From Hyphomicrobiales bacterium 4NK60-0047b (lineage in GTDB: Bacteria > Pseudomonadota > Alphaproteobacteria > Rhizobiales > HXMU1428-3): DNA of 64,000 nt. Position 1 is the first letter of the stretch. The number at the start of each line of letters is the position of its first letter. This document shows positions 1 to 64,000 of the stretch, piece after piece. Under the pieces are notes generated by a model. It saw nothing but the letters and a program-made list of their open reading frames with translations, had not been told where the DNA came from and did not search any database. The position numbers and the translations under genes are program-made. The DNA is taken from NCBI GenBank assembly GCA_040367435.1, contig BAABWY010000006.1:62001-126000 (forward strand). Direction: 5' to 3'.

Positions 1-320
1 TAATAATAAACAAGTTAAGGCCCGTTATTAACCTCATACAAATAGGTTTTAGCTAAATCTTTATAAGTTCAAGTCATGAAAAGCTTCATTTTGCACCAGT
101 TCTAATCGTTATTAGAACAGTACTGCAATATGTTTCCACGTCGAAAATGCGAATGTGCCCAGAAAACTATATTGGTTCATTAGTGCTAGTTAACTCTGAT
201 CTAAGGCACAAATTTTACCATTGAACGAATTAAATCTGATGAGAGCACAGATCTAAGGTATGAGCTTAATAAAGAAAAGAAATTTAATTTGTAACTCGTT
301 ACAAAAAGAACTTTAATTAT

Positions 321-356
321 CGCAGATGCGTAGTGGGCATCTGAAGTGCAGCTAAA
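321..356 (+). repeat. Short hairpin repeat, copy S1
   Basis: Hairpin with arms CAGATGC (323-329) and GCATCTG (337-343) around loop GTAGTGG, followed by GAAGTGCAGCTAAAAA. Nearly the same sequence occurs inverted at 2508-2537, on the other side of the AAA+ gene. Confidence 0.75.
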
Positions 357-358
357 AA

Positions 359-397
359 GCGCGGTTGTTTGTGGTCAACCTGAAGGCGCACTTAAAA
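359..397 (+). repeat. Short hairpin repeat, copy S2
   Basis: Same family layout as the copy at 2872-2910: outer GCGC, stem GGTTG, loop TTTGTGG, stem CAACC after one extra T, then GAAGGCGC and an A-rich tail. It sits directly behind copy S1, about 25 bases before the AAA+ start codon, so it lies in the 5' leader of that gene. Confidence 0.65.
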
Positions 398-421
398 GAG
401 AGATAGGTTTGGAGTAAATTT

Positions 422-2476
422 ATGGCATCAGAAGATATCGAACGCGGACTGGTCGCAAAATATTTGCACCGTGTCTTGCGAGCTGATCATATTCCAACCC
501 GGGCGGCGCGTTACATTCTATATTGGTTAAACGATCGCACAGAAATGTTATCGCTGCCTTTGCCGAAAAAGCTGAGTGGCGCCATTGGTAATATCTATTC
601 TTCAAGCTTCAGTCAGGCAGATTTTAACAGCGCATTTCTAGAACACCGTGATGAGATTCTAGATATGCTTGAAGAAGCATCGAAAAAAACCGGTTGGCCC
701 GAGCCAATGTGGACCAACATCAAAAATTTAACCAAGGCCCTTGAGCTGGATCCTAAATGCCAGGAAATCGTCGGGTTAATCGCGTGCTTCCATAGGTTTG
801 ATCAAGTTCAATATTTATGCAATTCGGTAACAGAATCCATCGGCCCATTAAGCCGCTCACTTGCTCTATTAACGGACCTGAGCGTGAATGATGTTGAGCG
901 CTTCACGGGGCCAGCCGGTGATATGGTCGCAGCTGGATTGCTGCAATTAAAAAATGAGGGCGGCGAACTTTCCGGCCCAGGCGGACATTTCGCCATTACC
1001 TCTCGGCTCGATGCCTGCCTTGATCAAAGATTTAAAAAGTTTGACCAAATGCGTGAAGCTTTGCTGGGCGCACCCTTAACAGCTAATATTGAGCCTACAG
1101 ATTATGACCACATCAAAGGAGATCGCGATTTAATTTGTAATGTTCTTAAAGGAGCTGTGTCTGAAAAAGCAAAGGGTGTAAATATCCTTTTATACGGCCC
1201 TCCAGGGTCAGGCAAAACAGAACTTACAAAAGTCGCAGCCAAAAAAGCAGGCCTTTCTATTTATGCAGCTGGTGAAGATGTTGGTGCTGAAGGTGAAGTG
1301 GACCGAAAAGGGCGCTTGTCAGATTTGGTTTTTGCCATCAGCTTGCTGAGAGGAGCAAAAAACGCTGCCATTCTTTTTGATGAAATGGAAGACGTAGCTC
1401 TACAACTCATCCGAAGGGGCGGGTCGAAAGTTTATCTAAACCGTTTGTTAGAGAACAATCCAGTTCCTATCCTTTGGACATCGAATAACATCAGTGACAT
1501 AGATGCCGCCATTCTACGTCGCATGATTTTAGCCTTTGAATTAAAATCGCCACCAACATCTCAGCGCCGCCGCATCATTGAAAGAATGTCAGAAAGAATA
1601 GGGGTTAAGCTCACCAAGGAAGAAATCTCGAATCTCGCTCAAAAGCTTGACGCCACTCCAGCTATTATGGAAAACGCACTAAAAGTTGCAAAATATTCCA
1701 AAGGCGGAGCTAAAGAAATTGAGCGTGCAGCCCAAGGAATTACAAGAGCTGTTTCTGGTCTTCAGGCGCGCCGTAAGCCAGAAGATTTTGTTTATGATCC
1801 AAAACTATCAAAAGCAAGCCGAGATATTCATGATCTCTCTGGCCAATTAAAATCATCAGGTAAGTTGAACTTTTCTCTTTGTCTCTCAGGCCCTCCCGGT
1901 ACTGGTAAGTCAGCTTACGCGCGCTTTTTAGCCAAAGAACTTGGCCTGGAAGTCATTCAAAAACGAGCGTCTGATATTTTCTCAGCCTTTGTTGGTGAAA
2001 CAGAAAAACAAATCGCAGACGCGTTTATGGAAGCCAGAGAGGCCAATGCGTTTTTGATTTTTGATGAAGCAGATAGTTTCCTCTATTCAAGGCAAGAAGC
2101 GTCGCGTTCTTGGGAGGTCACACAAGTCAACGAAATGCTCACCTGGATGGAAGAACATTCTTTGCCGGTTTGCTTCACGACAAATTTGATGGACCGTCTG
2201 GACACCGCTTCATTGCGTCGTTTTACTTTCCATGTGAGATTTAATTTCATGGATAAAGTCGCACTTGCCATGGCGTACAAAGTCTTTTTCAACCTTTCAA
2301 ACGTTCCCGAGCATGGATTGAAGTTTGAAAATCTAACACCAGGCGATTTCGCTCAGGTGAAAAAGCAAGCTGAAGTTCTAGGGGCAACAAAAGATACGGA
2401 GCGTTTGATCGCTCTTTTAAAAGAAGTCAGCCAAACTAAACCAGGCAACAGCGAAAACATCGGCTTTTTTAATTAA
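422..2476 (+). CDS. Tandem-domain AAA+ ATPase
   Basis: 684-residue protein with two AAA+ modules and an N-terminal region of about 230 residues in which I recognise no catalytic domain. Module 1 has Walker A GPPGSGKT at 259-266, Walker B ILFDE at 317-321, and a sensor-1 WTSNN plus an ILRR arginine segment after it. Module 2 has Walker A GPPGTGKS at 490-497, Walker B DEAD at 548-551, sensor FTTN and SLRR. No protease, helicase, zinc or membrane segment is visible, so it is probably a cytosolic remodelling ATPase whose client is bound by the N-terminal region. It stands alone, with no co-oriented neighbour within 700 bases, and is framed by inverted hairpin repeats. Nothing here identifies its biological role. 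Confidence 0.85.
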   Translation: MASEDIERGLVAKYLHRVLRADHIPTRAARYILYWLNDRTEMLSLPLPKKLSGAIGNIYSSSFSQADFNSAFLEHRDEILDMLEEASKKTGWPEPMWTNIKNLTKALELDPKCQEIVGLIACFHRFDQVQYLCNSVTESIGPLSRSLALLTDLSVNDVERFTGPAGDMVAAGLLQLKNEGGELSGPGGHFAITSRLDACLDQRFKKFDQMREALLGAPLTANIEPTDYDHIKGDRDLICNVLKGAVSEKAKGVNILLYGPPGSGKTELTKVAAKKAGLSIYAAGEDVGAEGEVDRKGRLSDLVFAISLLRGAKNAAILFDEMEDVALQLIRRGGSKVYLNRLLENNPVPILWTSNNISDIDAAILRRMILAFELKSPPTSQRRRIIERMSERIGVKLTKEEISNLAQKLDATPAIMENALKVAKYSKGGAKEIERAAQGITRAVSGLQARRKPEDFVYDPKLSKASRDIHDLSGQLKSSGKLNFSLCLSGPPGTGKSAYARFLAKELGLEVIQKRASDIFSAFVGETEKQIADAFMEAREANAFLIFDEADSFLYSRQEASRSWEVTQVNEMLTWMEEHSLPVCFTTNLMDRLDTASLRRFTFHVRFNFMDKVALAMAYKVFFNLSNVPEHGLKFENLTPGDFAQVKKQAEVLGATKDTERLIALLKEVSQTKPGNSENIGFFN

Positions 2477-2507
2477 GGCTCTTTTTTTCTCACACGGCTT
2501 TTTTGTT

Positions 2508-2612
2508 GTGCTTCAGATGCCCACTACGCATCCGCACTGGTCTACCTACGATAGGCGGCGCTAGGCACGTCATGTCCTGACGCCTAAGTGGCGTCACTCC
2601 TTCTTCGTAAGA
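2508..2612 (-). repeat. Long hairpin-rich repeat unit, copy L1 (inverted, shortened)
   Basis: On the minus strand it reads TACGAAGAAGGAG, a hairpin TGACGCC-ACTTA-GGCGTCA (2596 to 2578), GGACATG, a weak GTGC-CTA-GCGC hairpin, then the short hairpin repeat S3 (2537-2508). The same order of elements is seen in L2, L3 and L4. It lacks the CCAAGCGC hairpin present in the other copies. Confidence 0.75.
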
Positions 2613-2691
2613 TAAGGTGTTTGTGTTGTAAGAAGTTATTTTTCTCAGAGGTCCTCTTTATACACTTAAAGCTACTAGCATCATCTTGCCA

Positions 2692-2910
2692 TACGAAGAA
2701 GGAGCTCAGCCCACTTTGGGCTGAGGGACATGGTGAAGCGACAGCGAAGCCCGGTGCACAAGATCAGCCCGAGCAGAGCTTTGTGAGAACGGATAAGCTG
2801 ATCGCATAAAAAGCGCCGCACCTCGTAGGCCCAAGCGCCATTAGCGCTTGGAATAGCCGTGAGAGAAAATAGCGCGGTTGCTGGTGGGCAATCTAAAGCG
2901 CAACTAAAAA
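2692..2910 (+). repeat. Long hairpin-rich repeat unit, copy L2
   Basis: Starts with TACGAAGAAGGAG. Hairpin CTCAGCCC-ACTTT-GGGCTGAG is at 2705-2725, followed by GGACATG. Hairpin CCAAGCGC-CATTA-GCGCTTGG is at 2831-2851, then GAATAGCCGTGAGAG and the short hairpin element S4 at 2872-2910. A region of roughly 60 bases (2750-2810) in the middle has no counterpart in L3 or L4, so this copy carries an insertion or the others a deletion. Confidence 0.8.
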
Positions 2911-3005
2911 TCCGCGAGAGAAAATAAGAGAAATTGTGGAAATTTAGTCAAGATATCCTCAAAATTGTTTATCAATGTCGCAATTTAAAGGAGTTTCGTG
3001 AGAAT

Positions 3006-3029
3006 ACACTATTTCACATGAAATAGTGT
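3006..3029. promoter_or_regulatory. Perfect palindrome upstream of bufA
   Basis: Arms of 11 bases (ACACTATTTCA / TGAAATAGTGT) separated by CA. It lies about 175 bases upstream of the bufferin precursor start. It is not followed by a clear T-run on either strand, so an operator is as likely as a terminator. No regulator is encoded next to it. Confidence 0.5.
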
Positions 3030-3203
3030 CTTAAAGGCTGTTTTTAGAACTAAAACAACCTCTTCCTCACGGGGTTTCACAGTCTTGTTACAATATGTTT
3101 GATGAATTTCTCAAATTCTTTCTTTAATTTAGACATATTCCGAATGAAATGTGGGAACTGAAGTTTTTTTAACTTACAATTTAAATCAAAAAAGGAGACG
3201 TCA

Positions 3204-3497
3204 ATGTCAAAATCAGCAATCTCAGCAGCTATTCTAGCAGGTGCAGTAGCTACAGCTCTAACAGGTGCAGCAGAAATCAAACCAGCTGGCGCAGCTGACA
3301 ATGAAAAATGCTACGGCATTTCTCTAAAAGGTAAAAACGATTGTGCAGCAGGTAAAGGCACAAGCTGTTCTGGTACATCTACAATAGATTATCAAGGTAA
3401 TGCATGGACATATGTACCAAAAGGCACATGCGAAAAAATGGAATTACCAGGTGGCCGTAAGGGTAGCCTTAAAGCATTAGATCGTGACAACGGCTAA
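3204..3497 (+). CDS. bufA: Bufferin precursor peptide, DUF2282 (BufA1-like)
   Basis: 97-residue precursor of the DUF2282 family. Known family members are ribosomally made, modified on Cys residues (5-thiooxazoles have been reported) and bind copper in the periplasm. The N-terminus is an Ala-rich signal peptide with likely cleavage after PAGA, near residues 27-30. The mature part holds four Cys in the family pattern EKCYG, NDCAAG, TSCSG and GTCEK. The start is fixed by AAGGAG about 6 bases upstream. It heads the operon with the DUF692, DUF2063 and DoxX genes. The gap to the next gene contains a very stable hairpin, which may let the precursor be made in excess over its enzymes. Family assignment is firm; copper binding is inferred from the family. 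Confidence 0.9.
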
Positions 3498-3516
3498 TCT
3501 GGCTAACCAGTTTATT

Positions 3517-3550
3517 ATCTCTCCTCATCGCCCAAGTGGTGGGGAGAGAT
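3517..3550 (+). promoter_or_regulatory. Stable hairpin between precursor and enzyme genes
   Basis: ATCTCTCC (3517-3524) pairs with GGAGAGAT (3543-3550), and the stem continues inwards to about 15 pairs with G-T wobbles around a CCAA-type loop. The following TTAAAGAAC is not a T-run, so it is more likely a 3'-end stabiliser, processing site or partial attenuator than a full terminator. Confidence 0.55.
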
Positions 3551-3674
3551 TTAAAGAACTCAAAAACAGACAAACTCATGAAAACAGGGCTCCCCTAGTA
3601 AAGTTAGCTTACAATGTCAGCTGGGTTTATGGGGTTAAGAGAAGACAGAATTTTTAAAAAGCTAAGGCTTTAAA

Positions 3675-4592
3675 ATGTTAAAAACTTCAACAATCAAACA
3701 AACAAGATTACCGGCAAAAGCCGGCGTTGGTCTTAAGGGCGAACATTATCAAGACATTTGTAAAACATCGCCAGATATAGGTTGGTTTGAAGTTCATCCA
3801 GAAAATTACATGGGAGCGGGCGGTGCCCCCCATCACTACTTAACAAAAATCAGAGAAAATTATCCTCTAAGCCTTCACGGTGTCGGACTCTCAATTGGTG
3901 GTTCTCTTCCCCCATCTGAGGAGCATTTAACCCGGGTTAAAGAGTTAATCGACCGCTATCAGCCCGAGAGTTTCTCAGAGCATTTAGCGTGGTCCTCTCA
4001 TGAAGCTGGTTTCTTCAATGATTTATTGCCTTTGCCATTAACCAAAGAAACATGCCAAACCGTGTCTGAGCATATTGATCTTATTCAAGAGACACTTGGA
4101 CAAAGATTACTGCTTGAAAACCCCTCAACTTATGTCGGTTTTGAACGCGAAGATTTTACAGAAATAGAATTTCTTAAAGAGGTTGTTAAACGCACCGGCT
4201 GTGGTTTACTGCTGGATGTGAATAATGTTTATGTCTCATGCACCAATCATGAGCGCAGCTCAGAAGACTATATCCAAAATTTCCCAATGGAAGCCGTTGG
4301 TGAAATCCATCTTGGTGGTCACGCGCCAGATGAAGATGATTTAGGAAACCCTCTTTTGATCGATGCACACGACAGAAAAGTCGTTGAAGATGTTTGGGCG
4401 CTTTATGACCAAGCGATTAGCCAAAAAGGGCCGGTAGCTACCTTAATAGAGTGGGATAATGACGTGCCGACGTGGGACGTTTTATTCAGTGAAGCTAAAT
4501 TAGCTGAAGAAATTTTGCAAAAATATGAAGGTCAATCCTCACCAACTAGTACGCCTGATAAAGCACCAGCTCTAAAAGAGCGAGTGGCTTAA
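3675..4592 (+). CDS. bufB: DUF692 (MbnB/TglH-like) bufferin-modifying enzyme BufB
   Basis: 305-residue DUF692 protein, a TIM-barrel multinuclear iron oxygenase family that includes MbnB of methanobactin synthesis. In bufferin systems it oxidises Cys of the precursor together with its DUF2063 partner. Conserved metal-ligand stretches are visible in order: HPENYM, SLHGVGLSIG, EHLAWSS, LLENPS, LLLDVNNVY, EIHLGGHA, IDAHD and LIEWDND. The length is normal for the family. It follows the precursor by 177 bases and is separated from bufC by one base, implying tight translational coupling with that partner. The start is supported by a TAAGG motif about 8 bases upstream. Substrate assignment rests on the neighbouring DUF2282 gene. 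Confidence 0.9.
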   Translation: MLKTSTIKQTRLPAKAGVGLKGEHYQDICKTSPDIGWFEVHPENYMGAGGAPHHYLTKIRENYPLSLHGVGLSIGGSLPPSEEHLTRVKELIDRYQPESFSEHLAWSSHEAGFFNDLLPLPLTKETCQTVSEHIDLIQETLGQRLLLENPSTYVGFEREDFTEIEFLKEVVKRTGCGLLLDVNNVYVSCTNHERSSEDYIQNFPMEAVGEIHLGGHAPDEDDLGNPLLIDAHDRKVVEDVWALYDQAISQKGPVATLIEWDNDVPTWDVLFSEAKLAEEILQKYEGQSSPTSTPDKAPALKERVA

Positions 4593-4593
4593 A

Positions 4594-5382
4594 ATGAGCG
4601 AGTGGTCCAAGCTACAATCCTCCGTATCAAATGCACTTGAAAACTTAGCAGTCGAAGTGCCATCGGGCATTAAATTATTAAAAGATGGAGTGGTGCCTAA
4701 GAAACGGTTCAGTGTGTATCGTAATAACGTCACACTAAGTCTCATTTCAGTATTGGCCAGCACTTATCCGGTTGTAGAGGAAATTGTTGGAGAAGATTTT
4801 TTTGCAACAATGGCAAGAGAGTTTGCCCTATCCCATTTGCCTCAGTCTCCAGTAATGATTCATTATGGTGAAGAATTTCCAATCTTCTTAGAGAGTTTTG
4901 CTCCAGTACAAGAATTACCTTATTTAAAGGACGTAGCCAAACTGGAATGGCACCGTAATAGTGCTTATCATGGGGCAAATGCTATCCCCGTCACAATCGA
5001 AGCTCTTGGCAAATTTTCGGAAGAAGATGTGCCCAATTTGGGCTTCGAATTCCATCCAACTCTTTCGCTGATAAAAAGCAATTACCCAATCGTCACCATC
5101 TGGCAAGCACATCAACAAGAAAACCCGTCTGAATTTTTATCAGGGTTGAATATGGATGAGAGTGAAGCAGCTGTGATCATTCGCTCAGAGTTAGATGTGC
5201 TCATTCATCAGGTTTCAATAGGTACATTGAAATTTCTACAAAGCCTTCAAAAAGGGCGCTCTTTTTCCCTGTCTGTCGAGCAGGCAATCGCAATCGAACC
5301 ATCTTTCGACATTCCAGCTAATTTAGCTGGTCTCTTTAACTTAGGCGCTGTAAAAGGCGTGAATTTAGTGCGTTCCGCCTAA
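4594..5382 (+). CDS. bufC: DUF2063 partner protein BufC
   Basis: 262-residue protein with the DUF2063 N-terminal domain (about residues 10-100, including YRNNV and YPVVEEIVG). In bufferin and methanobactin-like systems this partner binds the precursor leader and delivers it to the DUF692 oxygenase. It begins one base after bufB. Its last codons, GTG CGT TCC GCC TAA, are also the left arm of the Rhizobiales-type palindrome that follows, so its stop codon is inside the repeat and its natural C-terminus may have been shortened or replaced when the repeat arrived. Confidence 0.85.
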   Translation: MSEWSKLQSSVSNALENLAVEVPSGIKLLKDGVVPKKRFSVYRNNVTLSLISVLASTYPVVEEIVGEDFFATMAREFALSHLPQSPVMIHYGEEFPIFLESFAPVQELPYLKDVAKLEWHRNSAYHGANAIPVTIEALGKFSEEDVPNLGFEFHPTLSLIKSNYPIVTIWQAHQQENPSEFLSGLNMDESEAAVIIRSELDVLIHQVSIGTLKFLQSLQKGRSFSLSVEQAIAIEPSFDIPANLAGLFNLGAVKGVNLVRSA

Positions 5383-5472
5383 AAGTGGTTACCGGTTTTA
5401 GGAAGAAAGGATCGCAAAGATAAGAATAAAGCATTTCTTTAAATTCATAAAAAAGAGAAATGTTTTAACAAC
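5370..5472 (+). repeat. Rhizobiales-type intergenic palindrome, copy 1
   Basis: Core CCTAAAA-GTGGTTACCGG-TTTTAGG inside an imperfect outer stem CGTTCC / GGATCG, followed by a second hairpin (AAAGCATTTCTTT ... AAGAGAAATG). The same two-part element is at 29099-29196, where the core stem is CCCAAAA / TTTTGGG, a compensatory change. I recognise the AAAAGTGG..ACCGGTTTT core as common in Rhizobiales intergenic DNA. Here it overlaps the bufC stop codon and separates bufC from doxX. Confidence 0.8.
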
Positions 5473-5517
5473 AAGCTGACAAATGATCAGCAAATTCAAG
5501 ACATTCAAGGGGACAAA

Positions 5518-5964
5518 ATGACTGGATTAATAAATAGATTTATCTGTATCTTTAGTTGTATTCCAAACTGGATTTATACAACACTAGCGCGCTTTGTTAT
5601 TGGCTTAACATTCTTTAATTCAGGCCTAACCAAAGTTGACGATAATTATGTTATTTTGAGCAAAACGAAATCTTTGTTCAATGATATCTATTTCCAAGGG
5701 CTTCCGCTTCCTGAAAGCGTCATAGATATTCTTGCTGTATTAGCAACCTATGCCGAATTAACATTGCCGATTTTACTATGGATTGGTCTTGGCTCTCGTT
5801 TTTCAGCTTTTGGTCTGCTCATCATAACAGCAGTCATCCAGATTTTCGTATTCCCTGGCTCTTATGTGCTTCATGGACTATGGGCAGTTGCCCTCCTGAC
5901 CATCATCGTTAATGGCGCTGGGCCACTATCACTTGATTATTTCATCAAAAAATCAAGAGGCTGA
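5518..5964 (+). CDS. DoxX family membrane protein
   Basis: 148-residue integral membrane protein of the DoxX family with about four hydrophobic segments (residues 15-35, 62-85, 92-110 and 115-135). DoxX proteins often close DUF2282/DUF692/DUF2063 operons; a role in membrane redox chemistry or bufferin transport is suspected but not proven. Start supported by AAGGGG about 4 bases upstream. The palindrome in the 135-base gap to bufC may separate its expression from the rest of the operon. Confidence 0.8.
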   Translation: MTGLINRFICIFSCIPNWIYTTLARFVIGLTFFNSGLTKVDDNYVILSKTKSLFNDIYFQGLPLPESVIDILAVLATYAELTLPILLWIGLGSRFSAFGLLIITAVIQIFVFPGSYVLHGLWAVALLTIIVNGAGPLSLDYFIKKSRG

Positions 5965-6034
5965 TAGTAAAGCGATCAAGGTTCACAAAACCTTCATAAA
6001 CGAAGAATAAAGTCTCGAGTAGATCTTGTTCGGA

Positions 6035-6883
6035 TTAAAATAGCAGAGAGGGTTCAATGGTTTTAGACCTTTGGGCCCTTTCTGCAATCCTCTCCAGAAA
6101 TTCCACACTTCCATAAACAGCCACCTTCATTTCATCTCCATGAACCAAACGAGAAAGTACGTGGGAAGCAAAAATATCTCCCGTACCCTTCGGCATTTGA
6201 GCAATAAAGGGGCTGGAGAAAGTGGCCATTTCACCTTTATGAATATGAACGGTTTTAATTAAGTTCTGTTGGTCTGCAAAAGGGCTTGCATCTCTAGTAG
6301 AAGGCATCTCAGTTGAAACCCCAATATGAGCAGAGGTCACAACGACATGTGGCACTTTCAATAGTGCAGTTTGGCTTACAAGCTCATCAAATTTTACTTG
6401 GTCTGTTCCGCACAACCACGAAAATTCAAAAAGGTTCGGTGTGATAACATCTGCTAGCGGGAGTAATAAATCTCGCACAGCTTGTGCCACCTCTTCAGAT
6501 ACATAAAGCCCAGTGTCACAATCTCCCAACACAGGGTCCACGAGAATTACTGCCGTTGGATTTTCTTGGCGTAATTTTCTGAGGAATACCGCAGCCGTTT
6601 CAACTTGATCAGCACTGGCAAAATAACCAGTCATTACCCCATTAAGTTTTGCAAGCCAACCATCATCGGCTAAGGCATTTAATTGAGCGTCTAAGTCGTT
6701 CGCTGGGATCACATGCCCCGCCATTTTTCCCAAATCTGGCCGCGAAGCAAGACTGATAGTGGGTAAGCAAATGGCTTGTAGGTCTTGCCTTGCGAAGACA
6801 AAACGAGCAATTGAAAGCCCAACAGCACCCACACCAACTTCTGAACTTAAGGCCAGAACTGTTCCATTGGGCGAGCTTTGCAT
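6035..6883 (-). CDS. pdxY: Pyridoxal kinase
   Basis: 282-residue PfkB-like (ribokinase superfamily) enzyme that phosphorylates pyridoxal to pyridoxal 5'-phosphate in B6 salvage. Visible signatures are a GAVG substrate-binding segment near residue 20, VDPVLGD near residue 117, ITPNLFE near 147, and the catalytic anion-hole motif GTGDIFAS near 236 with Asp as catalytic base. Length fits PdxY (about 285). Convergent with doxX and divergent from mcl across 117 bases. Confidence 0.88.
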   Translation of the reverse strand: MQSSPNGTVLALSSEVGVGAVGLSIARFVFARQDLQAICLPTISLASRPDLGKMAGHVIPANDLDAQLNALADDGWLAKLNGVMTGYFASADQVETAAVFLRKLRQENPTAVILVDPVLGDCDTGLYVSEEVAQAVRDLLLPLADVITPNLFEFSWLCGTDQVKFDELVSQTALLKVPHVVVTSAHIGVSTEMPSTRDASPFADQQNLIKTVHIHKGEMATFSSPFIAQMPKGTGDIFASHVLSRLVHGDEMKVAVYGSVEFLERIAERAQRSKTIEPSLLF

Positions 6884-7012
6884 CAGGAGTCCTTTTTAGA
6901 AATCGTTCAGTTTGGGTAAAAAGTGTATTTTTAAATCACTATACTTTATAGGGCTTTCGTTTTTATAAATAACCCGATAAATTGCAGCCAAATCATAAAA
7001 ATGGAGAAAATA

Positions 7013-7900
7013 ATGGTCACAATCCGCCCACGTCGTTCAGTATTATACATGCCAGGTTCAAAAGAACGCGCATTGGAAAAAGGCAAATCATTGCCAACAG
7101 ATGCCATCATCTTTGATTTAGAAGATGCTGTGGCCCCCGATATGAAAGATATGGCCCGTGACCAGGTAGCAAGTGCTGTACAAGCTGGTGGCTATGGCCA
7201 AAGAGAATTGATCATACGGGTCAACGGTCTTGATACACCATGGTTTAAAGAAGATTTAAAGGCAGCTGCTGGTGCTAAGCCAAATGCCATTTTGGTTCCC
7301 AAGGTCTCAAGTGGAGAAGATATCAGATCTGTTCGAGATCAGTTGAATGCCCTAGGCGCAGATCCATCAATTGACTTGTGGGCGATGATGGAAACACCTC
7401 TTGCCATGCTAAAAGCATTGGATATCGCTGAAAACGGCCCCTCTGAAAGCCATCGCTTGGCTGTCTTCATTATGGGTACAAACGATCTATCAAAAGAAAC
7501 TGGCGCTGCAATCAAACCAGGCCGAGAGGCAATGTTAGCCTGGCTATCAACGTGCGTCGCCGCAGGTCGTGCCTTCGGAATTGATATTATCGACGGGGTT
7601 TACAACGACTTTAAAGATGAAGACGGCTTTAAAACAGAATGTGCGCAAGGCAATGATCTCGGTATGGATGGCAAAACATTAATTCATCCAGGTCAAATCG
7701 GCCCGTGTAATGAAATATTCTCACCCTCTGCTGATGCTGTCGAATGGGCTAAAAAAATCATCGAAGCATTTGAATTGCCTGAAAACCATGGCAAGGGCGC
7801 AATCACTGTTGATGGCAAGATGGTTGAGTTACTACACGCAGAAATGGCCAAACGCACAGTTGCTATCTCTGAAGCAATCGAGGCCTTAGCTCAAAGTTAG
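7013..7900 (+). CDS. mcl: HpcH/HpaI aldolase: malyl-CoA / beta-methylmalyl-CoA lyase
   Basis: About 295-residue CoA-ester lyase of the citrate-lyase beta-subunit family. It likely cleaves malyl-CoA or beta-methylmalyl-CoA to glyoxylate plus acetyl- or propionyl-CoA. Motifs: LYMPGS, IFDLEDAV (metal-binding acids), RVNG, ILVPKV, MMETP, MGTNDL and LIHPGQ. An upstream in-frame ATG at 7001 adds four residues, but its ATGGAG contains the GGAG ribosome site for the ATG at 7013, so 7013 is preferred. The mch gene two genes downstream argues for the ethylmalonyl-CoA-pathway step. A malyl-CoA thioesterase paralogue is a possible alternative. Confidence 0.85.
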   Translation: MVTIRPRRSVLYMPGSKERALEKGKSLPTDAIIFDLEDAVAPDMKDMARDQVASAVQAGGYGQRELIIRVNGLDTPWFKEDLKAAAGAKPNAILVPKVSSGEDIRSVRDQLNALGADPSIDLWAMMETPLAMLKALDIAENGPSESHRLAVFIMGTNDLSKETGAAIKPGREAMLAWLSTCVAAGRAFGIDIIDGVYNDFKDEDGFKTECAQGNDLGMDGKTLIHPGQIGPCNEIFSPSADAVEWAKKIIEAFELPENHGKGAITVDGKMVELLHAEMAKRTVAISEAIEALAQS

Positions 7901-7924
7901 AATGACCTTGGTCTAAAAATATGA

Positions 7925-7966
7925 AAATCCGGTAAAATTGTACTTTCATGCAATCTTGCCGGGTTT
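7925..7966 (+). terminator. Hairpin after mcl
   Basis: AAATCCGGTAA (7925-7935) can pair with TTGCCGGGTTT (7956-7966) through 11 pairs including G-T wobbles. There is no following T-run, so it may only partly terminate before the DUF1737 gene. Confidence 0.4.
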
Positions 7967-8025
7967 GAAACCTTAATCTTAATCATATTGCAGCTAATAA
8001 CTGTTAGATCTAGGGGGAATAAGCT

Positions 8026-8232
8026 ATGAAATTATATAGATTTTTAACTGGCCCAGATGATGCAAGCTTTTGTCATAGAATAACTGACGCACTAAATAAA
8101 GGCTGGCAACTTCATGGAGCACCGCAATATGGCTATGATCAAAACAAACGGGTCATGCTATGTGGTCAAGCTGTGATTAAGACCGTAGAAGGTAAAGATT
8201 ACACACCTGACATGAAATTATCTGACCAGTAA
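8026..8232 (+). CDS. DUF1737 small protein
   Basis: 68-residue soluble protein of the DUF1737 family (pattern YRFLTGPDD..F..R...AL..GW.LHG). Its function is unknown. It sits between mcl and the mesaconyl-CoA hydratase gene, an order I know from Rhizobiales, which suggests a link to this CoA pathway. Ribosome site GGGGGA about 8 bases upstream. Confidence 0.85.
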   Translation: MKLYRFLTGPDDASFCHRITDALNKGWQLHGAPQYGYDQNKRVMLCGQAVIKTVEGKDYTPDMKLSDQ

Positions 8233-8359
8233 TGTTAGTTGCGACAAAAAATTAAGTTTTATGAATAAAGACAAAGAACTATTGCCTATTGCTAATGTAT
8301 AGTATTATCTTGTAGTAAAGGGGTTAACAGGGCTGAATGCTCTTTTTGCATTTGTGATA

Positions 8360-9712
8360 ATGGATACAAAATTAACAATGAAAAAAGATCTGTTTAGCAA
8401 GTCAGTTGACCTAATTTCAGGGAAATTCAATACAGAATTTAACGCATTTCTAGTCTATGGATTGCGTATTTTTGGAGCGTTTCTAACGTTCCTCCTGCAA
8501 ATTTTTCTCGCCCGTTGGATGGGCAAGTATGAATATGGTCTATTTGCGCTAGTTTGGTCCTGTCTTATTATCTCTGGTGAGTTGCTCAGTTTTGGGTTTT
8601 ATAATCTTATCCAACGTTTACTTCCAGAATATAGAGTGCAAGGTGAACCAGAATTAATTCGCGGTGCTTTATGGGGCAGTGCTTATAGTATTATCATAGC
8701 CTCAATACTCACTTGCGGCCTGCTTTATGCAGGGTTGTATTTAGCAACAATTCTTGGTGGGCTCTCTTCAGTTTATGCAACACCTCTGATGATCGCATTG
8801 TTAGCACTGCCAGCATTTGCTCTGTCTGATTATCTATCAGGCATTGGTCGTAGTTACGGTTGGATGATACGCGCTTTTGCCCCAGGTGCACTGTTTCGCC
8901 CCCTCGCTCTTATGGGGTTACTAGTCGGCTTGGTAGCGCTTGGGTTTAATGCATCAGCAATAGTGGCCATCTCAGTAGCCGTAATTTCAATTTGGATGAC
9001 TTTAATTTTATCCTTAGCTATTACCGGGTTTAAAATTCCAGAGGCTGAACGTAAAGGCCCTCGTAAATATAAGATTTCAGCTTGGATTTGGGCGGCATTG
9101 CCCATGATGATGATTTCTTCATTTGAACTGTTATTATTCAATGTTGATGTTCTTATGATTAGTCATTTTATGGAGCCGGATCAAACAGGGATATATTTTG
9201 CAGCGACCAAAATCATGGCGTTGGTAGCTTTTTTGAATTTTGCCATAGGCTCAGCCTTTAACCGAAAATATGCTGAAGCCCATGCGAGCGCTAATCAGGA
9301 AGAGTTGGCGTCAATTATTCGTCGCTCAGCTTGCCTGACTTTCTACCCCTCATTAATCATGATTTTTTTCATCTTGATATTGAATGAAGAAATTTTATCT
9401 TTATTTGGTCAGGGCTTTAGTAATGCTGAAGTCGTCATCATGCCATTAGCCATAGGGCTGGCCTTTCGAGCACTGATCGGGCCAGGTGAGCGGGTTTTAA
9501 TGATGACAGGACAACAATATACTTGTGCTGTCATTTATCTTGGTACAGTCGTTCTCGATATTGTCTTAAACATCTATTTGATCCCGGCCTATGGCATCAA
9601 AGGGGCTGCTATCGCCACAGCACTTTCCTTCGCATTTATGGCTTTCATGCTTTTAAGCGCGATCAAAATTCGTCTCAATATCATCTCACTCCCCTTTATC
9701 CTAAAAACTTAA
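8360..9712 (+). CDS. Wzx-like oligosaccharide flippase family protein
   Basis: About 450-residue polytopic membrane protein (roughly 12-14 hydrophobic segments) of the MVF/polysaccharide-flippase superfamily, which moves lipid-linked glycans across the inner membrane. The N-terminal pattern ARWMGKYEYGLFALVWS is typical. The start is uncertain: GTG at 8354, ATG at 8360 and ATG at 8378 are all in frame and none has a strong ribosome site. It is an orphan here, inserted between DUF1737 and mch and 22 kb from the polysaccharide locus, which itself has no flippase. It could serve that locus or another glycan. Confidence 0.8.
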   Translation: MDTKLTMKKDLFSKSVDLISGKFNTEFNAFLVYGLRIFGAFLTFLLQIFLARWMGKYEYGLFALVWSCLIISGELLSFGFYNLIQRLLPEYRVQGEPELIRGALWGSAYSIIIASILTCGLLYAGLYLATILGGLSSVYATPLMIALLALPAFALSDYLSGIGRSYGWMIRAFAPGALFRPLALMGLLVGLVALGFNASAIVAISVAVISIWMTLILSLAITGFKIPEAERKGPRKYKISAWIWAALPMMMISSFELLLFNVDVLMISHFMEPDQTGIYFAATKIMALVAFLNFAIGSAFNRKYAEAHASANQEELASIIRRSACLTFYPSLIMIFFILILNEEILSLFGQGFSNAEVVIMPLAIGLAFRALIGPGERVLMMTGQQYTCAVIYLGTVVLDIVLNIYLIPAYGIKGAAIATALSFAFMAFMLLSAIKIRLNIISLPFILKT

Positions 9713-10030
9713 AAACCTCTATTAAAATGAATAGCTCCAAAACCCCTGTTTTTAGTCCAAGTCTTTTGACAAAAAGCCTATAAAAAAATCCTTGTTAATT
9801 TCTATTAATTGTCTATGAGTGAGAACACAATCCTATTGGAGTACAACGACTATAGGAAAAATTGTGCGCCAGGTAAGATTAAACAGTTTCCGGCCTCACC
9901 TAGGTCAGAAACGGAAAAAATTGTGAGACAAAATAAAAAAGCTAGAGCATCTATTCGATTTAATTTGAATGGATTTTGCATCTAGTGTTGAAAATGCCAA
10001 ATGAATGCAGTTGAATAAGGAGCAGTAAGC
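9713..10030. other. Gene-free leader upstream of mch, with two-part hairpin
   Basis: No gene seen. CACAATCCTAT (9826-9836, with a one-base bulge) pairs with ATAGG plus ATTGTG (9852-9866), giving a two-part stem. A further GTTTC ... GAAAC pair lies around 9890-9914. This could be a structured mch leader or the terminator region of the flippase gene. It matches no riboswitch I know. Confidence 0.4.
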
Positions 10031-11080
10031 ATGAGTAAAACCAATCCAGGTAATTATTTTGAAGATTTCTCTGTAGGCCAGGTTTTGCATCACGCAACAC
10101 CTCGCACCATTACAGAGGGTGACATTGCTTTATATACAGCGCTTTATGGTATGCGCTTTGCGGTCCAATCAGCAGATAGTTTTGCAATGGACATTGGCTA
10201 TGAAGCCGCTCCAATTGATGATTTCTTAGTATTTCATATGGTTTTTGGCAAAACGGTACCGGATATCTCGCTTAATGCTGTTGCAAATTTGGGTTATGCA
10301 GATTGTAAATTTGTACAGCCCGTTTACCCAGGTGACACAGTCTCGACCTCCTCTAAGGTCATTGGCTTGAAAGAAAATTCCAATGGCAAAACGGGTGTTG
10401 TTTACGTGCGCTCAACAGGACGAAACCAAATAGGCGAAATTGTTCTGGATTATGTGCGCTGGGTTATGGTGCGCAAAAAAGATGAAGCATCCGCTGCGCC
10501 AACACCAGATGTGCCAGAATTACCGAAGCGTGTTGAGCCCTCACATTTTGCTGAATCAACACCTGAGATCAATGTCGCTGAATATAATAATGATCTGGCT
10601 GGCGCGCCTTATCGCTGGGGTGATTATGAAGTCGGTGAAAAAATTGATCATGTTGACGGTATGACCATTGAAGAAGCTGAGCACCAAATGGCAACAAGGC
10701 TTTATCAAAATACTGCGAAAGTCCACTTCAATAATCACACAGAAAGCCAGGGGCGTTTTGGCAAGCGGCTTATGTACGGTGGTCATGTTATTTCCATGGC
10801 AAGAGCTCTCTCTTTCAATGGGCTTGCAAACGGGTTTCACGTCGCTGCCATCAATGGGGGGCGGCATGTAAGTCCGTGTTTTGCTGGTGACACAATTTAT
10901 GCTTGGTCAGAAATTCTAGAAAAAGAAGCCATTCCTGGCCGCGAAGATGTTGGTGCATTGCGCGTTAAAACCATAGCCGTAAAAAATCACCCTTGCGCTG
11001 ATTTCCCTGGGAAAACAGAAGATGGCTATCATGAAAGTGTTATGCTGGATCTAGATTATTGGTTGGTCATGCCAAGATAA
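10031..11080 (+). CDS. mch: MaoC-family mesaconyl-CoA hydratase (beta-methylmalyl-CoA dehydratase)
   Basis: 349-residue protein with two MaoC-like hot-dog domains (about residues 5-150 and 190-345), the length and double-domain form of Mch. It interconverts mesaconyl-C1-CoA and beta-methylmalyl-CoA in the ethylmalonyl-CoA pathway, supplying the substrate of Mcl encoded 2 kb upstream. AAGGAG about 7 bases before the ATG supports the start. In the Rhizobiales order I know, sdhC follows directly; here about 9.6 kb of unrelated genes intervene. Confidence 0.88.
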   Translation: MSKTNPGNYFEDFSVGQVLHHATPRTITEGDIALYTALYGMRFAVQSADSFAMDIGYEAAPIDDFLVFHMVFGKTVPDISLNAVANLGYADCKFVQPVYPGDTVSTSSKVIGLKENSNGKTGVVYVRSTGRNQIGEIVLDYVRWVMVRKKDEASAAPTPDVPELPKRVEPSHFAESTPEINVAEYNNDLAGAPYRWGDYEVGEKIDHVDGMTIEEAEHQMATRLYQNTAKVHFNNHTESQGRFGKRLMYGGHVISMARALSFNGLANGFHVAAINGGRHVSPCFAGDTIYAWSEILEKEAIPGREDVGALRVKTIAVKNHPCADFPGKTEDGYHESVMLDLDYWLVMPR

Positions 11081-11103
11081 GGTTTCTAAACTTAAATTAG
11101 TCT

Positions 11104-11628
11104 TCAATTGATCACGGAAGGAACCGTGGAGCTTCTTGTGTTTGTATTTTTTGCTTGATCTTTAAGTTTTCTAACATAGTTGTTTAACTGATTATCATAG
11201 GCATCTTGTCGAACAATTTTATTTTGAATTGCTAGGGCGCCAGTAACTGGGCGCCCTAAAGTTTTTTCAATGTGAGAGATGGCCTTTTCAGGTAGCGAAT
11301 GTCCTCCATAGCTAAAAAAAAGACCTATGTTCTTTGGTAAAGCAGGCTGAGAGTCTAGAAAAGATCTAATAGGCAAAGCCGGGTAGCTTGTCCAAATCGG
11401 AGACCCAATAAGTACCAGGTCATAATCATGGTATATATTTTCTGATGTTGTAATAGCGGGAAGCCTGTGAGTAACGCTGTCATACCCGGCTTTAAAATAA
11501 CTAAAAACACCAAGGGTATATCTCGGACATGTAATTTCACACAAATCCCCGTTAAATTTCTTAGAAAGCTTTAAAGCCAATTTTTTAGTTACACCTGTTC
11601 GTGAATAGTAAACAACTAAAACGCGCAT
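11104..11628 (-). CDS. Flavodoxin family protein
   Basis: 174-residue flavodoxin-like protein. N-terminal VVYYSRTGVTKKLA (about residues 4-17) is the FMN phosphate-binding loop, and GSPIWTSYPALPIRSF near residue 76 and FSYGGHS near 106 form the flavin-ring contacts. It resembles small NAD(P)H-dependent oxidoreductase or FMN-binding proteins annotated as flavodoxins. It is transcribed against mch and its partner is not evident. Confidence 0.8.
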   Translation of the reverse strand: MRVLVVYYSRTGVTKKLALKLSKKFNGDLCEITCPRYTLGVFSYFKAGYDSVTHRLPAITTSENIYHDYDLVLIGSPIWTSYPALPIRSFLDSQPALPKNIGLFFSYGGHSLPEKAISHIEKTLGRPVTGALAIQNKIVRQDAYDNQLNNYVRKLKDQAKNTNTRSSTVPSVIN

Positions 11629-11834
11629 TGCAGATCCCCTTAATGGTATTTTTTCACTATTTCATAAAACCTAGCTAGATCGCTTTATCCTAGATCAAAA
11701 CCCTTAGCTAAAACCTTTGGTCACTCCTTAGGTCAAAGCCGAGACTCACGGCTCTGTGAAGTAATGTGATTTGTGTAGGCGTGTTATATTTATATATTCG
11801 AATGTATTTATTGAACTGTTTAGGGAGAACCAGT

Positions 11835-12641
11835 GTGAATACCTTCAAATATAGTCTAACCGCCTTAATAGCATCGCTTGCATTGTCAACAACAGCTAAA
11901 GCAGAAACGGTCCCTTTTGAATTAAAAATCATGGGGCCAAATGTGGATGTGAGCAAAAAACTAGAACTTTCAGATGTTGGTGAAGATAAAACAAAAATCA
12001 ATTTTGAGTTTAAAGATAAAAACGGCAGGCCCTTTTCATTTAACCTAAATTACAAAGCCCTACCTAAAAACAGATCTTACCCAACTAATCTTGACATCAC
12101 TTTAAAAGATGGTGCAGGACAAAAACGCGGTTATTTATTCTTTGCGATAAACAAGGTGGCTTTCCTCAAGCAGATGGGTGAATTCGGTTTCATTGTTGAT
12201 GTGGATGGTAAGCCCTTTGATCTCAAGTTTATTTTTGATGCAAACAAAAAAGGAAATCTTAAAGTCGCAAACCTTGGAAATGAGCGCCTTGTCTCTGACA
12301 CACTGTTTCCTAAAAAAGGCTTCCAAATGATCCGCCCAATGCTATTGCCTGAAACATCAAAAGGCGTGCGCTCGCAAACATACGCTTTAGACAATCATCC
12401 ATATGAAATGAACTATACTCTCATTGATAATAAAAAAACTGGCGGTGTTCAGTTCCAATATAATTTGAATAAAAAACAAGACGGAAAAATTCATCTCTTG
12501 GAGCGCGTTTATTATAATGCAGATAGTCTGGAAACGCTTCGTCAGGGAATGTTTGCTGGAAAATATTTTGATGCGAAAGATGGTGCGTTCAAATTGGTTT
12601 TCTATCCAGCTATGGGGCAAACGGCACCTCCTCAAAATTAA
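11835..12641 (+). CDS. Secreted protein of unknown function
   Basis: I do not recognise this family. Start at GTG 11835 is chosen because AGGGAG lies about 8 bases upstream and the product then begins with a clear Sec signal peptide (hydrophobic residues 7-20, likely cut after AKA near residue 23). An earlier in-frame ATG at 11766 would bury that signal. The mature protein is about 245 residues, Lys-rich, with alternating beta-like segments (FSFNLNYKAL, GFIVDVDG, YEMNYTLID, FKLVFYPA). A periplasmic or surface beta-rich protein is likely. It is monocistronic and ends before a strong terminator. Confidence 0.7.
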   Translation: MNTFKYSLTALIASLALSTTAKAETVPFELKIMGPNVDVSKKLELSDVGEDKTKINFEFKDKNGRPFSFNLNYKALPKNRSYPTNLDITLKDGAGQKRGYLFFAINKVAFLKQMGEFGFIVDVDGKPFDLKFIFDANKKGNLKVANLGNERLVSDTLFPKKGFQMIRPMLLPETSKGVRSQTYALDNHPYEMNYTLIDNKKTGGVQFQYNLNKKQDGKIHLLERVYYNADSLETLRQGMFAGKYFDAKDGAFKLVFYPAMGQTAPPQN

Positions 12642-12661
12642 TTTTAAATATTTGAAAACTG

Positions 12662-12691
12662 GCCGCTGTGAGAAATTGCAGCGGCTTTTTT
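12662..12691 (+). terminator. Rho-independent terminator
   Basis: GCCGCTG (12662-12668) pairs with CAGCGGC (12679-12685), followed by six T. It ends the secreted-protein gene. Confidence 0.85.
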
Positions 12692-12727
12692 GTGCCTGTG
12701 AAATAATAAATATAAAAAAACTTGAAA

Positions 12728-12747
12728 ATACATTAGCGCTAATGTAT
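12728..12747. promoter_or_regulatory. Perfect 20-bp palindrome, likely MarR operator
   Basis: ATACATTAGC / GCTAATGTAT with no spacer, 34 bases before the MarR start codon. The position and dyad symmetry fit autoregulation of the MarR-methyltransferase-hydrolase unit. Confidence 0.7.
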
Positions 12748-12781
12748 ATCTGGAGAGAGTATAAAACAAAAGAAAAGCGCC

Positions 12782-13282
12782 ATGACAAATATTTTAAAAC
12801 CAGGTCTGGGAGAACTTCTTCGTCACTTAAGTGAAATGTTTGATCAAGGCTCAGAGGCTCATTACAAGCGCTCAAATGTTCCCATCAAATCACGGTATAC
12901 CCCTGTGCTAAGAGCGCTTGCGGAGCAAAACGCGCAAACCGTTAAAGAAATCACCATGCAATTACAAATTACCCAAGGTGCTGTCAGCCAAACCATAAGG
13001 TTGATGGAAATAGATGGTTTGATAAAGAGGGGGCCGGGAGCAAGTGATGCAAGGGAAACAATTATAAAACTTACAAAAGAAGGTCAGTCTCTGACAGGTG
13101 ATTTAAAAGAGCACTGGCGAGCAAGGTTTGCAGCTATAGAAGGTTTAGAGAATGAATTGGCCATTCCCATCAGAAATCATCTGGAAATCATAGCAACAGC
13201 TCTTGAAGAAAAAGGGTTCGCAGAGCGAATAGATGAAACTTACAAAAAGAAAAAACAAAATAAAAAGAACAAAGGGAAATAA
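12782..13282 (+). CDS. MarR family transcriptional regulator
   Basis: 166-residue winged-helix regulator. The helix-turn-helix is around residues 55-80 (VKEITMQLQITQGAVSQTI), followed by the wing with LIKRGPGASDARETIIKLT, the usual MarR D-x-R position. The C-terminus is Lys/Asn-rich. It lies 3 bases before the methyltransferase gene and behind a perfect palindrome, so it probably represses its own operon and responds to a small ligand. The ligand is unknown; the downstream haloacetate-dehalogenase-like enzyme suggests a xenobiotic or halogenated acid. Confidence 0.85.
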   Translation: MTNILKPGLGELLRHLSEMFDQGSEAHYKRSNVPIKSRYTPVLRALAEQNAQTVKEITMQLQITQGAVSQTIRLMEIDGLIKRGPGASDARETIIKLTKEGQSLTGDLKEHWRARFAAIEGLENELAIPIRNHLEIIATALEEKGFAERIDETYKKKKQNKKNKGK

Positions 13283-13285
13283 GCC

Positions 13286-14041
13286 ATGAGCAAAGCGGTA
13301 GGCAATCCATTTTCAGATGGCGCGGAAAACTATGCAAAACATCGCCCCAAATATCCTGATGAGTTGGCCAAGAATCTTGCTTCTTTGTGTCCTAACAACG
13401 AGCTGGCCATTGAAGTTGGCTGTGGTACAGGTCAATTTTCTCACTGCCTAGCAAGTCAGTTTGAAAAGGTGCTCGCAACAGATTTAAGCGTTGAGCAAAT
13501 CAAGCAGGCAGAGCCTCTCAATAACATAACTTTTAAGAGCGAGCCCGCTGAGAAAATTTCTGCAAATCATAATTCTGCTAGCCTAATAGTTGCAGCACAA
13601 GCCGCTCATTGGTTTGATTTAAACAAGTTCTATAAAGAAGCAACAAGAGTTGCTGTTAATGAGGCAATTATAGCTCTGCTTTCCTATGGTGTTTTAAATG
13701 TTGAAGGTGAGGCCGATGAGCGTTTCCAACGGTTTTATTGGCAGGAAATACATAGTTATTGGGCACCGGATCGCAAACATGTCGAAACGGGGTATGAAAC
13801 TTTTGAGTTTCCTTTCAAAGAGCTAACCTTGCCGCCCGTTAAAATTGTTTGTCAGTGGAATTTCAATCAACTTATTGGATACATCCAAACATGGTCAGCT
13901 ATGAAAGCGTTAAAGCAAGAAGCAGCTGAGCATATCTATAATGAGTTTCATAAAGATATGAAAGCAATTTGGGGAGAGCCAGAAGTTACAAAAACAATTA
14001 CGTGGCCCATATCATCAAGGGTCGGAAAAATAGAACTTTAA
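13286..14041 (+). CDS. Class I SAM-dependent methyltransferase
   Basis: 251-residue Methyltransf_11-type enzyme. SAM motif I is EVGCGTGQFS near residues 45-54; the acidic residue after strand 2 is TDLS, and motif IV is around LIVAAQAAHWFD (residues 92-103). The N-terminal NPFSDGAENYAKHRPKYP pattern is shared with small-molecule methyltransferases of the trans-aconitate / Crg1-like group. Translationally coupled to marR (3-base gap), and the hydrolase follows closely. Substrate unknown. Confidence 0.82.
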   Translation: MSKAVGNPFSDGAENYAKHRPKYPDELAKNLASLCPNNELAIEVGCGTGQFSHCLASQFEKVLATDLSVEQIKQAEPLNNITFKSEPAEKISANHNSASLIVAAQAAHWFDLNKFYKEATRVAVNEAIIALLSYGVLNVEGEADERFQRFYWQEIHSYWAPDRKHVETGYETFEFPFKELTLPPVKIVCQWNFNQLIGYIQTWSAMKALKQEAAEHIYNEFHKDMKAIWGEPEVTKTITWPISSRVGKIEL

Positions 14042-14089
14042 GTCTCTAGTGAAATAAAAACCAATTTGAAACTGAGGAAGCGAATTATA

Positions 14090-14971
14090 ATGTTCGAAGG
14101 CTTTGAGAGAAAGAAAATTCAGTTAGAAGATGTTGATATTAATTATGTCGTCGCTGGTGAAGGGCCGCCAGTTCTTCTTTTGCATGGCTTTCCTCAAAAT
14201 CTAGCTATGTGGGCGCAAATTGCTCCGAAATTAGCTGAAGACTATACGGTAATATGCGCTGATTTGCGTGGCTATGGAGATAGCAGCAAGCCAAGAGCAT
14301 CAGAAGATAATTCAAACTATTCTTTCAGAGTTATGGCAAATGATAATGTTGCAGTGATGAAAAATGAAGGCTTTGATCAGTTCCATGTCATCGGGCATGA
14401 TAGAGGTGGACGAACGGCTCACCGTATGGCACTTGATCATCAACAAAAAGTTTTGTCTTTGGCTGTACTAGACATTGTGCCAACGCATGCCATGTTCACT
14501 GAAACAAATAATAAAATTTCAGGAGCCTATTGGCATTGGTATTTCCTCTCGCAAGCCGAACCGTTTCCAGAAAAGTTGATAGGAAATGATCCTGACTTTT
14601 TCTATGAAACCTGTTTGCTCGGTTGGGGCGCGACAAAAGTTGAGGATTTTAACCAAGAGCAATTAGCTGACTACAGGCGGTGCTGGCGAGACGCTGAAAT
14701 GATCCATGGCTCATGCGCAGATTATCGGGCCGCAGCAACAATAGACTTAGCACTCGATGAAGCCGATCGCGCAAAGAAAGTAACAATCCCAACATTAGTC
14801 TTCTATGGAGCAAATGGAACAATGGCAGAGTGTTTCGACCTGCCTGCCAAATGGCGCGAGCGTTGCAGCTCTATCGAAACAGCCACTTTGCCTGGGGGGC
14901 ATTTTTTCGTTGATGAATATCCAGAACGAACAACAGAGATCTTAAATGGTTTTCTACAAAACAATGTTTAG
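14090..14971 (+). CDS. Haloacetate (fluoroacetate) dehalogenase-like alpha/beta hydrolase
   Basis: 293 residues from the ATG at 14090 (an in-frame ATG at 14066 lacks a ribosome site; GAGGAAG precedes 14090). Alpha/beta hydrolase with HGFPQN oxyanion segment at 32-37 and nucleophile Asp104 in GHDRGGR. The residues that mark fluoroacetate dehalogenases are all visible: Asp104, Arg105 and Arg108, the His149-Trp150 pair and Tyr212 for halide, and His271 as base. They align with D110, R111, R114, H155/W156, Y219 and H280 of the characterised enzyme. Such enzymes hydrolyse haloacetates to glycolate. The set of residues makes dehalogenase activity likely, but epoxide hydrolase relatives share part of it. 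Confidence 0.8.
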
Positions 14972-14995
14972 ATTAAATCAAAACCTTTCAACGAC

Positions 14996-15292
14996 CTAAG
15001 TGTCTTCATTAGAATCTTTAGAGCGCTCCATTGCTTTTAATTCCTTTGCAATAAGCCTCTCTTTAAAACCAGGGCCATTATCTGATGAGGCGGGGTGATT
15101 AAAAACACCAATGCCATGTAACAAAACACCAATGCCCCACCCAGCAAGTGGGTAGTAAAACCAAAGTTTTTCTGGAGAGGCCAGGATATCGACAGCAGCC
15201 AAAATGCCATTTACGATAAGGAAAATAATGAGATGAATATAAAAACCTATTTTAGCTTCAACGCGTTTTTTTGCTAGACTGTATTTATCCAT
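14996..15292 (-). CDS. 2TM-domain small membrane protein
   Basis: 98-residue protein with two hydrophobic segments (about residues 17-37 and 45-63) in the 2TM-domain pattern (A.KRVEAKIGFYIHLIIF..N) and a charged cytoplasmic tail. Function unknown. Its ATG follows the TetR stop codon directly with no spacing, so it is translationally coupled to that regulator and probably under its control. Confidence 0.78.
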   Translation of the reverse strand: MDKYSLAKKRVEAKIGFYIHLIIFLIVNGILAAVDILASPEKLWFYYPLAGWGIGVLLHGIGVFNHPASSDNGPGFKERLIAKELKAMERSKDSNEDT

Positions 15293-15907
15293 TTAACTCA
15301 CCATAATACTTTTCTCAATCATTGCTTTTAAGGCTTTCTTTGCTTTAGGAGAAACTTTTCCCGTCTCAAATGCCGAACGCATGGCCAGACACTCTATGAG
15401 GTCTAAAATCAGATGCGCTGCTTCTTTTTTATCAATGTCCCTTGAAAATTCTTTTGAACGCACGCCTTTCGCAATGAGCTCTGTTAGAGCTTTCGCTAAT
15501 TTGGCTCTATTTGCAACAAATCCTTTACCAATAGTTTTGTTGCGCAACCCCTCAGTAGTTATTTCTGCAGTTAACAAAATACTTTCTCGTTTAGAGACCA
15601 ACTTAAGGTAAGTATCGATGAATTCCTTAAGAGTAAGTGATGCTGGGCGATCTTTATTGAGAAAAAATGTTAAATCATCCAACTCTTCAGCTTCTAAAGT
15701 CGCGATCTCGGCAATAAGGACATCTTTGCTCTCAAAGTGATTGTAAATATTGCCCAAGCTACTGCCAGACTTTTGGGCGATATCCCTCATGCTTGTCTGA
15801 TGAAACCCTTTTTCTAAAAAGCAATCAATAGCTGCCATCAAAATAGCGTGCCGCTTTTCTTGAGTTGTCTCTAGTCTCGATTTTTTAACGAGTGTTTTTT
15901 TAGTCAT
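15293..15907 (-). CDS. TetR family transcriptional regulator
   Basis: 204 residues from the ATG at 15907. The longer reading frame (from 16060) would run over the operator and the divergent promoter, and has no TetR homology in its first 50 residues. The helix-turn-helix lies at about residues 20-60 (FHQTSMRDIAQKSGSSLGNIYNHF). The divergent sterol desaturase starts 141 bases away and an inverted repeat at 15948-15965 sits between, so the regulator probably controls both itself and the desaturase. The ligand is presumably a lipid or hydrophobic compound (inference). Confidence 0.85.
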   Translation of the reverse strand: MTKKTLVKKSRLETTQEKRHAILMAAIDCFLEKGFHQTSMRDIAQKSGSSLGNIYNHFESKDVLIAEIATLEAEELDDLTFFLNKDRPASLTLKEFIDTYLKLVSKRESILLTAEITTEGLRNKTIGKGFVANRAKLAKALTELIAKGVRSKEFSRDIDKKEAAHLILDLIECLAMRSAFETGKVSPKAKKALKAMIEKSIMVS

Positions 15908-15947
15908 GCACGATCTCTTGCAAAATTCAATAATTGCATTATATTTG

Positions 15948-15965
15948 AATGAACGGTCGTTCATT
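15948..15965. promoter_or_regulatory. TetR-type operator between divergent genes
   Basis: Inverted repeat AATGAACG-GT-CGTTCATT, the usual TGAACG..CGTTCA form of TetR operators, 40 bases upstream of the tetR start and 83 bases upstream of the desaturase start. Confidence 0.8.
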
Positions 15966-16048
15966 ATGTTGTTTTTGTAGTGATTAAAATAACATGGTTT
16001 TGGCATCGTTTCACTCTTAAAAAAAAGAGATGATAAGGATAAAGGTCT

Positions 16049-16951
16049 ATGTTTGAACAACTAGAGCAGCGTTTTGAAGAACTATCGGCCGTTTTAGGCG
16101 TCTTGGAGTATATCGCACTATTTTTCTTTTTCTTAATTGTACTTGAAACTGCTTGGGATATTTACACGAAACGTCGCACGAAATACAAAGAAACAATCGC
16201 TAATTTTCTCATTGCTATTGTTAGTGCCATATTGGAGAGAACTTTATACGGTGCCGTTTTTGTTATCTGCCTCACTCTAACAGAAAGTTTAACTCCCTAT
16301 AAAATTCCACTCGTTTGGTGGAGCTGGGCGCTCGCTCTTTTAGCGGCTGATTTTACTTACTATTGGATGCATCGTTTTGAGCATGAAATTCGTATTTTGT
16401 GGGCCAACCATATTGTTCATCATTCATCACCAGAATATAACCTAACAACTTCTCTCAGACTTGCTTGGGTAGATAGCTTGATTGAATGGATTTTCCTTGT
16501 TCCAATGATTGTCATTGGATTTGACGTTGTACAAACCATTATCGCCTTCCTATTCGTCGTTGTTTATCAAACCTGGATTCACACAGAAAAAATCGGCAAA
16601 TTAAGCCTGCTCGACAACTTCTTGAACACACCATCAGTCCACCGCGTGCACCATGGCTCAAATCGAAAGTATCTCGATAAAAATTACGGCGGTATTCTAA
16701 TGATTTGGGACCATCTGTTTGGCACCTTTCAAGCTGAAGAGGAAAAAGTAAGATACGGTATTACAGAGCCGTTAAATTCATCAAACCCGCTGGCAATCAA
16801 TTTCAAAGAATATTGGTTGATTGTCAAAGACGTACGCTCGTCAAATAATCTAAAAGAGGCAATTGGATATGTTTTTGGTCGTCCAGGATGGAAGCCTGAA
16901 AAGGCCGGAGCTGATAAAGGAAAGTCTTTAGAGAAAGTTGTTAAAAATTGA
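16049..16951 (+). CDS. Sterol desaturase / fatty acid hydroxylase family protein
   Basis: 300-residue membrane di-iron oxygenase. Three His clusters are visible: H108-R-F-E-H112, H121 with H124-H125, and H198 with H201-H202 (HRVHHG), with a further His at 178. Hydrophobic segments at about 20-35, 50-80, 88-105 and 145-175. The family hydroxylates or desaturates lipids; the specific substrate cannot be read from sequence. Ribosome site AAGG upstream. Divergent from tetR with a shared operator. Confidence 0.85.
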   Translation: MFEQLEQRFEELSAVLGVLEYIALFFFFLIVLETAWDIYTKRRTKYKETIANFLIAIVSAILERTLYGAVFVICLTLTESLTPYKIPLVWWSWALALLAADFTYYWMHRFEHEIRILWANHIVHHSSPEYNLTTSLRLAWVDSLIEWIFLVPMIVIGFDVVQTIIAFLFVVVYQTWIHTEKIGKLSLLDNFLNTPSVHRVHHGSNRKYLDKNYGGILMIWDHLFGTFQAEEEKVRYGITEPLNSSNPLAINFKEYWLIVKDVRSSNNLKEAIGYVFGRPGWKPEKAGADKGKSLEKVVKN

Positions 16952-16954
16952 AAG

Positions 16955-16990
16955 AGAGGATGAGGCACAGCTCATTCGTGAGCCACCCTC
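16955..16990. terminator. Hairpin between convergent genes
   Basis: GCTCA-TTCG-TGAGC (16970-16983), a UUCG-tetraloop stem, inside a broader imperfect GAGG..CCTC pairing, placed between the convergent desaturase and TetR stop codons. No T-run, so termination strength is uncertain. Confidence 0.5.
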
Positions 16991-17557
16991 CTAATTGGGG
17001 GCAAACATAAGCTCTAATAAATAAAGCATGTCTTCCTGTAAATTAACAAGTTGCTGGTAGTCTAGCCCTTCTAATCCGATAAGAGCACCATATAGCAAAT
17101 TGGCATTCTGAGTGGCTTGTTTTTCTGTGAGGCCACAGTTTAGGAATAAGTCTCTTGTGTAAATTAGCCGTTTTTCATCAACTGTTTTAACAGTTTCAGA
17201 GGCAAGCTGATAATAACGCCCCCAATCACGAATTGCCGCTTCAGCTAAAACACCGCCATAAGGCTCATTCATTGAACTCGTAGCTAGCTTGACGAGTAAA
17301 AATAATTGTTCTTCTGGGGGAACTCCGCTGTCATCCACATTTTCGATGATAGCTTCTGTGGCGGCCAGTTGCCAATGCTCCAGCATCTCCGATTGTAAGG
17401 AAGCCACATCCTTAAAGTGCCAATAAAAAGAGCCTTTGCTGACCTTTAGCCTACGAGCAATCGCCTCAACACGAATGGCTCCAGGCCCCCCATCCGTCAG
17501 TGCGCGAAAAGCAGCTCTAATCCAATCTTCAGAAGTGAGTGTTTTTTTTAAATTCAT
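16991..17557 (-). CDS. TetR family transcriptional regulator
   Basis: 188-residue TetR protein with a helix-turn-helix at about residues 26-60 (IRVEAIARRLKVSKGSFYWHF). The C-terminal ligand domain resembles the TetR_C group used by many efflux or stress regulators. It is divergent from a small membrane-protein gene starting at 17656, and two identical dyads lie in the intergenic region, so autoregulation and control of the membrane gene are likely. Confidence 0.85.
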   Translation of the reverse strand: MNLKKTLTSEDWIRAAFRALTDGGPGAIRVEAIARRLKVSKGSFYWHFKDVASLQSEMLEHWQLAATEAIIENVDDSGVPPEEQLFLLVKLATSSMNEPYGGVLAEAAIRDWGRYYQLASETVKTVDEKRLIYTRDLFLNCGLTEKQATQNANLLYGALIGLEGLDYQQLVNLQEDMLYLLELMFAPN

Positions 17558-17567
17558 AAGAAAATCT

Positions 17568-17620
17568 ATACGCTACCGTATTGACACATTCAAATAGAAA
17601 GCGTACATACGCTACCGTAT
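17568..17620. promoter_or_regulatory. Two identical TetR operator sites
   Basis: ATACG-CTAC-CGTAT occurs at 17568-17581 and again, identical over 14 bases, at 17607-17620 (39 bases apart). A TTGACA-like sequence starts immediately after the first site at 17581. Repeated dyads in the divergent promoter support cooperative repression. Confidence 0.8.
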
Positions 17621-17655
17621 GGTTGTTGAAATGTTTGAATGTAAAAGGACGTGAG

Positions 17656-18039
17656 ATGAGTAAATCGCTTTTAATCGCTGCAGTTATATCTACGATCACT
17701 ACCGGACTACATGTCTATGGTGGTGGGATTGAAGTCCACGAACCAATACTAGATGCCAATTTAACAACAATTTTAAAGGCTTATACGTCAATTCTTTGGC
17801 ATGCTGTAACAGCTATCTTGATGATAAACAGTGCAGGGCTTTTTCTGACTGCCTTCAATCCAGTTTGCTTTAAAAGATTGGGTCATCTCATAGCTGTCCA
17901 ATATTTGGCCTTCGCTGGGTTATTCATTTTTTACGGATTAAACCAATTAGGTACTCTATTCCTAATGCCTCAATGGATCATTTTCATTTGTATGTCAGCT
18001 CTCATATTATTTGGAATATGGCGCAAGAAAACATCTTAA
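17656..18039 (+). CDS. Small integral membrane protein, unknown
   Basis: 127 residues from the ATG at 17656 (AAAGGA upstream); an earlier TTG frame would run through the operator. Four hydrophobic segments at about 5-25, 45-68, 78-98 and 100-120, with a Lys-Lys end. I do not assign a family. It faces the TetR gene across the dual operator and is followed 51 bases later by a DUF3995 gene, so the two membrane genes probably form a TetR-regulated unit. Confidence 0.7.
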   Translation: MSKSLLIAAVISTITTGLHVYGGGIEVHEPILDANLTTILKAYTSILWHAVTAILMINSAGLFLTAFNPVCFKRLGHLIAVQYLAFAGLFIFYGLNQLGTLFLMPQWIIFICMSALILFGIWRKKTS

Positions 18040-18090
18040 AAAACAGTCCAAATGTGAAATTGCAAAAAGAGAAATGATGTCGAGGGAATT

Positions 18091-18591
18091 ATGAACATTT
18101 CAACATCAATCGCACTGCTAATTTTTTCAACCTTAACGTTGATTGCGTGTCTTCATGCTTATTGGGCTATGGGGGGAAAATGGCCAGGAAGAGATGATGA
18201 AACTCTTGCAAATATAGTCATAGGGACAAAAGGTTTAACTAAGCTTCCAAAAGCCAGTTTAACAGTTTTAGTCGCATTGCTCATATTCATCGCTGGCTTA
18301 ATTCCCATGCTTTGGGCAAATGCTATATCGCAAACAAATTCGATTGCATTTCCCCTCCCAACAGTCCTTACATCAATCCTTGAAGTAATGAATGGCCTCA
18401 TTCCTATTTGGTTTTTGAAAATAGCTATGACCGTTCTCACTCTCATTTTCTTAGGAAGGGGAGTGGTGACTTACACCCCATGGGCAGAACAACAAGACCT
18501 AGAAGAACCATTCCGATCACTAGATAAAAAATATTACGCTCCCCTCTGTTTAATATTAGGGGTTGGTTTCATGGTTTTGTTGCTCTCCTAA
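18091..18591 (+). CDS. DUF3995 membrane protein
   Basis: 166-residue protein with the DUF3995 signature (HAYWAMGGKWPG near residue 22 and TPWAEQQDLEEPFRSLD near 129) and four hydrophobic segments. Function unknown. Likely cotranscribed with the membrane gene upstream. Confidence 0.8.
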   Translation: MNISTSIALLIFSTLTLIACLHAYWAMGGKWPGRDDETLANIVIGTKGLTKLPKASLTVLVALLIFIAGLIPMLWANAISQTNSIAFPLPTVLTSILEVMNGLIPIWFLKIAMTVLTLIFLGRGVVTYTPWAEQQDLEEPFRSLDKKYYAPLCLILGVGFMVLLLS

Positions 18592-18694
18592 ATGTGAACA
18601 TAAAATTTTGTTGAGCTATTCTCATTTCATGTAAACCTAAGATAAGCTTCAGCAATCAAATCTGAAGAATATAATCCACAAAGAGGGGAACGAA

Positions 18695-19120
18695 ATGAAC
18701 AAAGCACACGGTCAGTGTTTGTGTAATGCCATCTCATTTACAGCAGAATATAAAGAAGAAAAATTCTCTGCGTGCCATTGTGATATGTGCCGTAGGTGGG
18801 GAAGTGGCCCCTATCTAGCCATGGCCGCAACATTAAATGATGTAAAGGGCAAAGAGCATATCAAATCTTACAAATCGTCCGAGTGGGCAGAGCGTGCCTT
18901 CTGCAACAATTGCGGAACAAATCTCTATTATAAAGTAACGGCTGAGGGACAGCACAAAGGAATTACTTATATTTCAATGGGTTTGTTAGATGAGAGTGCT
19001 GATTTAGTCATGGAAAGAGAAATTTTCATCGACCAAAAACCCAATGGCTATAACTTTGCCGGTGATCATATTAAACAAACTGCAGAAGAAGTTATGGCTG
19101 AATTCTCTACAGAAGACTGA
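18695..19120 (+). CDS. GFA (CENP-V/GFA-type) zinc protein
   Basis: 141-residue protein of the glutathione-dependent formaldehyde-activating family. Zinc ligands are visible as CLC near residue 7, CHCDMC near residues 28-33 and CNNC near 72-75. Most members have no proven activity on S-hydroxymethylglutathione. Twenty-one bases separate it from the PEP-mutase-like gene, implying an operon. AGGGG ribosome site upstream. Confidence 0.85.
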   Translation: MNKAHGQCLCNAISFTAEYKEEKFSACHCDMCRRWGSGPYLAMAATLNDVKGKEHIKSYKSSEWAERAFCNNCGTNLYYKVTAEGQHKGITYISMGLLDESADLVMEREIFIDQKPNGYNFAGDHIKQTAEEVMAEFSTED

Positions 19121-19141
19121 ACAGAATAAAAAGGTTGTTAG

Positions 19142-19909
19142 ATGTCATTGCAAAAAGATCAAGCAAATCATTTCAGAGCTCTTCATGTTAAAGGAGACCC
19201 AATTATCCTTTACAATATTTGGGATGCTGGAAGCGCAAAAACAGTTGCCAGGGCAGGTGCAAAAGCACTAGCAACTGGAAGCGCGCCAGTTGCAATGGCA
19301 AACGGCTTTAAAGATGGGGAGGAATTATCGCTTGATTTTGCTATTGAGAATATCAAGCGCATTATAAAAAGCGTTGACCTCCCTGTCACAATGGACATTG
19401 AAAGCGGATATGGCGAAGCACCTCATGAAGTTGAAGTGATGATGGAAAAAGTGCTCAGCTCTGGAGTCGTAGGTGTTAATTTTGAGGATCAAATAGTCAA
19501 AGGAAACGGCCTTTATTCCATTCCTGAGCAATGCGAGCGTATCAAAGGTCTCGTGAAGGCATGTGATGCTGCCGATGTGCCTGCCTTCATAAATGCCCGA
19601 ACAGACATTTTCTTAAAAGCGCCACAAGAGACACACTCTGAAGAAATGCTTGATGAAGCTATTGAACGTGCAAAAGCGTATGAACAAGCTGGTGCATCAG
19701 GCTTTTTCGCACCTGGCCTGAAAGAGGAAAGCTTAATCGATAAGCTTTGCCAGTCAGTCAATTTACCTGTGAACATTATGGGGCGAGCCAATACGCTTAC
19801 AAAAGAGCGGATCAGTGAATTAGGTGTCGCTCGCCTAAGTTTTGGCCCAGAGCCATTTCTAAAAGTGCAGGCAGCGCTCGCTGAAATGGCAAAAGAAAAG
19901 TTAAGCTAG
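19142..19909 (+). CDS. Isocitrate lyase / PEP mutase superfamily protein
   Basis: 255-residue TIM-barrel enzyme of the ICL/PEPM superfamily that makes or breaks C-C or C-P bonds of 2-oxo acids using Mg2+. Motifs: NIWDAGSA near residue 26, MDIESGYG near 80 (metal/substrate loop), GVNFEDQ near 113 and NARTD near 152. The KKCGH motif of true isocitrate lyases is absent. Carboxy-PEP mutase, 2-methylisocitrate-lyase-like or oxaloacetate-hydrolase-like activity are the candidates. Confidence 0.82.
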   Translation: MSLQKDQANHFRALHVKGDPIILYNIWDAGSAKTVARAGAKALATGSAPVAMANGFKDGEELSLDFAIENIKRIIKSVDLPVTMDIESGYGEAPHEVEVMMEKVLSSGVVGVNFEDQIVKGNGLYSIPEQCERIKGLVKACDAADVPAFINARTDIFLKAPQETHSEEMLDEAIERAKAYEQAGASGFFAPGLKEESLIDKLCQSVNLPVNIMGRANTLTKERISELGVARLSFGPEPFLKVQAALAEMAKEKLS

Positions 19910-19945
19910 AATTTAAGAACAGACTATAAAGACATAATAAAGTGT

Positions 19946-20527
19946 TCAACTACATTCCCGGATCGGCGTTTTTGACCCAACACCTTGCTGAAAGCGCCGG
20001 ATCATTTTCTTAAGCATAGTCTCATATTGGGCAGCTGAAGAAGACGGGTAAGTCAAGCTGATCTGACTAACAACCCGTTCTTTGCAGCTATAAACCCTAC
20101 GCACAAATGTAATCATTTTAGGTGGGGTGTCTGTGCGAGGAACCAGGCTTGCATCACCATTGAGTTTTGCCTCGTACCACATCTCTCCTTGTTTTAAATT
20201 CAAGATACGATGGGCCCCAACCCCGGTTTTAAGTTTCGAAACGGTCTCGACGGCTCCCGTGCGTAAAGGATCAAAAAAAGTTCGAAAAGAAAGAACAGCC
20301 TTATCGTTTAAAGAAGTGAAAATAACAAATTTCTTGTTTTTCTTAGCTTTTGAAAACCAATTTGAAGGATAATAAAGCGTCGCTCCATAGTCAGACTCTT
20401 GAAATGCCGTCCAGGATTGAGGAGGAGGCAAGCTCGCCTTTTCATCAGCCACAATAGATGAACTCTCATTAAAAAGAATAAGAGAGATGAAGGAGAGGGC
20501 AATAAAACTTTTAAAAAACAATGGCAT
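19946..20527 (-). CDS. Secreted protein of unknown function
   Basis: 193 residues from the ATG at 20527, which has AGGGA six bases upstream; an in-frame GTG at 20542 is less well placed. The N-terminus is a signal peptide (hydrophobic residues 5-20, cut near VADE). The mature part starts PPPQSWTAFQESDYGATLYYPSNWF, reminiscent of domains found in periplasmic stress or PsbP-like proteins, and carries two Cys (YSCKE, RECS) that could form a disulfide. Convergent with the PEP-mutase gene. No function assigned. Confidence 0.65.
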   Translation of the reverse strand: MPLFFKSFIALSFISLILFNESSSIVADEKASLPPPQSWTAFQESDYGATLYYPSNWFSKAKKNKKFVIFTSLNDKAVLSFRTFFDPLRTGAVETVSKLKTGVGAHRILNLKQGEMWYEAKLNGDASLVPRTDTPPKMITFVRRVYSCKERVVSQISLTYPSSSAAQYETMLKKMIRRFQQGVGSKTPIRECS

Positions 20528-20743
20528 AGACATTCCCTGCACAAGATTCGGGCAATAAGAAAACGGAACGAGTTTAGTATTGACCTTATGTCATAGACTT
20601 TGGTACATCTTAAGATACAAAAAACAAACCATCTAATATTAATAATGAATTGCTGCTTATCCATTCTGCTCATTAATCATTCGCGTAAATGAATGATCAA
20701 GTCTTTAGTGTTGAGCAAATGAGATACAATTGTGAGGGAACTT

Positions 20744-21136
20744 ATGAGCCAAAACAAGCTCAAAGCTGCGCGGCCCTTATCGCCGCATTTACAAATTTAC
20801 TCTCCAATGCTGACAATGACCATGTCAATCATGAACAGGCTGACAGGCATTGGGCTTTATTTTGGAATTTTGATTTTTACCTGGTGGCTCATGGCGGCAG
20901 CAAGCGGCCCAGCTTATTTTAACTGGGTCAATTCTATGCTAGATACATTCCTTGGCAAATTTGTTCTGTTGCTCGCAACGTGGGGCTTTTTCCATCACAT
21001 GTTTGGCGGTATCCGCCACTTTATTTGGGACTTTGCCAAAGGCTTCAACTTAACAACAGTTGAAACCATGGCGAGAATAGGCGTCGTTGGGCCAATCATT
21101 ATCACAGGTGTGCTTTGGTATATGCTGTGTAGTTAG
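20744..21136 (+). CDS. sdhC: Succinate dehydrogenase cytochrome b556 subunit
   Basis: 130 residues from the ATG at 20744, preceded by GAGGGAA; a GTG at 20732 would put the ribosome site inside the gene. Three transmembrane segments, N-terminal RPLSPHLQIY signature, and HHMFGGIRH with the heme-ligand His. Part of complex II with SdhD, SdhA and SdhB. Its TAG stop shares its last G with the outer GCGC arm of a hairpin repeat, and a 229-base repeat-bearing gap separates it from sdhD, which is unusual for an sdh operon. Confidence 0.93.
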   Translation: MSQNKLKAARPLSPHLQIYSPMLTMTMSIMNRLTGIGLYFGILIFTWWLMAAASGPAYFNWVNSMLDTFLGKFVLLLATWGFFHHMFGGIRHFIWDFAKGFNLTTVETMARIGVVGPIIITGVLWYMLCS

Positions 21137-21212
21137 CGCGGTTGATGGTGGGCAGTCTAAAGCGCCGCTAAAGGAGAGCGTTTGCTGGTGAGTTACCCAG
21201 AGTAAAAAGTTT
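21136..21212 (+). repeat. Two tandem short hairpin repeats (S5, S6) between sdhC and sdhD
   Basis: S5 (21136-21172): GCGC, GGTTG-ATGGTGG-GCAGTC stem with wobbles, TAAAGCGC, GCTAAAGG. S6 (about 21173-21212) is a degraded copy (AGCGTTTGCTGGTGAGTTACCCAGAGTAAAAA). Both match the family seen near 360, 2872 and 26354-26745. Confidence 0.7.
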
Positions 21213-21365
21213 TAGCGGTAAAACAAACAAAATTAAATCAAATGCACCTCGCCGGTAAACACAGCGAGTGTAGCCAAACAAATTACTAAGGGCTTTTGTT
21301 CTCGTCTCAAACAAGACAAACGCGAATGCCAATAAGAACGAATACCAAGCCGGAGAAGAATATTT

Positions 21366-21746
21366 ATGTCTTACAGGACACCTCTTTCAAATGTGAAAGG
21401 CCTCGGGACCGCAAATGAGGGTTCAGAGCATTTTTGGCGCCAGCGGGTTACCGGTGTAGCGAACCTATTATTGTCAGTGTTCCTTGTCTATGCGGCATTT
21501 CACCTCGTGGGACAAGATCTACCAGGCGTAAAAGCATTTTTCCAAAACCCATTACATATGGTTTTAGCGGCTGCTTTTGTAATTTCAGCAACTTATCATA
21601 TGCGCTTAGGCATGCAGGTCGTCATAGAAGACTATGTCCATAATGAAGGCAGTAAAATCGCCCTTCTCATTCTCAATACATTCTTCACCGCCTTTGTTGC
21701 TTTGGCCGGTGTATATTCTCTATTAAAACTCAGCTTCGGAGCTTAA
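21366..21746 (+). CDS. sdhD: Succinate dehydrogenase membrane anchor subunit
   Basis: 126-residue protein with three transmembrane segments and the alphaproteobacterial SdhD patterns FWRQRVTGVANL near residue 22 and YHMRLGMQVVIEDYVH near residue 78, where the His contributes to heme/quinone binding. Six bases before sdhA. Start supported by GGAGAAG upstream. Confidence 0.92.
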   Translation: MSYRTPLSNVKGLGTANEGSEHFWRQRVTGVANLLLSVFLVYAAFHLVGQDLPGVKAFFQNPLHMVLAAAFVISATYHMRLGMQVVIEDYVHNEGSKIALLILNTFFTAFVALAGVYSLLKLSFGA

Positions 21747-21752
21747 GAAACC

Positions 21753-23567
21753 ATGAACGCTACAAACGAAACCAACGGTTTTGGCTATAAAACCATTGAG
21801 CATTCATATGATGTTGTAGTCTTAGGAGCTGGTGGCTCAGGCTTACGCGCAACATTGGGCGCAGCCCAGGCAGGACTGAAAACGGCCTGTGTCACGAAAG
21901 TATTCCCAACCCGCTCTCACACTGTGGCCGCACAAGGTGGTATCGCAGCTTCATTGAGCAACATGGGGCCGGATAGCTGGCAATGGCACATGTTTGATAC
22001 GGTAAAAGGATCAGACTGGTTAGGTGATCAGGACGCAATCGAATATCTCTGCCGTGAAGCGCCAGAAGCCGTATATGAGCTAGACCACTTCGGCGTACCG
22101 TTCTCACGTACAGAAGAAGGCACAATCTATCAGCGTCCATTTGGTGGCCACATGCAAAACTTCGGTGATGGCCCACCTGTGCAACGTACATGCGCCGCTG
22201 CCGACAGAACTGGCCACGCGATCTTGCACACCCTTTATGGTCAATCACTAAAGAACGATGCTGAATTCTTCATCGAATATTTCGGTCTAGATCTCATCAT
22301 GAGTGATGATGGCAAATGCGAAGGCCTCGTTGCCTGGAACCTTGATGATGGCACAATGCACATCTTCAACGCTAAATTAGTCATTCTAGCAACCGGTGGT
22401 TATGGCCGCTCATACTTCTCATGTACCTCAGCTCACACCTGTACAGGTGATGGCAATGGTATGGTGGCTCGTGCAGGCTTGCCGCTACAAGACATGGAAT
22501 TCGTTCAATTCCACCCAACCGGCATTTATGGTGCTGGTTGCTTGATTACAGAAGGTGCCCGCGGTGAAGGCGGTTATCTTGTGAATTCAGAAGGCGAGCG
22601 CTTCATGGAGCGCTACGCGCCAACAGCCAAAGACCTTGCAAGCCGAGATGTTGTATCTCGTTCAATGACCATGGAAATCCGCGAAGGCCGCGGTGTTGGT
22701 AAAGAAAATGATCATATCTTCTTGCACCTGGATCACCTTGACCCAGCCGTATTAGGCGAACGCCTTCCAGGTATCTCTGAAAGCGCGAAAATTTTCGCTG
22801 GCGTTGACGTCACAAAAGAGCCAATCCCGGTATTGCCAACAGTGCACTACAATATGGGTGGTATCCCATGTAACTATTGGGGCGAAGTGCTTACCAAAAA
22901 AGGTGACGATCCAGATAGCGTTGTGCCAGGCCTGATGGCTGTGGGTGAAGCGGCTTGTGTGTCCGTTCACGGTGCGAACCGTTTGGGCTCAAACTCATTG
23001 ATTGACTTGGTTGTGTTTGGCCGCGCTGCGGGCATTCGCGCAGGCCAAATTGTTGATGGCGATGAAAGCGCGCCGAAAGCAAGCAAAGCACAAATCGATA
23101 AAATCCTTGGTCGCTTTGATAAAACACGTCATGCAAAGGGCAGCACATCAACCGCTGAAATGCGCTTGACCATGCAAAAAGCCATGCAAGAAGATGTGGC
23201 TGTGTTCCGTATGGAAGAAAGCATGGCAAATGGTTGTCGCCGTGTCACAGAAGTTTGGGATGGCAAAGACGACATCTCAGTTACAGATAAATCACTCATC
23301 TGGAATTCGGATCTAATGGAAACATTAGAGTTTGATAACCTAATGGCTTGCTCGCTGACAACGGCTTACTCTGCAGTCAACCGCAAGGAAAGCCGCGGCG
23401 CGCATGCCCGTGAAGATTACTCAGATCGTGATGATGAAAACTGGATGCAACACACATTGGCGTGGGTTGGAGACGATGGCAAAGTCCAACTCGACTTCCG
23501 TCCCGTCCATAATTACACACTTACTGAAGAGATTGATTACATCAAACCAAAGGCCAGAGTTTATTAA
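21753..23567 (+). CDS. sdhA: Succinate dehydrogenase flavoprotein subunit
   Basis: 604-residue flavoprotein of complex II. FAD-binding GAGGSGLRA near residue 26, the covalent-FAD His in [10 protein letters not shown] near residue 53, substrate-site stretch EFVQFHPTG and catalytic-Arg region near SRDVVSR (about residue 305). Length and sequence are typical for the enzyme. Base composition is visibly less AT-rich than the FkbM gene that follows. Confidence 0.96.
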
Positions 23568-23619
23568 AGGTCGGGTTTATTAATAAGAGGATTAAGACCT
23601 AAAAGAGATTGTAGAATTC

Positions 23620-24519
23620 ATGTCATATATCGATCAAACATTTGGAGACCAATATGCAGATGGGCAAGGTCCATTCGGTGAGAATAGCCCCTCTTTGTTT
23701 AGTTCTATAATCATAGGATTAAGCAGGCATACTCTATTGGGTCGAGGTAAGGCGCGTAAGTTATTAGGTAAAATCTTAGCTCTTAACAACCAAGAGATTT
23801 TTGATGTATCAGTTTGGGGGACGAGTGTAAGACTGTTTCCTGGTACGAATATTTGTGACTATAAATTATTGATGTGCCCAAATCAGTATAATCATAAAGA
23901 ACTTAAATTCTTAAAGAGCCACTTAACTCGAGATAATGCTAATTTTATTGATATTGGGGCAAATAGCGGAGCCTTTAGTTTATATCTAGCTGCAAAATCA
24001 AATGTAAAATTCAATATTTTTGCATTTGAGCCAAACCCGCCTATGATTCAAAGGATTAAGCAAAAATTTTTCCATCATCTGAACTCAGAACTTCTCTCAA
24101 AATGTAAATTCTATTTATTTCCTTTTGCTCTTGGTGAGAGTGAAGATAAGCTTGTGTTAATTAGTCCTGAAGGTAATTTTGGTGAGGCATATATTTCAGA
24201 TGAACAGATACAATCATCTAGTATTAAAAAACCTAATTCAAAAATCGAAGTTGATGTCAAAGTTCTAACTAAAGTACTTGAAGAACAAGGCGTAGAGCAA
24301 ATTGACGCTTTAAAAATAGATATCGAGGGCTATGAAGATAAAGTTGTAAAATCACTTTTTGAAAATGCAGCTTCTTCTCTATTACCTCGTGCACTTCTTA
24401 TCGAACATGTCAGTAAAGATTTATGGAGTTATGACTGCATAACTGAAGCTAAAAAGCTTGGTTATAAGGTTGTATTTGAAACAAGACTTAATACAGCAAT
24501 GCTTCGAGAGCAGCGTTAA
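23620..24519 (+). CDS. FkbM family methyltransferase inserted in the sdh operon
   Basis: 299-residue SAM-dependent methyltransferase. SAM-binding FIDIGANSGAFSLY is near residues 110-123, an acidic end of strand 2 in AFEPNP, and the FkbM hallmark LKIDIEGYED near 228. FkbM enzymes typically O-methylate sugars or polyketide hydroxyls. It lies in the same direction between sdhA (52 bases before) and sdhB (57 bases after), so it is probably cotranscribed with complex II genes. It is more AT-rich than its neighbours, and no glycan gene is close, which suggests recent acquisition. A role in complex II is possible but unsupported. Confidence 0.85.
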   Translation: MSYIDQTFGDQYADGQGPFGENSPSLFSSIIIGLSRHTLLGRGKARKLLGKILALNNQEIFDVSVWGTSVRLFPGTNICDYKLLMCPNQYNHKELKFLKSHLTRDNANFIDIGANSGAFSLYLAAKSNVKFNIFAFEPNPPMIQRIKQKFFHHLNSELLSKCKFYLFPFALGESEDKLVLISPEGNFGEAYISDEQIQSSSIKKPNSKIEVDVKVLTKVLEEQGVEQIDALKIDIEGYEDKVVKSLFENAASSLLPRALLIEHVSKDLWSYDCITEAKKLGYKVVFETRLNTAMLREQR

Positions 24520-24576
24520 TGAATATGAAGGTGCGGAAGTAAGTCGCCTTGGAAATGAAAATATAGAGGAAGCCAA

Positions 24577-25356
24577 ATGGTCCAGCTAACACTGCCAAAA
24601 AAGTCAAAGCCAAAACCAGGCAAAACCTGGAATAAGCCAGAAAATGGCGGCAACTGGCGTGAATTTCATATTTATCGTTGGTCACCTGATGATGATGAAA
24701 ACCCACAAATTGACACGTACTTTGTTGATATGGATGATTGCGGACCAATGGTCCTTGATGGCATCATCTGGATTAAAAACAAAATCGATCCAACTTTGAC
24801 ATTCCGTCGCTCATGCCGCGAAGGAATTTGTGGCTCATGCTCAATGAACATTGATGGCTCAAACACTCTGGCCTGTACCAAAGGGTTAGACGAAATTAAA
24901 GGCGCGGTGAAAATTTATCCCTTACCGCACATGGCCGTTGTCAAAGACCTGGTGCCAGACTTAAGCCACTTCTACGCGCAGCACCGCTCTATTGAGCCAT
25001 GGTTAAAAACAACCACACCAGAGCCGCAAAAAGAATGGAAACAATCCATTGAAGACCGCGCAGAGCTTGACGGCCTTTATGAATGCATCTTGTGTGCATG
25101 TTGCTCAACATCTTGTCCCTCATACTGGTGGAACTCAGACCGTTATTTAGGCCCGGCCGCCTTGCTTCAAGCTTATCGCTGGGTAGCAGACAGCCGCGAC
25201 GAAGCAACAGGCGAGCGCTTGGATAACTTAGAAGATCCGTTTCGCCTCTATCGCTGTCACACAATCATGAACTGCGCCAAGGCCTGCCCAAAGGGATTGT
25301 CCCCAGCCAAAGCCATTGCTGAACTTAAAAAGAAGCTGGTCGAGCGCAAATACTAA
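24577..25356 (+). CDS. sdhB: Succinate dehydrogenase iron-sulfur subunit
   Basis: 259-residue iron-sulfur protein of complex II. The [2Fe-2S] Cys cluster is CREGICGSC near residues 86-94, the [4Fe-4S] and [3Fe-4S] Cys groups are [12 protein letters not shown] near 169-180 and [12 protein letters not shown] near 228-239. AGAGGAAG ribosome site upstream. A strong hairpin follows the stop codon. Confidence 0.96.
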
Positions 25357-25365
25357 GATTATTGA

Positions 25366-25394
25366 TGAGCTAAGATGTATCCCATCTTAGCTCA
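25366..25394. terminator. Terminator hairpin after sdhB
   Basis: Perfect 12-bp stem TGAGCTAAGATG / CATCTTAGCTCA with loop TATCC, followed by TTAACAAATTTT. Placed between sdhB and the convergent DUF6428 gene, it may serve both. Confidence 0.75.
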
Positions 25395-25418
25395 TTAACA
25401 AATTTTCTAAGTCAAAAA

Positions 25419-25895
25419 TTAAGCGCAACAAACAGTTTCGTACAAATCTTCTCCACAACATGATGACTTGGACTTTCCTGCAGTCGCTTTTCTCGCTGGC
25501 TTACAGATCGCTCTTCTTTCCATGAGTCGAACTGATATTCGATCACTTGAAACGTCGATTTTTTCCAAAGAAAATAGCTGTAACCCTATATTTTGTGGCG
25601 CAAATTCAAAATAAAGCGGCTTATCTCCTAGTCTTGCAAGACGCCCTAAAGAGAGCTCAATAATACTAACAAGCTTGCTTGCCTTCATATACTGCCCTCT
25701 TTGCCCATCAAGAAGCTGTATTACCACTTCGCTCCATTCAGAAATTTGTCCACCGCAATCAATGCTCGTGATGTTTGAGGTCTTGATTTCAGTTACATGA
25801 TATCCGCTGCCAATTTCACCACCCTCAAAAGTAAATATAAGAGGCAAAGTTAAATCGAAGGCCTTTAAGTCATTTAGTAAACTGTTCAATGTCAT
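25419..25895 (-). CDS. DUF6428 family protein with Cys-rich tail
   Basis: 158-residue protein that I match to DUF6428, a family often found beside arsR genes. Function unknown. The first 130 residues are soluble and mixed alpha/beta. The C-terminus carries SSCCGEDLYETVCCA, two vicinal Cys pairs, after a basic RKATAGKSK stretch, which suggests thiol binding of a metal or metalloid. Divergent from the ArsR gene with a shared dyad. Confidence 0.72.
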   Translation of the reverse strand: MTLNSLLNDLKAFDLTLPLIFTFEGGEIGSGYHVTEIKTSNITSIDCGGQISEWSEVVIQLLDGQRGQYMKASKLVSIIELSLGRLARLGDKPLYFEFAPQNIGLQLFSLEKIDVSSDRISVRLMERRAICKPARKATAGKSKSSCCGEDLYETVCCA

Positions 25896-25955
25896 TTACA
25901 TTCACCTTTTATTTCAATAATATTTGAAATATAAATTTGGCATATTTATTTACAT

Positions 25956-25975
25956 ATTTCAAGATTTCTTGAAAT
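25956..25975. promoter_or_regulatory. ArsR-type operator
   Basis: Inverted repeat ATTTCAAGA-TT-TCTTGAAAT, 23 bases before the arsR start, in the region shared with the divergent DUF6428 gene. A second half-like TTTGAAAT lies near 25923. This fits ArsR-family sites. Confidence 0.72.
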
Positions 25976-25998
25976 AAAAACCAGAGAATGGAGAAGTT

Positions 25999-26325
25999 AT
26001 GAATGAAGCTGATGCTTTGGCGACGTTTGGAGCCCTTTCAAATGTCACGAGATTAAGAATTTTAAAGCATCTAGTAAGGGCTGGTGGAAATGGTTTAACA
26101 GCTGGAGAGATCGGCAATGAGGTGGAGGCAACCCCCTCGCGTGCTTCGTTTCATCTCGCAGAGATGACAAAAACCGGTTTACTGATTTCGGAGCGACAAT
26201 CGCGGGAAATTTTTTACCGAGTAGATTTCAAGTCTATCGGAGATATGGTCCACTACTTAATCCATGACTGCTGTGAAGGCAATAAAACAGTCCAATCATG
26301 TTGCAACCCAAATGATAATTGCTAG
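25999..26325 (+). CDS. ArsR/SmtB family transcriptional regulator
   Basis: 108-residue winged-helix repressor (ALSNVTRLRILKHL near residue 10; recognition region near 45-60 ATPSRASFHLAEM; wing ISERQSREIFYRV). The C-terminus has DCC, SCC and a final NC, five Cys that may sense a metalloid, in keeping with the arsenic-linked ArsR subgroup. It should regulate itself and the divergent DUF6428 gene. The TAG stop codon falls within sequence that matches the hairpin repeat (TAGCGCTT..AATAGCCGTGAGAG), so the repeat may have set the current C-terminus. Confidence 0.85.
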   Translation: MNEADALATFGALSNVTRLRILKHLVRAGGNGLTAGEIGNEVEATPSRASFHLAEMTKTGLLISERQSREIFYRVDFKSIGDMVHYLIHDCCEGNKTVQSCCNPNDNC

Positions 26326-26390
26326 CGCTTAAAATAGCCGTGAGAGAGAATAAAGCTCGGTTGCTGGTGGGCAACCTAAAGTAAAAAAAC
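26326..26390 (+). repeat. Partial long repeat (tail only) with short hairpin S7
   Basis: GCGCTTAAAATAGCCGTGAGAG matches the tail of the full units, then hairpin GGTTGC-TGGTGG-GCAACC (26359-26376) and a TAAAG-A-rich tail. This is the cleanest short-element hairpin in the window. Confidence 0.75.
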
Positions 26391-26404
26391 ATAGATAGAA
26401 GAAA

Positions 26405-26564
26405 AACGAAGAAGGAGTACTGCCCACTTCGGGCAGTAGGACATGACGCCAGAGGCGTCCGGCACCTAGTGCCGCCCCTCGGAGGCCCAAGCGCCATAAG
26501 CGCTTGGAATAGCCGTGAGAGAGAATAAAGCACGATTGCTCGCGGGCAAACTAAAGCAAAAAAT
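26405..26564 (+). repeat. Long hairpin-rich repeat unit, copy L3
   Basis: ACGAAGAAGGAG; hairpin TACTGCCC-ACTTC-GGGCAGTA (26418-26438); GGACATG; GACGCC-AGA-GGCGTC; GGCAC-CTA-GTGCC (26461-26473); CCTCGGAGG; CCAAGCGC-CATAA-GCGCTTGG (26487-26507); AATAGCCGTGAGAG; degraded short element S8. Nearly every segment is self-complementary. Confidence 0.85.
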
Positions 26565-26579
26565 ACAAATAACAAATGT

Positions 26580-26747
26580 ACGAACAAGGAGTACTGCCCA
26601 CTTCGGGCAGTAGGACATGGCGTAACGCCAGTGAAGCCCGGCGCCTAGCGCCGCCCCTCGGAGGCCCAAGCGCCATAAGCGCTTGGAATAGCCGTGAGAG
26701 AGAATAGAGCGCAGTTGCGAAGTGGGCAACCTAAAGCGCCACAAAAA
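26580..26747 (+). repeat. Long hairpin-rich repeat unit, copy L4
   Basis: Direct repeat of L3 about 175 bases downstream. Hairpin TACTGCCC-ACTTC-GGGCAGTA at 26592-26612; GGCGC-CTA-GCGCC at 26640-26652, compensatory to GGCAC..GTGCC in L3; the CCAAGCGC hairpin again; short element S9 with GTTGC-GAAGTGG-GCAAC (26714-26730) and outer GCGC arms. Confidence 0.85.
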
Positions 26748-26786
26748 AGAGAAACCAGGCCACACAAGAGGGACGGGCCTGGTTTC
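26742..26786 (-). terminator. Rho-independent terminator of the fasciclin gene
   Basis: Stem GAAACCAGGCC (26751-26761) / GGCCTGGTTTC (26776-26786), 11 pairs, followed on the minus strand by TCTTTTTTG. Confidence 0.8.
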
Positions 26787-26854
26787 AAATCCCCAAACAA
26801 TCTTACACAATCGCGAATGTAAGGTTGAAGGGAATATCAGATATATATAGGAAC

Positions 26855-27454
26855 TTATTTCGGCATTAAAACAGTGTCGATTACATGAATAACACCATTT
26901 GATTGCATCACGTCATAAGTTGGAACGTTTGCTGTGTTGCCCTTTTCATCTTTGATGATCAAATTGGCAGGGCCATTGGCGATAACCCATAATTTGCCGC
27001 CAGCAACAGTTTTGAGTTCCGTTTTACCATTTCCTTTTTTAACCCACTTCCAAAGTGTGGCCTTATCAAGACGGCCAGCAACAACGTGATAAGTCAAAAC
27101 GCCCTTAAGAGTGCCAAGATTTTCTTTTTTCAACAATGTCGGCACAGTGTTTTGGGGTAATTTTCCAAACGCACTGTTGGTAGGAGCAAAAACCGTAAAA
27201 GGTCCTTTACCCTGGAGTGTGTCGACAAGGCCAGCAGCTTTCACAGCAGCCACAAGGGTTGTGTGGTCTTTTGAGTTCACAGCATTTTGGACGATATTTT
27301 TAGTTGGCAGCATCGCTTCACCACCAACTTTAATAGATCCATGCCCCATAGATTTATGGTGCGCAGAAAAAGCCGCTTGTGAACCAAGCGCCATAATCCC
27401 GGCAACAGCAGCTGTTACAGTAAAACTCTTTAACAATGAGGAAAGTGATTTCAT
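26855..27454 (-). CDS. Secreted fasciclin (FAS1) domain protein
   Basis: 199-residue exported protein. Signal peptide (hydrophobic residues 11-25, cut after AFSA near residue 31), then one FAS1 domain at about 50-198 with the conserved FTVFAPTNSAF and LTYHVVAGRL motifs and the closing NGVIHVIDTVLMP. FAS1 proteins mediate adhesion or matrix contacts. The anti-sigma and ECF sigma genes lie just upstream on the same strand, and an ECF-like promoter precedes this gene, so it is probably a main target of that sigma factor. Confidence 0.9.
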   Translation of the reverse strand: MKSLSSLLKSFTVTAAVAGIMALGSQAAFSAHHKSMGHGSIKVGGEAMLPTKNIVQNAVNSKDHTTLVAAVKAAGLVDTLQGKGPFTVFAPTNSAFGKLPQNTVPTLLKKENLGTLKGVLTYHVVAGRLDKATLWKWVKKGNGKTELKTVAGGKLWVIANGPANLIIKDEKGNTANVPTYDVMQSNGVIHVIDTVLMPK

Positions 27455-27530
27455 TTTTTTAACTCCTGATAAAAATTCACGCGCCGAATATGCGCCGCCT
27501 AAGAAGCGCAGTTGTTGCGCTCAGGAGTAA

Positions 27531-27557
27531 TAACGAAAGAAGGTGCCAGAAAGTTTC
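27531..27557 (-). promoter_or_regulatory. ECF-type promoter for the fasciclin gene
   Basis: On the minus strand GAAAC (27557-27553), 17 bases, then CGTTA (27535-27531), the AAC/CGT layout of ECF promoters, about 80 bases upstream of the fasciclin start. A TGGCAC within the spacer is followed by TTCG rather than TTGC, so a sigma-54 site is less likely. Confidence 0.55.
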
Positions 27558-27620
27558 AAAAAAGTTAAAAAGATTTTTGAAGAATGTTTTTAGTGACCTA
27601 AGGCTTCAAACAAGCGCCGA

Positions 27621-28367
27621 TTATTGTGTGATCAATTGACCAGAAAAAACAATAGGTCCAGTTGCCTTGCCTGTAGGAGATCCACCTTCCGGTTCTAGAG
27701 TGATTGCAAATGTGAGAGATTGATTACCACTGTTAGCTTTATCAAAATTTGAGTAACTAACTTGCTGCACAGCATTTCTTCCAACAACATTTAAAGATTT
27801 TGCAGCCTTGTCAGGTTCAATCACCCAAAGTTCATAGTCTTTACCTGTTGGTGCTTTGTTTGCAATGCGTTGGATTTCAAGTTTTTTTGTGCCGACATCA
27901 ACCTTGATAACAAACCCAGTTGTGGAGCCAGATGGATTAAGAACGGCAATAAAACGCCCATCAGCGGCTGGCTTTGGCAAAAATGGTAAGTAAATTCCGG
28001 CAGCTTGCAAACCTATAAAGCTCGCAGCTAGTGCTATAGCTCCAACGAAAGCTGCTCGCCAGCGATTACGACTGGCGACGAGTTTAGTCACCTTATCTAA
28101 GTTGTTGTTAGTATTTGTAACTTCTGGAATGCGCTCAATAACAGGCTGGTCCTCAAGCCGGTTAGAAATTTTGTGCCAAATTCCTAAAGGAGCGGCAACT
28201 GGCTCTTGTGTCTCAGATAGGGGGCTTAAGCGCTCTTCCCATTCATGAACAAGGCGCGCAAAGTTTGCGTCTGTTTTTAAACGCTCAGCTGCAGCCCGCC
28301 GTTCCTCATGAGAAAGCGTTCCCAAAACATATTCACCAGCGATTTCTTCAAGTGTTTCTTTTTCCAT
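27621..28367 (-). CDS. RskA-like anti-sigma factor
   Basis: 248-residue single-pass membrane protein. The N-terminal sigma-binding region holds AGEYVLGTLSHEERRAA (residues 10-26), a transmembrane helix lies at about 103-125 (WRAAFVGAIALAASFIGL), and the C-terminal periplasmic domain (about 130-248) is of the anti-sigma-K type (ELWVIEPD, GPIVFSGQL). It has no zinc-ligand HXXXCXXC. Its ATG follows the sigma stop codon by one base, so the two are coupled. It should hold the ECF sigma factor inactive until an envelope signal causes its cleavage. Confidence 0.87.
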   Translation of the reverse strand: MEKETLEEIAGEYVLGTLSHEERRAAAERLKTDANFARLVHEWEERLSPLSETQEPVAAPLGIWHKISNRLEDQPVIERIPEVTNTNNNLDKVTKLVASRNRWRAAFVGAIALAASFIGLQAAGIYLPFLPKPAADGRFIAVLNPSGSTTGFVIKVDVGTKKLEIQRIANKAPTGKDYELWVIEPDKAAKSLNVVGRNAVQQVSYSNFDKANSGNQSLTFAITLEPEGGSPTGKATGPIVFSGQLITQ

Positions 28368-28368
28368 C

Positions 28369-28956
28369 TTATCGCTCTAAACAGTTTTTTAAATCAATTA
28401 ATGCACGGCGTAACCAGGTCTTAATGGTGTTCGTAGGAACGGAATACCGCGCGGCCAATTCGCTGCGAGAAAACCCGTGTATATACGCAAGCAAAACACT
28501 TTCACGAGCCTGCTCCGTTGCCTCATTCAAACAGTTTTGCAAAGACATCCGATCGGTTGTGTCGAGCGTCTCAGGGGTGATGGCCTGTAAAGCTGATTGA
28601 AGTGGCATATCATCACTTTCACTATATTCAAGAGTTTGTGATTTAGCTTCCAATCCGCGCAGAGTATCAAGAGCTTTGTTTCTAGCAATCGTCATCATCC
28701 AGCTTAAAGGGCGTCCAAGAGATGGATTATATGAATTGGCCTTGTTCCATATAATCAAATAAACCTCCTGCAAGATCTCTTCAGCAAGGTCTTGTCTTTT
28801 TACAATACGTAAAATAACCCCAAAAAGTTTCGCTGAACTGCTGTCATAAAGCAAACGAAAGGCATCACGATCTCCAGAAGCGGTCTCTTGGAGCAGCCTT
28901 AATAACGGGTCATTTGATGATGAAGAGCTCATTAGATCTGTCATAGTTTGGGTCAA
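28369..28956 (-). CDS. ECF sigma-70 family RNA polymerase sigma factor (SigK-like)
   Basis: 195-residue ECF sigma factor. Region 2 lies at about 25-95 (DAFRLLYDSSSAKLFGVILRIV, DLAEEILQEVYLIIW, PLSWMMTIARNKALD) and region 4 at about 130-190 (RESVLLAYIHGFSRSELAARYSVPTNTIKTWLRRAL). Coupled to the RskA-like gene and followed by the fasciclin gene, the usual arrangement of this class. I did not find a copy of the fasciclin promoter upstream of this gene. Confidence 0.9.
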   Translation of the reverse strand: MTQTMTDLMSSSSSNDPLLRLLQETASGDRDAFRLLYDSSSAKLFGVILRIVKRQDLAEEILQEVYLIIWNKANSYNPSLGRPLSWMMTIARNKALDTLRGLEAKSQTLEYSESDDMPLQSALQAITPETLDTTDRMSLQNCLNEATEQARESVLLAYIHGFSRSELAARYSVPTNTIKTWLRRALIDLKNCLER

Positions 28957-29098
28957 TATGAGGTCCGTAAGTCCCTAGGTTTTGTGAAAATTCTTCAGGC
29001 TGACCATAAAAGCTGATCCTTCATAGCGCAATAAGTTTTAAAAAAATAGGCTCTTAATTGAACCAAATGACGGGGTAAGTCGACAGATAGGTATTAGA

Positions 29099-29196
29099 GC
29101 GTTCCGCCCAAAAGTGGATACCGGTTTTGGGAAAAAGGAACGCTAAAACAAGAAACTAGAGCATTGCTTTGTTTTATTAGAAAAAAGAAATGCAAT
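29099..29196 (+). repeat. Rhizobiales-type intergenic palindrome, copy 2
   Basis: Outer stem GCGTTCC / GGAACGC, inner stem CCCAAAA / TTTTGGG around GTGGATACCGG, then a second hairpin (GCATTGCTTT ... AAGAAATGCAAT). This copy is closer to the usual Rhizobiales sequence than copy 1 at 5370-5472. Confidence 0.85.
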
Positions 29197-29225
29197 AGAA
29201 ATTCAAATCAGTTTAGGAGCCTCTT

Positions 29226-29789
29226 ATGCATATTTTACTCGCCATTTTATCGACGCTTAGTTTAGTCGCATTTCTTATTATAAGAGCAAGTTATACAGTT
29301 GAGGCCCTAAAAAACCTATCAGGAGAAGCATCTGGCATAAGAGGTGCTTTTCGAAGATTCTTCTTTAAAAGAAATGCAAATGTTCATCCCCTTGCACTGA
29401 TTGAGGACCCAAGAGAAGCTGTATTAGCCCTTATGGTCGCGATCATGAAAGACAAAGGGGATCTTACAGTTGAGCAAATTGCAGATTTAGAATATTGGGC
29501 TGAGTATCGCCTGAATTACCATAACCCAAAAGACATGGTGAAGTTGGCGAGATGGCATGTGCGCGACCAAGTTGAATCAGGCGCGGTGCTCTATCGTTTA
29601 TCAAAAGGGTTAACAAAGCAATGCAGCGGTGAGCAAAGAGCAGATATTATTGATTTAGTTGAAAGTGCTGCACGAGGAAGGGTGGAAAAAAGCCATAGTA
29701 ACAACGAATTAACACAGTTGCAGGCCCACACAGTTCAACAGCTAAAATATCGCTTTGGTGACGTGCATCAGGAAACGTACTCGCAATAA
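29226..29789 (+). CDS. Membrane-anchored protein, possibly TerB-like
   Basis: 187 residues: an N-terminal transmembrane helix (about 3-20), then a mostly helical cytoplasmic domain. The stretch EDPREAVLALMVAIMKDKGDLTVEQ (residues 60-84) resembles the metal-binding start of TerB-like helical domains, but the acidic pattern is not complete enough for certainty. AGGAG ribosome site 8 bases upstream. It stands alone, directly after a palindromic repeat. Confidence 0.65.
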   Translation: MHILLAILSTLSLVAFLIIRASYTVEALKNLSGEASGIRGAFRRFFFKRNANVHPLALIEDPREAVLALMVAIMKDKGDLTVEQIADLEYWAEYRLNYHNPKDMVKLARWHVRDQVESGAVLYRLSKGLTKQCSGEQRADIIDLVESAARGRVEKSHSNNELTQLQAHTVQQLKYRFGDVHQETYSQ

Positions 29790-29885
29790 ATCAATAAAGA
29801 GAAACTAATAGCCCACCATGCAAAGAGAGAAAGTAAGTTAGACTTTGCATGGTGTTGTTTTTAAACAAGGTTTAAGTAAAAGCCT

Positions 29886-30161
29886 CTACTTTTTACAAAT
29901 TTTTGCAGTTGTTTTGCATGTCCAGCCAAGAGGTGTGAGTGTGCACTCATCTTTTGGTTTGGAGAATTTGTCATTTTGAACGGGGAAATTTCCGGTTGAT
30001 AAAAGTAAGATGCTATGAGCTTGAGATTTAGCTAAAGCCTCTGTTAAGCCCCATCCTTCAACAGAAGTCATTTTGCAATCTTTAGCTGCAAGTGCAGATG
30101 TGTTGAAAGGTGCTAATAATGCGGCAGCAATAGTAAAAATTGCGATTTTTTTCATTTTCAT
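29886..30161 (-). CDS. Small secreted Cys-containing protein
   Basis: 91-residue product with a clear signal peptide (KKIAIF then a hydrophobic stretch, likely cut after ALA near residue 25). The 65-residue mature part has four Cys (DCK, ECT, WTCK, ICK), probably two disulfides. GWGLTEALAKSQAHSILL resembles a short amphipathic helix. Ribosome site AGGGAG upstream. I do not recognise the family; a periplasmic or surface peptide is likely. Confidence 0.65.
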   Translation of the reverse strand: MKMKKIAIFTIAAALLAPFNTSALAAKDCKMTSVEGWGLTEALAKSQAHSILLLSTGNFPVQNDKFSKPKDECTLTPLGWTCKTTAKICKK

Positions 30162-30430
30162 AAGTCCAAACTCCCTAATAATATAATGATGAATTTTATG
30201 GTTAATTTTTTCTCTTAATCAAGAGAAATGAAGCAGTGAGTTCCCACTTTAATTTGTGTTGTGGCTGAAATGGCGTAAACAGGCCATGGAGCTTGGAATG
30301 TGGATTAGCAGTGAGTAGTAATTTGAAAGCAAATAATAAAGCGAAAAACAAAAAATAACTTGACGAATGCCTTGAGAATTGGTTTGAACAGGGTCTTGAT
30401 TTTGATATAGTTATTATACCTAAAATTTGT

Positions 30431-30507
30431 GCCGCCTTAGCTCAGTTGGTTAGAGCGCTTGATTGTGGATCAAGAGGTCCCCCGTTCGATTCGGGGAGGT
30501 GGTACCA
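30431..30507 (+). tRNA. tRNA-His (GTG)
   Basis: 77 bases including encoded CCA. Acceptor GCCGCCT / AGGTGGT with G1-U72, D stem GCTC/GAGC, anticodon stem CTTGA/TCAAG with loop TTGTGGA (anticodon GTG), T stem CCCCG/CGGGG with TTCGATT. The base before G1 is T and the discriminator is A73, so it lacks the G-1:C73 identity pair used by most bacteria. This is the variant form known from a subset of alphaproteobacteria. Confidence 0.97.
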
Positions 30508-30732
30508 TTTTAACTATAAAATTATTCAGCGCTTGTTCAGTCTGACCTCTTATCTCATCCTCCATCCTTTATCTCTCAAACACCCATTTGAACGACTTTT
30601 ATGTAAATGTAAAAGACAGTTAATGACTGAAGTTTAGTTATAAAAGACATAAATATTTGGATATATTTTGTGTTTAGGAGTGTAAAACTAAAGGGCCTAT
30701 AAAGAGGCTCAAATAGCACAGTATAATTTCTT

Positions 30733-31257
30733 ATGAGTTCTGAGATGACATCATCAATAATATGGTTTTTAGCTCAGTTAAAACCAAACGGTTTTGACCG
30801 TGCTTGTGTCAATCTCGAACGGCAGGACTTTCAAACATTCATGCCTATCCGTGAAATGCTTGTTAGGCGTGGACGATCAAACCAAAAAAGCAAACAACCA
30901 TTATTTCCAGGTTATATATTTGTCGGAACTGAGCGTGAAAACCCTAAATGGAGCAGTATTAATAGCACGTTGGGAGTATCTCGCTTGGTCAGTTTTGGTA
31001 AAAATGAGCCCGCTCCCATACCAGAGCAATTAATGAATGGACTGATGGAGCGATGCGATGAAGATTTTAGTCTGCTTCCTCCGGATAATTTAAGGATTGG
31101 CGACCAAGTAAGGGCTGTTTCTGGCCCATTTGCAGACTATATCGCGACGATTGAGGATATATCAAACGAAACCAGATTAGGCATTTTGTTTGATGTTTTG
31201 GGGCAAAAAAAACGGGCGGTCATACACGTTTCAGACATTGAGAAAATAGAAAAATAA
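30733..31257 (+). CDS. NusG-paralogue antiterminator (RfaH-like)
   Basis: 174-residue NusG-family protein. N-terminal NGN domain at about 9-115 (WFLAQLKPNGFDRACVNLERQDFQTFMP, PLFPGYIFVG) and a C-terminal KOW-like segment (VRAVSGPFADYIATIEDI, about 131-150). It is a specialised paralogue rather than the housekeeping NusG, as shown by the R-G-R-S insert and its position. Such proteins travel with RNA polymerase through long polysaccharide operons. It is the first gene of the 22-kb glycan locus. No RfaH-type ops/JUMPstart element was recognised in the leader, so its loading site is unknown. Confidence 0.85.
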   Translation: MSSEMTSSIIWFLAQLKPNGFDRACVNLERQDFQTFMPIREMLVRRGRSNQKSKQPLFPGYIFVGTERENPKWSSINSTLGVSRLVSFGKNEPAPIPEQLMNGLMERCDEDFSLLPPDNLRIGDQVRAVSGPFADYIATIEDISNETRLGILFDVLGQKKRAVIHVSDIEKIEK

Positions 31258-31310
31258 CCAAGCTATGACCAGGACGTATCATTTCAATAAAAAGGCAGTT
31301 TTAGAGCTGT

Positions 31311-31347
31311 GCGGATGCTTAGTGGGTATCAAAAGCGTAACTAAAAA
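31311..31347 (+). repeat. Short hairpin repeat, copy S10
   Basis: GCGGATGC-TTAGTGG-GTATC with a G-T wobble, then AAAAGCGTAACTAAAAA. It is closest to S1 and S3 (the copies flanking the AAA+ gene). It lies 54 bases after the NusG-paralogue gene. Confidence 0.65.
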
Positions 31348-31539
31348 GAGCAAATAAAACTTTTGACTCACAGAAAGTGGAGCTTTATGTTCAACTTTGA
31401 ACAAAGAAATGAAACGCACTAAATTTATAATGCTTAACAATAGGCATACCCTAGAATTTTCTTCCAGCAAAGCAACTTAGGTCTTTGGTGGTGCGGTAGC
31501 CATTCTAAAACAATCATATCGGACGTTTATCACCAAACC

Positions 31540-31884
31540 ATGACTGCTCCGAAAGTAAATACCAAAGAAGATACCCGGTTTCGAGTTCTCAGATTACTAG
31601 AGGAAAACCCGGATCTAACTCAAAGAGAAATTGCCGATAAACTTGGTATAAGTCTTGGTGGTGTGAATTATTGCCTCAAGGCGCTCATCGATAAGGGGTT
31701 AGTAAAAATTCAAAACTTCCAGGGCAGTGAGTATAAGCTTGGATACGCTTATTTTCTAACACCAAAAGGTATTTATGAAAAATCAGTTCTAGCTGCAGGG
31801 TTTTTGAAGCGGAAGATGGACGAATACGAAGCGCTTAAAGAAGAAATAGAATCACTCGAAAAAGAAGTGAAAAAAAGCAGGTAG
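31540..31884 (+). CDS. MarR family EPS-associated transcriptional regulator
   Basis: 114-residue winged-helix protein: helix-turn-helix at about 24-47 ([24 protein letters not shown]), wing to about residue 75, and a C-terminal coiled coil (residues 88-114, heptads rich in Lys/Glu). This is the small regulator often found at the front of exopolysaccharide gene clusters. It precedes manC by 111 bases and probably controls the locus with the NusG paralogue. Confidence 0.85.
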
Positions 31885-31995
31885 TATAGATGTTTATTCT
31901 GCATAGAAACGTGTGATCTTTAGTGTTGACAGGAATGTATTGAAGTTTAATTTTTATTTTTACTTGTAGATAATAGTTTTTGGGATTTCAGGTAT

Positions 31996-33441
31996 ATGAT
32001 TACACCAGTAATATTGTGCGGTGGGACGGGAACACGCCTTTGGCCACTATCGCGTAAAAGCTTACCAAAACAATTTGCACCCATTGTCGGTGATAAAAGC
32101 CTTTATCAACTCACTTTAGAGCGGTGCTCCAAGTTGAGTGATGAGATTATTACTGTGGCGTCTGAGGACCATAGATTTATGGTTCTGGAGGCCATGAATG
32201 AAAGTGGTGTTAAGGGCGCCGTGATCTTGGAGCCGATGGGAAGAAATACCGCTGCCGCTATGGCGTTAGCTGCATTAAATCGGGTTGAAATTGGTACTGG
32301 TGATGATTTGCTGTTATTTTGCCCGGCTGACCATTTTGTCCCAGATTTAGATGCGTTTGCAGAGACGATTAAGCAGGGTGTTAGTTCTGCCCAATCAGGC
32401 GCGATAGTTACTTATGGTATTGTGCCAACATTTCCAAGTACGGCTTATGGATATATTCAGCAAGGTGAAAAGCGTGCTTGCGGTGGGCTTGAGGTTGTCC
32501 GTTTTATAGAAAAGCCAGAAGCTGAAAAGGCTCAAGAGCTGTTGCTTGGCGGTGACGTTTCGTGGAATGCCGGTATATTCCTGGCAACAGCGAATACAAT
32601 AGTTAAGGCTTTAAAGGAGCATGCCCCAGAGATTCTAGAAAATTGTGAAGCGGCGATGAAAGCTTCCAAAAAAACTGAATCAAATGAGCATGGCGTACTG
32701 GTCGAGCCAGAGAAAAATGCTTTTGCTATCTGTCCGTCAAAAAGTATTGATTACGCAGTCATGGAAACGCATGAAAATAAAGTCGTGATACCATTCCATG
32801 GGCAATGGAGTGATGTCGGAAGTTGGAATGCTGTGGCCGACCTAACAGAGCCAGGTGTGGATGGAAACCGCATAGATGGTCAGGGTGTAGCTCAAAATTC
32901 TAAAGACACTTATATACATGCTCCTCACCGCCCAGTGGTTGCTTTGGGTGTCAAAGATCTTTTGATAGTCGATACGGCAGATGCGGTCTTGGTTGCAGAA
33001 AAAGGATCCGCAGAGCAAGTCAGAGATGTTGTAGCCGAGCTTGAAAAGCGTGGGTTTATGCAAGCGTTAACCCATAGGAAGGTCGCTCGCCCCTGGGGCT
33101 GGTATGATTGTGTTGATATTGGTCATAGGTTTCAAGTGAAGCGAATTGGTGTAAAACCTGGTGCCTCGCTCAGTTTGCAAAAACATCACCACCGAGCTGA
33201 GCATTGGGTAGTAGTGCGAGGAACAGCTGAAGTGACGTGTGGTGAAGATGTATTCTTGCTTTCTGAAAATCAATCTACCTATATTCCAGTTGGTGAAATT
33301 CATAGATTGAAGAACCCTGGTAAAATTCAATTAGAAATGATCGAGGTTCAATCAGGAACATATCTTGGTGAGGATGATATTGTTCGCCTGGATGATACCT
33401 ATGGCCGTGTTAAGCATGAAGATGGTGGTGAAAATAAATGA
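31996..33441 (+). CDS. manC: Mannose-1-phosphate guanylyltransferase / mannose-6-phosphate isomerase
   Basis: 481-residue bifunctional type II enzyme. Nucleotidyltransferase domain at about 1-290 with [12 protein letters not shown] at residues 9-20 and FIEKP near 171; cupin isomerase domain at about 360-475 with RPWGWYD and the metal-site stretch [14 protein letters not shown]. It makes GDP-mannose from fructose/mannose-6-phosphate, the precursor for Gmd and Fcl encoded immediately after. Its stop overlaps the fcl start (ATGA). Confidence 0.95.
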
Positions 33442-34418
33442 CTATACACCCTAAAATATATGTAGCTGGACATCGGGGTATGGTGGGTTCGGCGATTGTT
33501 CGAGACTTACAAAAAAGTGGACATTTGCCTGAGAATCTCATTACGCGAACTCATACTGAACTCGATTTAACTAATCAGCTAGCAGTTAAAGATTTCTTTC
33601 AGGCAGAGCAGCCAGATGAGGTGTATTTAGCTGCGGCAAAAGTGGGCGGCATTCATGCCAATAATACATATCCCGCAGAGTTTATTTATGAAAATTTAAT
33701 GATCCAAAACAATGTGGTAGATGCTGCATTTCGCTCCGGCATTAAGAAATTATTATTTCTTGGTTCAAGTTGTATTTACCCAAAACTTGCAAAGCAGCCT
33801 ATGGATGAAGAGCAGTTGTTAACTGGCAAGCTTGAGGAAACGAATGAGCCATATGCGATAGCTAAAATTGCAGGGATAAAACTTTGTGAAAGCTATAACC
33901 GCCAATATGGTGAAAGTCATGGCATTGATTATAGAAGTGTAATGCCAACAAATCTTTATGGACCGGGTGATAATTATCACCCGGAAAACAGTCACGTTAT
34001 ACCTGCATTGCTTCGAAGGTTTCATGAAGCAAAATTAGAGAGTCAAAAAGTAGTAACGGTTTGGGGAAGTGGTACCCCTTTTCGGGAATTTCTACATGTT
34101 GACGATATGGCGTCTGCAAGCGTTTACGTTATGAACTTGGATAAGTCTGTTTATGACCAGCACACGTCACCGATGCAAGCCCATGTGAATGTTGGTAGCG
34201 GTCGAGAAGTCTCTATTGGCGAGTTGGCGAAATTGGTTGCTGATGCGGTTGGTTTCGAAGGTGAGATAGTATTTGATGCGAGCAAACCAGATGGCCCACC
34301 TAGAAAATTAATGGACAGCGAACGGTTAAATTCATTGGGGTGGAACCCTAACATTGACCTTGAAAAAGGTTTAAGTGAAACCTACAAAATTTTTTTAGAA
34401 ATTGAGAAAGTAAGTTAA
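33438..34418 (+). CDS. fcl: GDP-L-fucose synthase
   Basis: 326-residue SDR epimerase/reductase. NADPH-binding GHRGMVGSA near residue 12, Ser of SSCIYP near 111 and the catalytic Y-x3-K in [11 protein letters not shown] near 140. It converts GDP-4-keto-6-deoxymannose to GDP-L-fucose. It overlaps manC by 4 bases and gmd by 1 base (TAATG), so the three are translationally coupled. Confidence 0.95.
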
Positions 34419-35551
34419 TGACAGAAAGTGCCAAAGTAGCCCTAATCACAGGGATCACAGGTCAGGACGGTTCTTATTTGGCAGAGTTCCTTCTTGAAAA
34501 GGGTTATATAGTCCATGGCGTGAAACGAAGAGCTTCACTCTTCAATACCCAAAGGGTTGATCACATTTATCAAGATCCCCACATTCAGGGAAGAAATTTT
34601 AAATTACATTATGGTGATTTATCGGATACCAGTAATTTGGTGCGTATTATACAAGAAACGCAACCCGATGAGATTTACAATCTAGGTGCGCAAAGTCATG
34701 TTGCTGTTAGTTTTGAAAGTCCTGAATACACTGCTGATGTAGACGCTATTGGAACATTGCGAATTTTAGAAGCAATACGAATATTAGGCCTTGAAAAGAA
34801 AACTCGTTTCTATCAGGCCTCAACCAGTGAACTCTATGGTCTTGTTCAAGAAACTCCTCAGAAGGAAACAACACCATTTTACCCAAGAAGCCCATATGCG
34901 GTGGCAAAGCTATATGCTTACTGGATTGCAGTAAACTATCGAGAGGCTTATGGCATCTATGCGTGTAATGGAATTCTATTTAACCACGAAAGTGAACGAC
35001 GTGGTGAAACCTTTGTTACCCGAAAGATTACAAGAGCCCTGGCCAACATTTCGCAAGGTCTGGAAGATTGTTTGTACCTAGGTAATATGGATGCATTGCG
35101 AGATTGGGGACACGCAAAAGATTACGTCCGTATGCAGTGGATGATGTTGCAGCAAGAAGAGCCTGAAGATTTTGTAATCGCAACAGGTGCGCAATATAGT
35201 GTACGCCAGTTCGTTGAATGGACAGCTAATGAACTAGGTATCACCTTAAAATTTAGAGGTGAAGGTGTTGATGAAGTCGGAGTTGTCGAAAAAGTTGAGG
35301 GTGAAGCCAGTGAAATGGTATCAGTTGGTGATGTCATCGTTAAGGTTGACCCAAGGTATTTTCGTCCAACGGAAGTTGAAACTTTGTTGGGTGATCCAAC
35401 CAAAGCCAAAGAAAGACTAGGCTGGGTTCCTGAAATTACCGCACAAGAAATGTGTCAGGAAATGACAAGTTATGACCTTGAGCAAGCCAAACGCACAGCC
35501 TTGTTAAAGCAACATGGATTTGATGTGAAAATTAGCTTGGAAGATGGTTAA
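34418..35551 (+). CDS. gmd: GDP-mannose 4,6-dehydratase
   Basis: 377-residue SDR dehydratase. NADP-binding [15 protein letters not shown] near residues 14-28, catalytic Thr/Glu in STSELYG near 137 and Y-x3-K in [12 protein letters not shown] near 160. It makes GDP-4-keto-6-deoxymannose, the Fcl substrate. Length is at the upper end of the family because of a small insertion around residues 285-308 ([20 protein letters not shown]). Confidence 0.95.
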
Positions 35552-35584
35552 TCGTTACCTTCAATTTTTTACGAGGTTAAGTCT

Positions 35585-36421
35585 TTGTCTGAAACCAATG
35601 AGCAAATTCTGGTTATTGAAGCCGGAGCTACAGATCGCAATTATTGGCGAGACCTTTGGAAATTTCGAGAACTATTTCTCGTTCTTGCTTGGAGAGATGT
35701 ATCTGTCCGATATAAGCAAACAGTAGTTGGTCTTGCTTGGGCATTAATTAGGCCCTTTATAACCATGATAGTGTTTACGGTTATTTTTGGTAATCTTGCG
35801 AAATTACCTTCTGAAGGTGCCGCACCTTACGCCTTAATGGTGTATGCTGGCTTACTACCTTGGCAATTTTTTTCTCAAGGGTTGGCAGATGTTGGCAATA
35901 GCATGGTGGTGAATTCTCATTTGGTGAGTAAAGTTTATTTTCCGCGGATGATTGTTCCTGTTTCAGCATTGGTTGTATCTCTAATTGATTTCTTAATCAG
36001 CTTTATCATCCTTGTTGTCTTAATGGTTTGGTTCCTCTATCCACCTGGTTGGCAAATTTTGTTCCTGCCATTCTTTTTAATGATGGCAGTTTTAGCAGCA
36101 CTTGGACCAGGGCTCTGGCTTTCTGCATTAAATGTTAAATATAGAGATTTTCGATACATAATCCCGTTCATATTGCAGCTAGGAATGTATCTGTCGCCTG
36201 TTGGGTTTAGTTCTTCGGTTGTTCCAGAGCAATGGCGGCTGCTTTATTCATTAAACCCTATGGTAGGTGTTATTGACGGTTTCAGGTGGTCAATTTTAGG
36301 AAACGAAGCCAATTTCTATATGCCTGGTTTCATTTTAAGCTGGGTAATTATCGGTTTCTTTTTATGGTTGGGCATTCGTCAGTTCCGTAAAACAGAGAAA
36401 ACCTTTGCGGATATAATTTAA
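35585..36421 (+). CDS. wzm: Polysaccharide ABC exporter permease (Wzm-like)
   Basis: 278-residue ABC-2 permease with an N-terminal amphipathic region (FRELFLVLAWRDVSVRYKQTVVGLAWALIRP) and six hydrophobic segments. It starts with TTG at 35585 (GAGG upstream); no in-frame ATG keeps the conserved N-terminus. With the ATPase encoded 18 bases later it exports finished lipid-linked polysaccharide across the inner membrane. Confidence 0.9.
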   Translation: MSETNEQILVIEAGATDRNYWRDLWKFRELFLVLAWRDVSVRYKQTVVGLAWALIRPFITMIVFTVIFGNLAKLPSEGAAPYALMVYAGLLPWQFFSQGLADVGNSMVVNSHLVSKVYFPRMIVPVSALVVSLIDFLISFIILVVLMVWFLYPPGWQILFLPFFLMMAVLAALGPGLWLSALNVKYRDFRYIIPFILQLGMYLSPVGFSSSVVPEQWRLLYSLNPMVGVIDGFRWSILGNEANFYMPGFILSWVIIGFFLWLGIRQFRKTEKTFADII

Positions 36422-36439
36422 CCCATAGAATTAAGTCAA

Positions 36440-37720
36440 ATGTCAAATACAGCTATCACAATTGAAAATATATCTAAATGCTACCTTGTCGGACATAAGT
36501 CTAAACAAACAGAACGCTATACGGCCCTGCGAGATGTGCTTGTGCAAAGCATGGGAAGTTTCTACCAAAAAAGTAAGGATATGCTTCATGGGCGCCCCTT
36601 AATTATTGGTGATGAAATTGAAGAGTTTTGGGCGTTAAAAGGCGTCAACTTAGAGATCAATATCGGCGACCGTATTGGAATTGTTGGGCGCAATGGCGCC
36701 GGCAAATCCACTCTACTAAAAATTCTATCTCGCATCACAGACCCAACAAAGGGTAAAATTACGATGCGAGGTCGTGTCTCTAGTTTGCTTGAAGTTGGCA
36801 CAGGTTTTAACTCAGAACTAACAGGGCGCGAAAACATTTTTCTCAATGGTGCTATTCTTGGCATGACGAAAAATGACATTAAGGCTCGGTTTGATGAGAT
36901 CGTTGAATTCGCACAAGTCGAACAGTTTTTAGATACACCTGTTAAACGATATTCATCAGGTATGTTTGTACGGTTGGCTTTTGCCGTTGCAGCTCATTTA
37001 GAGCCTGAAATTCTCATTGTTGATGAAGTCTTAGCCGTCGGAGATCTTAATTTTAGAAATAAGTGTCTAGGCAAAATGAAAGAAATTGGCCAAAGCGGTA
37101 GAACAATTATATTTGTCAGTCATGATATGAGCACCGTCAGGCAGCTTTGTGATAGAGCTGTAATTATGGGCGATGGGCAAGTTCTAGACACCGGTACAAC
37201 AGAAGAAATTACAAGAAAATATGAAAAGGCCTCTCTGGGATTAACGAACAATAGATTGTCAACAGTACTAAGAGAACAAGGACCTGGAGGGTACCACTTT
37301 TCTAAGGTTGAATTAAGAAATGCTGAGGATGGAAAAGTCTCGACTGAATTCCAGGCGGGCGATACAATTGAAATCAATTTATGGGGCAGCAGTGAAAAAC
37401 CTCCAACGGATAGCTACACAGTCGAGTTTTTTCTTCACAACCAAAGAGGAGACCGTATCAGTTGGGGAGCCTCTAATCCTATACAAAATAAATTCTATGG
37501 ACAAGAAGATACATTTTACAAATGCAATATTGGTCCACTACATCTTACATCAGGAATTTATTCTCTAAGTTTCTCAGTTAGAGTATGGGGATTGGAAAGA
37601 TGGGACACTTGGGAGCACGCAGTAGAATTTTCTATATTTCGATGTGATTTATTTAAGACAGGTTATGATGTGACTTCGTTGGGAGGTGGAGATTTTGTAA
37701 TTCCTCAGGTATGGGAATGA
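36440..37720 (+). CDS. wzt: Polysaccharide ABC exporter ATPase with Wzt C-terminal domain
   Basis: 426-residue ATPase. Walker A GRNGAGKST at 83-91, signature YSSGM at 171-175, Walker B ILIVDE at 191-196, His switch FVSHDMS near 230. The extra C-terminal domain (about 255-426, beta-sandwich pattern) is the Wzt_C carbohydrate-recognition domain, which reads the modified non-reducing end of the chain before export. Its presence predicts a terminal modification such as methylation, which fits the methyltransferases in this locus. Confidence 0.92.
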   Translation: MSNTAITIENISKCYLVGHKSKQTERYTALRDVLVQSMGSFYQKSKDMLHGRPLIIGDEIEEFWALKGVNLEINIGDRIGIVGRNGAGKSTLLKILSRITDPTKGKITMRGRVSSLLEVGTGFNSELTGRENIFLNGAILGMTKNDIKARFDEIVEFAQVEQFLDTPVKRYSSGMFVRLAFAVAAHLEPEILIVDEVLAVGDLNFRNKCLGKMKEIGQSGRTIIFVSHDMSTVRQLCDRAVIMGDGQVLDTGTTEEITRKYEKASLGLTNNRLSTVLREQGPGGYHFSKVELRNAEDGKVSTEFQAGDTIEINLWGSSEKPPTDSYTVEFFLHNQRGDRISWGASNPIQNKFYGQEDTFYKCNIGPLHLTSGIYSLSFSVRVWGLERWDTWEHAVEFSIFRCDLFKTGYDVTSLGGGDFVIPQVWE

Positions 37721-37763
37721 AAAAGTATTTTACTGATATGATTTGCAGACGGGTATTTAAAAG

Positions 37764-38711
37764 ATGACTCCAAAAGTATCGATCTTATTATCAATCTATA
37801 AAAGCGAAGCTTACCTCAGTAGTTGGCTGAAGAATGTGATTCAGTTAAGCATTTGGCATGAAATAGAATTAATAATAGTCGCAAATGCGCCTAGCTCCCG
37901 AGAGCAGGAAATAATATCAGAATTCCTTAAGAGTTGGCGTGAGCAAACCCACTATATAGAAGTTGATAGAGAGAATTTATATAAATCATGGAATAGGTGT
38001 CTCAATATAGCTACAGGTAAGTATTGTGCTATAGCAAACGTTGACGATCTAAGGACACCAGATGGGCTGGAACAACAAGTTAATATTTTAGAGAAGCATC
38101 TCAATTATCTATTTTGTTTTTCTGACTTCTGGTCAGTGACAACATTTCCAAGCACAAAAGGAACGCTAGTTAATATCCCGAATTATAAGGAAGAAGAATT
38201 AACGAGGGGTATGTTAGCCGGCCCGTTTTTCATATGGCGCAGAGAAGACAATAATTCAAGACCTATCAGATTTGATGAGCAGTTTAAAAGTGGAGGTGAT
38301 TTTGACTTTGCTGTTCGTTTAGCACTGGCAGGCCAGGGGTTCTATCATCAAGAACCAGTCGGTTATTATCTAAATCAAGGGACGGGTTTAAGTACAGGTT
38401 CAGACTTACAGCCGATAGAGCGTATAGTTATCGAATTGCGTTATGGTATATATGATAAAATTGAATACCAATATTTACCCAAAGCATTTGATTATGACGT
38501 AAAATTTATCCATCTTGATAATGAGCGCATACCTATTTCTGATTTTATTGACAATTATGAGGAATGGATTAGTTCGAGACAAAAAGATTGGTTTAATCAA
38601 GGATTGATACGATCTTCATTTTTTGCGTTCTTAAAAAAAAGTAAAACTTTCCTTGTACTCAAAAAGACTAAGTCAATGGTCACTTTTCTAGGTAGAAGGA
38701 TTTTTAAATGA
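37764..38711 (+). CDS. Family 2-like glycosyltransferase
   Basis: 315 residues, GT-A fold: KVSILLSIYKSEAYL at residues 4-18 and the metal-binding DxD-like IANVDDLRTPDG near 94-103. Overlaps the next gene by 4 bases. It would add one sugar at the cytoplasmic face; donor and acceptor are unknown. Confidence 0.82.
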   Translation: MTPKVSILLSIYKSEAYLSSWLKNVIQLSIWHEIELIIVANAPSSREQEIISEFLKSWREQTHYIEVDRENLYKSWNRCLNIATGKYCAIANVDDLRTPDGLEQQVNILEKHLNYLFCFSDFWSVTTFPSTKGTLVNIPNYKEEELTRGMLAGPFFIWRREDNNSRPIRFDEQFKSGGDFDFAVRLALAGQGFYHQEPVGYYLNQGTGLSTGSDLQPIERIVIELRYGIYDKIEYQYLPKAFDYDVKFIHLDNERIPISDFIDNYEEWISSRQKDWFNQGLIRSSFFAFLKKSKTFLVLKKTKSMVTFLGRRIFK

Positions 38712-39664
38712 AAATTATAGCCCTATTTCCAGTCAGAAATGAGGAATGGATATTACCAACATATCTGTCTTCTGTTAGTCAAATAGCCGACGAGATAATT
38801 GCTCTGGATCAGGAATCTGAAGATTCAACAGAAAAAATTTTGAAAGAGAAAAATGTACGTGTTGAGAAAAACATTGTTCCAAAAGGTACATGGCAACAAA
38901 CGAACATTAGGCGGGAAAAGCTCCTTTCCTTGGGACGTGCTAGTGGCGGAACCCATTTCATTTGGTTAGATGCTGACGAAGCATTTACAGCAAATTTTTT
39001 AAAACAAGGTCGAGATATAATAGGAAATTTGAAGCCCGGACAAAAATTAACCATGCAATGGCTAGCTCTATGGAAGTCAATAGATAAATATCGTGATGAT
39101 GAGAGTGTTTGGAGTAATAATTTTAAAGATTTTATTGTTTGCGATCATCCTGACTATGGATTTGAAGTAGCCCATATTCACGAAGGAAGAACACAAGGTC
39201 CAAATACGACAGATACTTTGGTACAATTGCCTCTAGAAAAAGGCGCGGTCCTACATTTTCAGTTCGTTCCGTGGCAAAAATTCCAATTAAAACAAGCTTG
39301 GTATCGTTGTTTGGAATTGATTGACGCCCCTAATGCAGCCGAAAGTATAAATGCGACTTACTCAATTACACTTGATGACCCAAAAGTGGGTCTGCAAAAA
39401 ATACCAGAAGACTGGACTAACGATCTTCAAATAGATCCTTTGATTACACAAAATTCAAGTAGTTGGCATTTAAATGAAATAATTAAATTATTTAATAAGC
39501 ACGGGATTGAATTTTTTGAGCCACTACAAATTTGGCACTTAGATGAGTTAAACTGTGAGTTTGAAAAAAGATTAGGGCGCCCTCCTAAAAAAAATATGTA
39601 TAGGCATAATATGAGAATTTGGAGTCGTTTGAAAGGTAGCATATTACGTAGGGTTAATAGGTAA
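38708..39664 (+). CDS. Family 2-like glycosyltransferase
   Basis: 318 residues. ALFPVRNEEWILPTYLSSV at 5-23 and IWLDADEAF near 83 (DAD metal motif) mark a GT-A enzyme. The C-terminal half (Trp- and His-rich) does not match a subfamily I recognise. Starts within the end of the previous gene (ATGA overlap). Confidence 0.8.
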   Translation: MKIIALFPVRNEEWILPTYLSSVSQIADEIIALDQESEDSTEKILKEKNVRVEKNIVPKGTWQQTNIRREKLLSLGRASGGTHFIWLDADEAFTANFLKQGRDIIGNLKPGQKLTMQWLALWKSIDKYRDDESVWSNNFKDFIVCDHPDYGFEVAHIHEGRTQGPNTTDTLVQLPLEKGAVLHFQFVPWQKFQLKQAWYRCLELIDAPNAAESINATYSITLDDPKVGLQKIPEDWTNDLQIDPLITQNSSSWHLNEIIKLFNKHGIEFFEPLQIWHLDELNCEFEKRLGRPPKKNMYRHNMRIWSRLKGSILRRVNR

Positions 39665-39924
39665 TTAGACGCGAATATGTTTTTTTGAGCTTGTCTTCGG
39701 AAATTCAAATACAGACTGAAACAACTATTAATAGGATCGAGCGCATCTTGATCACTTTAAAACATCGACTTTAATTTGATCTACTACTACAATCAACTTT
39801 TACATTTTACTTATCTCTGTTTGATTAAGTCTATCTCGTTAAGCACCAAAAGAATTCAGTCTCAAAAATAACTGACCAAATATTCACCGAATTGATTTTC
39901 GGCAGAAAAAACTGGAGCAAAAAA

Positions 39925-40686
39925 ATGACCATCAAGCATATAATACTCCGCATATGGAATAGAATCATTGGTCTTAATGCGATACAAAAAATTACTCAAA
40001 AAAAAGATAAACAAGAAAATATAAATCCTTTTTTTGTAACTCCTCCCTGGGAGTATGTACAAAATGTTACTGAATATAACTTACATCGATATTTAGGGTT
40101 GAAAGCCTCTGATATTAAAACTTGGTGTATTGTGGGTGGATATGTTGGGAACGAAGTTGATGTAATCATGAGAAACTACCCTGCATCTAAGATTGATATT
40201 TTTGAATGTTCAGAAAGATATACCGAACAACTGCGAAAACGCTTTCATAGCAATGAGAAAGTACGAGTAATTGAGAAAGCTGTTTCTTCCGTTGCTGGAA
40301 AAATTTCATTCCATGAAACTTCACTAACAGGAAGTGGAAGTCTTCTTAAAATTGGGGAGCTTGCTAAAAAGAGTTACGATGCGACAGCTGCAGAAACTTT
40401 TGAAGTTGAAGCAATTACTCTAGATGAATTTTATGACGGTAAAGGTGTTGATATTTTACAAATCGATGTGCAGGGAGCAGAAAAATTAGTGCTAACTGGT
40501 AGTGTTGAGATGTTGAAAAGCACGAAAGCTGTTTTTATTGAAGTTTCGATTCATCCTGATTTGTATGAGGGAGCAGTAACATTTGATGAATTGGAAACTT
40601 TTTTAAAGAAAAATGATTTTAAACTTGTTTTATTAGGAACAGATATAAACTTAACTGGTAACGCTTTGTTTTTGAAGAGCTCATAG
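39925..40686 (+). CDS. FkbM family methyltransferase
   Basis: 253 residues from the ATG at 39925 (GGAGC upstream); an in-frame TTG at 39892 lacks support. SAM region around WCIVGGYVGNEVDVI, acidic residue in IFECSERY, and FkbM motif LQIDVQGAEKLVL near residue 184. Probably O-methylates a sugar of the glycan. Preceded by a 260-base gap with no gene. Confidence 0.82.
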   Translation: MTIKHIILRIWNRIIGLNAIQKITQKKDKQENINPFFVTPPWEYVQNVTEYNLHRYLGLKASDIKTWCIVGGYVGNEVDVIMRNYPASKIDIFECSERYTEQLRKRFHSNEKVRVIEKAVSSVAGKISFHETSLTGSGSLLKIGELAKKSYDATAAETFEVEAITLDEFYDGKGVDILQIDVQGAEKLVLTGSVEMLKSTKAVFIEVSIHPDLYEGAVTFDELETFLKKNDFKLVLLGTDINLTGNALFLKSS

Positions 40687-40707
40687 TTGTTTTTTAAATT
40701 ATTTTTT

Positions 40708-40848
40708 ATGACTTATAATTATACTCAAATTAATTCAAAAGCCTGGTGGCAAAAACAACTTTCTAATTGGGAGTTAGACTTTTTCGGCCCTCCAATCCAA
40801 GACCTATCAAATAGAAACACGGGATTCCATGGTTGTAAAGCCCGATAA
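40708..40848 (+). pseudogene. Short ORF, possible gene remnant
   Basis: 46 codons from ATG 40708. The peptide (NSKAWWQKQLSNWELDFFG in its middle) has the look of the start of a longer soluble enzyme and ends abruptly at TAA. It lies in a gap between two cluster genes and has no good ribosome site. It may be the remains of a lost cluster gene, or chance. Confidence 0.25.
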
Positions 40849-40892
40849 ATTTTCCATGAGACAAGCTTGTGTTCAAAGCTGGGTAAAGACAA

Positions 40893-41894
40893 ATGCACCC
40901 ACAACCTGAAATAACATTTCTCACAAGACCAATCAATGTCGGTCAAAAATCTCTTTATCTATTAACCCGATCATTTTTTAAAAGAATCTGGTACAGATTA
41001 AGGGGCCATGAGATGCCCAAAACGCCAGAGTTCGGTGGGCATTCAGCTGTTACTAGAAGTGTCATTCACGGGTTTAGGGACATTGGAGTCTCTGTTAACT
41101 TAGATCCAAAATCACTTAATCAAGTTGCAGAAACTGTTCATGTGCTCAGTGATTTAGCAGCGCTAAAACAAGCCATCTCTTGGAAACGTCAAGGACAAAT
41201 AAAAAAACTAGTTGCAGGACCAAATCTTGTTGTTTTGCCTTCAGATGATCTGGCAATCAGTGCACCCGAAATTGACCTTTTTTTAGTCAATAGCGAATGG
41301 ACACGGTCCGTGTATATAGAGGATTTACCGTTACTAGAGGATAAAATAAATATCTGGCCATCTGGTGTAGATATAAAATTTTGGCAACCAGCTGATGCAA
41401 TAAAAACATCTGATAGAGCACTTATATATATTAAAGATAAAACTTGTCAAAGTTTAATCAAGAAATGTGAGAAGGCCTTAAATGAACAAGGAATTGTCTC
41501 TCAAAGGTTAGTATATGGAGAATACCAATTAGAAGAATTCAGAAAAGAATTATCACTTAGTACAATTTCAGTTTTTTTTAGTGCGCATGAAAGTCAGGGC
41601 TTAGCTCTTGCGGAGGCCTGGGCAATGAATATACCAACATTGGTTTGGGAACCAGGATCAATCAAGATAAAAAGAAAAGGCTCAATTAATACGTTAGAAC
41701 GCACCTGTTCATCAGCACCCTATCTAACAAATTCTTGCGGTTTATTTTTTAAGACTGAAACTGAATTCGAAGATAGCTTGTCAAAATATATAAATAATAA
41801 AAAGTCATATTCTCCAAGAAAATGGGTGATTGAAAATCTCTCAGATTCAAAATCAGCACTTAATTTACAGGATATAATTTTAAAAAATGCTTAG
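40893..41894 (+). CDS. Glycosyltransferase, family 4-like
   Basis: 333 residues, GT-B-like. The second Rossmann half carries STISVFFSAHESQGLALAEAWAMNIPTLVWEPGS (around 225-258), the E-x7-E nucleotide-sugar region of retaining GT4 enzymes. The N-terminal half is poorly conserved. Overlaps the next gene by 8 bases. Confidence 0.78.
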   Translation: MHPQPEITFLTRPINVGQKSLYLLTRSFFKRIWYRLRGHEMPKTPEFGGHSAVTRSVIHGFRDIGVSVNLDPKSLNQVAETVHVLSDLAALKQAISWKRQGQIKKLVAGPNLVVLPSDDLAISAPEIDLFLVNSEWTRSVYIEDLPLLEDKINIWPSGVDIKFWQPADAIKTSDRALIYIKDKTCQSLIKKCEKALNEQGIVSQRLVYGEYQLEEFRKELSLSTISVFFSAHESQGLALAEAWAMNIPTLVWEPGSIKIKRKGSINTLERTCSSAPYLTNSCGLFFKTETEFEDSLSKYINNKKSYSPRKWVIENLSDSKSALNLQDIILKNA

Positions 41895-42582
41895 AAAAGT
41901 TTCAAAATTTTTTAGAACGCAAAATAAAAAGCATATAAAAACATATGCTCAATGTGGTGAAGATGTCATCATAGATTTTGCCTTCAAAACAATGGGTATG
42001 GAATATCCAACTTATTTAGATATTGGCGCTCACCACCCAACATACTTAAGCAATACATATTATTTTTATAAGCAAGGTTCTAAAGGAATTTGCATTGAGG
42101 CAGATCCGATGCTTAGTCGTAAAATAGTAAAAAAACGACCAAAAGATATGTGCTTAAATATTGGTGTCGGCTCAAAAAATGAGACCGCAGATTTTTATAT
42201 TATGAGCACCCCAACCCTAAACACTTTTTCTAAGGAAGAAGCAGAGAGATTAGAACTAACGACATCACAAAAAATTAAAAAAATTGTAAAAATTCCATTG
42301 CTAACTGTTCATGACATAATTGAGAAGCAGGGGGAGGGAAAATGTCCAAATTTGATTTCATTAGATGTGGAAGGACTTGATAAGACAATTCTCCAATCAA
42401 TAGATTTTAAGAAATATCGACCTGAAATAGTTTGTGTAGAAACTATTACATTTACTGAGGACAGTAACGAAAAAAAGATCCCAGAAATTATCAATTTAAT
42501 GATAGAAAATGATTATCTTTTGTATGCAGATACTTATATAAACTCGATTTTCATTTGTAAAAGAGCTTGGGATAAACGTTAG
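41887..42582 (+). CDS. FkbM family methyltransferase
   Basis: 231 residues. CGEDVIIDFAF at 22-32, YLDIGAHHPTYLSNTYYFY at 40-58 (SAM motif I), GICIEADP near 67 and LISLDVEGLDKTIL near 155-168 are all FkbM features. Second FkbM enzyme of the locus, translationally coupled to the glycosyltransferase before it. Confidence 0.85.
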   Translation: MLRKVSKFFRTQNKKHIKTYAQCGEDVIIDFAFKTMGMEYPTYLDIGAHHPTYLSNTYYFYKQGSKGICIEADPMLSRKIVKKRPKDMCLNIGVGSKNETADFYIMSTPTLNTFSKEEAERLELTTSQKIKKIVKIPLLTVHDIIEKQGEGKCPNLISLDVEGLDKTILQSIDFKKYRPEIVCVETITFTEDSNEKKIPEIINLMIENDYLLYADTYINSIFICKRAWDKR

Positions 42583-42615
42583 AAATTCGAAACTTGATTA
42601 ATTGGTAATGGATAA

Positions 42616-43452
42616 ATGGAGACTACTCAATTGAACAAAATACTAAACTCCTATTGGAATGTGAAAACACCATCATCTTATGTTGATGTGGTTAAAGATG
42701 CTGTTTCTGAGACAACAAAGTTTGAAAAATTCCGACAAGAAAAACAGTATGCGGGAATCGTAGAGAATTTACTTGAAGAAGATGGTTGGGATATTTACCA
42801 TTCTCTTCCGGGTGATATCATTGAGTTATTAAAGTTGACCGAAGATGCTGACAGTGTTGGTAGTCCACTTACCTTTAATTACTCCGGCCTAGAATTATCA
42901 CCTACAACACTGCGATATGCGAAGGTTCTAGAAGAATTATCAGGTTTATTTAACAATTTTAATGGAATAAATTCGATAGTTGAAATTGGTGTAGGCTATG
43001 GTGGACAGGCCAGATTGATCAGCCAATATATGGATCGTCTTGGCAAGAAACTAGAAAACTATACCTTAATAGACTTGCCTGAAGTCTTAAACTTAGCAAG
43101 GCTGTATTTAGAACATTTCAGTTTGAAAAATTCGATTCAATATAAATCAAAATCAGAATTATCTCAGTATAAGAAGAAGCAATATGATCTCCTTATTAGC
43201 AATTATGCTTTTTCAGAATTTAACCGACCTCTACAGGAAGAATACCTTGAAAAGGTAATTCTAAATTCTAAAGCTGGTTACCTAATAATGAATAATGGCA
43301 AAACCGAAAATGGACGGCATATTTGCGGCGAATTTGGAAATAAAGACTGCATTTTGGATATCGAGCTATTAGAAATAATTTCTGGGTCGAAGATTATCGA
43401 AAACAATTTACTTTCAAGCAAGGGTATCTACCTTATTGTTTTTGGCACATAA
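42616..43452 (+). CDS. Putative sugar O-methyltransferase
   Basis: 278 residues matching the family annotated as putative sugar O-methyltransferase: SAM motif VEIGVGYGGQARLISQ near residues 121-136, YTLIDLPEVLNLARLYL near 152-168, and YDLLISNYAFSEF near 192-204. Third methyltransferase of the locus, 33 bases after the FkbM gene. Confidence 0.82.
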   Translation: METTQLNKILNSYWNVKTPSSYVDVVKDAVSETTKFEKFRQEKQYAGIVENLLEEDGWDIYHSLPGDIIELLKLTEDADSVGSPLTFNYSGLELSPTTLRYAKVLEELSGLFNNFNGINSIVEIGVGYGGQARLISQYMDRLGKKLENYTLIDLPEVLNLARLYLEHFSLKNSIQYKSKSELSQYKKKQYDLLISNYAFSEFNRPLQEEYLEKVILNSKAGYLIMNNGKTENGRHICGEFGNKDCILDIELLEIISGSKIIENNLLSSKGIYLIVFGT

Positions 43453-43598
43453 ATAGAAATAAACATGATTGCGGCAATATATCTCTATTGTGAAACAAGG
43501 CAGATTTTATGGATAATATTAAACTTAGTTATTTAAATTGTGATGTTACTATCTAAGAAAATATTGAGAATTAAGTAATAGTACCGAGTTAGAAATTC

Positions 43599-44441
43599 AT
43601 GTCTTTATCAGATATCAAAATCTCCGTTATCATTCCAACTTGGAATCGCGCTGATTGTATTTCAAATGCAATAAATAGTGTGCTTGCTCAAACCTTCCCA
43701 GTTTTTGAAATTCTAATTTGTGATGATGGATCAAATGATAATACGAAAGAAATTATCGATACTTTCCCAAACGAAATTGTAAAATGGTTAAGTGGGCCAA
43801 GAGGCGGGTGTCCAGCCATTCCAAGAAATCGGGGCATTAAGGCCGCAAAAGGAAACTGGATTGCTTTTCTGGATAGTGATGATGAATGGCTACCAAAAAA
43901 GTTAGAAAAACAAGTCGAGAAAATTACTGCCACAGGCGCTATGGCATCATGTACTAACGCTACACGTTTAGTACCGTCTCTTGGTCTCGTTGGATGTGTG
44001 GTATCACATCAAAAATCAGAAATTCTTTTAAATGATTTGTTGGATGATAATAGAATAATTTGTAGCTCAGTTTTAATAAACCGTAATTTGCTAAAGAAAA
44101 TTGGCTTTTTTCCAGAAACCCACAATTTGAAAGTAGGAGAAGATTATTCTCTTTGGTTACGATCAACAAGTATCGCTAATTTTCAATATCTAGACCAACC
44201 ACTATTAATTTATAATGATGACCCAACTGACAGTGCTAGGGCTTTTTCACCCGGGTACTGGTTTCAAAAAAGACAAGTTTTTGGTAATTATTTTAACTGG
44301 TATTGGAATTTTAATAAGTTCCGCCTGCCGGTAATAATAGTAAAGTTTATTCTAATCAACCTTTATTCAATTTCTTTGAAAATATACAATAAATCTATTG
44401 CTTCACTTGCTTTATTCAAAAAAAAGGTCCTACAGAAATAA
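43599..44441 (+). CDS. Family 2 glycosyltransferase
   Basis: 280 residues. Canonical GT2 start (ISVIIPTWNRADCISNAINSVLAQT), ICDDGSNDNT near 44 and IAFLDSDDEW near 86 with the DxDD metal motif. The C-terminal 60 residues are hydrophobic and basic, suggesting membrane association. Confidence 0.88.
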   Translation: MSLSDIKISVIIPTWNRADCISNAINSVLAQTFPVFEILICDDGSNDNTKEIIDTFPNEIVKWLSGPRGGCPAIPRNRGIKAAKGNWIAFLDSDDEWLPKKLEKQVEKITATGAMASCTNATRLVPSLGLVGCVVSHQKSEILLNDLLDDNRIICSSVLINRNLLKKIGFFPETHNLKVGEDYSLWLRSTSIANFQYLDQPLLIYNDDPTDSARAFSPGYWFQKRQVFGNYFNWYWNFNKFRLPVIIVKFILINLYSISLKIYNKSIASLALFKKKVLQK

Positions 44442-44618
44442 AATAATATTTAAGCAGCTCCTAAGAACATTCTAAAACATTACAGAATCATTTTGGTTAA
44501 TTTAATGGTGTAAAATCGATTCTGTATAGTATAGTGTTATACCAAACGGGGAGGTGTAGTCATAAAAAACGGTGGCTATATTCTAGGAATAAATATCATT
44601 TTATAAAGCAAATGAAAT
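44442..44618. other. Short gene-free gap with long-range stem
   Basis: TACAGAATC (44481-44489) can pair with GATTCTGTA (44518-44526) across about 28 bases. No T-run. Possibly an internal mRNA structure of the polysaccharide operon; nothing else seen. Confidence 0.3.
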
Positions 44619-45620
44619 ATGCCACGAATTAGCATATTAATGCCTGTCCACAATGGTGAAAGTTTTTTAAAGCCAGCAATAGACAGTATATTAAATCAGA
44701 CTTTTCAAGACTTTGAATTCATAATTATTAATGATGGGTCTACTGACAGATCGAACGAAATAATTTCTTCCTACACAGATAATCGCATTCAATTAATTCA
44801 TCACGATACTAATTTAGGAATAGTACATTCTTTAAATGAAGGTGTAGCCCAATCGACCGGTGAATTTATTGCTAGAATGGATTGTGACGACCTGTCTCGT
44901 CCTAAAAGACTAGAAAGACAATTGAAGTTTCTGGAAGAAAATAAAGACGTAAATATTGTTGGAGCTTGGATCAAATTATTTGGGCATGTTAGAAGAAACT
45001 TTGTTCACAAATATCCAGTTCAAAGTAAAGCTATTAAGTCTTTAATGTTATTTGAAAACCCCTTAGCACATCCAACAGTTATGTTTCGTAGAGAAATTTT
45101 AAATCAAAAGGGAAAGAGCAACTATTTAACTAATTTTCCTCATGTTGAAGATTGGGCCTTCTGGTTTGAACTAAGCAAAAAATATAAATTTGCAAATATA
45201 TCAGAAGTGCTTTTGGATTATAGAGTCCACAAAAGCAGTGCTTCAAAAAAGAACACGCGTGCACAAAAGCACTCGGTTATCCAACTTCAGAAAGAGATGT
45301 TTTCTTATTATAACCTTCCTTTTTCAGAAGAGTTCTTACCGCTAAATTTACAATGGTCTAAAAAGAATTGTTCTAATTTTAGTCAATATCTGAATACATT
45401 AATTGAAGAAAATAAACGTAAAAAAATATTTGAAGAGGCTGCATTCAATCACATTGTAAGCAAAGTGTTTTTAAAATTTGTTCGAGGAGCAAATAGTGAC
45501 GCTTTTTTTGCAGCCATAGAGATGATTAAGTTTGGGTCTAAATATTTATCACTAAACGTCATGCTTGTATCAGTGACAAAAATTCTAGTAATGACACACA
45601 TTAGGAGGCTTATAAAGTAG
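44619..45620 (+). CDS. Family 2 glycosyltransferase
   Basis: 333 residues. ISILMPVHNGESFLKPAIDSILNQT at 4-28, IINDGSTDRS near 36 and FIARMDCDDLSRPKRLERQ near 89-107 (DCDD metal motif). A His/Trp region around residues 170-205 (VEDWAFW) is the usual acceptor-site motif. The C-terminus is basic. Confidence 0.88.
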   Translation: MPRISILMPVHNGESFLKPAIDSILNQTFQDFEFIIINDGSTDRSNEIISSYTDNRIQLIHHDTNLGIVHSLNEGVAQSTGEFIARMDCDDLSRPKRLERQLKFLEENKDVNIVGAWIKLFGHVRRNFVHKYPVQSKAIKSLMLFENPLAHPTVMFRREILNQKGKSNYLTNFPHVEDWAFWFELSKKYKFANISEVLLDYRVHKSSASKKNTRAQKHSVIQLQKEMFSYYNLPFSEEFLPLNLQWSKKNCSNFSQYLNTLIEENKRKKIFEEAAFNHIVSKVFLKFVRGANSDAFFAAIEMIKFGSKYLSLNVMLVSVTKILVMTHIRRLIK

Positions 45621-45735
45621 AGTGATCTATCAAGTGTGGCAAAGTAATGAGAAGACTTTTTTCAACAAAATGACTTAGAAAATTAATCATGAAATTCAGT
45701 CTCTGCCCAGATAAGATTATCTACTTTTTATTAAA

Positions 45736-47028
45736 ATGAAATTTCTTCTATGTTGTGAATTTTTTCACCCCAGTGTTGGTGGTGTTCAAGAGGTTATGAA
45801 GCAAATAGCAACCAGGCTGGCTGCTAAAAATCATGATGTGACTGTCGCAACAACAAAATTAGACCATCGCAAGACTTCCAATTTAGGTAAAGTAAAGATT
45901 CAATCATTTGAAGTTAGTGGAAATTGGGTAAATGGTTTAAATGGAAAAGAGATCAGTGATTATCAGAACTTTGTTGTTGATGGAGAATTCGATATAATAT
46001 TTATCTATGCAGCCCAACAGTGGACTTTTGATGCGCTCATAGAAAAATTTGATGAAATTCAAGCAAAAAAAATCTTTGTACCATGCGGTTTTTCAGGATT
46101 ATATGAACCTTCATATGCTGAGTATTTTAAGAAAATACCAGATGTACTAAAGAGTTTAGATGCCCTTATTTTCCACGCTAATGAGTATAGAGATTTCGAA
46201 TTAGCCAGAGCCCATGGAATAAAAAATTGTCATTTAATACCAAATGGAGCTGATGAATATGAATTCGATCAGATCCCGGTACCTAATTTTAGAAATAAGA
46301 ATAATATAACTAAAGACACCTCACTATTATTAACAGTCGGAACGTTAAACGGAGCCAAGGGACATTTAGAGGTCGCACAAGCTTTTTCTAAACTAGAGTA
46401 TGAGCACCCCGTTACTTTAATTTTAAATGGAAATAAAATGCCGAGCGCCAACAATTCCGGTGCTTTAAAAAAACTTAAAAATAAATTATTTTCTTTAAGC
46501 TTAAAATCGTTTGTTCACTTGTTAAAACTATTTATTATTCGTCTGCTCATAGTACTACGAATTAGGGAAACCTATTTTTCAAAATTAAATAGACTCACCC
46601 AAGAGGTTAATGCTGGAAAATATGGAAAAAACAAAAAGATTATTTCCTGTGATTTAGATAGAGAACAATTACTCAATTGTTATTTTGAATCGGACCTTTT
46701 TGTATTTGCTTCACATATCGAATATTCACCACTTGTTTTATTTGAAGCTTGTGCAGCAGGGCTTCCTTTTTTGAGCGCACCAGTTGGAAATGCTGAAGAA
46801 ATTGCACGGTGGACCAATGGCGGTGTTATTTATCCAGCTAAAAAAGATTTCAAAGGTTTCACGGAAACGGATACGAATATCTTAGCTAAAGAAATTGATG
46901 CTCTGATAAAAAACAAAACTAACTTAGAACAACTGAGCAAAAATGCTCGTCAGTCTTGGGAAAAAAATTATACTTGGGCAAAACTGTTTGACCAATATGA
47001 AGAGGTGTTTCTTCAACACCTCGACTAA
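45736..47028 (+). CDS. Family 4 glycosyltransferase
   Basis: 430 residues, GT-B. FHPSVGGVQEVMKQIATRLA at 11-30 is the N-terminal acceptor-side signature and VFASHIEYSPLVLFEACAAGLPFLSAPVGNAEEI (around 324-357) the donor-binding E-x7-E region. Between them, about residues 245-275, is a hydrophobic/basic insertion (KKLKNKLFSL..LLKLFIIRLLIVLRI) that could anchor it to the membrane. Confidence 0.85.
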   Translation: MKFLLCCEFFHPSVGGVQEVMKQIATRLAAKNHDVTVATTKLDHRKTSNLGKVKIQSFEVSGNWVNGLNGKEISDYQNFVVDGEFDIIFIYAAQQWTFDALIEKFDEIQAKKIFVPCGFSGLYEPSYAEYFKKIPDVLKSLDALIFHANEYRDFELARAHGIKNCHLIPNGADEYEFDQIPVPNFRNKNNITKDTSLLLTVGTLNGAKGHLEVAQAFSKLEYEHPVTLILNGNKMPSANNSGALKKLKNKLFSLSLKSFVHLLKLFIIRLLIVLRIRETYFSKLNRLTQEVNAGKYGKNKKIISCDLDREQLLNCYFESDLFVFASHIEYSPLVLFEACAAGLPFLSAPVGNAEEIARWTNGGVIYPAKKDFKGFTETDTNILAKEIDALIKNKTNLEQLSKNARQSWEKNYTWAKLFDQYEEVFLQHLD

Positions 47029-47057
47029 TTTCTCATGTTTCAAACGGAGTAAAACTT

Positions 47058-47756
47058 ATGAAAAATCTTGCAAAAAGATTATTAAGTCGAGTGCAGCAAT
47101 CTCACTTGGCTTCAGTTCCTAACCTGGACTGTGACAGATTTGAAATTAATAATTGGATTTTATCAGACTTCGTAGCTCACCGTTTAGTGCCCTTGGTTGG
47201 TTTCCATCCATACCCATTGAATGAAATGATGTTGATGTCAGGAGCTGTTTGTAGGTTTAAACCGTCATATGTTTTTGAGTGGGGAACTAATCTAGGTGTA
47301 TCAGCTCGCATTTTTCATGAAACAGCATCTTTCTTTAAAATAGACACTCAAATTCACTCAATAGATTTACCCGATGATATTGATCATGCAGAACATCCAA
47401 AAAATTTAAGGGGAAAATTCGTGAAAGGAAAAGCGAATGTACACCTCCATTTAGGTGATGGATTGCAAACATCTCTGGATATTTACAAGTCAATACCTGA
47501 AGGTGAAACCGTATTGTTTTTTGTTGATGGAGATCATTCATACGAAAGTGTTAAACGTGAGTTATCTGAAATAGTTAAAAACGTTAAATCACCAAAAATA
47601 TTATTACATGATACCTTTTACCAAACGGAAAAATCTAAATATAACATAGGGCCACATCAGGCTGTGAACGAAGTCATGGATGAGGTTAGTAAGGATTTAA
47701 ATTTGAATTTAGTAAGTGAAAATATTGGCTTACCAGGAATGACGTTGATTTATTAA
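47058..47756 (+). CDS. Class I SAM-dependent methyltransferase (Methyltransf_24-like)
   Basis: 232 residues. SAM site VFEWGTNLGVSARIF at about 72-86 (a WGTNLG form of motif I), IHSIDLPDD near 100, and LFFVDGDHSYESVKREL near 155-171, the metal-dependent O-methyltransferase/cephalosporin-hydroxylase-like motif. Fourth methyltransferase of the locus, probably acting on a sugar hydroxyl. Confidence 0.82.
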   Translation: MKNLAKRLLSRVQQSHLASVPNLDCDRFEINNWILSDFVAHRLVPLVGFHPYPLNEMMLMSGAVCRFKPSYVFEWGTNLGVSARIFHETASFFKIDTQIHSIDLPDDIDHAEHPKNLRGKFVKGKANVHLHLGDGLQTSLDIYKSIPEGETVLFFVDGDHSYESVKRELSEIVKNVKSPKILLHDTFYQTEKSKYNIGPHQAVNEVMDEVSKDLNLNLVSENIGLPGMTLIY

Positions 47757-47841
47757 GACCTTAGTAAACTATTTCACTTTATTTGGAATGCAAAAATTTC
47801 TGAAATTTTAATTTTATCTAATCACCCTAAAAGAGACTATT

Positions 47842-48723
47842 TTGAAAAACAATATAGCTGTCATATCGAATTTAGAGGGCGGTCTGGGCAATCAAATGTT
47901 CCAATATGCTGTTGGTAGAAGTTTATCAATCAAATTGGGATGCCCTTTAAAATTAGATTTATCCTGGTTTAGGAACCAAAATGATCGCCAGTACGCACTA
48001 AATGATTTTTCTTTCAAATGTGAAACGGTTTCACTGGCAGATAAATCCCCCTCAAAAATCAAAAAAAAGATTGATAGAATTCGTAATAGGTTTCTTAAGC
48101 CCACGAAAATGGGAGTTCCCGTTTTTCTAGAAAAACATTTTCATGTTGACGATGGTTTCTTCAAAATAAAAGAGCCTGCTTATTTGCAAGGTTATTGGCA
48201 ATCGGAACTTTATTTTAAAGATATAGAAAATCAAATTAGGAAAGACTTTAGCTTAGAAGATCAATTAACTGATGAACGACAAAAAATAGCTAAACAAATA
48301 CAAGCTCTAAATGCTATTTCAGTACATGTTCGCCGAGGTGATTATGTGACAAACCCTTCGGCCAACAAACATCATGGAACCTGTCCTGCTGATTGGTATA
48401 AAATCATGATGTCAAAAATGGCAGAACAAAAAGCAGATCCCACATTCTTCGTATTTAGTGATGATCCGGAATGGGCAAAATCAAATCTTCCAAATCAATG
48501 GCCATGTCAATTTATTCAACCTAGTTCAGATGGAAAAGATCAACAAGACATGGCTTTAATGTCATTTTGCAATCACCATATAATCGCAAATAGTTCGTTC
48601 AGCTGGTGGGGCGCTTGGCTTAATCCGAATGAAGGCAAAACAGTCTTTGCTCCTCAAAAATGGTTTTCCAATAAAAGTTTAAACGTTCAAAATCTAATAC
48701 CTAGTCGATGGGAAAGGTTTTAA
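47842..48723 (+). CDS. Alpha-1,2-fucosyltransferase (GT11)
   Basis: 293 residues from TTG 47842; no ATG lies upstream of the essential GGLGNQMFQ motif (residues 13-21), so TTG is accepted. The family hallmark HVRRGDY is at 162-168 (GDP-fucose binding) and the third motif, ANSSFSWWGAWL, near 254-265. It transfers fucose from GDP-fucose, which manC, gmd and fcl of the same locus make. This gene is the best evidence that the glycan contains fucose. Confidence 0.92.
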   Translation: MKNNIAVISNLEGGLGNQMFQYAVGRSLSIKLGCPLKLDLSWFRNQNDRQYALNDFSFKCETVSLADKSPSKIKKKIDRIRNRFLKPTKMGVPVFLEKHFHVDDGFFKIKEPAYLQGYWQSELYFKDIENQIRKDFSLEDQLTDERQKIAKQIQALNAISVHVRRGDYVTNPSANKHHGTCPADWYKIMMSKMAEQKADPTFFVFSDDPEWAKSNLPNQWPCQFIQPSSDGKDQQDMALMSFCNHHIIANSSFSWWGAWLNPNEGKTVFAPQKWFSNKSLNVQNLIPSRWERF

Positions 48724-48794
48724 TTTATTAGATTCTAACATCTAATTTATCGAAAAATAACGAATTATGGGTCAGCCAAAATTTAAAAATTGAT

Positions 48795-49670
48795 ATGATT
48801 GAGAATTCTAAAATCACCCCCTTAGTTTCTGTCATCCTTCCTGCCTACAATGGTGGGAAAGAATTATCTTTGGCAATCCAATCGATTGAACAGCAAACCT
48901 ACCAAAATTGGGAATTAATCTTGATGGACGATGGGTCTACTGATGGTAGCCTGGAACTGATGGAGAGCCTTACGGATCCAAGGATAAAACTCTTCAGTGA
49001 CGGGGTAAATAAAGGCCTTTCTCAGCGTTTAAATGAAGCAGTATCAAAAACGAAAGGTCAATACATCGCTCGTATGGATGCCGATGATATAGCCTTTCCT
49101 AAAAGACTTGAAACCCAAGTTAATTTCCTTGAAAAAAACAAAGACATAGACCTGGTTGGTTGCCGTGCCGTAGCTTTCAGAGAAAACGGAAAAATTATTG
49201 GTTTGCTCCCTTTCGCTTCTGATCATATATCAATGACAGCACAAGTTTGGCGCAATATTCCCCTCCCTCACCCAACTTGGATGGGCAAAGCAAGTTGGTT
49301 TAAAGAAAATCCATATGCTGACCCTGAAGTGCGCCGCTCAGAAGATCAAGAACTCTTGTTAAGAACTCATAGTTTCAGTCGTTTTGCTTGTTTGCCGGAT
49401 GTTTTATTTGGCTATCGTCAAGGGCCGTTTAATTTCAGACTAACTATGATCGCAAGAAAAGCTCTCTACATCGAACAAGTCAGATATTTTAAAAAACAAA
49501 AAGAATGGAAAAATATATTTAACGCCTCGATTGTCAGCACCATAAAAATAATTGTCGATTGCATAGCAACAATCCCGGGCTGCCAGGCGTTATTTTTCCA
49601 GCGGATGTCAGAAGATGTTCCAGAAAAAGTCAAACAAGAATTAAATCAAGCTTTAGATAAGTCTGAATAA
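48795..49670 (+). CDS. Family 2 glycosyltransferase
   Basis: 291 residues. VSVILPAYNGGKELSLAIQSIEQQT, LMDDGSTDGS near 43 and YIARMDADDIAFPKRLETQ near 89-107 (DADD motif). RRSEDQELLLRTHSFSR near 176-192 is the acceptor-side ED motif. It is followed after 4 bases by the next glycosyltransferase, so they are coupled. Confidence 0.88.
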   Translation: MIENSKITPLVSVILPAYNGGKELSLAIQSIEQQTYQNWELILMDDGSTDGSLELMESLTDPRIKLFSDGVNKGLSQRLNEAVSKTKGQYIARMDADDIAFPKRLETQVNFLEKNKDIDLVGCRAVAFRENGKIIGLLPFASDHISMTAQVWRNIPLPHPTWMGKASWFKENPYADPEVRRSEDQELLLRTHSFSRFACLPDVLFGYRQGPFNFRLTMIARKALYIEQVRYFKKQKEWKNIFNASIVSTIKIIVDCIATIPGCQALFFQRMSEDVPEKVKQELNQALDKSE

Positions 49671-49674
49671 ATTA

Positions 49675-50793
49675 ATGACACCGAAAAAACTATTATTTCT
49701 TCTCTCTGAAGATTGGTTCGTTTGCTCCCACTTTCTAGACAGAGCAGTAGCGGCCAAAGCAGCTGGATATGATGTCGTTATTGTTGCAAACGAAAATAAA
49801 CATGGCGATCAAATAAGAAATCAAGGTTTGAGGTTTGTCCCTCTGTCATATGATCGAGGTGGCATAAATATTTTTAAGGAACTCCATTTTCTTTATAAAA
49901 TTTTTCGACTTTATAAGGTTGAAAAGCCAGATATTGTTCATCAAATTTCAGCAAAACCAATCTTTTATGGAAGCTTCATAGCAAGGCTTTTAAAAGTACC
50001 CGCAATTGTGAACGCACCCATTGGCTTAGGCTATGTTTTTTCTTCAAATGAAGTAAAAGCAAAAATCTTAAAACCCTTCATTAAATTTGCTTATAAGCTT
50101 TTTCTGAACAGAGGAAATAGCAAAGCCATATTTGAAAATAGCGATGACCTTAACTATTTCGTGGATATGAAGGCCTTAAAAGCGAAAGATGCCGTTCTGA
50201 TCAAAGGGGCGGGTGTCGATATGCAAGAGTTTAAACCAGTATCTAAATCAGGTGTTCCCACCATCGTTCTAATTGCAAGAATGCTACGGGACAAAGGTAT
50301 CGAAGAGTTTGTTGAAGCTGCTAAAAACATTCTCTCACAAAATGGTAAAGCGCGTTTTCTTCTGGTTGGAGGTCTGGATGAAGTTAACCCAACTTCGTTC
50401 ACTGAACAACAATTAACAGAGTGGTCAGCCATTGATGGAATTAATTGGTTGGGAAAACGAAACGACGTTTCAGAACTTTTAAAGCAATCTGACATCGCTT
50501 GTCTGCCATCTTATCGTGAAGGATTACCAAAATCACTAATTGAGGCTGCTGCTTCTGGCTTACCTATAGTCACCACAGACACTGTTGGATGTAGAGAAGT
50601 TGTTGAAGACGGTGAAAACGGGTTTCTTGTTCCAATAAAAACAGTCGAGCCATTAGCAAAAGCACTTATGAAACTGATCGAAAATGAAACGCTTCGCCAA
50701 ACAATGGGCGAAAAAAGCCGCAAAAGAGCAGAGCAAGAATTTGCCAATGAACTGGTCATTGAGCAAACATTGAAGGTTTACACAAGCCTTTAG
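49675..50793 (+). CDS. Family 4 glycosyltransferase
   Basis: 372 residues with the two halves of a GT4 enzyme: N-terminal SEDWFVCSHFLDRAVAAKAAGYDV (11-34) and C-terminal ACLPSYREGLPKSLIEAAASGLPIVTTD (around 275-302) with the E-x7-E motif. N-terminal features resemble O-antigen initiating or second-sugar transferases (PglA/WbpH-like). Ends overlapping the convergent ligase gene by 4 bases. Confidence 0.88.
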   Translation: MTPKKLLFLLSEDWFVCSHFLDRAVAAKAAGYDVVIVANENKHGDQIRNQGLRFVPLSYDRGGINIFKELHFLYKIFRLYKVEKPDIVHQISAKPIFYGSFIARLLKVPAIVNAPIGLGYVFSSNEVKAKILKPFIKFAYKLFLNRGNSKAIFENSDDLNYFVDMKALKAKDAVLIKGAGVDMQEFKPVSKSGVPTIVLIARMLRDKGIEEFVEAAKNILSQNGKARFLLVGGLDEVNPTSFTEQQLTEWSAIDGINWLGKRNDVSELLKQSDIACLPSYREGLPKSLIEAAASGLPIVTTDTVGCREVVEDGENGFLVPIKTVEPLAKALMKLIENETLRQTMGEKSRKRAEQEFANELVIEQTLKVYTSL

Positions 50794-52070
50794 AGTTCTT
50801 TCATATACGGCGTTGAGGTTCGTATTTGGTAAGTAGCCAATGCAAACCCAACCATCATCCAAAACCAGATCCCATTAAAATTTGCATAAATACTCATTCC
50901 AACAGAAAACGGCCAAAGGAAAAGAAGGGTGCCTAAACTACCACTTAACAAAAGCGCATCCATCGACTTGTCCGGCCTGTGTTGAATAAATAATTTCAGC
51001 CATTGGTAAATAATAAAACAGAATAGAAATAGCCCGATAAATCCATTGCTTACCCAGGTCTCAAGATAGATATGATGTGGGTGAATGAGACAGCGACTAA
51101 AACTATCAGTAGCTAATGGGTCATATTCAGGAAGTTTACACACATACCGATAGTTATCAGGGCCAACACCAAATAAAGGGTTGTCACGAATGATATCAAT
51201 CGCAGCATCAATCTGCCCCTTATATGCTGTAGATTTATTGGGGTCAGATTGTAACTCCCCAATCGTAGACATGTAGATGCGATCGTAAAAATCTTTATTG
51301 AAGAAAACAAAGCCTGAAAAAGCAATTAGAAAAATCATCAATGTGCTCATCAAAAAGATACGGTATTTTTTTACCATCCAGGCACATAAAAACAAAGCGA
51401 ATAACGTTAATAGCAAGGCCATCCGTTCACCCGAAAATGTGATGATAAAAAGAACCAGCAGGCAGAGAAGGTACCAACAATATTGCACAAGCTTATTATC
51501 TTTCGGAGCAATCGCATAGAATGCAACGAGCATAGGTAACCCTAATTTTGTAAGGTATATACCAAGGGTACTAAGTTCAAAAGGTCCAGATAAACGTCCT
51601 GGAAATTGTGTCCGTCCTGAAAAATCAAAGCCAAATAAAAATTCAAACAAACCATCCGCTGTAGAAAATAAGATTGCAGCAACAAAGATGTAAATGAAAA
51701 ATTTTAGGTCTTCTTCAGTCCTTAAAATCCAGTAGGAAACAGCAATGGCAAATAAAGGAAATCTTATAAACGGAACTGCCCTTGAAAGTGCATGATTAAC
51801 ATCATAAGCCTGAAGACTATTCAAGATAGCAAACAGCCAGAATAAAAAGGTCACTTGTACCCATCTGGTTCGAAGCCAACTAAAATTCTTCCAATAAAGT
51901 GAATGAATAAGAAAACTAACAGCAATTGTAGAGGCTGCAATATCCAGTGGAGATCGACCGACCAAAATTAAGATGGGCATGAGTAAAAGCACAAGAAACA
52001 TAATGCGGCGTAATAAGTCATCATCATATGAAAAATAGTCAAAAAAATCTGAAGCCGAAAAAAGTTTCAT
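50790..52070 (-). CDS. O-antigen ligase / Wzy-C family membrane protein
   Basis: 426 residues, about 11-12 hydrophobic segments, with a periplasmic loop (about 275-345) containing PLFGVGPDNYRYVC and HPHHIYLETWVSNG, the Arg/His pattern of the WaaL/Wzy-C superfamily. These enzymes join a polymer to lipid A-core or to a protein, or polymerise repeat units. With an ABC exporter in the locus, ligation is the more likely role. Convergent with the GT4 gene, same strand as the downstream dehydrogenase. Confidence 0.83.
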   Translation of the reverse strand: MKLFSASDFFDYFSYDDDLLRRIMFLVLLLMPILILVGRSPLDIAASTIAVSFLIHSLYWKNFSWLRTRWVQVTFLFWLFAILNSLQAYDVNHALSRAVPFIRFPLFAIAVSYWILRTEEDLKFFIYIFVAAILFSTADGLFEFLFGFDFSGRTQFPGRLSGPFELSTLGIYLTKLGLPMLVAFYAIAPKDNKLVQYCWYLLCLLVLFIITFSGERMALLLTLFALFLCAWMVKKYRIFLMSTLMIFLIAFSGFVFFNKDFYDRIYMSTIGELQSDPNKSTAYKGQIDAAIDIIRDNPLFGVGPDNYRYVCKLPEYDPLATDSFSRCLIHPHHIYLETWVSNGFIGLFLFCFIIYQWLKLFIQHRPDKSMDALLLSGSLGTLLFLWPFSVGMSIYANFNGIWFWMMVGFALATYQIRTSTPYMKEL

Positions 52071-52104
52071 AGTTTGCTCTCAAAAAGTAAAGATAAATAG
52101 TAAG

Positions 52105-53271
52105 TTAGTCATTGCCAAATAAATCGCGGGAATAAACTTTTTCTAAAACATCACTTAAATCATCGGAGTGACGGTTGGAAAGTATTACATCGGCGTCTTT
52201 TTTAAACTGATCGAGATCAGACAGCACGCGGGAGCGAAAAAACTCTTTCTCTTCCAGCTCTGGTTCAAAAACGATAACCTCAATCCCCTTAGCCTTGATG
52301 CGCTTCATAATTCCTTGAATACTTGAAGCTCTAAAATTGTCAGAGCCGGCTTTCATGATAAGGCGGTAAATCCCAACAATTTTGGGATTCATTTGAATAA
52401 TCGTGTCTGCAATAAAGTCTTTGCGAGTGGTATTCGATTGAACGATCGCGTTGATAAGGTTCTGCGGGACATCACTATAATTTGCGAGCAATTGCTTTGT
52501 ATCTTTAGGCAAGCAATAACCACCATATCCAAATGAAGGGTTGTTATAGTGGTCACCAATCCTAGGGTCCATACACACACCTTCAATAATCTCCCGGCTG
52601 CCTAAGCCATGCATCTCGGCATAAGTATCAAGTTCATTAAAGTAAGCAACACGCATAGCCAAAAAAGTGTTTGCAAAAAGCTTAATGGCCTCTGCTTCCG
52701 TTGAGCCCGTAAAAAGTGTCGGTATATCTTCTTTTTCAGCGCCTTCAATCAGTAAGTTAGCAAAAACTTCTGCACGAGCAGATTGCTCTCCGACTACTAT
52801 ACGAGATGGATAAAGATTGTCATATAGAGCTTTCCCCTCCCTTAAAAATTCAGGCGAGAAAATGATATTGGTGCAATCAAATTCATCTTTAAGTTTTGCT
52901 GTATATCCAACAGGTATTGTTGATTTAATAACCATTACAGCATCAGAATTAATCTCTAAAACATCTCTAATAACTGCTTCAATTGAGCTTGTGTTAAAAA
53001 AGTTAGTCTCAGGATCATAGTCCGTTGGTGTCGCAATAATGATGTAGTCAGCACCTTCAAAAGCAACTTGTTTATCAAGCGTTGCCTTTAGGTTTAATTG
53101 TTTTGTTTCAAGAAAATGATTAATTTCATCATCTATGATGGGAGAGATGCCACGATTAAGCATGTCTATTTTTGCCGAAACAATATCAACAGCCACAACT
53201 TCATGATTTTGAGCAAGCAAAATAGCATTTGATAGTCCGACATAGCCAATGCCAGCAACAGCGATTTTCAT
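52105..53271 (-). CDS. ugd: Nucleotide sugar dehydrogenase (UDP-glucose 6-dehydrogenase)
   Basis: 388 residues from the ATG at 53271 (GGGGA upstream); an in-frame ATG at 53286 adds five residues before the NAD fold. NAD-binding [15 protein letters not shown] at 6-20, and catalytic Cys in [13 protein letters not shown] near 248-260. It oxidises UDP-glucose to UDP-glucuronate; the length fits the bacterial Ugd group. It would give the glycan a uronic acid or precursor. Transcribed toward the ligase gene with a 34-base gap, so probably cotranscribed. Confidence 0.88.
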
Positions 53272-53637
53272 AATGTCCCCGATCATAAATTGAAAATATC
53301 AGAAGATGAATATTTAGGATTTACTTCTGCATTTATGGCTTAAAAGTAGCCCATGTAGCAAGTAATAAAAACAAATGCCTGTTCAAAAAATAGAACATCG
53401 TAAATTAAGAAAATTATTAAAAATCAATGATCTATAGGAATTCTTCTGGCTTGGTGAATTAAGGTGAGGGCAATAAGTCCCAATAAAACACCAAGTAGAT
53501 TCAATTTCCCCTCACCATTTAAGGCAAATATTATCGCAACAAGGTCTTAAGTTTATAAAAAGGAGAGACTTGCAAAGCTTAAAAATGCTGAGCATAGTAA
53601 ATGACAAGAGTTTTCACTTTGTAAGCGGGAGCATACG
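53272..53637. other. Gene-free divergent promoter region
   Basis: About 365 bases between ugd (minus) and the response regulator (plus). GGTGAGGG (53463-53470) can pair with CCCTCACC (53509-53516) across a 38-base loop in the leader of the regulator gene. A short ORF at 53570 overlaps the regulator start in another frame and is not credible. Confidence 0.45.
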
Positions 53638-55041
53638 ATGCCTGATCAGCAAAAAATTGTGCCTATTAAAAATAATTACAAAGAAGGTCAGAACCTTGAA
53701 TTTGGGCCGTGGTTATCGCAAGCCTCTATTCTTATTGTCGATGATGAACCAGGTATACGAAATTTCTTAGTGAAAATGCTAAAACCACGCTGTAAGGAAG
53801 TTGTTGAAGCTTCAAATACCAAAGAAGCCTCACTCGCCCTTGATAAAGGCCATTTTGATGTCGTCATCCTAGATAATATTATGACAGGACAATCAGGTGT
53901 TGAATGGTTGGTCGAGCAAAGAACGATCGGCTTTTTCGCGGACGCTATTTTAATCACGGCTTACGCAGATTTAGAAACAGCAATAAGAGCGCTGCAAGCC
54001 GGTGCCGTTGATTTTGTTTTAAAACCATTTCGCTCAAACCAAATCTTAAATGCCGTTGCTCGTTGCTTAGACCGCATTCGCTTACGTAGAGAAAACTTTC
54101 TCTTACGGTATGAATTAGAAGCGAACTCAAATGAAGATAGCCAACACAACAGATTGATTGGTTCTTCGAAAGCCATTTCAGAAATCAGAAATACATTGGA
54201 ACGCGTCGCGCCAATGCCTACATCTGTTCTCATTACTGGCGAATCAGGCTCGGGCAAAGAAATCGCGGCTCGCACACTTCATTCATTATCAGATCGAGCA
54301 GATCAACCATTTGTACCGGTTAATTGTGCAGCCATTGCAGAAGATATGATTGAGAGTGAGTTTTTCGGTCAATTAAAGGAAGCTACAAGTGAAACCCTAG
54401 GACGAAGAGAAGGCCTCTTTTCTTACGCAAGCGGCGGCACGTTGTTTCTGGATGAAATTGCTGAATTGCCACTTACTATGCAAAGTAAATTATTGCGTGC
54501 CATAGAAGACAAAAAAATCAGACCTGTCGGATCTGAACGCGAAGTTCCGGTCAATGTCAGGTTTATATTTGCAACGAATGCAGACCTACCTTTAGAAGTA
54601 GAAGAAGGCCGTTTCCGCTCAGATTTATTCTATCGTCTAAACATTATGCACATAGCCATGCCACCATTACGGCAACGTAGGGGAGATATAAAAGAACTGG
54701 CAGAAATGTTTGTTGAAAAGTTTTCTCGCGAACTAGGTGTTCAATCCTTGCCGCTCACCAAAACTGTTTTAGAAGGCCTCACCAAGATGGAGTGGCCAGG
54801 GAATGTGAGGGAGTTGCGCAACTTTATCGAACGCTCTCTCATTCTAGGTGCTTACCCCACACAATTCCAAACTAAAAACACATCAAAAGAAGATCTAAAC
54901 TCAGAGAGAATGGATAAGGTTGAGAAGCGTCACATCTTAAAAGTCTTGGAAACATCGAACGGTAATAGGGCAGAAGCTGCGAGGAGATTAGGCATTTCAA
55001 GAAAAACCATTGATCGCAAATGCGCCCAATGGGAGGTCTAG
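53638..55041 (+). CDS. NtrC-family response regulator lacking GAFTGA
   Basis: 467 residues: receiver domain at about 29-145 (Asp35-Asp36, phosphoacceptor Asp79, Thr107, Lys129), AAA+ domain at about 172-400 with Walker A GESGSGKE at 201-208 and Walker B GGTLFLDEIAEL near 266-277, and a Fis-type helix-turn-helix at the end (NRAEAARRLGISRKTIDRKC). Where sigma-54 activators have GAFTGA, this protein has EATSET (248-253), with the flanking K and REGLF kept and the length unchanged. It therefore probably does not remodel sigma-54 polymerase in the usual way and may act with sigma-70, as reported for Rhodobacter HupR and NtrC. The histidine kinase gene follows by 93 bases. Confidence 0.9.
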   Translation: MPDQQKIVPIKNNYKEGQNLEFGPWLSQASILIVDDEPGIRNFLVKMLKPRCKEVVEASNTKEASLALDKGHFDVVILDNIMTGQSGVEWLVEQRTIGFFADAILITAYADLETAIRALQAGAVDFVLKPFRSNQILNAVARCLDRIRLRRENFLLRYELEANSNEDSQHNRLIGSSKAISEIRNTLERVAPMPTSVLITGESGSGKEIAARTLHSLSDRADQPFVPVNCAAIAEDMIESEFFGQLKEATSETLGRREGLFSYASGGTLFLDEIAELPLTMQSKLLRAIEDKKIRPVGSEREVPVNVRFIFATNADLPLEVEEGRFRSDLFYRLNIMHIAMPPLRQRRGDIKELAEMFVEKFSRELGVQSLPLTKTVLEGLTKMEWPGNVRELRNFIERSLILGAYPTQFQTKNTSKEDLNSERMDKVEKRHILKVLETSNGNRAEAARRLGISRKTIDRKCAQWEV

Positions 55042-55134
55042 CCTTTGAGGAGTTTAATCTAAAAATCTTAAATATGGATTTTAAAGGGAGATGGAATTAA
55101 AGAGTGATTAGTAACTCAACAAGTAGCTTAAGTA

Positions 55135-57192
55135 ATGTTTAATTTAGCGCCGAAAAATTTCAAACTAATGATTCCTGATGTGGATAAATCAGTTCGGTTG
55201 CGCCTGCTTCTTGTTGCCCTTCTTCCCATTCTGCTTGTTTCCCCTTTGTTAATGGGCTTTTCAATTTATCGATGGTCCAATCAATTCGATAATCTCTTGA
55301 TTTCGAAAGTAAATGGTGACCTAACTATTGCTCGCCAATATCTCAACCGCATTTTAGAAAACAGTGGAGAGAAGATACAAGCAGTAGGAGCGTCTGCAAG
55401 TTTTGTAGATGTGGTCAATAATAACGTAAATAATGAGCTCTCTTTTTTTCTTCAAAAAAGTCGCAACAAACTCGGTTTTGATTTTCTCTATCTTGTGAAA
55501 GACAGAGGAGAAATTATGGCCTCCGCTTCAAAGACAAAAAGCCAAAGAATACCCAAAATCTGGTCTGTTATTCAAAAAGCCTTAAAAGGTCAGCCGGCAA
55601 CCAGCATAGATATTTATAATCAAAAACAACTTTTCTTCCTGTCACCTGAATTAGCCAATCAGGCCACGATTAATATTATCCCAACCAAAGCAGCTGTCCC
55701 AACAAATCGCAAAATTGAAACGCGTGGGATGATGGTACAAACCGCCACGCCCGTTATGATAAACGGAGAAAAAGCAGCACTGGTCGGCGGAATTTTGCTG
55801 AATAGAAACTTAGACTTTATCGATACAATCAACGCTCTGGTATATCAGCAAGCAAGCTTGCCCTTTGGAAGTCAGGGAACAACTACGTTATTTTTAGATG
55901 ATGTACGTGTGAGCACCAATGTACGTTTATTTGAAAACAAACGTGCACTTGGCACCAGAGTATCAGCTATTGTACGTGAAACAGTGCTAGACAAAGGAAA
56001 AGTCTGGTTGGATCGAGCTTTTGTTGTAAATGATTGGTACATCTCCGCCTATGAACCAATTATAGACAGCTACGGAAAACGGGTAGGAATGCTCTATGTC
56101 GGCTTTCTTGATAAACCATTTCAAACTGAAAAATACACAACACTCCTTATTCTGGTTGCCATCTTTCTAGTTGTCACCCTAATCTCTGTTCCCATTTTTC
56201 TATATTGGGTCAGAGGTATTTTTAAACCCTTAGAGCGCATGGTCTCTACTATTTTAGATGTTGAAGAAGGAAATATGGGGGCCCGAACTGGTCCGGTTAA
56301 AAGCGGCGATGAAATTGGCAAAGTGGCTAACCATCTAGATGAACTACTAGACCTTTTACAGGAAAGAGACTTACAACTAAGAAACTGGGCACAAGAGCTC
56401 AATAAGCGTGTTGAAGAAAGAACTGCTGAATTACAAGCAGCCAATAAACAGTTGGAAGCAACAACTCAGCAATTGGTCATTTCAGAAAAATTAGCTGCGA
56501 TTGGTGAGATAACAGCTGGTGTCGCTCATGAAATTAATAATCCTGTGGCAGTCATCCAAGGCAATATGGATGTGATACGTGAAGTTCTGGGAGATGAGAC
56601 CAATCAAGTCATAACAGAGTTCAGACTTATAGATGAGCAGGTGCATTCTATTAATTTAATAGTGAGCAAACTCTTACAATTTGCAAGGCCAGAAGAGTTT
56701 GCTGGCTATCATGACCAGCACATGGTTGATGATGTGATGACTGACTGTCTCCTACTGGTGCAACATTTACTCAACAAAACTCTCATTAAGGTTGAAAGAG
56801 ACTCTAGTTCCGTAAATCCAGTTCTCATCAACCGAACAGAATTCCAACAAGTCTTAATTAATCTCATCGTCAACGCCATTCACTCAATGGAAGATGGTGG
56901 CACCTTAACCTTGAAAAACAATGATAAATTTCAAGATGCGAAAAATGGCGTGCTGATAGAAATAACTGATACGGGCAAAGGCATGACGCCAGATGTTTTA
57001 AAACGCGCATTTGATCCATTTTTTACAACAAAACATAGTGAAGGAACAGGCTTAGGCCTCTCTATCTCACAAACTTTGATCAGCCGAATGGGAGGTGAGA
57101 TTAAAGTGGAAAGTAAAGTTGGCAAAGGAACAACATTCTCCATCTGGCTTCCAGCCATAGTTGAGGAGGAGCCTCTAAGTATTATCTCTTAA
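55135..57192 (+). CDS. Cache-domain sensor histidine kinase
   Basis: 685 residues. Transmembrane helix at about 22-45, periplasmic region of about 290 residues (Cache-like; GMMVQTATPVMINGEKAALVGGILLNR and WYISAYEPIIDSYGKRVGMLYVGF), second helix at about 337-360, HAMP at 362-415, coiled coil, HisKA with phosphoacceptor His in AGVAHEINNP near 466, and HATPase with NLIVNAIHSM, DTGKGM and GTGLGLSIS. It is the likely partner of the response regulator just upstream. The Cache-like sensor suggests a small organic ligand. Confidence 0.9.
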   Translation: MFNLAPKNFKLMIPDVDKSVRLRLLLVALLPILLVSPLLMGFSIYRWSNQFDNLLISKVNGDLTIARQYLNRILENSGEKIQAVGASASFVDVVNNNVNNELSFFLQKSRNKLGFDFLYLVKDRGEIMASASKTKSQRIPKIWSVIQKALKGQPATSIDIYNQKQLFFLSPELANQATINIIPTKAAVPTNRKIETRGMMVQTATPVMINGEKAALVGGILLNRNLDFIDTINALVYQQASLPFGSQGTTTLFLDDVRVSTNVRLFENKRALGTRVSAIVRETVLDKGKVWLDRAFVVNDWYISAYEPIIDSYGKRVGMLYVGFLDKPFQTEKYTTLLILVAIFLVVTLISVPIFLYWVRGIFKPLERMVSTILDVEEGNMGARTGPVKSGDEIGKVANHLDELLDLLQERDLQLRNWAQELNKRVEERTAELQAANKQLEATTQQLVISEKLAAIGEITAGVAHEINNPVAVIQGNMDVIREVLGDETNQVITEFRLIDEQVHSINLIVSKLLQFARPEEFAGYHDQHMVDDVMTDCLLLVQHLLNKTLIKVERDSSSVNPVLINRTEFQQVLINLIVNAIHSMEDGGTLTLKNNDKFQDAKNGVLIEITDTGKGMTPDVLKRAFDPFFTTKHSEGTGLGLSISQTLISRMGGEIKVESKVGKGTTFSIWLPAIVEEEPLSIIS

Positions 57193-57329
57193 ATGAAAAT
57201 ACCGAGTATTCGTGGCTTTACAAATTGAAGAATAGAGTTGCACTATAAAAGAGTTAACCCCTGAGCATAAATTCTTCAAGCAGTTTTCAACCGATAAAAC
57301 CTCCAAGTTTTATAGAAACGAAAAGTCCA

Positions 57330-58232
57330 ATGTCATTGCCAAATGGTGATAACAATTCACAAGCAACTCTTTTTATCAAAGCTGCCCCATTAATTTTTAT
57401 ATTATTATGGGCTGGAGGGTTCACCTTTGCAAAATTAGGTTTGAACAGTGCTGCGCCATTTACCTTGCTGAACATGCGTTTTCTCTTCGCATCGATTGCT
57501 TTTTACGGCCTCTACCTGATCTTCAAACCAGCAATGCCAAAAACAAAAAAAGAATGGCAACACACAATAACTTCAGGTTTTTTACTGCAAGTCGTTCATT
57601 TCAGTTGCGTTTATTATGCGATTGTTTACGGCATTTCAGCTGGCGGTGTTGCCGTCATCACATCTATGCAGCCGATTTTGATCGCAATACTCTCACCGCA
57701 AATAACAGGCGAAGTAATCACAAAACGTCAATGGTTAGGATTTTTACTCGGCCTAAGCGGCGCTCTCATCGTGATTGTCCTGCAAACTGAGATTACTTAT
57801 TCGTCAAGCCTTGGGATCATTCTCTCGTGTGCAGCCTTGTTCACTATGACAACGCTGACCCTTTATGAAAAACGCTTCGGTGGTAATCAGCACCCCATAT
57901 CAATGAATTTGATACAGTATATTGTTGGTTTTGTCTGCACCTTGATCTTGGCATTGATCTTCGAAGGCTACCGCTATGAAACCTCAACGGAGCTATACCT
58001 AACGCTTGTTTATTTGGTGGTTGGCAACTCTATCATTGGTGTCACTCTTTTGCTTTCAATGATTAAGTTTGGCGAAGCGTCGAAAGTGTCTTCACTCTTT
58101 TTCCTTGTGCCCCCAATCGCTGCTATCTACGCCTGGCTTCTGGTCGATGAAGTCTTGTCAATCTGGGCTTGGGGCGGCGTCGCCTTAGCGGCAATCGGCG
58201 TGAGTTTCGTCAGAGCAGAAAAAAAGCCATAA
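57330..58232 (+). CDS. EamA/DMT family transporter
   Basis: 300 residues, ten hydrophobic segments in two five-helix EamA repeats (about 12-145 and 160-297), with the typical FILLWAGGFTFAKLGL start. Likely exports a small metabolite such as an amino acid; substrate unknown. It ends shortly before the convergent slipin gene. Confidence 0.86.
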   Translation: MSLPNGDNNSQATLFIKAAPLIFILLWAGGFTFAKLGLNSAAPFTLLNMRFLFASIAFYGLYLIFKPAMPKTKKEWQHTITSGFLLQVVHFSCVYYAIVYGISAGGVAVITSMQPILIAILSPQITGEVITKRQWLGFLLGLSGALIVIVLQTEITYSSSLGIILSCAALFTMTTLTLYEKRFGGNQHPISMNLIQYIVGFVCTLILALIFEGYRYETSTELYLTLVYLVVGNSIIGVTLLLSMIKFGEASKVSSLFFLVPPIAAIYAWLLVDEVLSIWAWGGVALAAIGVSFVRAEKKP

Positions 58233-58271
58233 GCAAACAGCTTATGGCTTTCCTCAATCAAAAAACAAAAT

Positions 58272-59435
58272 TTAATTTTCATCTTTCTTTTCTTCTTCAC
58301 CTAAGCGAACAAGATCATTCATCAAGCCACTTGTGCCGTTATGAATGGTAAGCTTATCCACCTTGGCAGAAATCTCTGTCAAAGCCTCAAGTTCTTTCAA
58401 TCGAAGCATGACAGGGTTATCCGCCATCACTTTAGCCGTGTTTAAAAGAGACCGTGTCGCATTCGTCTCTTCTCTGCGGCGAATAACATTCGCTTCAGCC
58501 TCTTTTTCAGCCGTAACAACTTTGTTCAAAATCTCACGCATATCACCAGGAAGAACAACATCTTTCAATGTGATCTCTCTTACTTCAATGCCGATTTCAG
58601 ACATTTCAGTTTTCACTTTTTCTGACGTCTCAGCATCAATGGTGACTTTTTTCTCCAAGATCTGATCAAGCGTCAATGCCCCAAGTGTTTTCCTAAAAGC
58701 ATATTGAAGGGAGCGGTAAAACGCATCTTCAAAATTCTTCACTTTGGTTGTAGCAAGCAACGGGTCCGTCACTTGATACTCGGCCGCGATGTTGACGCGA
58801 ATGGTCACCCGGTCTTTGGTCAAGACTTCTTGGCCAATCACATCAAGAGATTGACGCCGTGTATCAATAATATGAAACACAACAGATTTTCCAATGCGCC
58901 AGAAACCATGTAAACCAGGTCCAAGTTTGCGGTCATAAGCACCATCAATATAGACTAGCGCAATTTGGCCATCCAAAACCTCTTTCACATAAAAGTGGCT
59001 CACAATTCGAGAAATTCCAGAACGCTTTAAGAGAGCTTCAGAGACAGAAAAGTCATTTGAAACATCAATTAACTTCACTGCCCAGGGGCCAGCATCATTC
59101 CAAACATGAATTTTCTCATCTGGTCCAAGCGCGCTAAATAGCTGCCCATCTCGCTCAATCATAGCCACCTCGGTCGGAGATGTTTGAATGGTCGTCAAAT
59201 GATCTTTTGCCTGCTCAGGTATTTTGCTCAAAACCGCTTTGGTGAGGTTAGACTCAAAATAAGGATCACGATTAATATCATATAGCATGATAAACAAACG
59301 ATTGCGCCGGTTTGGCAAAGCATATTCGCCAGGCGCAAGAATGCGATTGACCTGCCCCTTATAAAGGGCAATCACTCGCTCATTCTCGTTGACAAGAAAT
59401 CGTTTTTTTCCAAAAATCCAATCAAGTAACCCCAT
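58272..59435 (-). CDS. Slipin / SPFH (band 7) membrane protein
   Basis: 388 residues from the ATG at 59435, preceded by GAGGA; a longer frame from 59468 adds eleven unsupported residues. The SPFH domain spans about 120-330 (LIDVSNDFSVSEALL, ALVYIDGAYDRKLGPGLHGFW, DVIGQEVLTKDRVTIRVNIAAEYQV, EVREITLKDVVLPGDMREI), followed by a coiled coil (AEKEAEANVIRRREETNATR). The first 60 residues (MGLLDWIFGKKRFLVNENERVIAL) lack a strong transmembrane helix. Such proteins organise membrane microdomains. No NfeD partner gene is adjacent. Confidence 0.85.
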   Translation of the reverse strand: MGLLDWIFGKKRFLVNENERVIALYKGQVNRILAPGEYALPNRRNRLFIMLYDINRDPYFESNLTKAVLSKIPEQAKDHLTTIQTSPTEVAMIERDGQLFSALGPDEKIHVWNDAGPWAVKLIDVSNDFSVSEALLKRSGISRIVSHFYVKEVLDGQIALVYIDGAYDRKLGPGLHGFWRIGKSVVFHIIDTRRQSLDVIGQEVLTKDRVTIRVNIAAEYQVTDPLLATTKVKNFEDAFYRSLQYAFRKTLGALTLDQILEKKVTIDAETSEKVKTEMSEIGIEVREITLKDVVLPGDMREILNKVVTAEKEAEANVIRRREETNATRSLLNTAKVMADNPVMLRLKELEALTEISAKVDKLTIHNGTSGLMNDLVRLGEEEKKDEN

Positions 59436-60172
59436 GTTACTGTTCCTCATAATATATCTCCACGGCACATGAGGTTTTCGCTCAGTGTGCTTTAAAACAA
59501 AACCGATAAAGCTAAAGAATATCTATCAGTCGGGTTAAGTCGTGAGATTGTTCAAAAAATATAGAAAATAATAGATCCAAAAACTGACAACAAGAAATCA
59601 AGCGGCAAAGTCAGAGCGGGGATTAGAAGGAAACAAAGCGCGAGATCAATTAATTACAATGTAAAAACTTGATCCAGGACTTCATCCCGTCAATACCATC
59701 ATGCCCTTGCGGCATATCATTCAAGGTGACAAATCAGGTTAGCTAAAAAAGAGCAAAGCTCTTAAAAAATTCACCGCTCATTATCACAAGTCAGTTTTCA
59801 AACCAATAAATGTAAATCAGCTTAAAAGGCTGTTGCGTTTTCTCAGACGCGTTTTGATAGAAGGAGTTGAACCTTCGACCGTCAGAACCTAAATCTGATG
59901 CTCTACCATGCTGAGCTATATCTTCGGTAAACTACAGTGAGAAAAACCTTCCCTATACAGAAGCTGAAACCAACAATTGATCAGGTCTGTAGGAGGTGTG
60001 AATGAAAACCACAAACTGCTGAAGTGAAATTCGCTTGAGTAGCTTGAGCCTTACATAGAACCACACTGTGAAAAAATTGAGGCAATAGAGCAGAAGAATA
60101 GCAAAAAGAAATAAAAACCAACTCCTTCAAAGCCGAGCTTTCAGGGAGTTGGTCTGTAATTGGGACGCTTTA
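59436..60172. other. Gene-free interval with a decayed tRNA-like sequence
   Basis: About 735 bases with no credible ORF. It contains a tRNA-like sequence on the minus strand (59853-59925) and otherwise A-rich, low-complexity DNA. I see no integrase or repeat next to it. Confidence 0.6.
59853..59925 (-). pseudogene. tRNA-like sequence with UAG anticodon and broken acceptor stem
   Basis: On the minus strand: GAAGATA, TA, D stem GCTC/GAGC with AGCATGGTA, anticodon stem TCAGA/TCTGA with loop TTTAGGT (anticodon TAG), variable CGGTC, T stem GAAGG/CCTTC with loop TTCAACT, then TATCAAA. The D, anticodon and T stems pair perfectly but only four of seven acceptor pairs form and no CCA follows. The short variable loop excludes a normal tRNA-Leu. 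The loop is one base from the TTTGGGT of tRNA-Pro(TGG), so it may be a decayed tRNA-Pro copy. It could also be a remnant left by an integrated element. Confidence 0.6.
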
Positions 60173-63100
60173 TTAGCCCTGTTTAGCCTGTCTGAAAAAT
60201 AGACTATAAAGAACAGGCACAACGCCAAGTGTTAAAACAGTGCCCGCAATCATGCCACCAGAAATCACTAAAGCAAGATCATAGAACAACACATCACGTG
60301 CAATGATAATCGGCAGAAGACCAAGCACAGTGGTTGCTGTTGTCATTAAAATAGGTTTCAACCGAGTAACGGATGCATTTAAAATAGCGTTCCTCACATC
60401 TGCACCATCTTCCCGTTCTTTCTCAATTCTGTCTATGAGTACAATCGCGTTATTGATCACAATCCCTGCAAGTGCCAGCAACCCAAGAATAGCCATGAAA
60501 CTAAAATTCGCATTTGGCGCGATAAACAGCGTCACGGAAATTCCGGTGATGACCAGTGGAATGGTCAACAAGATAATCAAAGGTCGTTTGAAACTGTCAA
60601 ACTGAGCAACCAATACGAGGATAATCAACGCAAAGGCAAGCGGCATATAAGCAAAGAGAGACCCTTGAGCTTTAGCAGAGCTCTCAAGCTCACCGCCCTT
60701 TTCAATTTCATAACCAGGCTGTAGTTCAGTTTGAATTTTACTCAATAGCGGTGTCAGAGCAGTATCAAGTTCAGCAGCCGTCATGTTTTTATTGACAGCA
60801 GAGATGGTAATCGTGCGCTCTAAATCTCGGCGCTGCATTAAAGAAAATTCAGGTTGGCCGCGAAATGTTGCAATTTGTAGGAGGGGAATAGGATTGCCGT
60901 TTTCCACTCCAATATTCAATGTCCGCAACCTATCAATATTCTTTCGAGCCAATCCTTTTTCTCGCAAAATCACAGGTATAGTCTGATCCCCTTCCCGATA
61001 ACCAGAAACTGTCGAGCCAGCTAAACTCGCATTCAGCGCATTGGCCACTTGCTCAGAAGTGACGCCTGCACGCCTTGCGCGCGCTTGGTCAATATCCACA
61101 ATGATTTTAACTGTTGGGTTCTCCCAGTCATCTTTAATATTCCGAGAGCCAGGAATAGCGCGAATTCCCGCCATAATGCGTTCAGATAAAGATTTTAAAG
61201 TTTTAGCATCACTACCCACAATCCGGTATTCAACCAAACCAGCCTCTCCTGGCCCCATGGACATCGGCTTTGGTGTCACCCGCACATCAGGCATGGAAAG
61301 GTTTGCAAATTGGCGCACTTTCTCCAGCAAAGGCAAAATATCAGAAGGCTCTTTCACATTTACAACCAAAAACGCTCGAAATGGATCAGAGTCGTTTGGA
61401 TCTAGCCCAAGATAAAAGCGTGGCCCTCCACCAGCCACATAGGCAACATGGTTTTTAACTTCAGGGTTTTTGGCTTTGTCGAGCAACCAGTTTTGCAAAG
61501 GCTTCACAGCCGCGAGTGTTAGGTAACTATTACTCCCAACCGGAGCATCAACCAAAATTTGTAATTGGGTGCGCTCTGATGCCGGGAAAAACACTTTGGG
61601 AACATAGGCAAATAGTGAGACCCCGCCAAATAAGGTGAGCAAAACAACACCTAAAAATGCAAATCTAAAACTTAAAATACCATCAAGAATAGACCGATAA
61701 ATCCGGTAAAACGGCTGTGTTTCATAATGATTGTCATCTATCAGTTTACCTGGTTTTAAAAACCAATAGCAGAATAATGGCATCGCCGTTACAGCCATGA
61801 CCCAGGACCCAAGTAGAGAAATTGCAATCACGAGAGAAATAGAGCGGGTATATTCACCAGCCGTACTATCCGCCAACATTAACGGCATGAAAGCAAAAAC
61901 AGTTGTCAAACTCGAAGAGAGCAAAGGCATCGACATATCTTGGCCTGAAGCAATCACAGCTTTCAAGCGGTCCTCACCTTCAGCCAACCGCCTGCTTATG
62001 TCTTCAGCAATCACAATGCCATTATCCACTAAAAGACCAAGTGCAATAATCAAAGTCGCAAGAGACATGCGCTCAAGTTCAATGCCCATAATGCGCATCA
62101 CAAGGATAGACAGAAGCATCACCAGTGGCACCATCGCTCCAACCAATAATCCTGTGCGCCACCCCAAGAATACCATCACCACAACCAAAACAATCCCAAT
62201 CGTCTGATAAAGATTATTCATCACGCCGCTAACCGCAATTTCAATCTCATTAGGCTGGAAAGTGATATAACTAAGCTGATAACCGATGGGCAAGCCTTGC
62301 TCTAATTGAGAGGTCTTGGCCTTCATGTCTTCGGCAAATTTAAAACTATCAAACTGATCAATCATTGAAACGGAAAGAGCGATAGCTTTCTTGCCATTAA
62401 AAAATGCAGGTGATTTTGGAGGGTCAGCAAAGCCTCGTGAAATTGTCGCAATATCTTTTAGATAAGCAACTTGGCCGGTTTTATCCGGAATTTTGATTTG
62501 AAGGTTTTCAAGCTGCTCTAAATTTTCAAAATTACCAGTTGGTTCCACATAAAAAGATGAGCCGTTAGCCTGTATAATACCACCAGGTAAAACAATGTTC
62601 TGACGGCTAATCGCATCCGTGATATCAGATGCTTTAATACCATATTGAGCCAGACGAATATTATCAACTTCGACAAAAATGCGCTCAGGTTCCACACCAA
62701 AAAGAGAAACCTTTCGCACGCCGTTGACGCGGTAAAGTTGATTGCGCAAATATTTTGCATTCGTGCGCATTTCAGCCAAAGTAAACCCCTCAGCTGTTAA
62801 TGCAATGGTGGCCATGGCAACTTCACCATAATCATCATTAACAAAAGGGCCTTCAGTACCGCTTGGCAGGTCACCCTTAACATCTTCCATTTTATTTCGA
62901 AGATCTTGCCAAATAGGGTCCATATCACTGTAGCGCTCATAAACAGCCGCGCGAATAATCGTCACCCCATTTTGAACAGTTGAAATAATATGCTCAACTT
63001 CCGGAATTTCACGCAGCTTTTCTTCAATCTTACGAGTGATTAAATTTTCGATCCGTGTTGGAGACATACCATTGAATTGCGCTGTTATAAGAGCAGTTCG

Positions 63101-63229
63101 AATGGTGATCTCAGGGTCTTCGCGAGATGGATGGGTTGTATAGCTAAAAGGTCCGGCAAATAAAATGAGGACAACAAAGAGCAAAACAAGAGTTCGATTA
63201 TTTAGAGCAAAGGCTGTTAAGTTCCGCAT
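60173..63229 (-). CDS. RND efflux transporter permease
   Basis: 1018-residue inner-membrane RND pump. The first helix is at about 11-30, two large periplasmic loops follow, and 12 transmembrane helices are visible. The TM4 relay motif reads GLLVDNGIVIAED (AcrB has Asp-Asp where this has Asp-Asn) and TM10 reads GIVINNAIVLID (Asn in place of the AcrB Lys), the variant proton relay of the non-AcrB subgroup of drug RND pumps. The periplasmic adaptor gene ends 17 bases upstream. Substrate unknown. Length is normal. Confidence 0.92.
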   Translation of the reverse strand: MRNLTAFALNNRTLVLLFVVLILFAGPFSYTTHPSREDPEITIRTALITAQFNGMSPTRIENLITRKIEEKLREIPEVEHIISTVQNGVTIIRAAVYERYSDMDPIWQDLRNKMEDVKGDLPSGTEGPFVNDDYGEVAMATIALTAEGFTLAEMRTNAKYLRNQLYRVNGVRKVSLFGVEPERIFVEVDNIRLAQYGIKASDITDAISRQNIVLPGGIIQANGSSFYVEPTGNFENLEQLENLQIKIPDKTGQVAYLKDIATISRGFADPPKSPAFFNGKKAIALSVSMIDQFDSFKFAEDMKAKTSQLEQGLPIGYQLSYITFQPNEIEIAVSGVMNNLYQTIGIVLVVVMVFLGWRTGLLVGAMVPLVMLLSILVMRIMGIELERMSLATLIIALGLLVDNGIVIAEDISRRLAEGEDRLKAVIASGQDMSMPLLSSSLTTVFAFMPLMLADSTAGEYTRSISLVIAISLLGSWVMAVTAMPLFCYWFLKPGKLIDDNHYETQPFYRIYRSILDGILSFRFAFLGVVLLTLFGGVSLFAYVPKVFFPASERTQLQILVDAPVGSNSYLTLAAVKPLQNWLLDKAKNPEVKNHVAYVAGGGPRFYLGLDPNDSDPFRAFLVVNVKEPSDILPLLEKVRQFANLSMPDVRVTPKPMSMGPGEAGLVEYRIVGSDAKTLKSLSERIMAGIRAIPGSRNIKDDWENPTVKIIVDIDQARARRAGVTSEQVANALNASLAGSTVSGYREGDQTIPVILREKGLARKNIDRLRTLNIGVENGNPIPLLQIATFRGQPEFSLMQRRDLERTITISAVNKNMTAAELDTALTPLLSKIQTELQPGYEIEKGGELESSAKAQGSLFAYMPLAFALIILVLVAQFDSFKRPLIILLTIPLVITGISVTLFIAPNANFSFMAILGLLALAGIVINNAIVLIDRIEKEREDGADVRNAILNASVTRLKPILMTTATTVLGLLPIIIARDVLFYDLALVISGGMIAGTVLTLGVVPVLYSLFFRQAKQG

Positions 63230-63246
63230 GGAAAAAAATCTTTCAG

Positions 63247-64000
63247 CTATTGAAGAAGGCGCACCGGGCGTTTGTCATAAAGAAAGGAGACACCTGCTGT
63301 TGCAATGACATCACCATTTTTAACTTGTCCTGCAATGAGGAGATCATTGTCACGTATATTGACAACTCTAACCTCACGCCGTTCAACAAATTTTTTCTCT
63401 TTATTAAAAATGAAAACATAAGCCTTTTCAGGCTCCCCGCTCGGTAAAACAGCTGTAGTGGGAACTGCAAAGGTTGGGACGCCAAGGTCTTGTTCAAATT
63501 TAAACGTCACTTCAGCGCTCATACCAGGGCGTAATTTATCAATTCTTTCACTCAGACCAATCGTGACAGGAAAAGCGTTTGCTTGCCCCGCTTGCGAGCT
63601 AATCTCTTTGACATAGCCTTTGATAGGAGCGCTAAGACCAATAGAGAGCTTCACATCGACCTCATTGCCAATCTTAACTTCATTGACCAAAGTTTCAGGC
63701 AGCGATACATCAACTTCATAATTATCTTCGGTATGAAGAGTGACAATTTCTTTGCCAGCGGTCACCTCTTCAAAAACTTCAACTGATTTTTCAGAAATGG
63801 CGCCATCAAACGGCGCCAAAAGAGAGGTCTTCGCAAGATCTCTTTTGGCAATTTTCAAGGCACTATCTTGAATAGAGACTTCACTGCGAGCGCTCTCGAG
63901 CGTTGCAAGCGAGCTATCAAATTCAGTCTTTGTAGTGAACTTCTTTTGATAAAGTTTACGTTGCTGTTCAAACTTTTTCTCAGCATCCGCAAGGCGCGCC
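63247..64000 (-). CDS. RND efflux periplasmic adaptor subunit (5' end beyond window)
   Basis: Partial gene. The reading frame is open to the window edge, and the part seen is about 250 residues. A coiled-coil hairpin segment (AEKKFEQQRKLYQKKFTT, SLATLESARSEVSIQD) lies before a lipoyl-like half (LLAPFDGAISEKSVEVFEEV), then the beta-barrel (VSLPETLVNEVKIGNEVDVKL) and the membrane-proximal domain. This is the C-terminal two-thirds of a HlyD/AcrA-type adaptor that pairs with the RND permease directly downstream. No outer-membrane factor is in the window. Confidence 0.9.
   Translation of the reverse strand, partial: ARLADAEKKFEQQRKLYQKKFTTKTEFDSSLATLESARSEVSIQDSALKIAKRDLAKTSLLAPFDGAISEKSVEVFEEVTAGKEIVTLHTEDNYEVDVSLPETLVNEVKIGNEVDVKLSIGLSAPIKGYVKEISSQAGQANAFPVTIGLSERIDKLRPGMSAEVTFKFEQDLGVPTFAVPTTAVLPSGEPEKAYVFIFNKEKKFVERREVRVVNIRDNDLLIAGQVKNGDVIATAGVSFLYDKRPVRLLQ

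Follow-up and report, generated by a model that had tools for sequence, protein, structure and literature searches.

The window, by which we mean the whole 64,000-nucleotide stretch of contig BAABWY010000006.1 of Hyphomicrobiales bacterium 4NK60-0047b that was analysed, carries two loci rich in hairpins. The first-pass annotation had placed four repeat units there, at 2508-2612 (minus strand), 2692-2910 (plus strand), 26405-26564 and 26580-26747, and a check of the sequence finds them where it put them. All four are members of an interspersed repeat of about 118 nt that we call element A. The unit is longer than was described at that time, and its order is CGAAGAAGGAG-P1-GGACATG-P2-P3-xCC(C)NCGyAGGC-P4-AATAGCCGTGAGAGA, with modules that are optional. 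A full copy starts with an A-rich leader and ATA, followed by CGAAGAAGGAG, and ends in an A-rich tail. Helix P2 is of two types, helix P3 is CGGCGC..GCGCCG and variants of this and is followed by a linker C-x-CC(C), and P4 is a compound helix, CNC-GyA-GGC-stem-AATA-GCC-GTGA-GNG.

Module B has the stems GGTTGC/GCAACC or GGATGC/GCATC within GYGC/GCRC, and lies 3' of copies or nested in them, in P3, in P4 and once reversed in the P1 loop. It is also a separate and abundant hairpin family of about 35-40 nt, often tandem and with stem variants of its own, with 72 occurrences in the 636 kb of the genome that were sampled. Some copies carry module C (GATCAGC..GCTGATC, enclosing a further hairpin) in the P3 loop, and it is seen also in L021, L022 and L025. 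The first locus of the window (2508-2612 / 2692-2910) is a head-to-head inverted pair with inverted arms at 2597-2619 / 2682-2704, the minus arm having module B instead of P4. The features of the two loci are as follows, R1 being a covariance model of the conserved core.

2488..2612, minus strand: element A copy, left arm of the head-to-head pair, P1 TGACGCC/GGCGTCA, B replacing P4 (from sequence; no match to R1 at E<=0.01)
2499..2539, minus strand: module B hairpin within the minus copy, GGATGC/GCATC enclosed by GTGC/GCAC (from sequence)
2694..2866, plus strand: element A copy with module C in P3; P1 2705-2725, GGACATG 2726-2732, R1 core 2803-2866 (from sequence, blastn and R1)
2757..2812, plus strand: module C (GATCAGC...GCTGATC hairpin) in the P3 loop, limits approximate (from sequence)
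2871..2909, plus strand: module B 3' of the copy (from sequence)
26324..26388, plus strand: partial element A, 3' end only (AATAGCCGTGAGAGA), with module B at about 26355-26385 (from sequence)
26407..26522, plus strand: full element A; P1 26418-26438, P3 26460-26474, P4 26478-26521, isolated pair x=26476 / y=26482 (R1, 79.1 bits)
26527..26557, plus strand: module B 3' of the copy, limits approximate (from sequence)
26581..26701, plus strand: full element A, tandem to the 26407..26522 copy; P1 26592-26612, core 26639-26701 (R1, 80.2 bits)
26706..26742, plus strand: module B 3' of the copy, limits approximate (from sequence)

With regard to the shared motifs, AAGGAG upstream and GGACATG downstream are present in all four units, and the GAAGGAG first reported for all of them is CAAGGAG in the fourth. 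The P1 stem is TGACGCC/GGCGTCA in the minus-strand unit (2578-2596), CTCAGCCC/GGGCTGAG at 2705-2725 and TACTGCCC/GGGCAGTA at both 26418-26438 and 26592-26612. The ACTTN loop, thought to be constant, is indeed in each of the four units but not throughout the family, as 23 full copies have ACTTC in 7, TTTTC in 6 and other loops in 10, partly through alignment ambiguity. The second hairpin, GGCAC/GTGCC in one unit and GGCGC/GCGCC in another, was read correctly and is P3 in our naming.

Copies, distribution and conserved fold

More copies had been expected in the genome, and they are there. With one window locus as query, blastn gives 89 matches in the window's genome (G000), many more than chance would give, and R1 finds at least 146 copies at E<=0.01, which is a lower bound because 150 of the 1311 first-look candidates were scored. 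In the genus relatives G003 and G004 there are 135 and 45 matches respectively (104 and 30 listed). The second window locus has blastn matches in 11 of 41 neighbourhood genomes, including all seven other members of the genus. In the wider class a core match to model R2 is present in 16 of 387 genomes, G000 included, and in 13 of 264 genera (E<=1e-4, strict filters, 14 candidates scored per genome), and the R1 scan gave 8 of 241 genomes (strict filters, 22 candidates per genome). The spread over Alphaproteobacteria is thus patchy, and among genomes with 150 candidates scored copy number ranges from 3 to at least 146. Among the carriers are Asticcacaulis endophyticus, Henriciella sp., Cohaesibacter sp. 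and Roseibium porphyridii.

Window-type element A has no match in plasmids, phages or IMG/VR. In the plasmid search the Roseibium copy as query matched 9 records, including Neorhizobium, Shinella, Phyllobacterium and Rhizobium, and two further divergent queries matched 1 plasmid record and none. Three of the four records examined, of these 9, hold the element in rRNA operon spacers, antisense to rRNA, the sites being 5S/tRNA-Met, 16S/tRNA-Ile and tRNA-Ile/tRNA-Ala, the last a weak model match (E 0.011). These divergent copies are at L273, L332 and L334, on Roseibium, Neorhizobium and Phyllobacterium replicons. No rRNA lies within 4 kb of the Shinella copy, and R1 finds no copy beside G000's own 16S gene. 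Other palindromes also occur near element copies. One of them (CTAGAGTGATTCCGTT..AACGGAA-like or CTCGATTCG..CGAATCGAG) adjoins the element in other genera (L112, L130, L212, L216), and a separate hairpin (ATTCCCGC..GCGGGAA; L018 around 1220-1252), which from the REP literature we take to be CGTC-REP-like, lies near an element copy in another family.

Double-sided stem changes, far in excess of the nulls, support conservation of a four-helix fold. The class-wide set has 84 cores, 81 of them distinct, taken from 52 loci that were selected to lie outside G000-G007, so far as matching of records allowed; 88.9% of its cells pair against 66.0% when shuffled, and it has 273 double-change cells against 82.1. 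For 79 cores (74 distinct) of the window's own genome the figures are 95.2% against 80.1%, and 185 against 44.1. In both sets most of the signal is lost if the helix partners are slid. As shuffles ignore relatedness we added a tree null, with columns simulated independently on a FastTree tree (300 runs, four sets). In none of the four sets did any of the 300 runs attain the observed share of paired cells or the observed count of double changes, of which the null yields about 33 for the own genome. The tally of pairs showing a double change was matched by 3 of 300 runs class-wide and by none for the other sets. Both core alignments are fitted to the model, and fixed words served in part to find the copies, for which reason the invariance of those words carries no weight as evidence. 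Pair counts from the A2 alignment, in which P3 is misaligned, are left out.

The proposal that stems change on both sides rather than on one is borne out by the 74 distinct genome copies, for which the model-fitted alignment has 185 cells changed on both sides, 38 on one side and 67 unpaired. It had also been proposed that the fold rather than the sequence is conserved. The fold is conserved, but the unpaired AAGAAGGAG, ACATG and AATAGCCGTGAGAGA are almost invariant as well, in part through their use in gathering copies.

Two further pairs deserve comment. In the middle pair of P4a, T-A prevails within the genus and G-C outside it; class-wide this pair forms in 97.5% against a null mean of 69.1% (0 of 300 runs), and its 13 double-change cells were reached in 13 of 300 runs. 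The other is the isolated pair between x, the second base 3' of P3, and y, an internal-loop base, both of which are outside the covariance model. Here x·y is Watson-Crick in 69 of 84 rows class-wide (shuffled mean 31.5), with all four pair types, and in 69 of 77 in the own genome (45.7), with three. Against the tree null the distinct rows give 67 of 81 class-wide (mean 38.2, 0 of 2000 runs) and 64 of 72 in the own genome (mean 42.5, 1 of 2000 runs).

Orthologous sites often keep an element while its interior differs. Between G002 and G000 (L160/L050) P1, P2, P3 and P4 all differ between conserved flanks. In a single 17-kb stretch, picked for its copy density in G000, all six full G000 copies are present in G003. 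In one of these copies both bases of a P1 pair differ (G-C to T-A), in one the P4 stem is wholly different in G003, and in one there are one-sided changes with pairing kept through G·T; at one site G003 has a different P1 type and an extra minus copy, giving a head-to-head pair. The stem swaps look like conversion between copies, and some of the double changes may be single conversion events and not compensatory evolution. In the relative tested, 16 of 19 G000 copies are present and 3 absent, and in reverse 14 of 16 are present, 1 partial and 1 absent, proportions that are biased towards presence, since carrying elements was largely what decided the choice of both sets. A site that is empty in G000 (L073 compared with L228) has no obvious target duplication.

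Strand, replication and gene context

Both strands of element A fold with about equal energy, so that energy does not decide which of them folds. The folding z-scores of the sense RNA are -3.5 to -5.4 in four copies, sense being the strand on which the first-pass annotation read the units. Read in sense, the stems hold more G·T than A·C in three counts (15:2, 37:16 and 40:14), which are small; the second and third come from model-fitted alignments that may slightly favour G·T, and the first and third share copies. A family folded as antisense should have the reverse, and the sense strand is thus probably the one that folds, as RNA or as single-stranded DNA.

In G000, 141 of the 146 copies lie on the majority strand of their contig, and among the matches listed so do 102 of 104 in G003 and 29 of 30 in G004. 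Exact AATAGCCGTGAG matches share a strand in 16 of 16 cases in G004 and 14 of 15 in G007, several of the contigs being single-copy. Four of the five minority copies have an oppositely directed copy within 400 nt, the two standing head to head, and the modules are polar too (B 69:3 and C 25:4 in the 636-kb sample). GC3 skew assigns sense to the G-poor strand for 20 of the 21 stretches in G000, L232 disagreeing, and for 20 of 20 in relatives. The leading strand is usually G-rich, and sense therefore presumably lies on the lagging strand, if G-poor is taken as lagging. The sole 16S gene found, on contig C1, is opposite to that contig's majority sense strand, and KOPS-like words (6:14 and 4:1), which are too few to decide, lean the same way. 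If rRNA is co-directional with replication, the copies in rRNA spacers are again on the lagging strand. Inverted arrays are common outside the genus, so the polarity is established for this genus only. Some of the head-to-head arrays in other genera are large and BIME-like, for example with three minus copies and then two plus (L085 1576-2127, L132, L167).

Genes flanking the copies were scored relative to sense for 60 of 63 copies, with ++ in 17, -- in 15, convergent in 21 and divergent in 7; 4 of the 60 are inside a called ORF. Copies avoid divergent promoter regions and their orientation is independent of gene direction, which speaks against an element of mRNA. The base profile of the flanks (165 upstream, 181 downstream) has no promoter-like motif 5' and no T-tract 3', and a sigma-70 consensus scan of the two window loci gave 0 promoters. 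At gathering scores the Rfam matches in the window are two tRNAs, with none to element A, and at E<=1 the region 2300-3100 has a single match, at 13.4 bits against a cut-off of 77.

A loose terminator scan found 4 sites in 26250-26850 where 1.2 (sd 1.2) are expected, and 3 in 2450-3050 where 0.6 (sd 0.9) are expected, other sites being included in these counts. Antisense P1 followed by CTCCTTCTTCG (tail CTCCTTCTTC) is terminator-like in all four units.

26418-26438, 26592-26612 and 2705-2725, minus strand: antisense P1 terminator-like sites (loose scan)
2578-2596, plus strand: antisense P1 terminator-like site (loose scan)

Group IIC introns insert next to terminators. As a general rule for element A we rejected such insertion, which is real but does not hold for most copies: a perfect stem of >=8 bp lies within 60 nt downstream in 7 of 71 cases and further on in 2 of 71, and for the genome_contigs loci in 16 of 165 and 2 of 160 respectively. 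In a minority of cases a long perfect hairpin begins 2-10 nt past the 3' end of the element (L238:8369-8410, L047:3601-3650, L188:1800-1850, L039:2327-2380). These hairpins are likely to be terminators of convergent genes.

Explanations for element A

The reading we favour, with belief and doubt in about equal measure, is that element A is a REP-like interspersed DNA repeat, recognised by its fold and placed during replication by some agent. What the results above show is the number of copies, their fold, their uniform strand and their retention at sites; how they were copied, and by what agent, we infer. The feature recognised would be the fold of one strand, the agent reading the chain of hairpins together with the invariant unpaired segments. 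Copies would be placed, and stems exchanged, while the element is single-stranded at the replication fork. A possible route is annealing of a DNA strand of sense polarity into the lagging strand, and an alternative is copying primed from the leading strand. The copies would by now be mostly inherited vertically, with foldability kept by selection, by conversion between copies or by both. Several points count against this reading: no mobilising enzyme was found, the empty site at L073/L228 has no target duplication, retention of sites is also expected of an element with a host function, and the antisense terminator-scan result in all four units would point to a role in transcription. The strand observed would also be the wrong one if the folding strand had to be exposed as lagging-strand template.

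The main rival is that the copies are polar sites with a function for the host, the folded strand, as leading-strand template, serving replication or segregation, for example as a loading site for restart of replication or for repriming of the leading strand, with selection keeping both fold and orientation. Near-absolute polarity in three species, orthologous retention with fold-preserving changes and stem conservation far above the null are all as such sites would have them. The patchy occurrence in 16 of 387 class genomes, the range of copy number from 3 to at least 146, the tandem arrays and nested modules, the element-free sites in relatives and the inverted arrays common in other genera are not, and no factor has been linked to the element; we consider a host function unlikely. 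A structured RNA, its sense transcripts acting in trans or in cis in the 3' regions of mRNAs, would account for the excess of G·T on one strand, the elaborate fold with its isolated pair and near-invariant unpaired segments, and the sense folding z-scores given above. This we think quite improbable, as orientation tracks replication and not genes, neither the flanks nor the two window loci have a promoter-like signal, the two strands fold about equally, Rfam gives no match at gathering scores, and 3 of 4 copies examined in plasmid records are antisense inside rRNA operons. The first-pass annotation had offered a structured RNA or a protein-bound DNA element, and its RNA half is weakened because orientation tracks replication rather than genes and there is no sigma-70-like promoter signal, while the better fit is with a DNA element that is recognised through its fold. 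Its statement that the element was spread by an unknown mechanism stands, and its interpretation overall is partly supported.

It is very improbable that the copies are REPs or MITEs of a conventional Y1/RAYT or IS200/IS605 system whose transposase is lost or elsewhere. Hairpin DNA in high copy number, head-to-head dimers and an intergenic, promoter-avoiding location would suit such a system, and G003 has two Y1_Tnp genes. However G000, which is 99.67% complete, has no match to the Y1/RAYT transposase (PF01797), nor have 6 of the 7 other genus members, and there is no element at the five Y1 loci scanned, of 8 fetched from relatives. The flank profile has no terminal GTAG or CGTC tag, and the sense strand is opposite to the lagging-strand template that IS200/IS605 enzymes use. 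The reverse transcriptase RVT_1 (PF00078) is likewise without a match in G000 and is present in 2 of 8 genus genomes, and the two RVT_1 loci scanned in relatives have no element. We also considered an autonomous partner in the large presence/absence stretch L156, and rejected it since the two large ORFs there look like genes for a sensor kinase and for a response regulator. A further suggestion is an antisense terminator or attenuator, co-directional with replication, in which P1 and the pyrimidine-rich complement of CGAAGAAGGAG end stray transcripts. We give this hardly any credence. The antisense P1 of all four units is among the sites of the loose scan (4 against 1.2 and 3 against 0.6) and divergent promoters are avoided, but that scan covered the window only, the tail CTCCTTCTTC is broken by C where a strong T-tract would not be, the G·T excess speaks for the opposite strand, and conservation of P2-P4 and of the invariant 3' segment is left unexplained.

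More broadly, element A might represent a class-wide system new to description, with a multi-helix single-strand fold on the leading-strand template and either a replication-coupled agent that is neither HUH nor a known RT, or polar restart sites. We put this forward tentatively and on balance would not expect it. Near-absolute polarity constrains how copies arose, and orthologous sites let single stem pairs be traced, so the spread of such repeats becomes testable whichever mechanism holds. The alignments of element A could seed an entry in a repeat or RNA database.

Comparison with known repeats

REP-like repeats without a known transposase are an open puzzle in Alphaproteobacteria (PMC3733652), and element A, with its defined fold and isolated pair, is a strong handle on it. 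The CGTC REPs treated there are palindromic, interspersed and mainly alphaproteobacterial, form head-to-head dimers and have no dedicated transposase; each is one short hairpin tagged with CGTC at an end, and the tails are mostly CCA (PMC3733652). Element A is like them in copy number, in head-to-head dimers and in that no dedicated transposase was found. It differs in being a four-helix chain of ~118 nt, in having no terminal CGTC in the flank profile and in being strongly replication-polar in the genus. GTAG REPs with RAYT/TnpAREP are described in PMC8266576 as fold-recognised DNA of high copy number with bulged stems. Element A shares the copy number and the bulged stems, and recognition by fold is what we propose for it. 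In contrast to GTAG REPs its ends are ATACGAAGAAGGAG and GTGAGAGAAAA with no terminal GTAG, CGTAGG being internal in some copies, and no Y1 was found in G000. E. coli REPs are on both strands (PMC12306157).

In the open-licence literature searched, the core words of element A led to no paper whose title or abstract showed a relation to it. Rhizobium-specific intergenic mosaic elements (RIME) were reportedly described by Osteras in 1995. RIME and the A/B/C palindromes of rhizobia are mentioned in PMC2573895 and PMC1273637, and by description they are like element A in being mosaic, palindromic, intergenic and of the same order. Model R2 gave nothing at E<=1 on three 50-kb stretches of S. meliloti pSymB, which may or may not contain RIMEs, and element A may be identical with the rhizobial RIMEs.

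Chen and Shapiro are said to have described, in 2003, long intergenic repeats of Caulobacter and other alphaproteobacteria, with a title linking them to DNA methylation sites. Going by that title, these repeats are like element A in being long, intergenic and of the same class. GANTC, the CcrM site, is in 0 of 23 full copies of element A and in 2 of 84 and 1 of 79 cores. Element A has the high copy number, intergenic location, palindromic structure and avoidance of promoters that broadly mark REP-like repeats, and it is best read as a variant of that kind.
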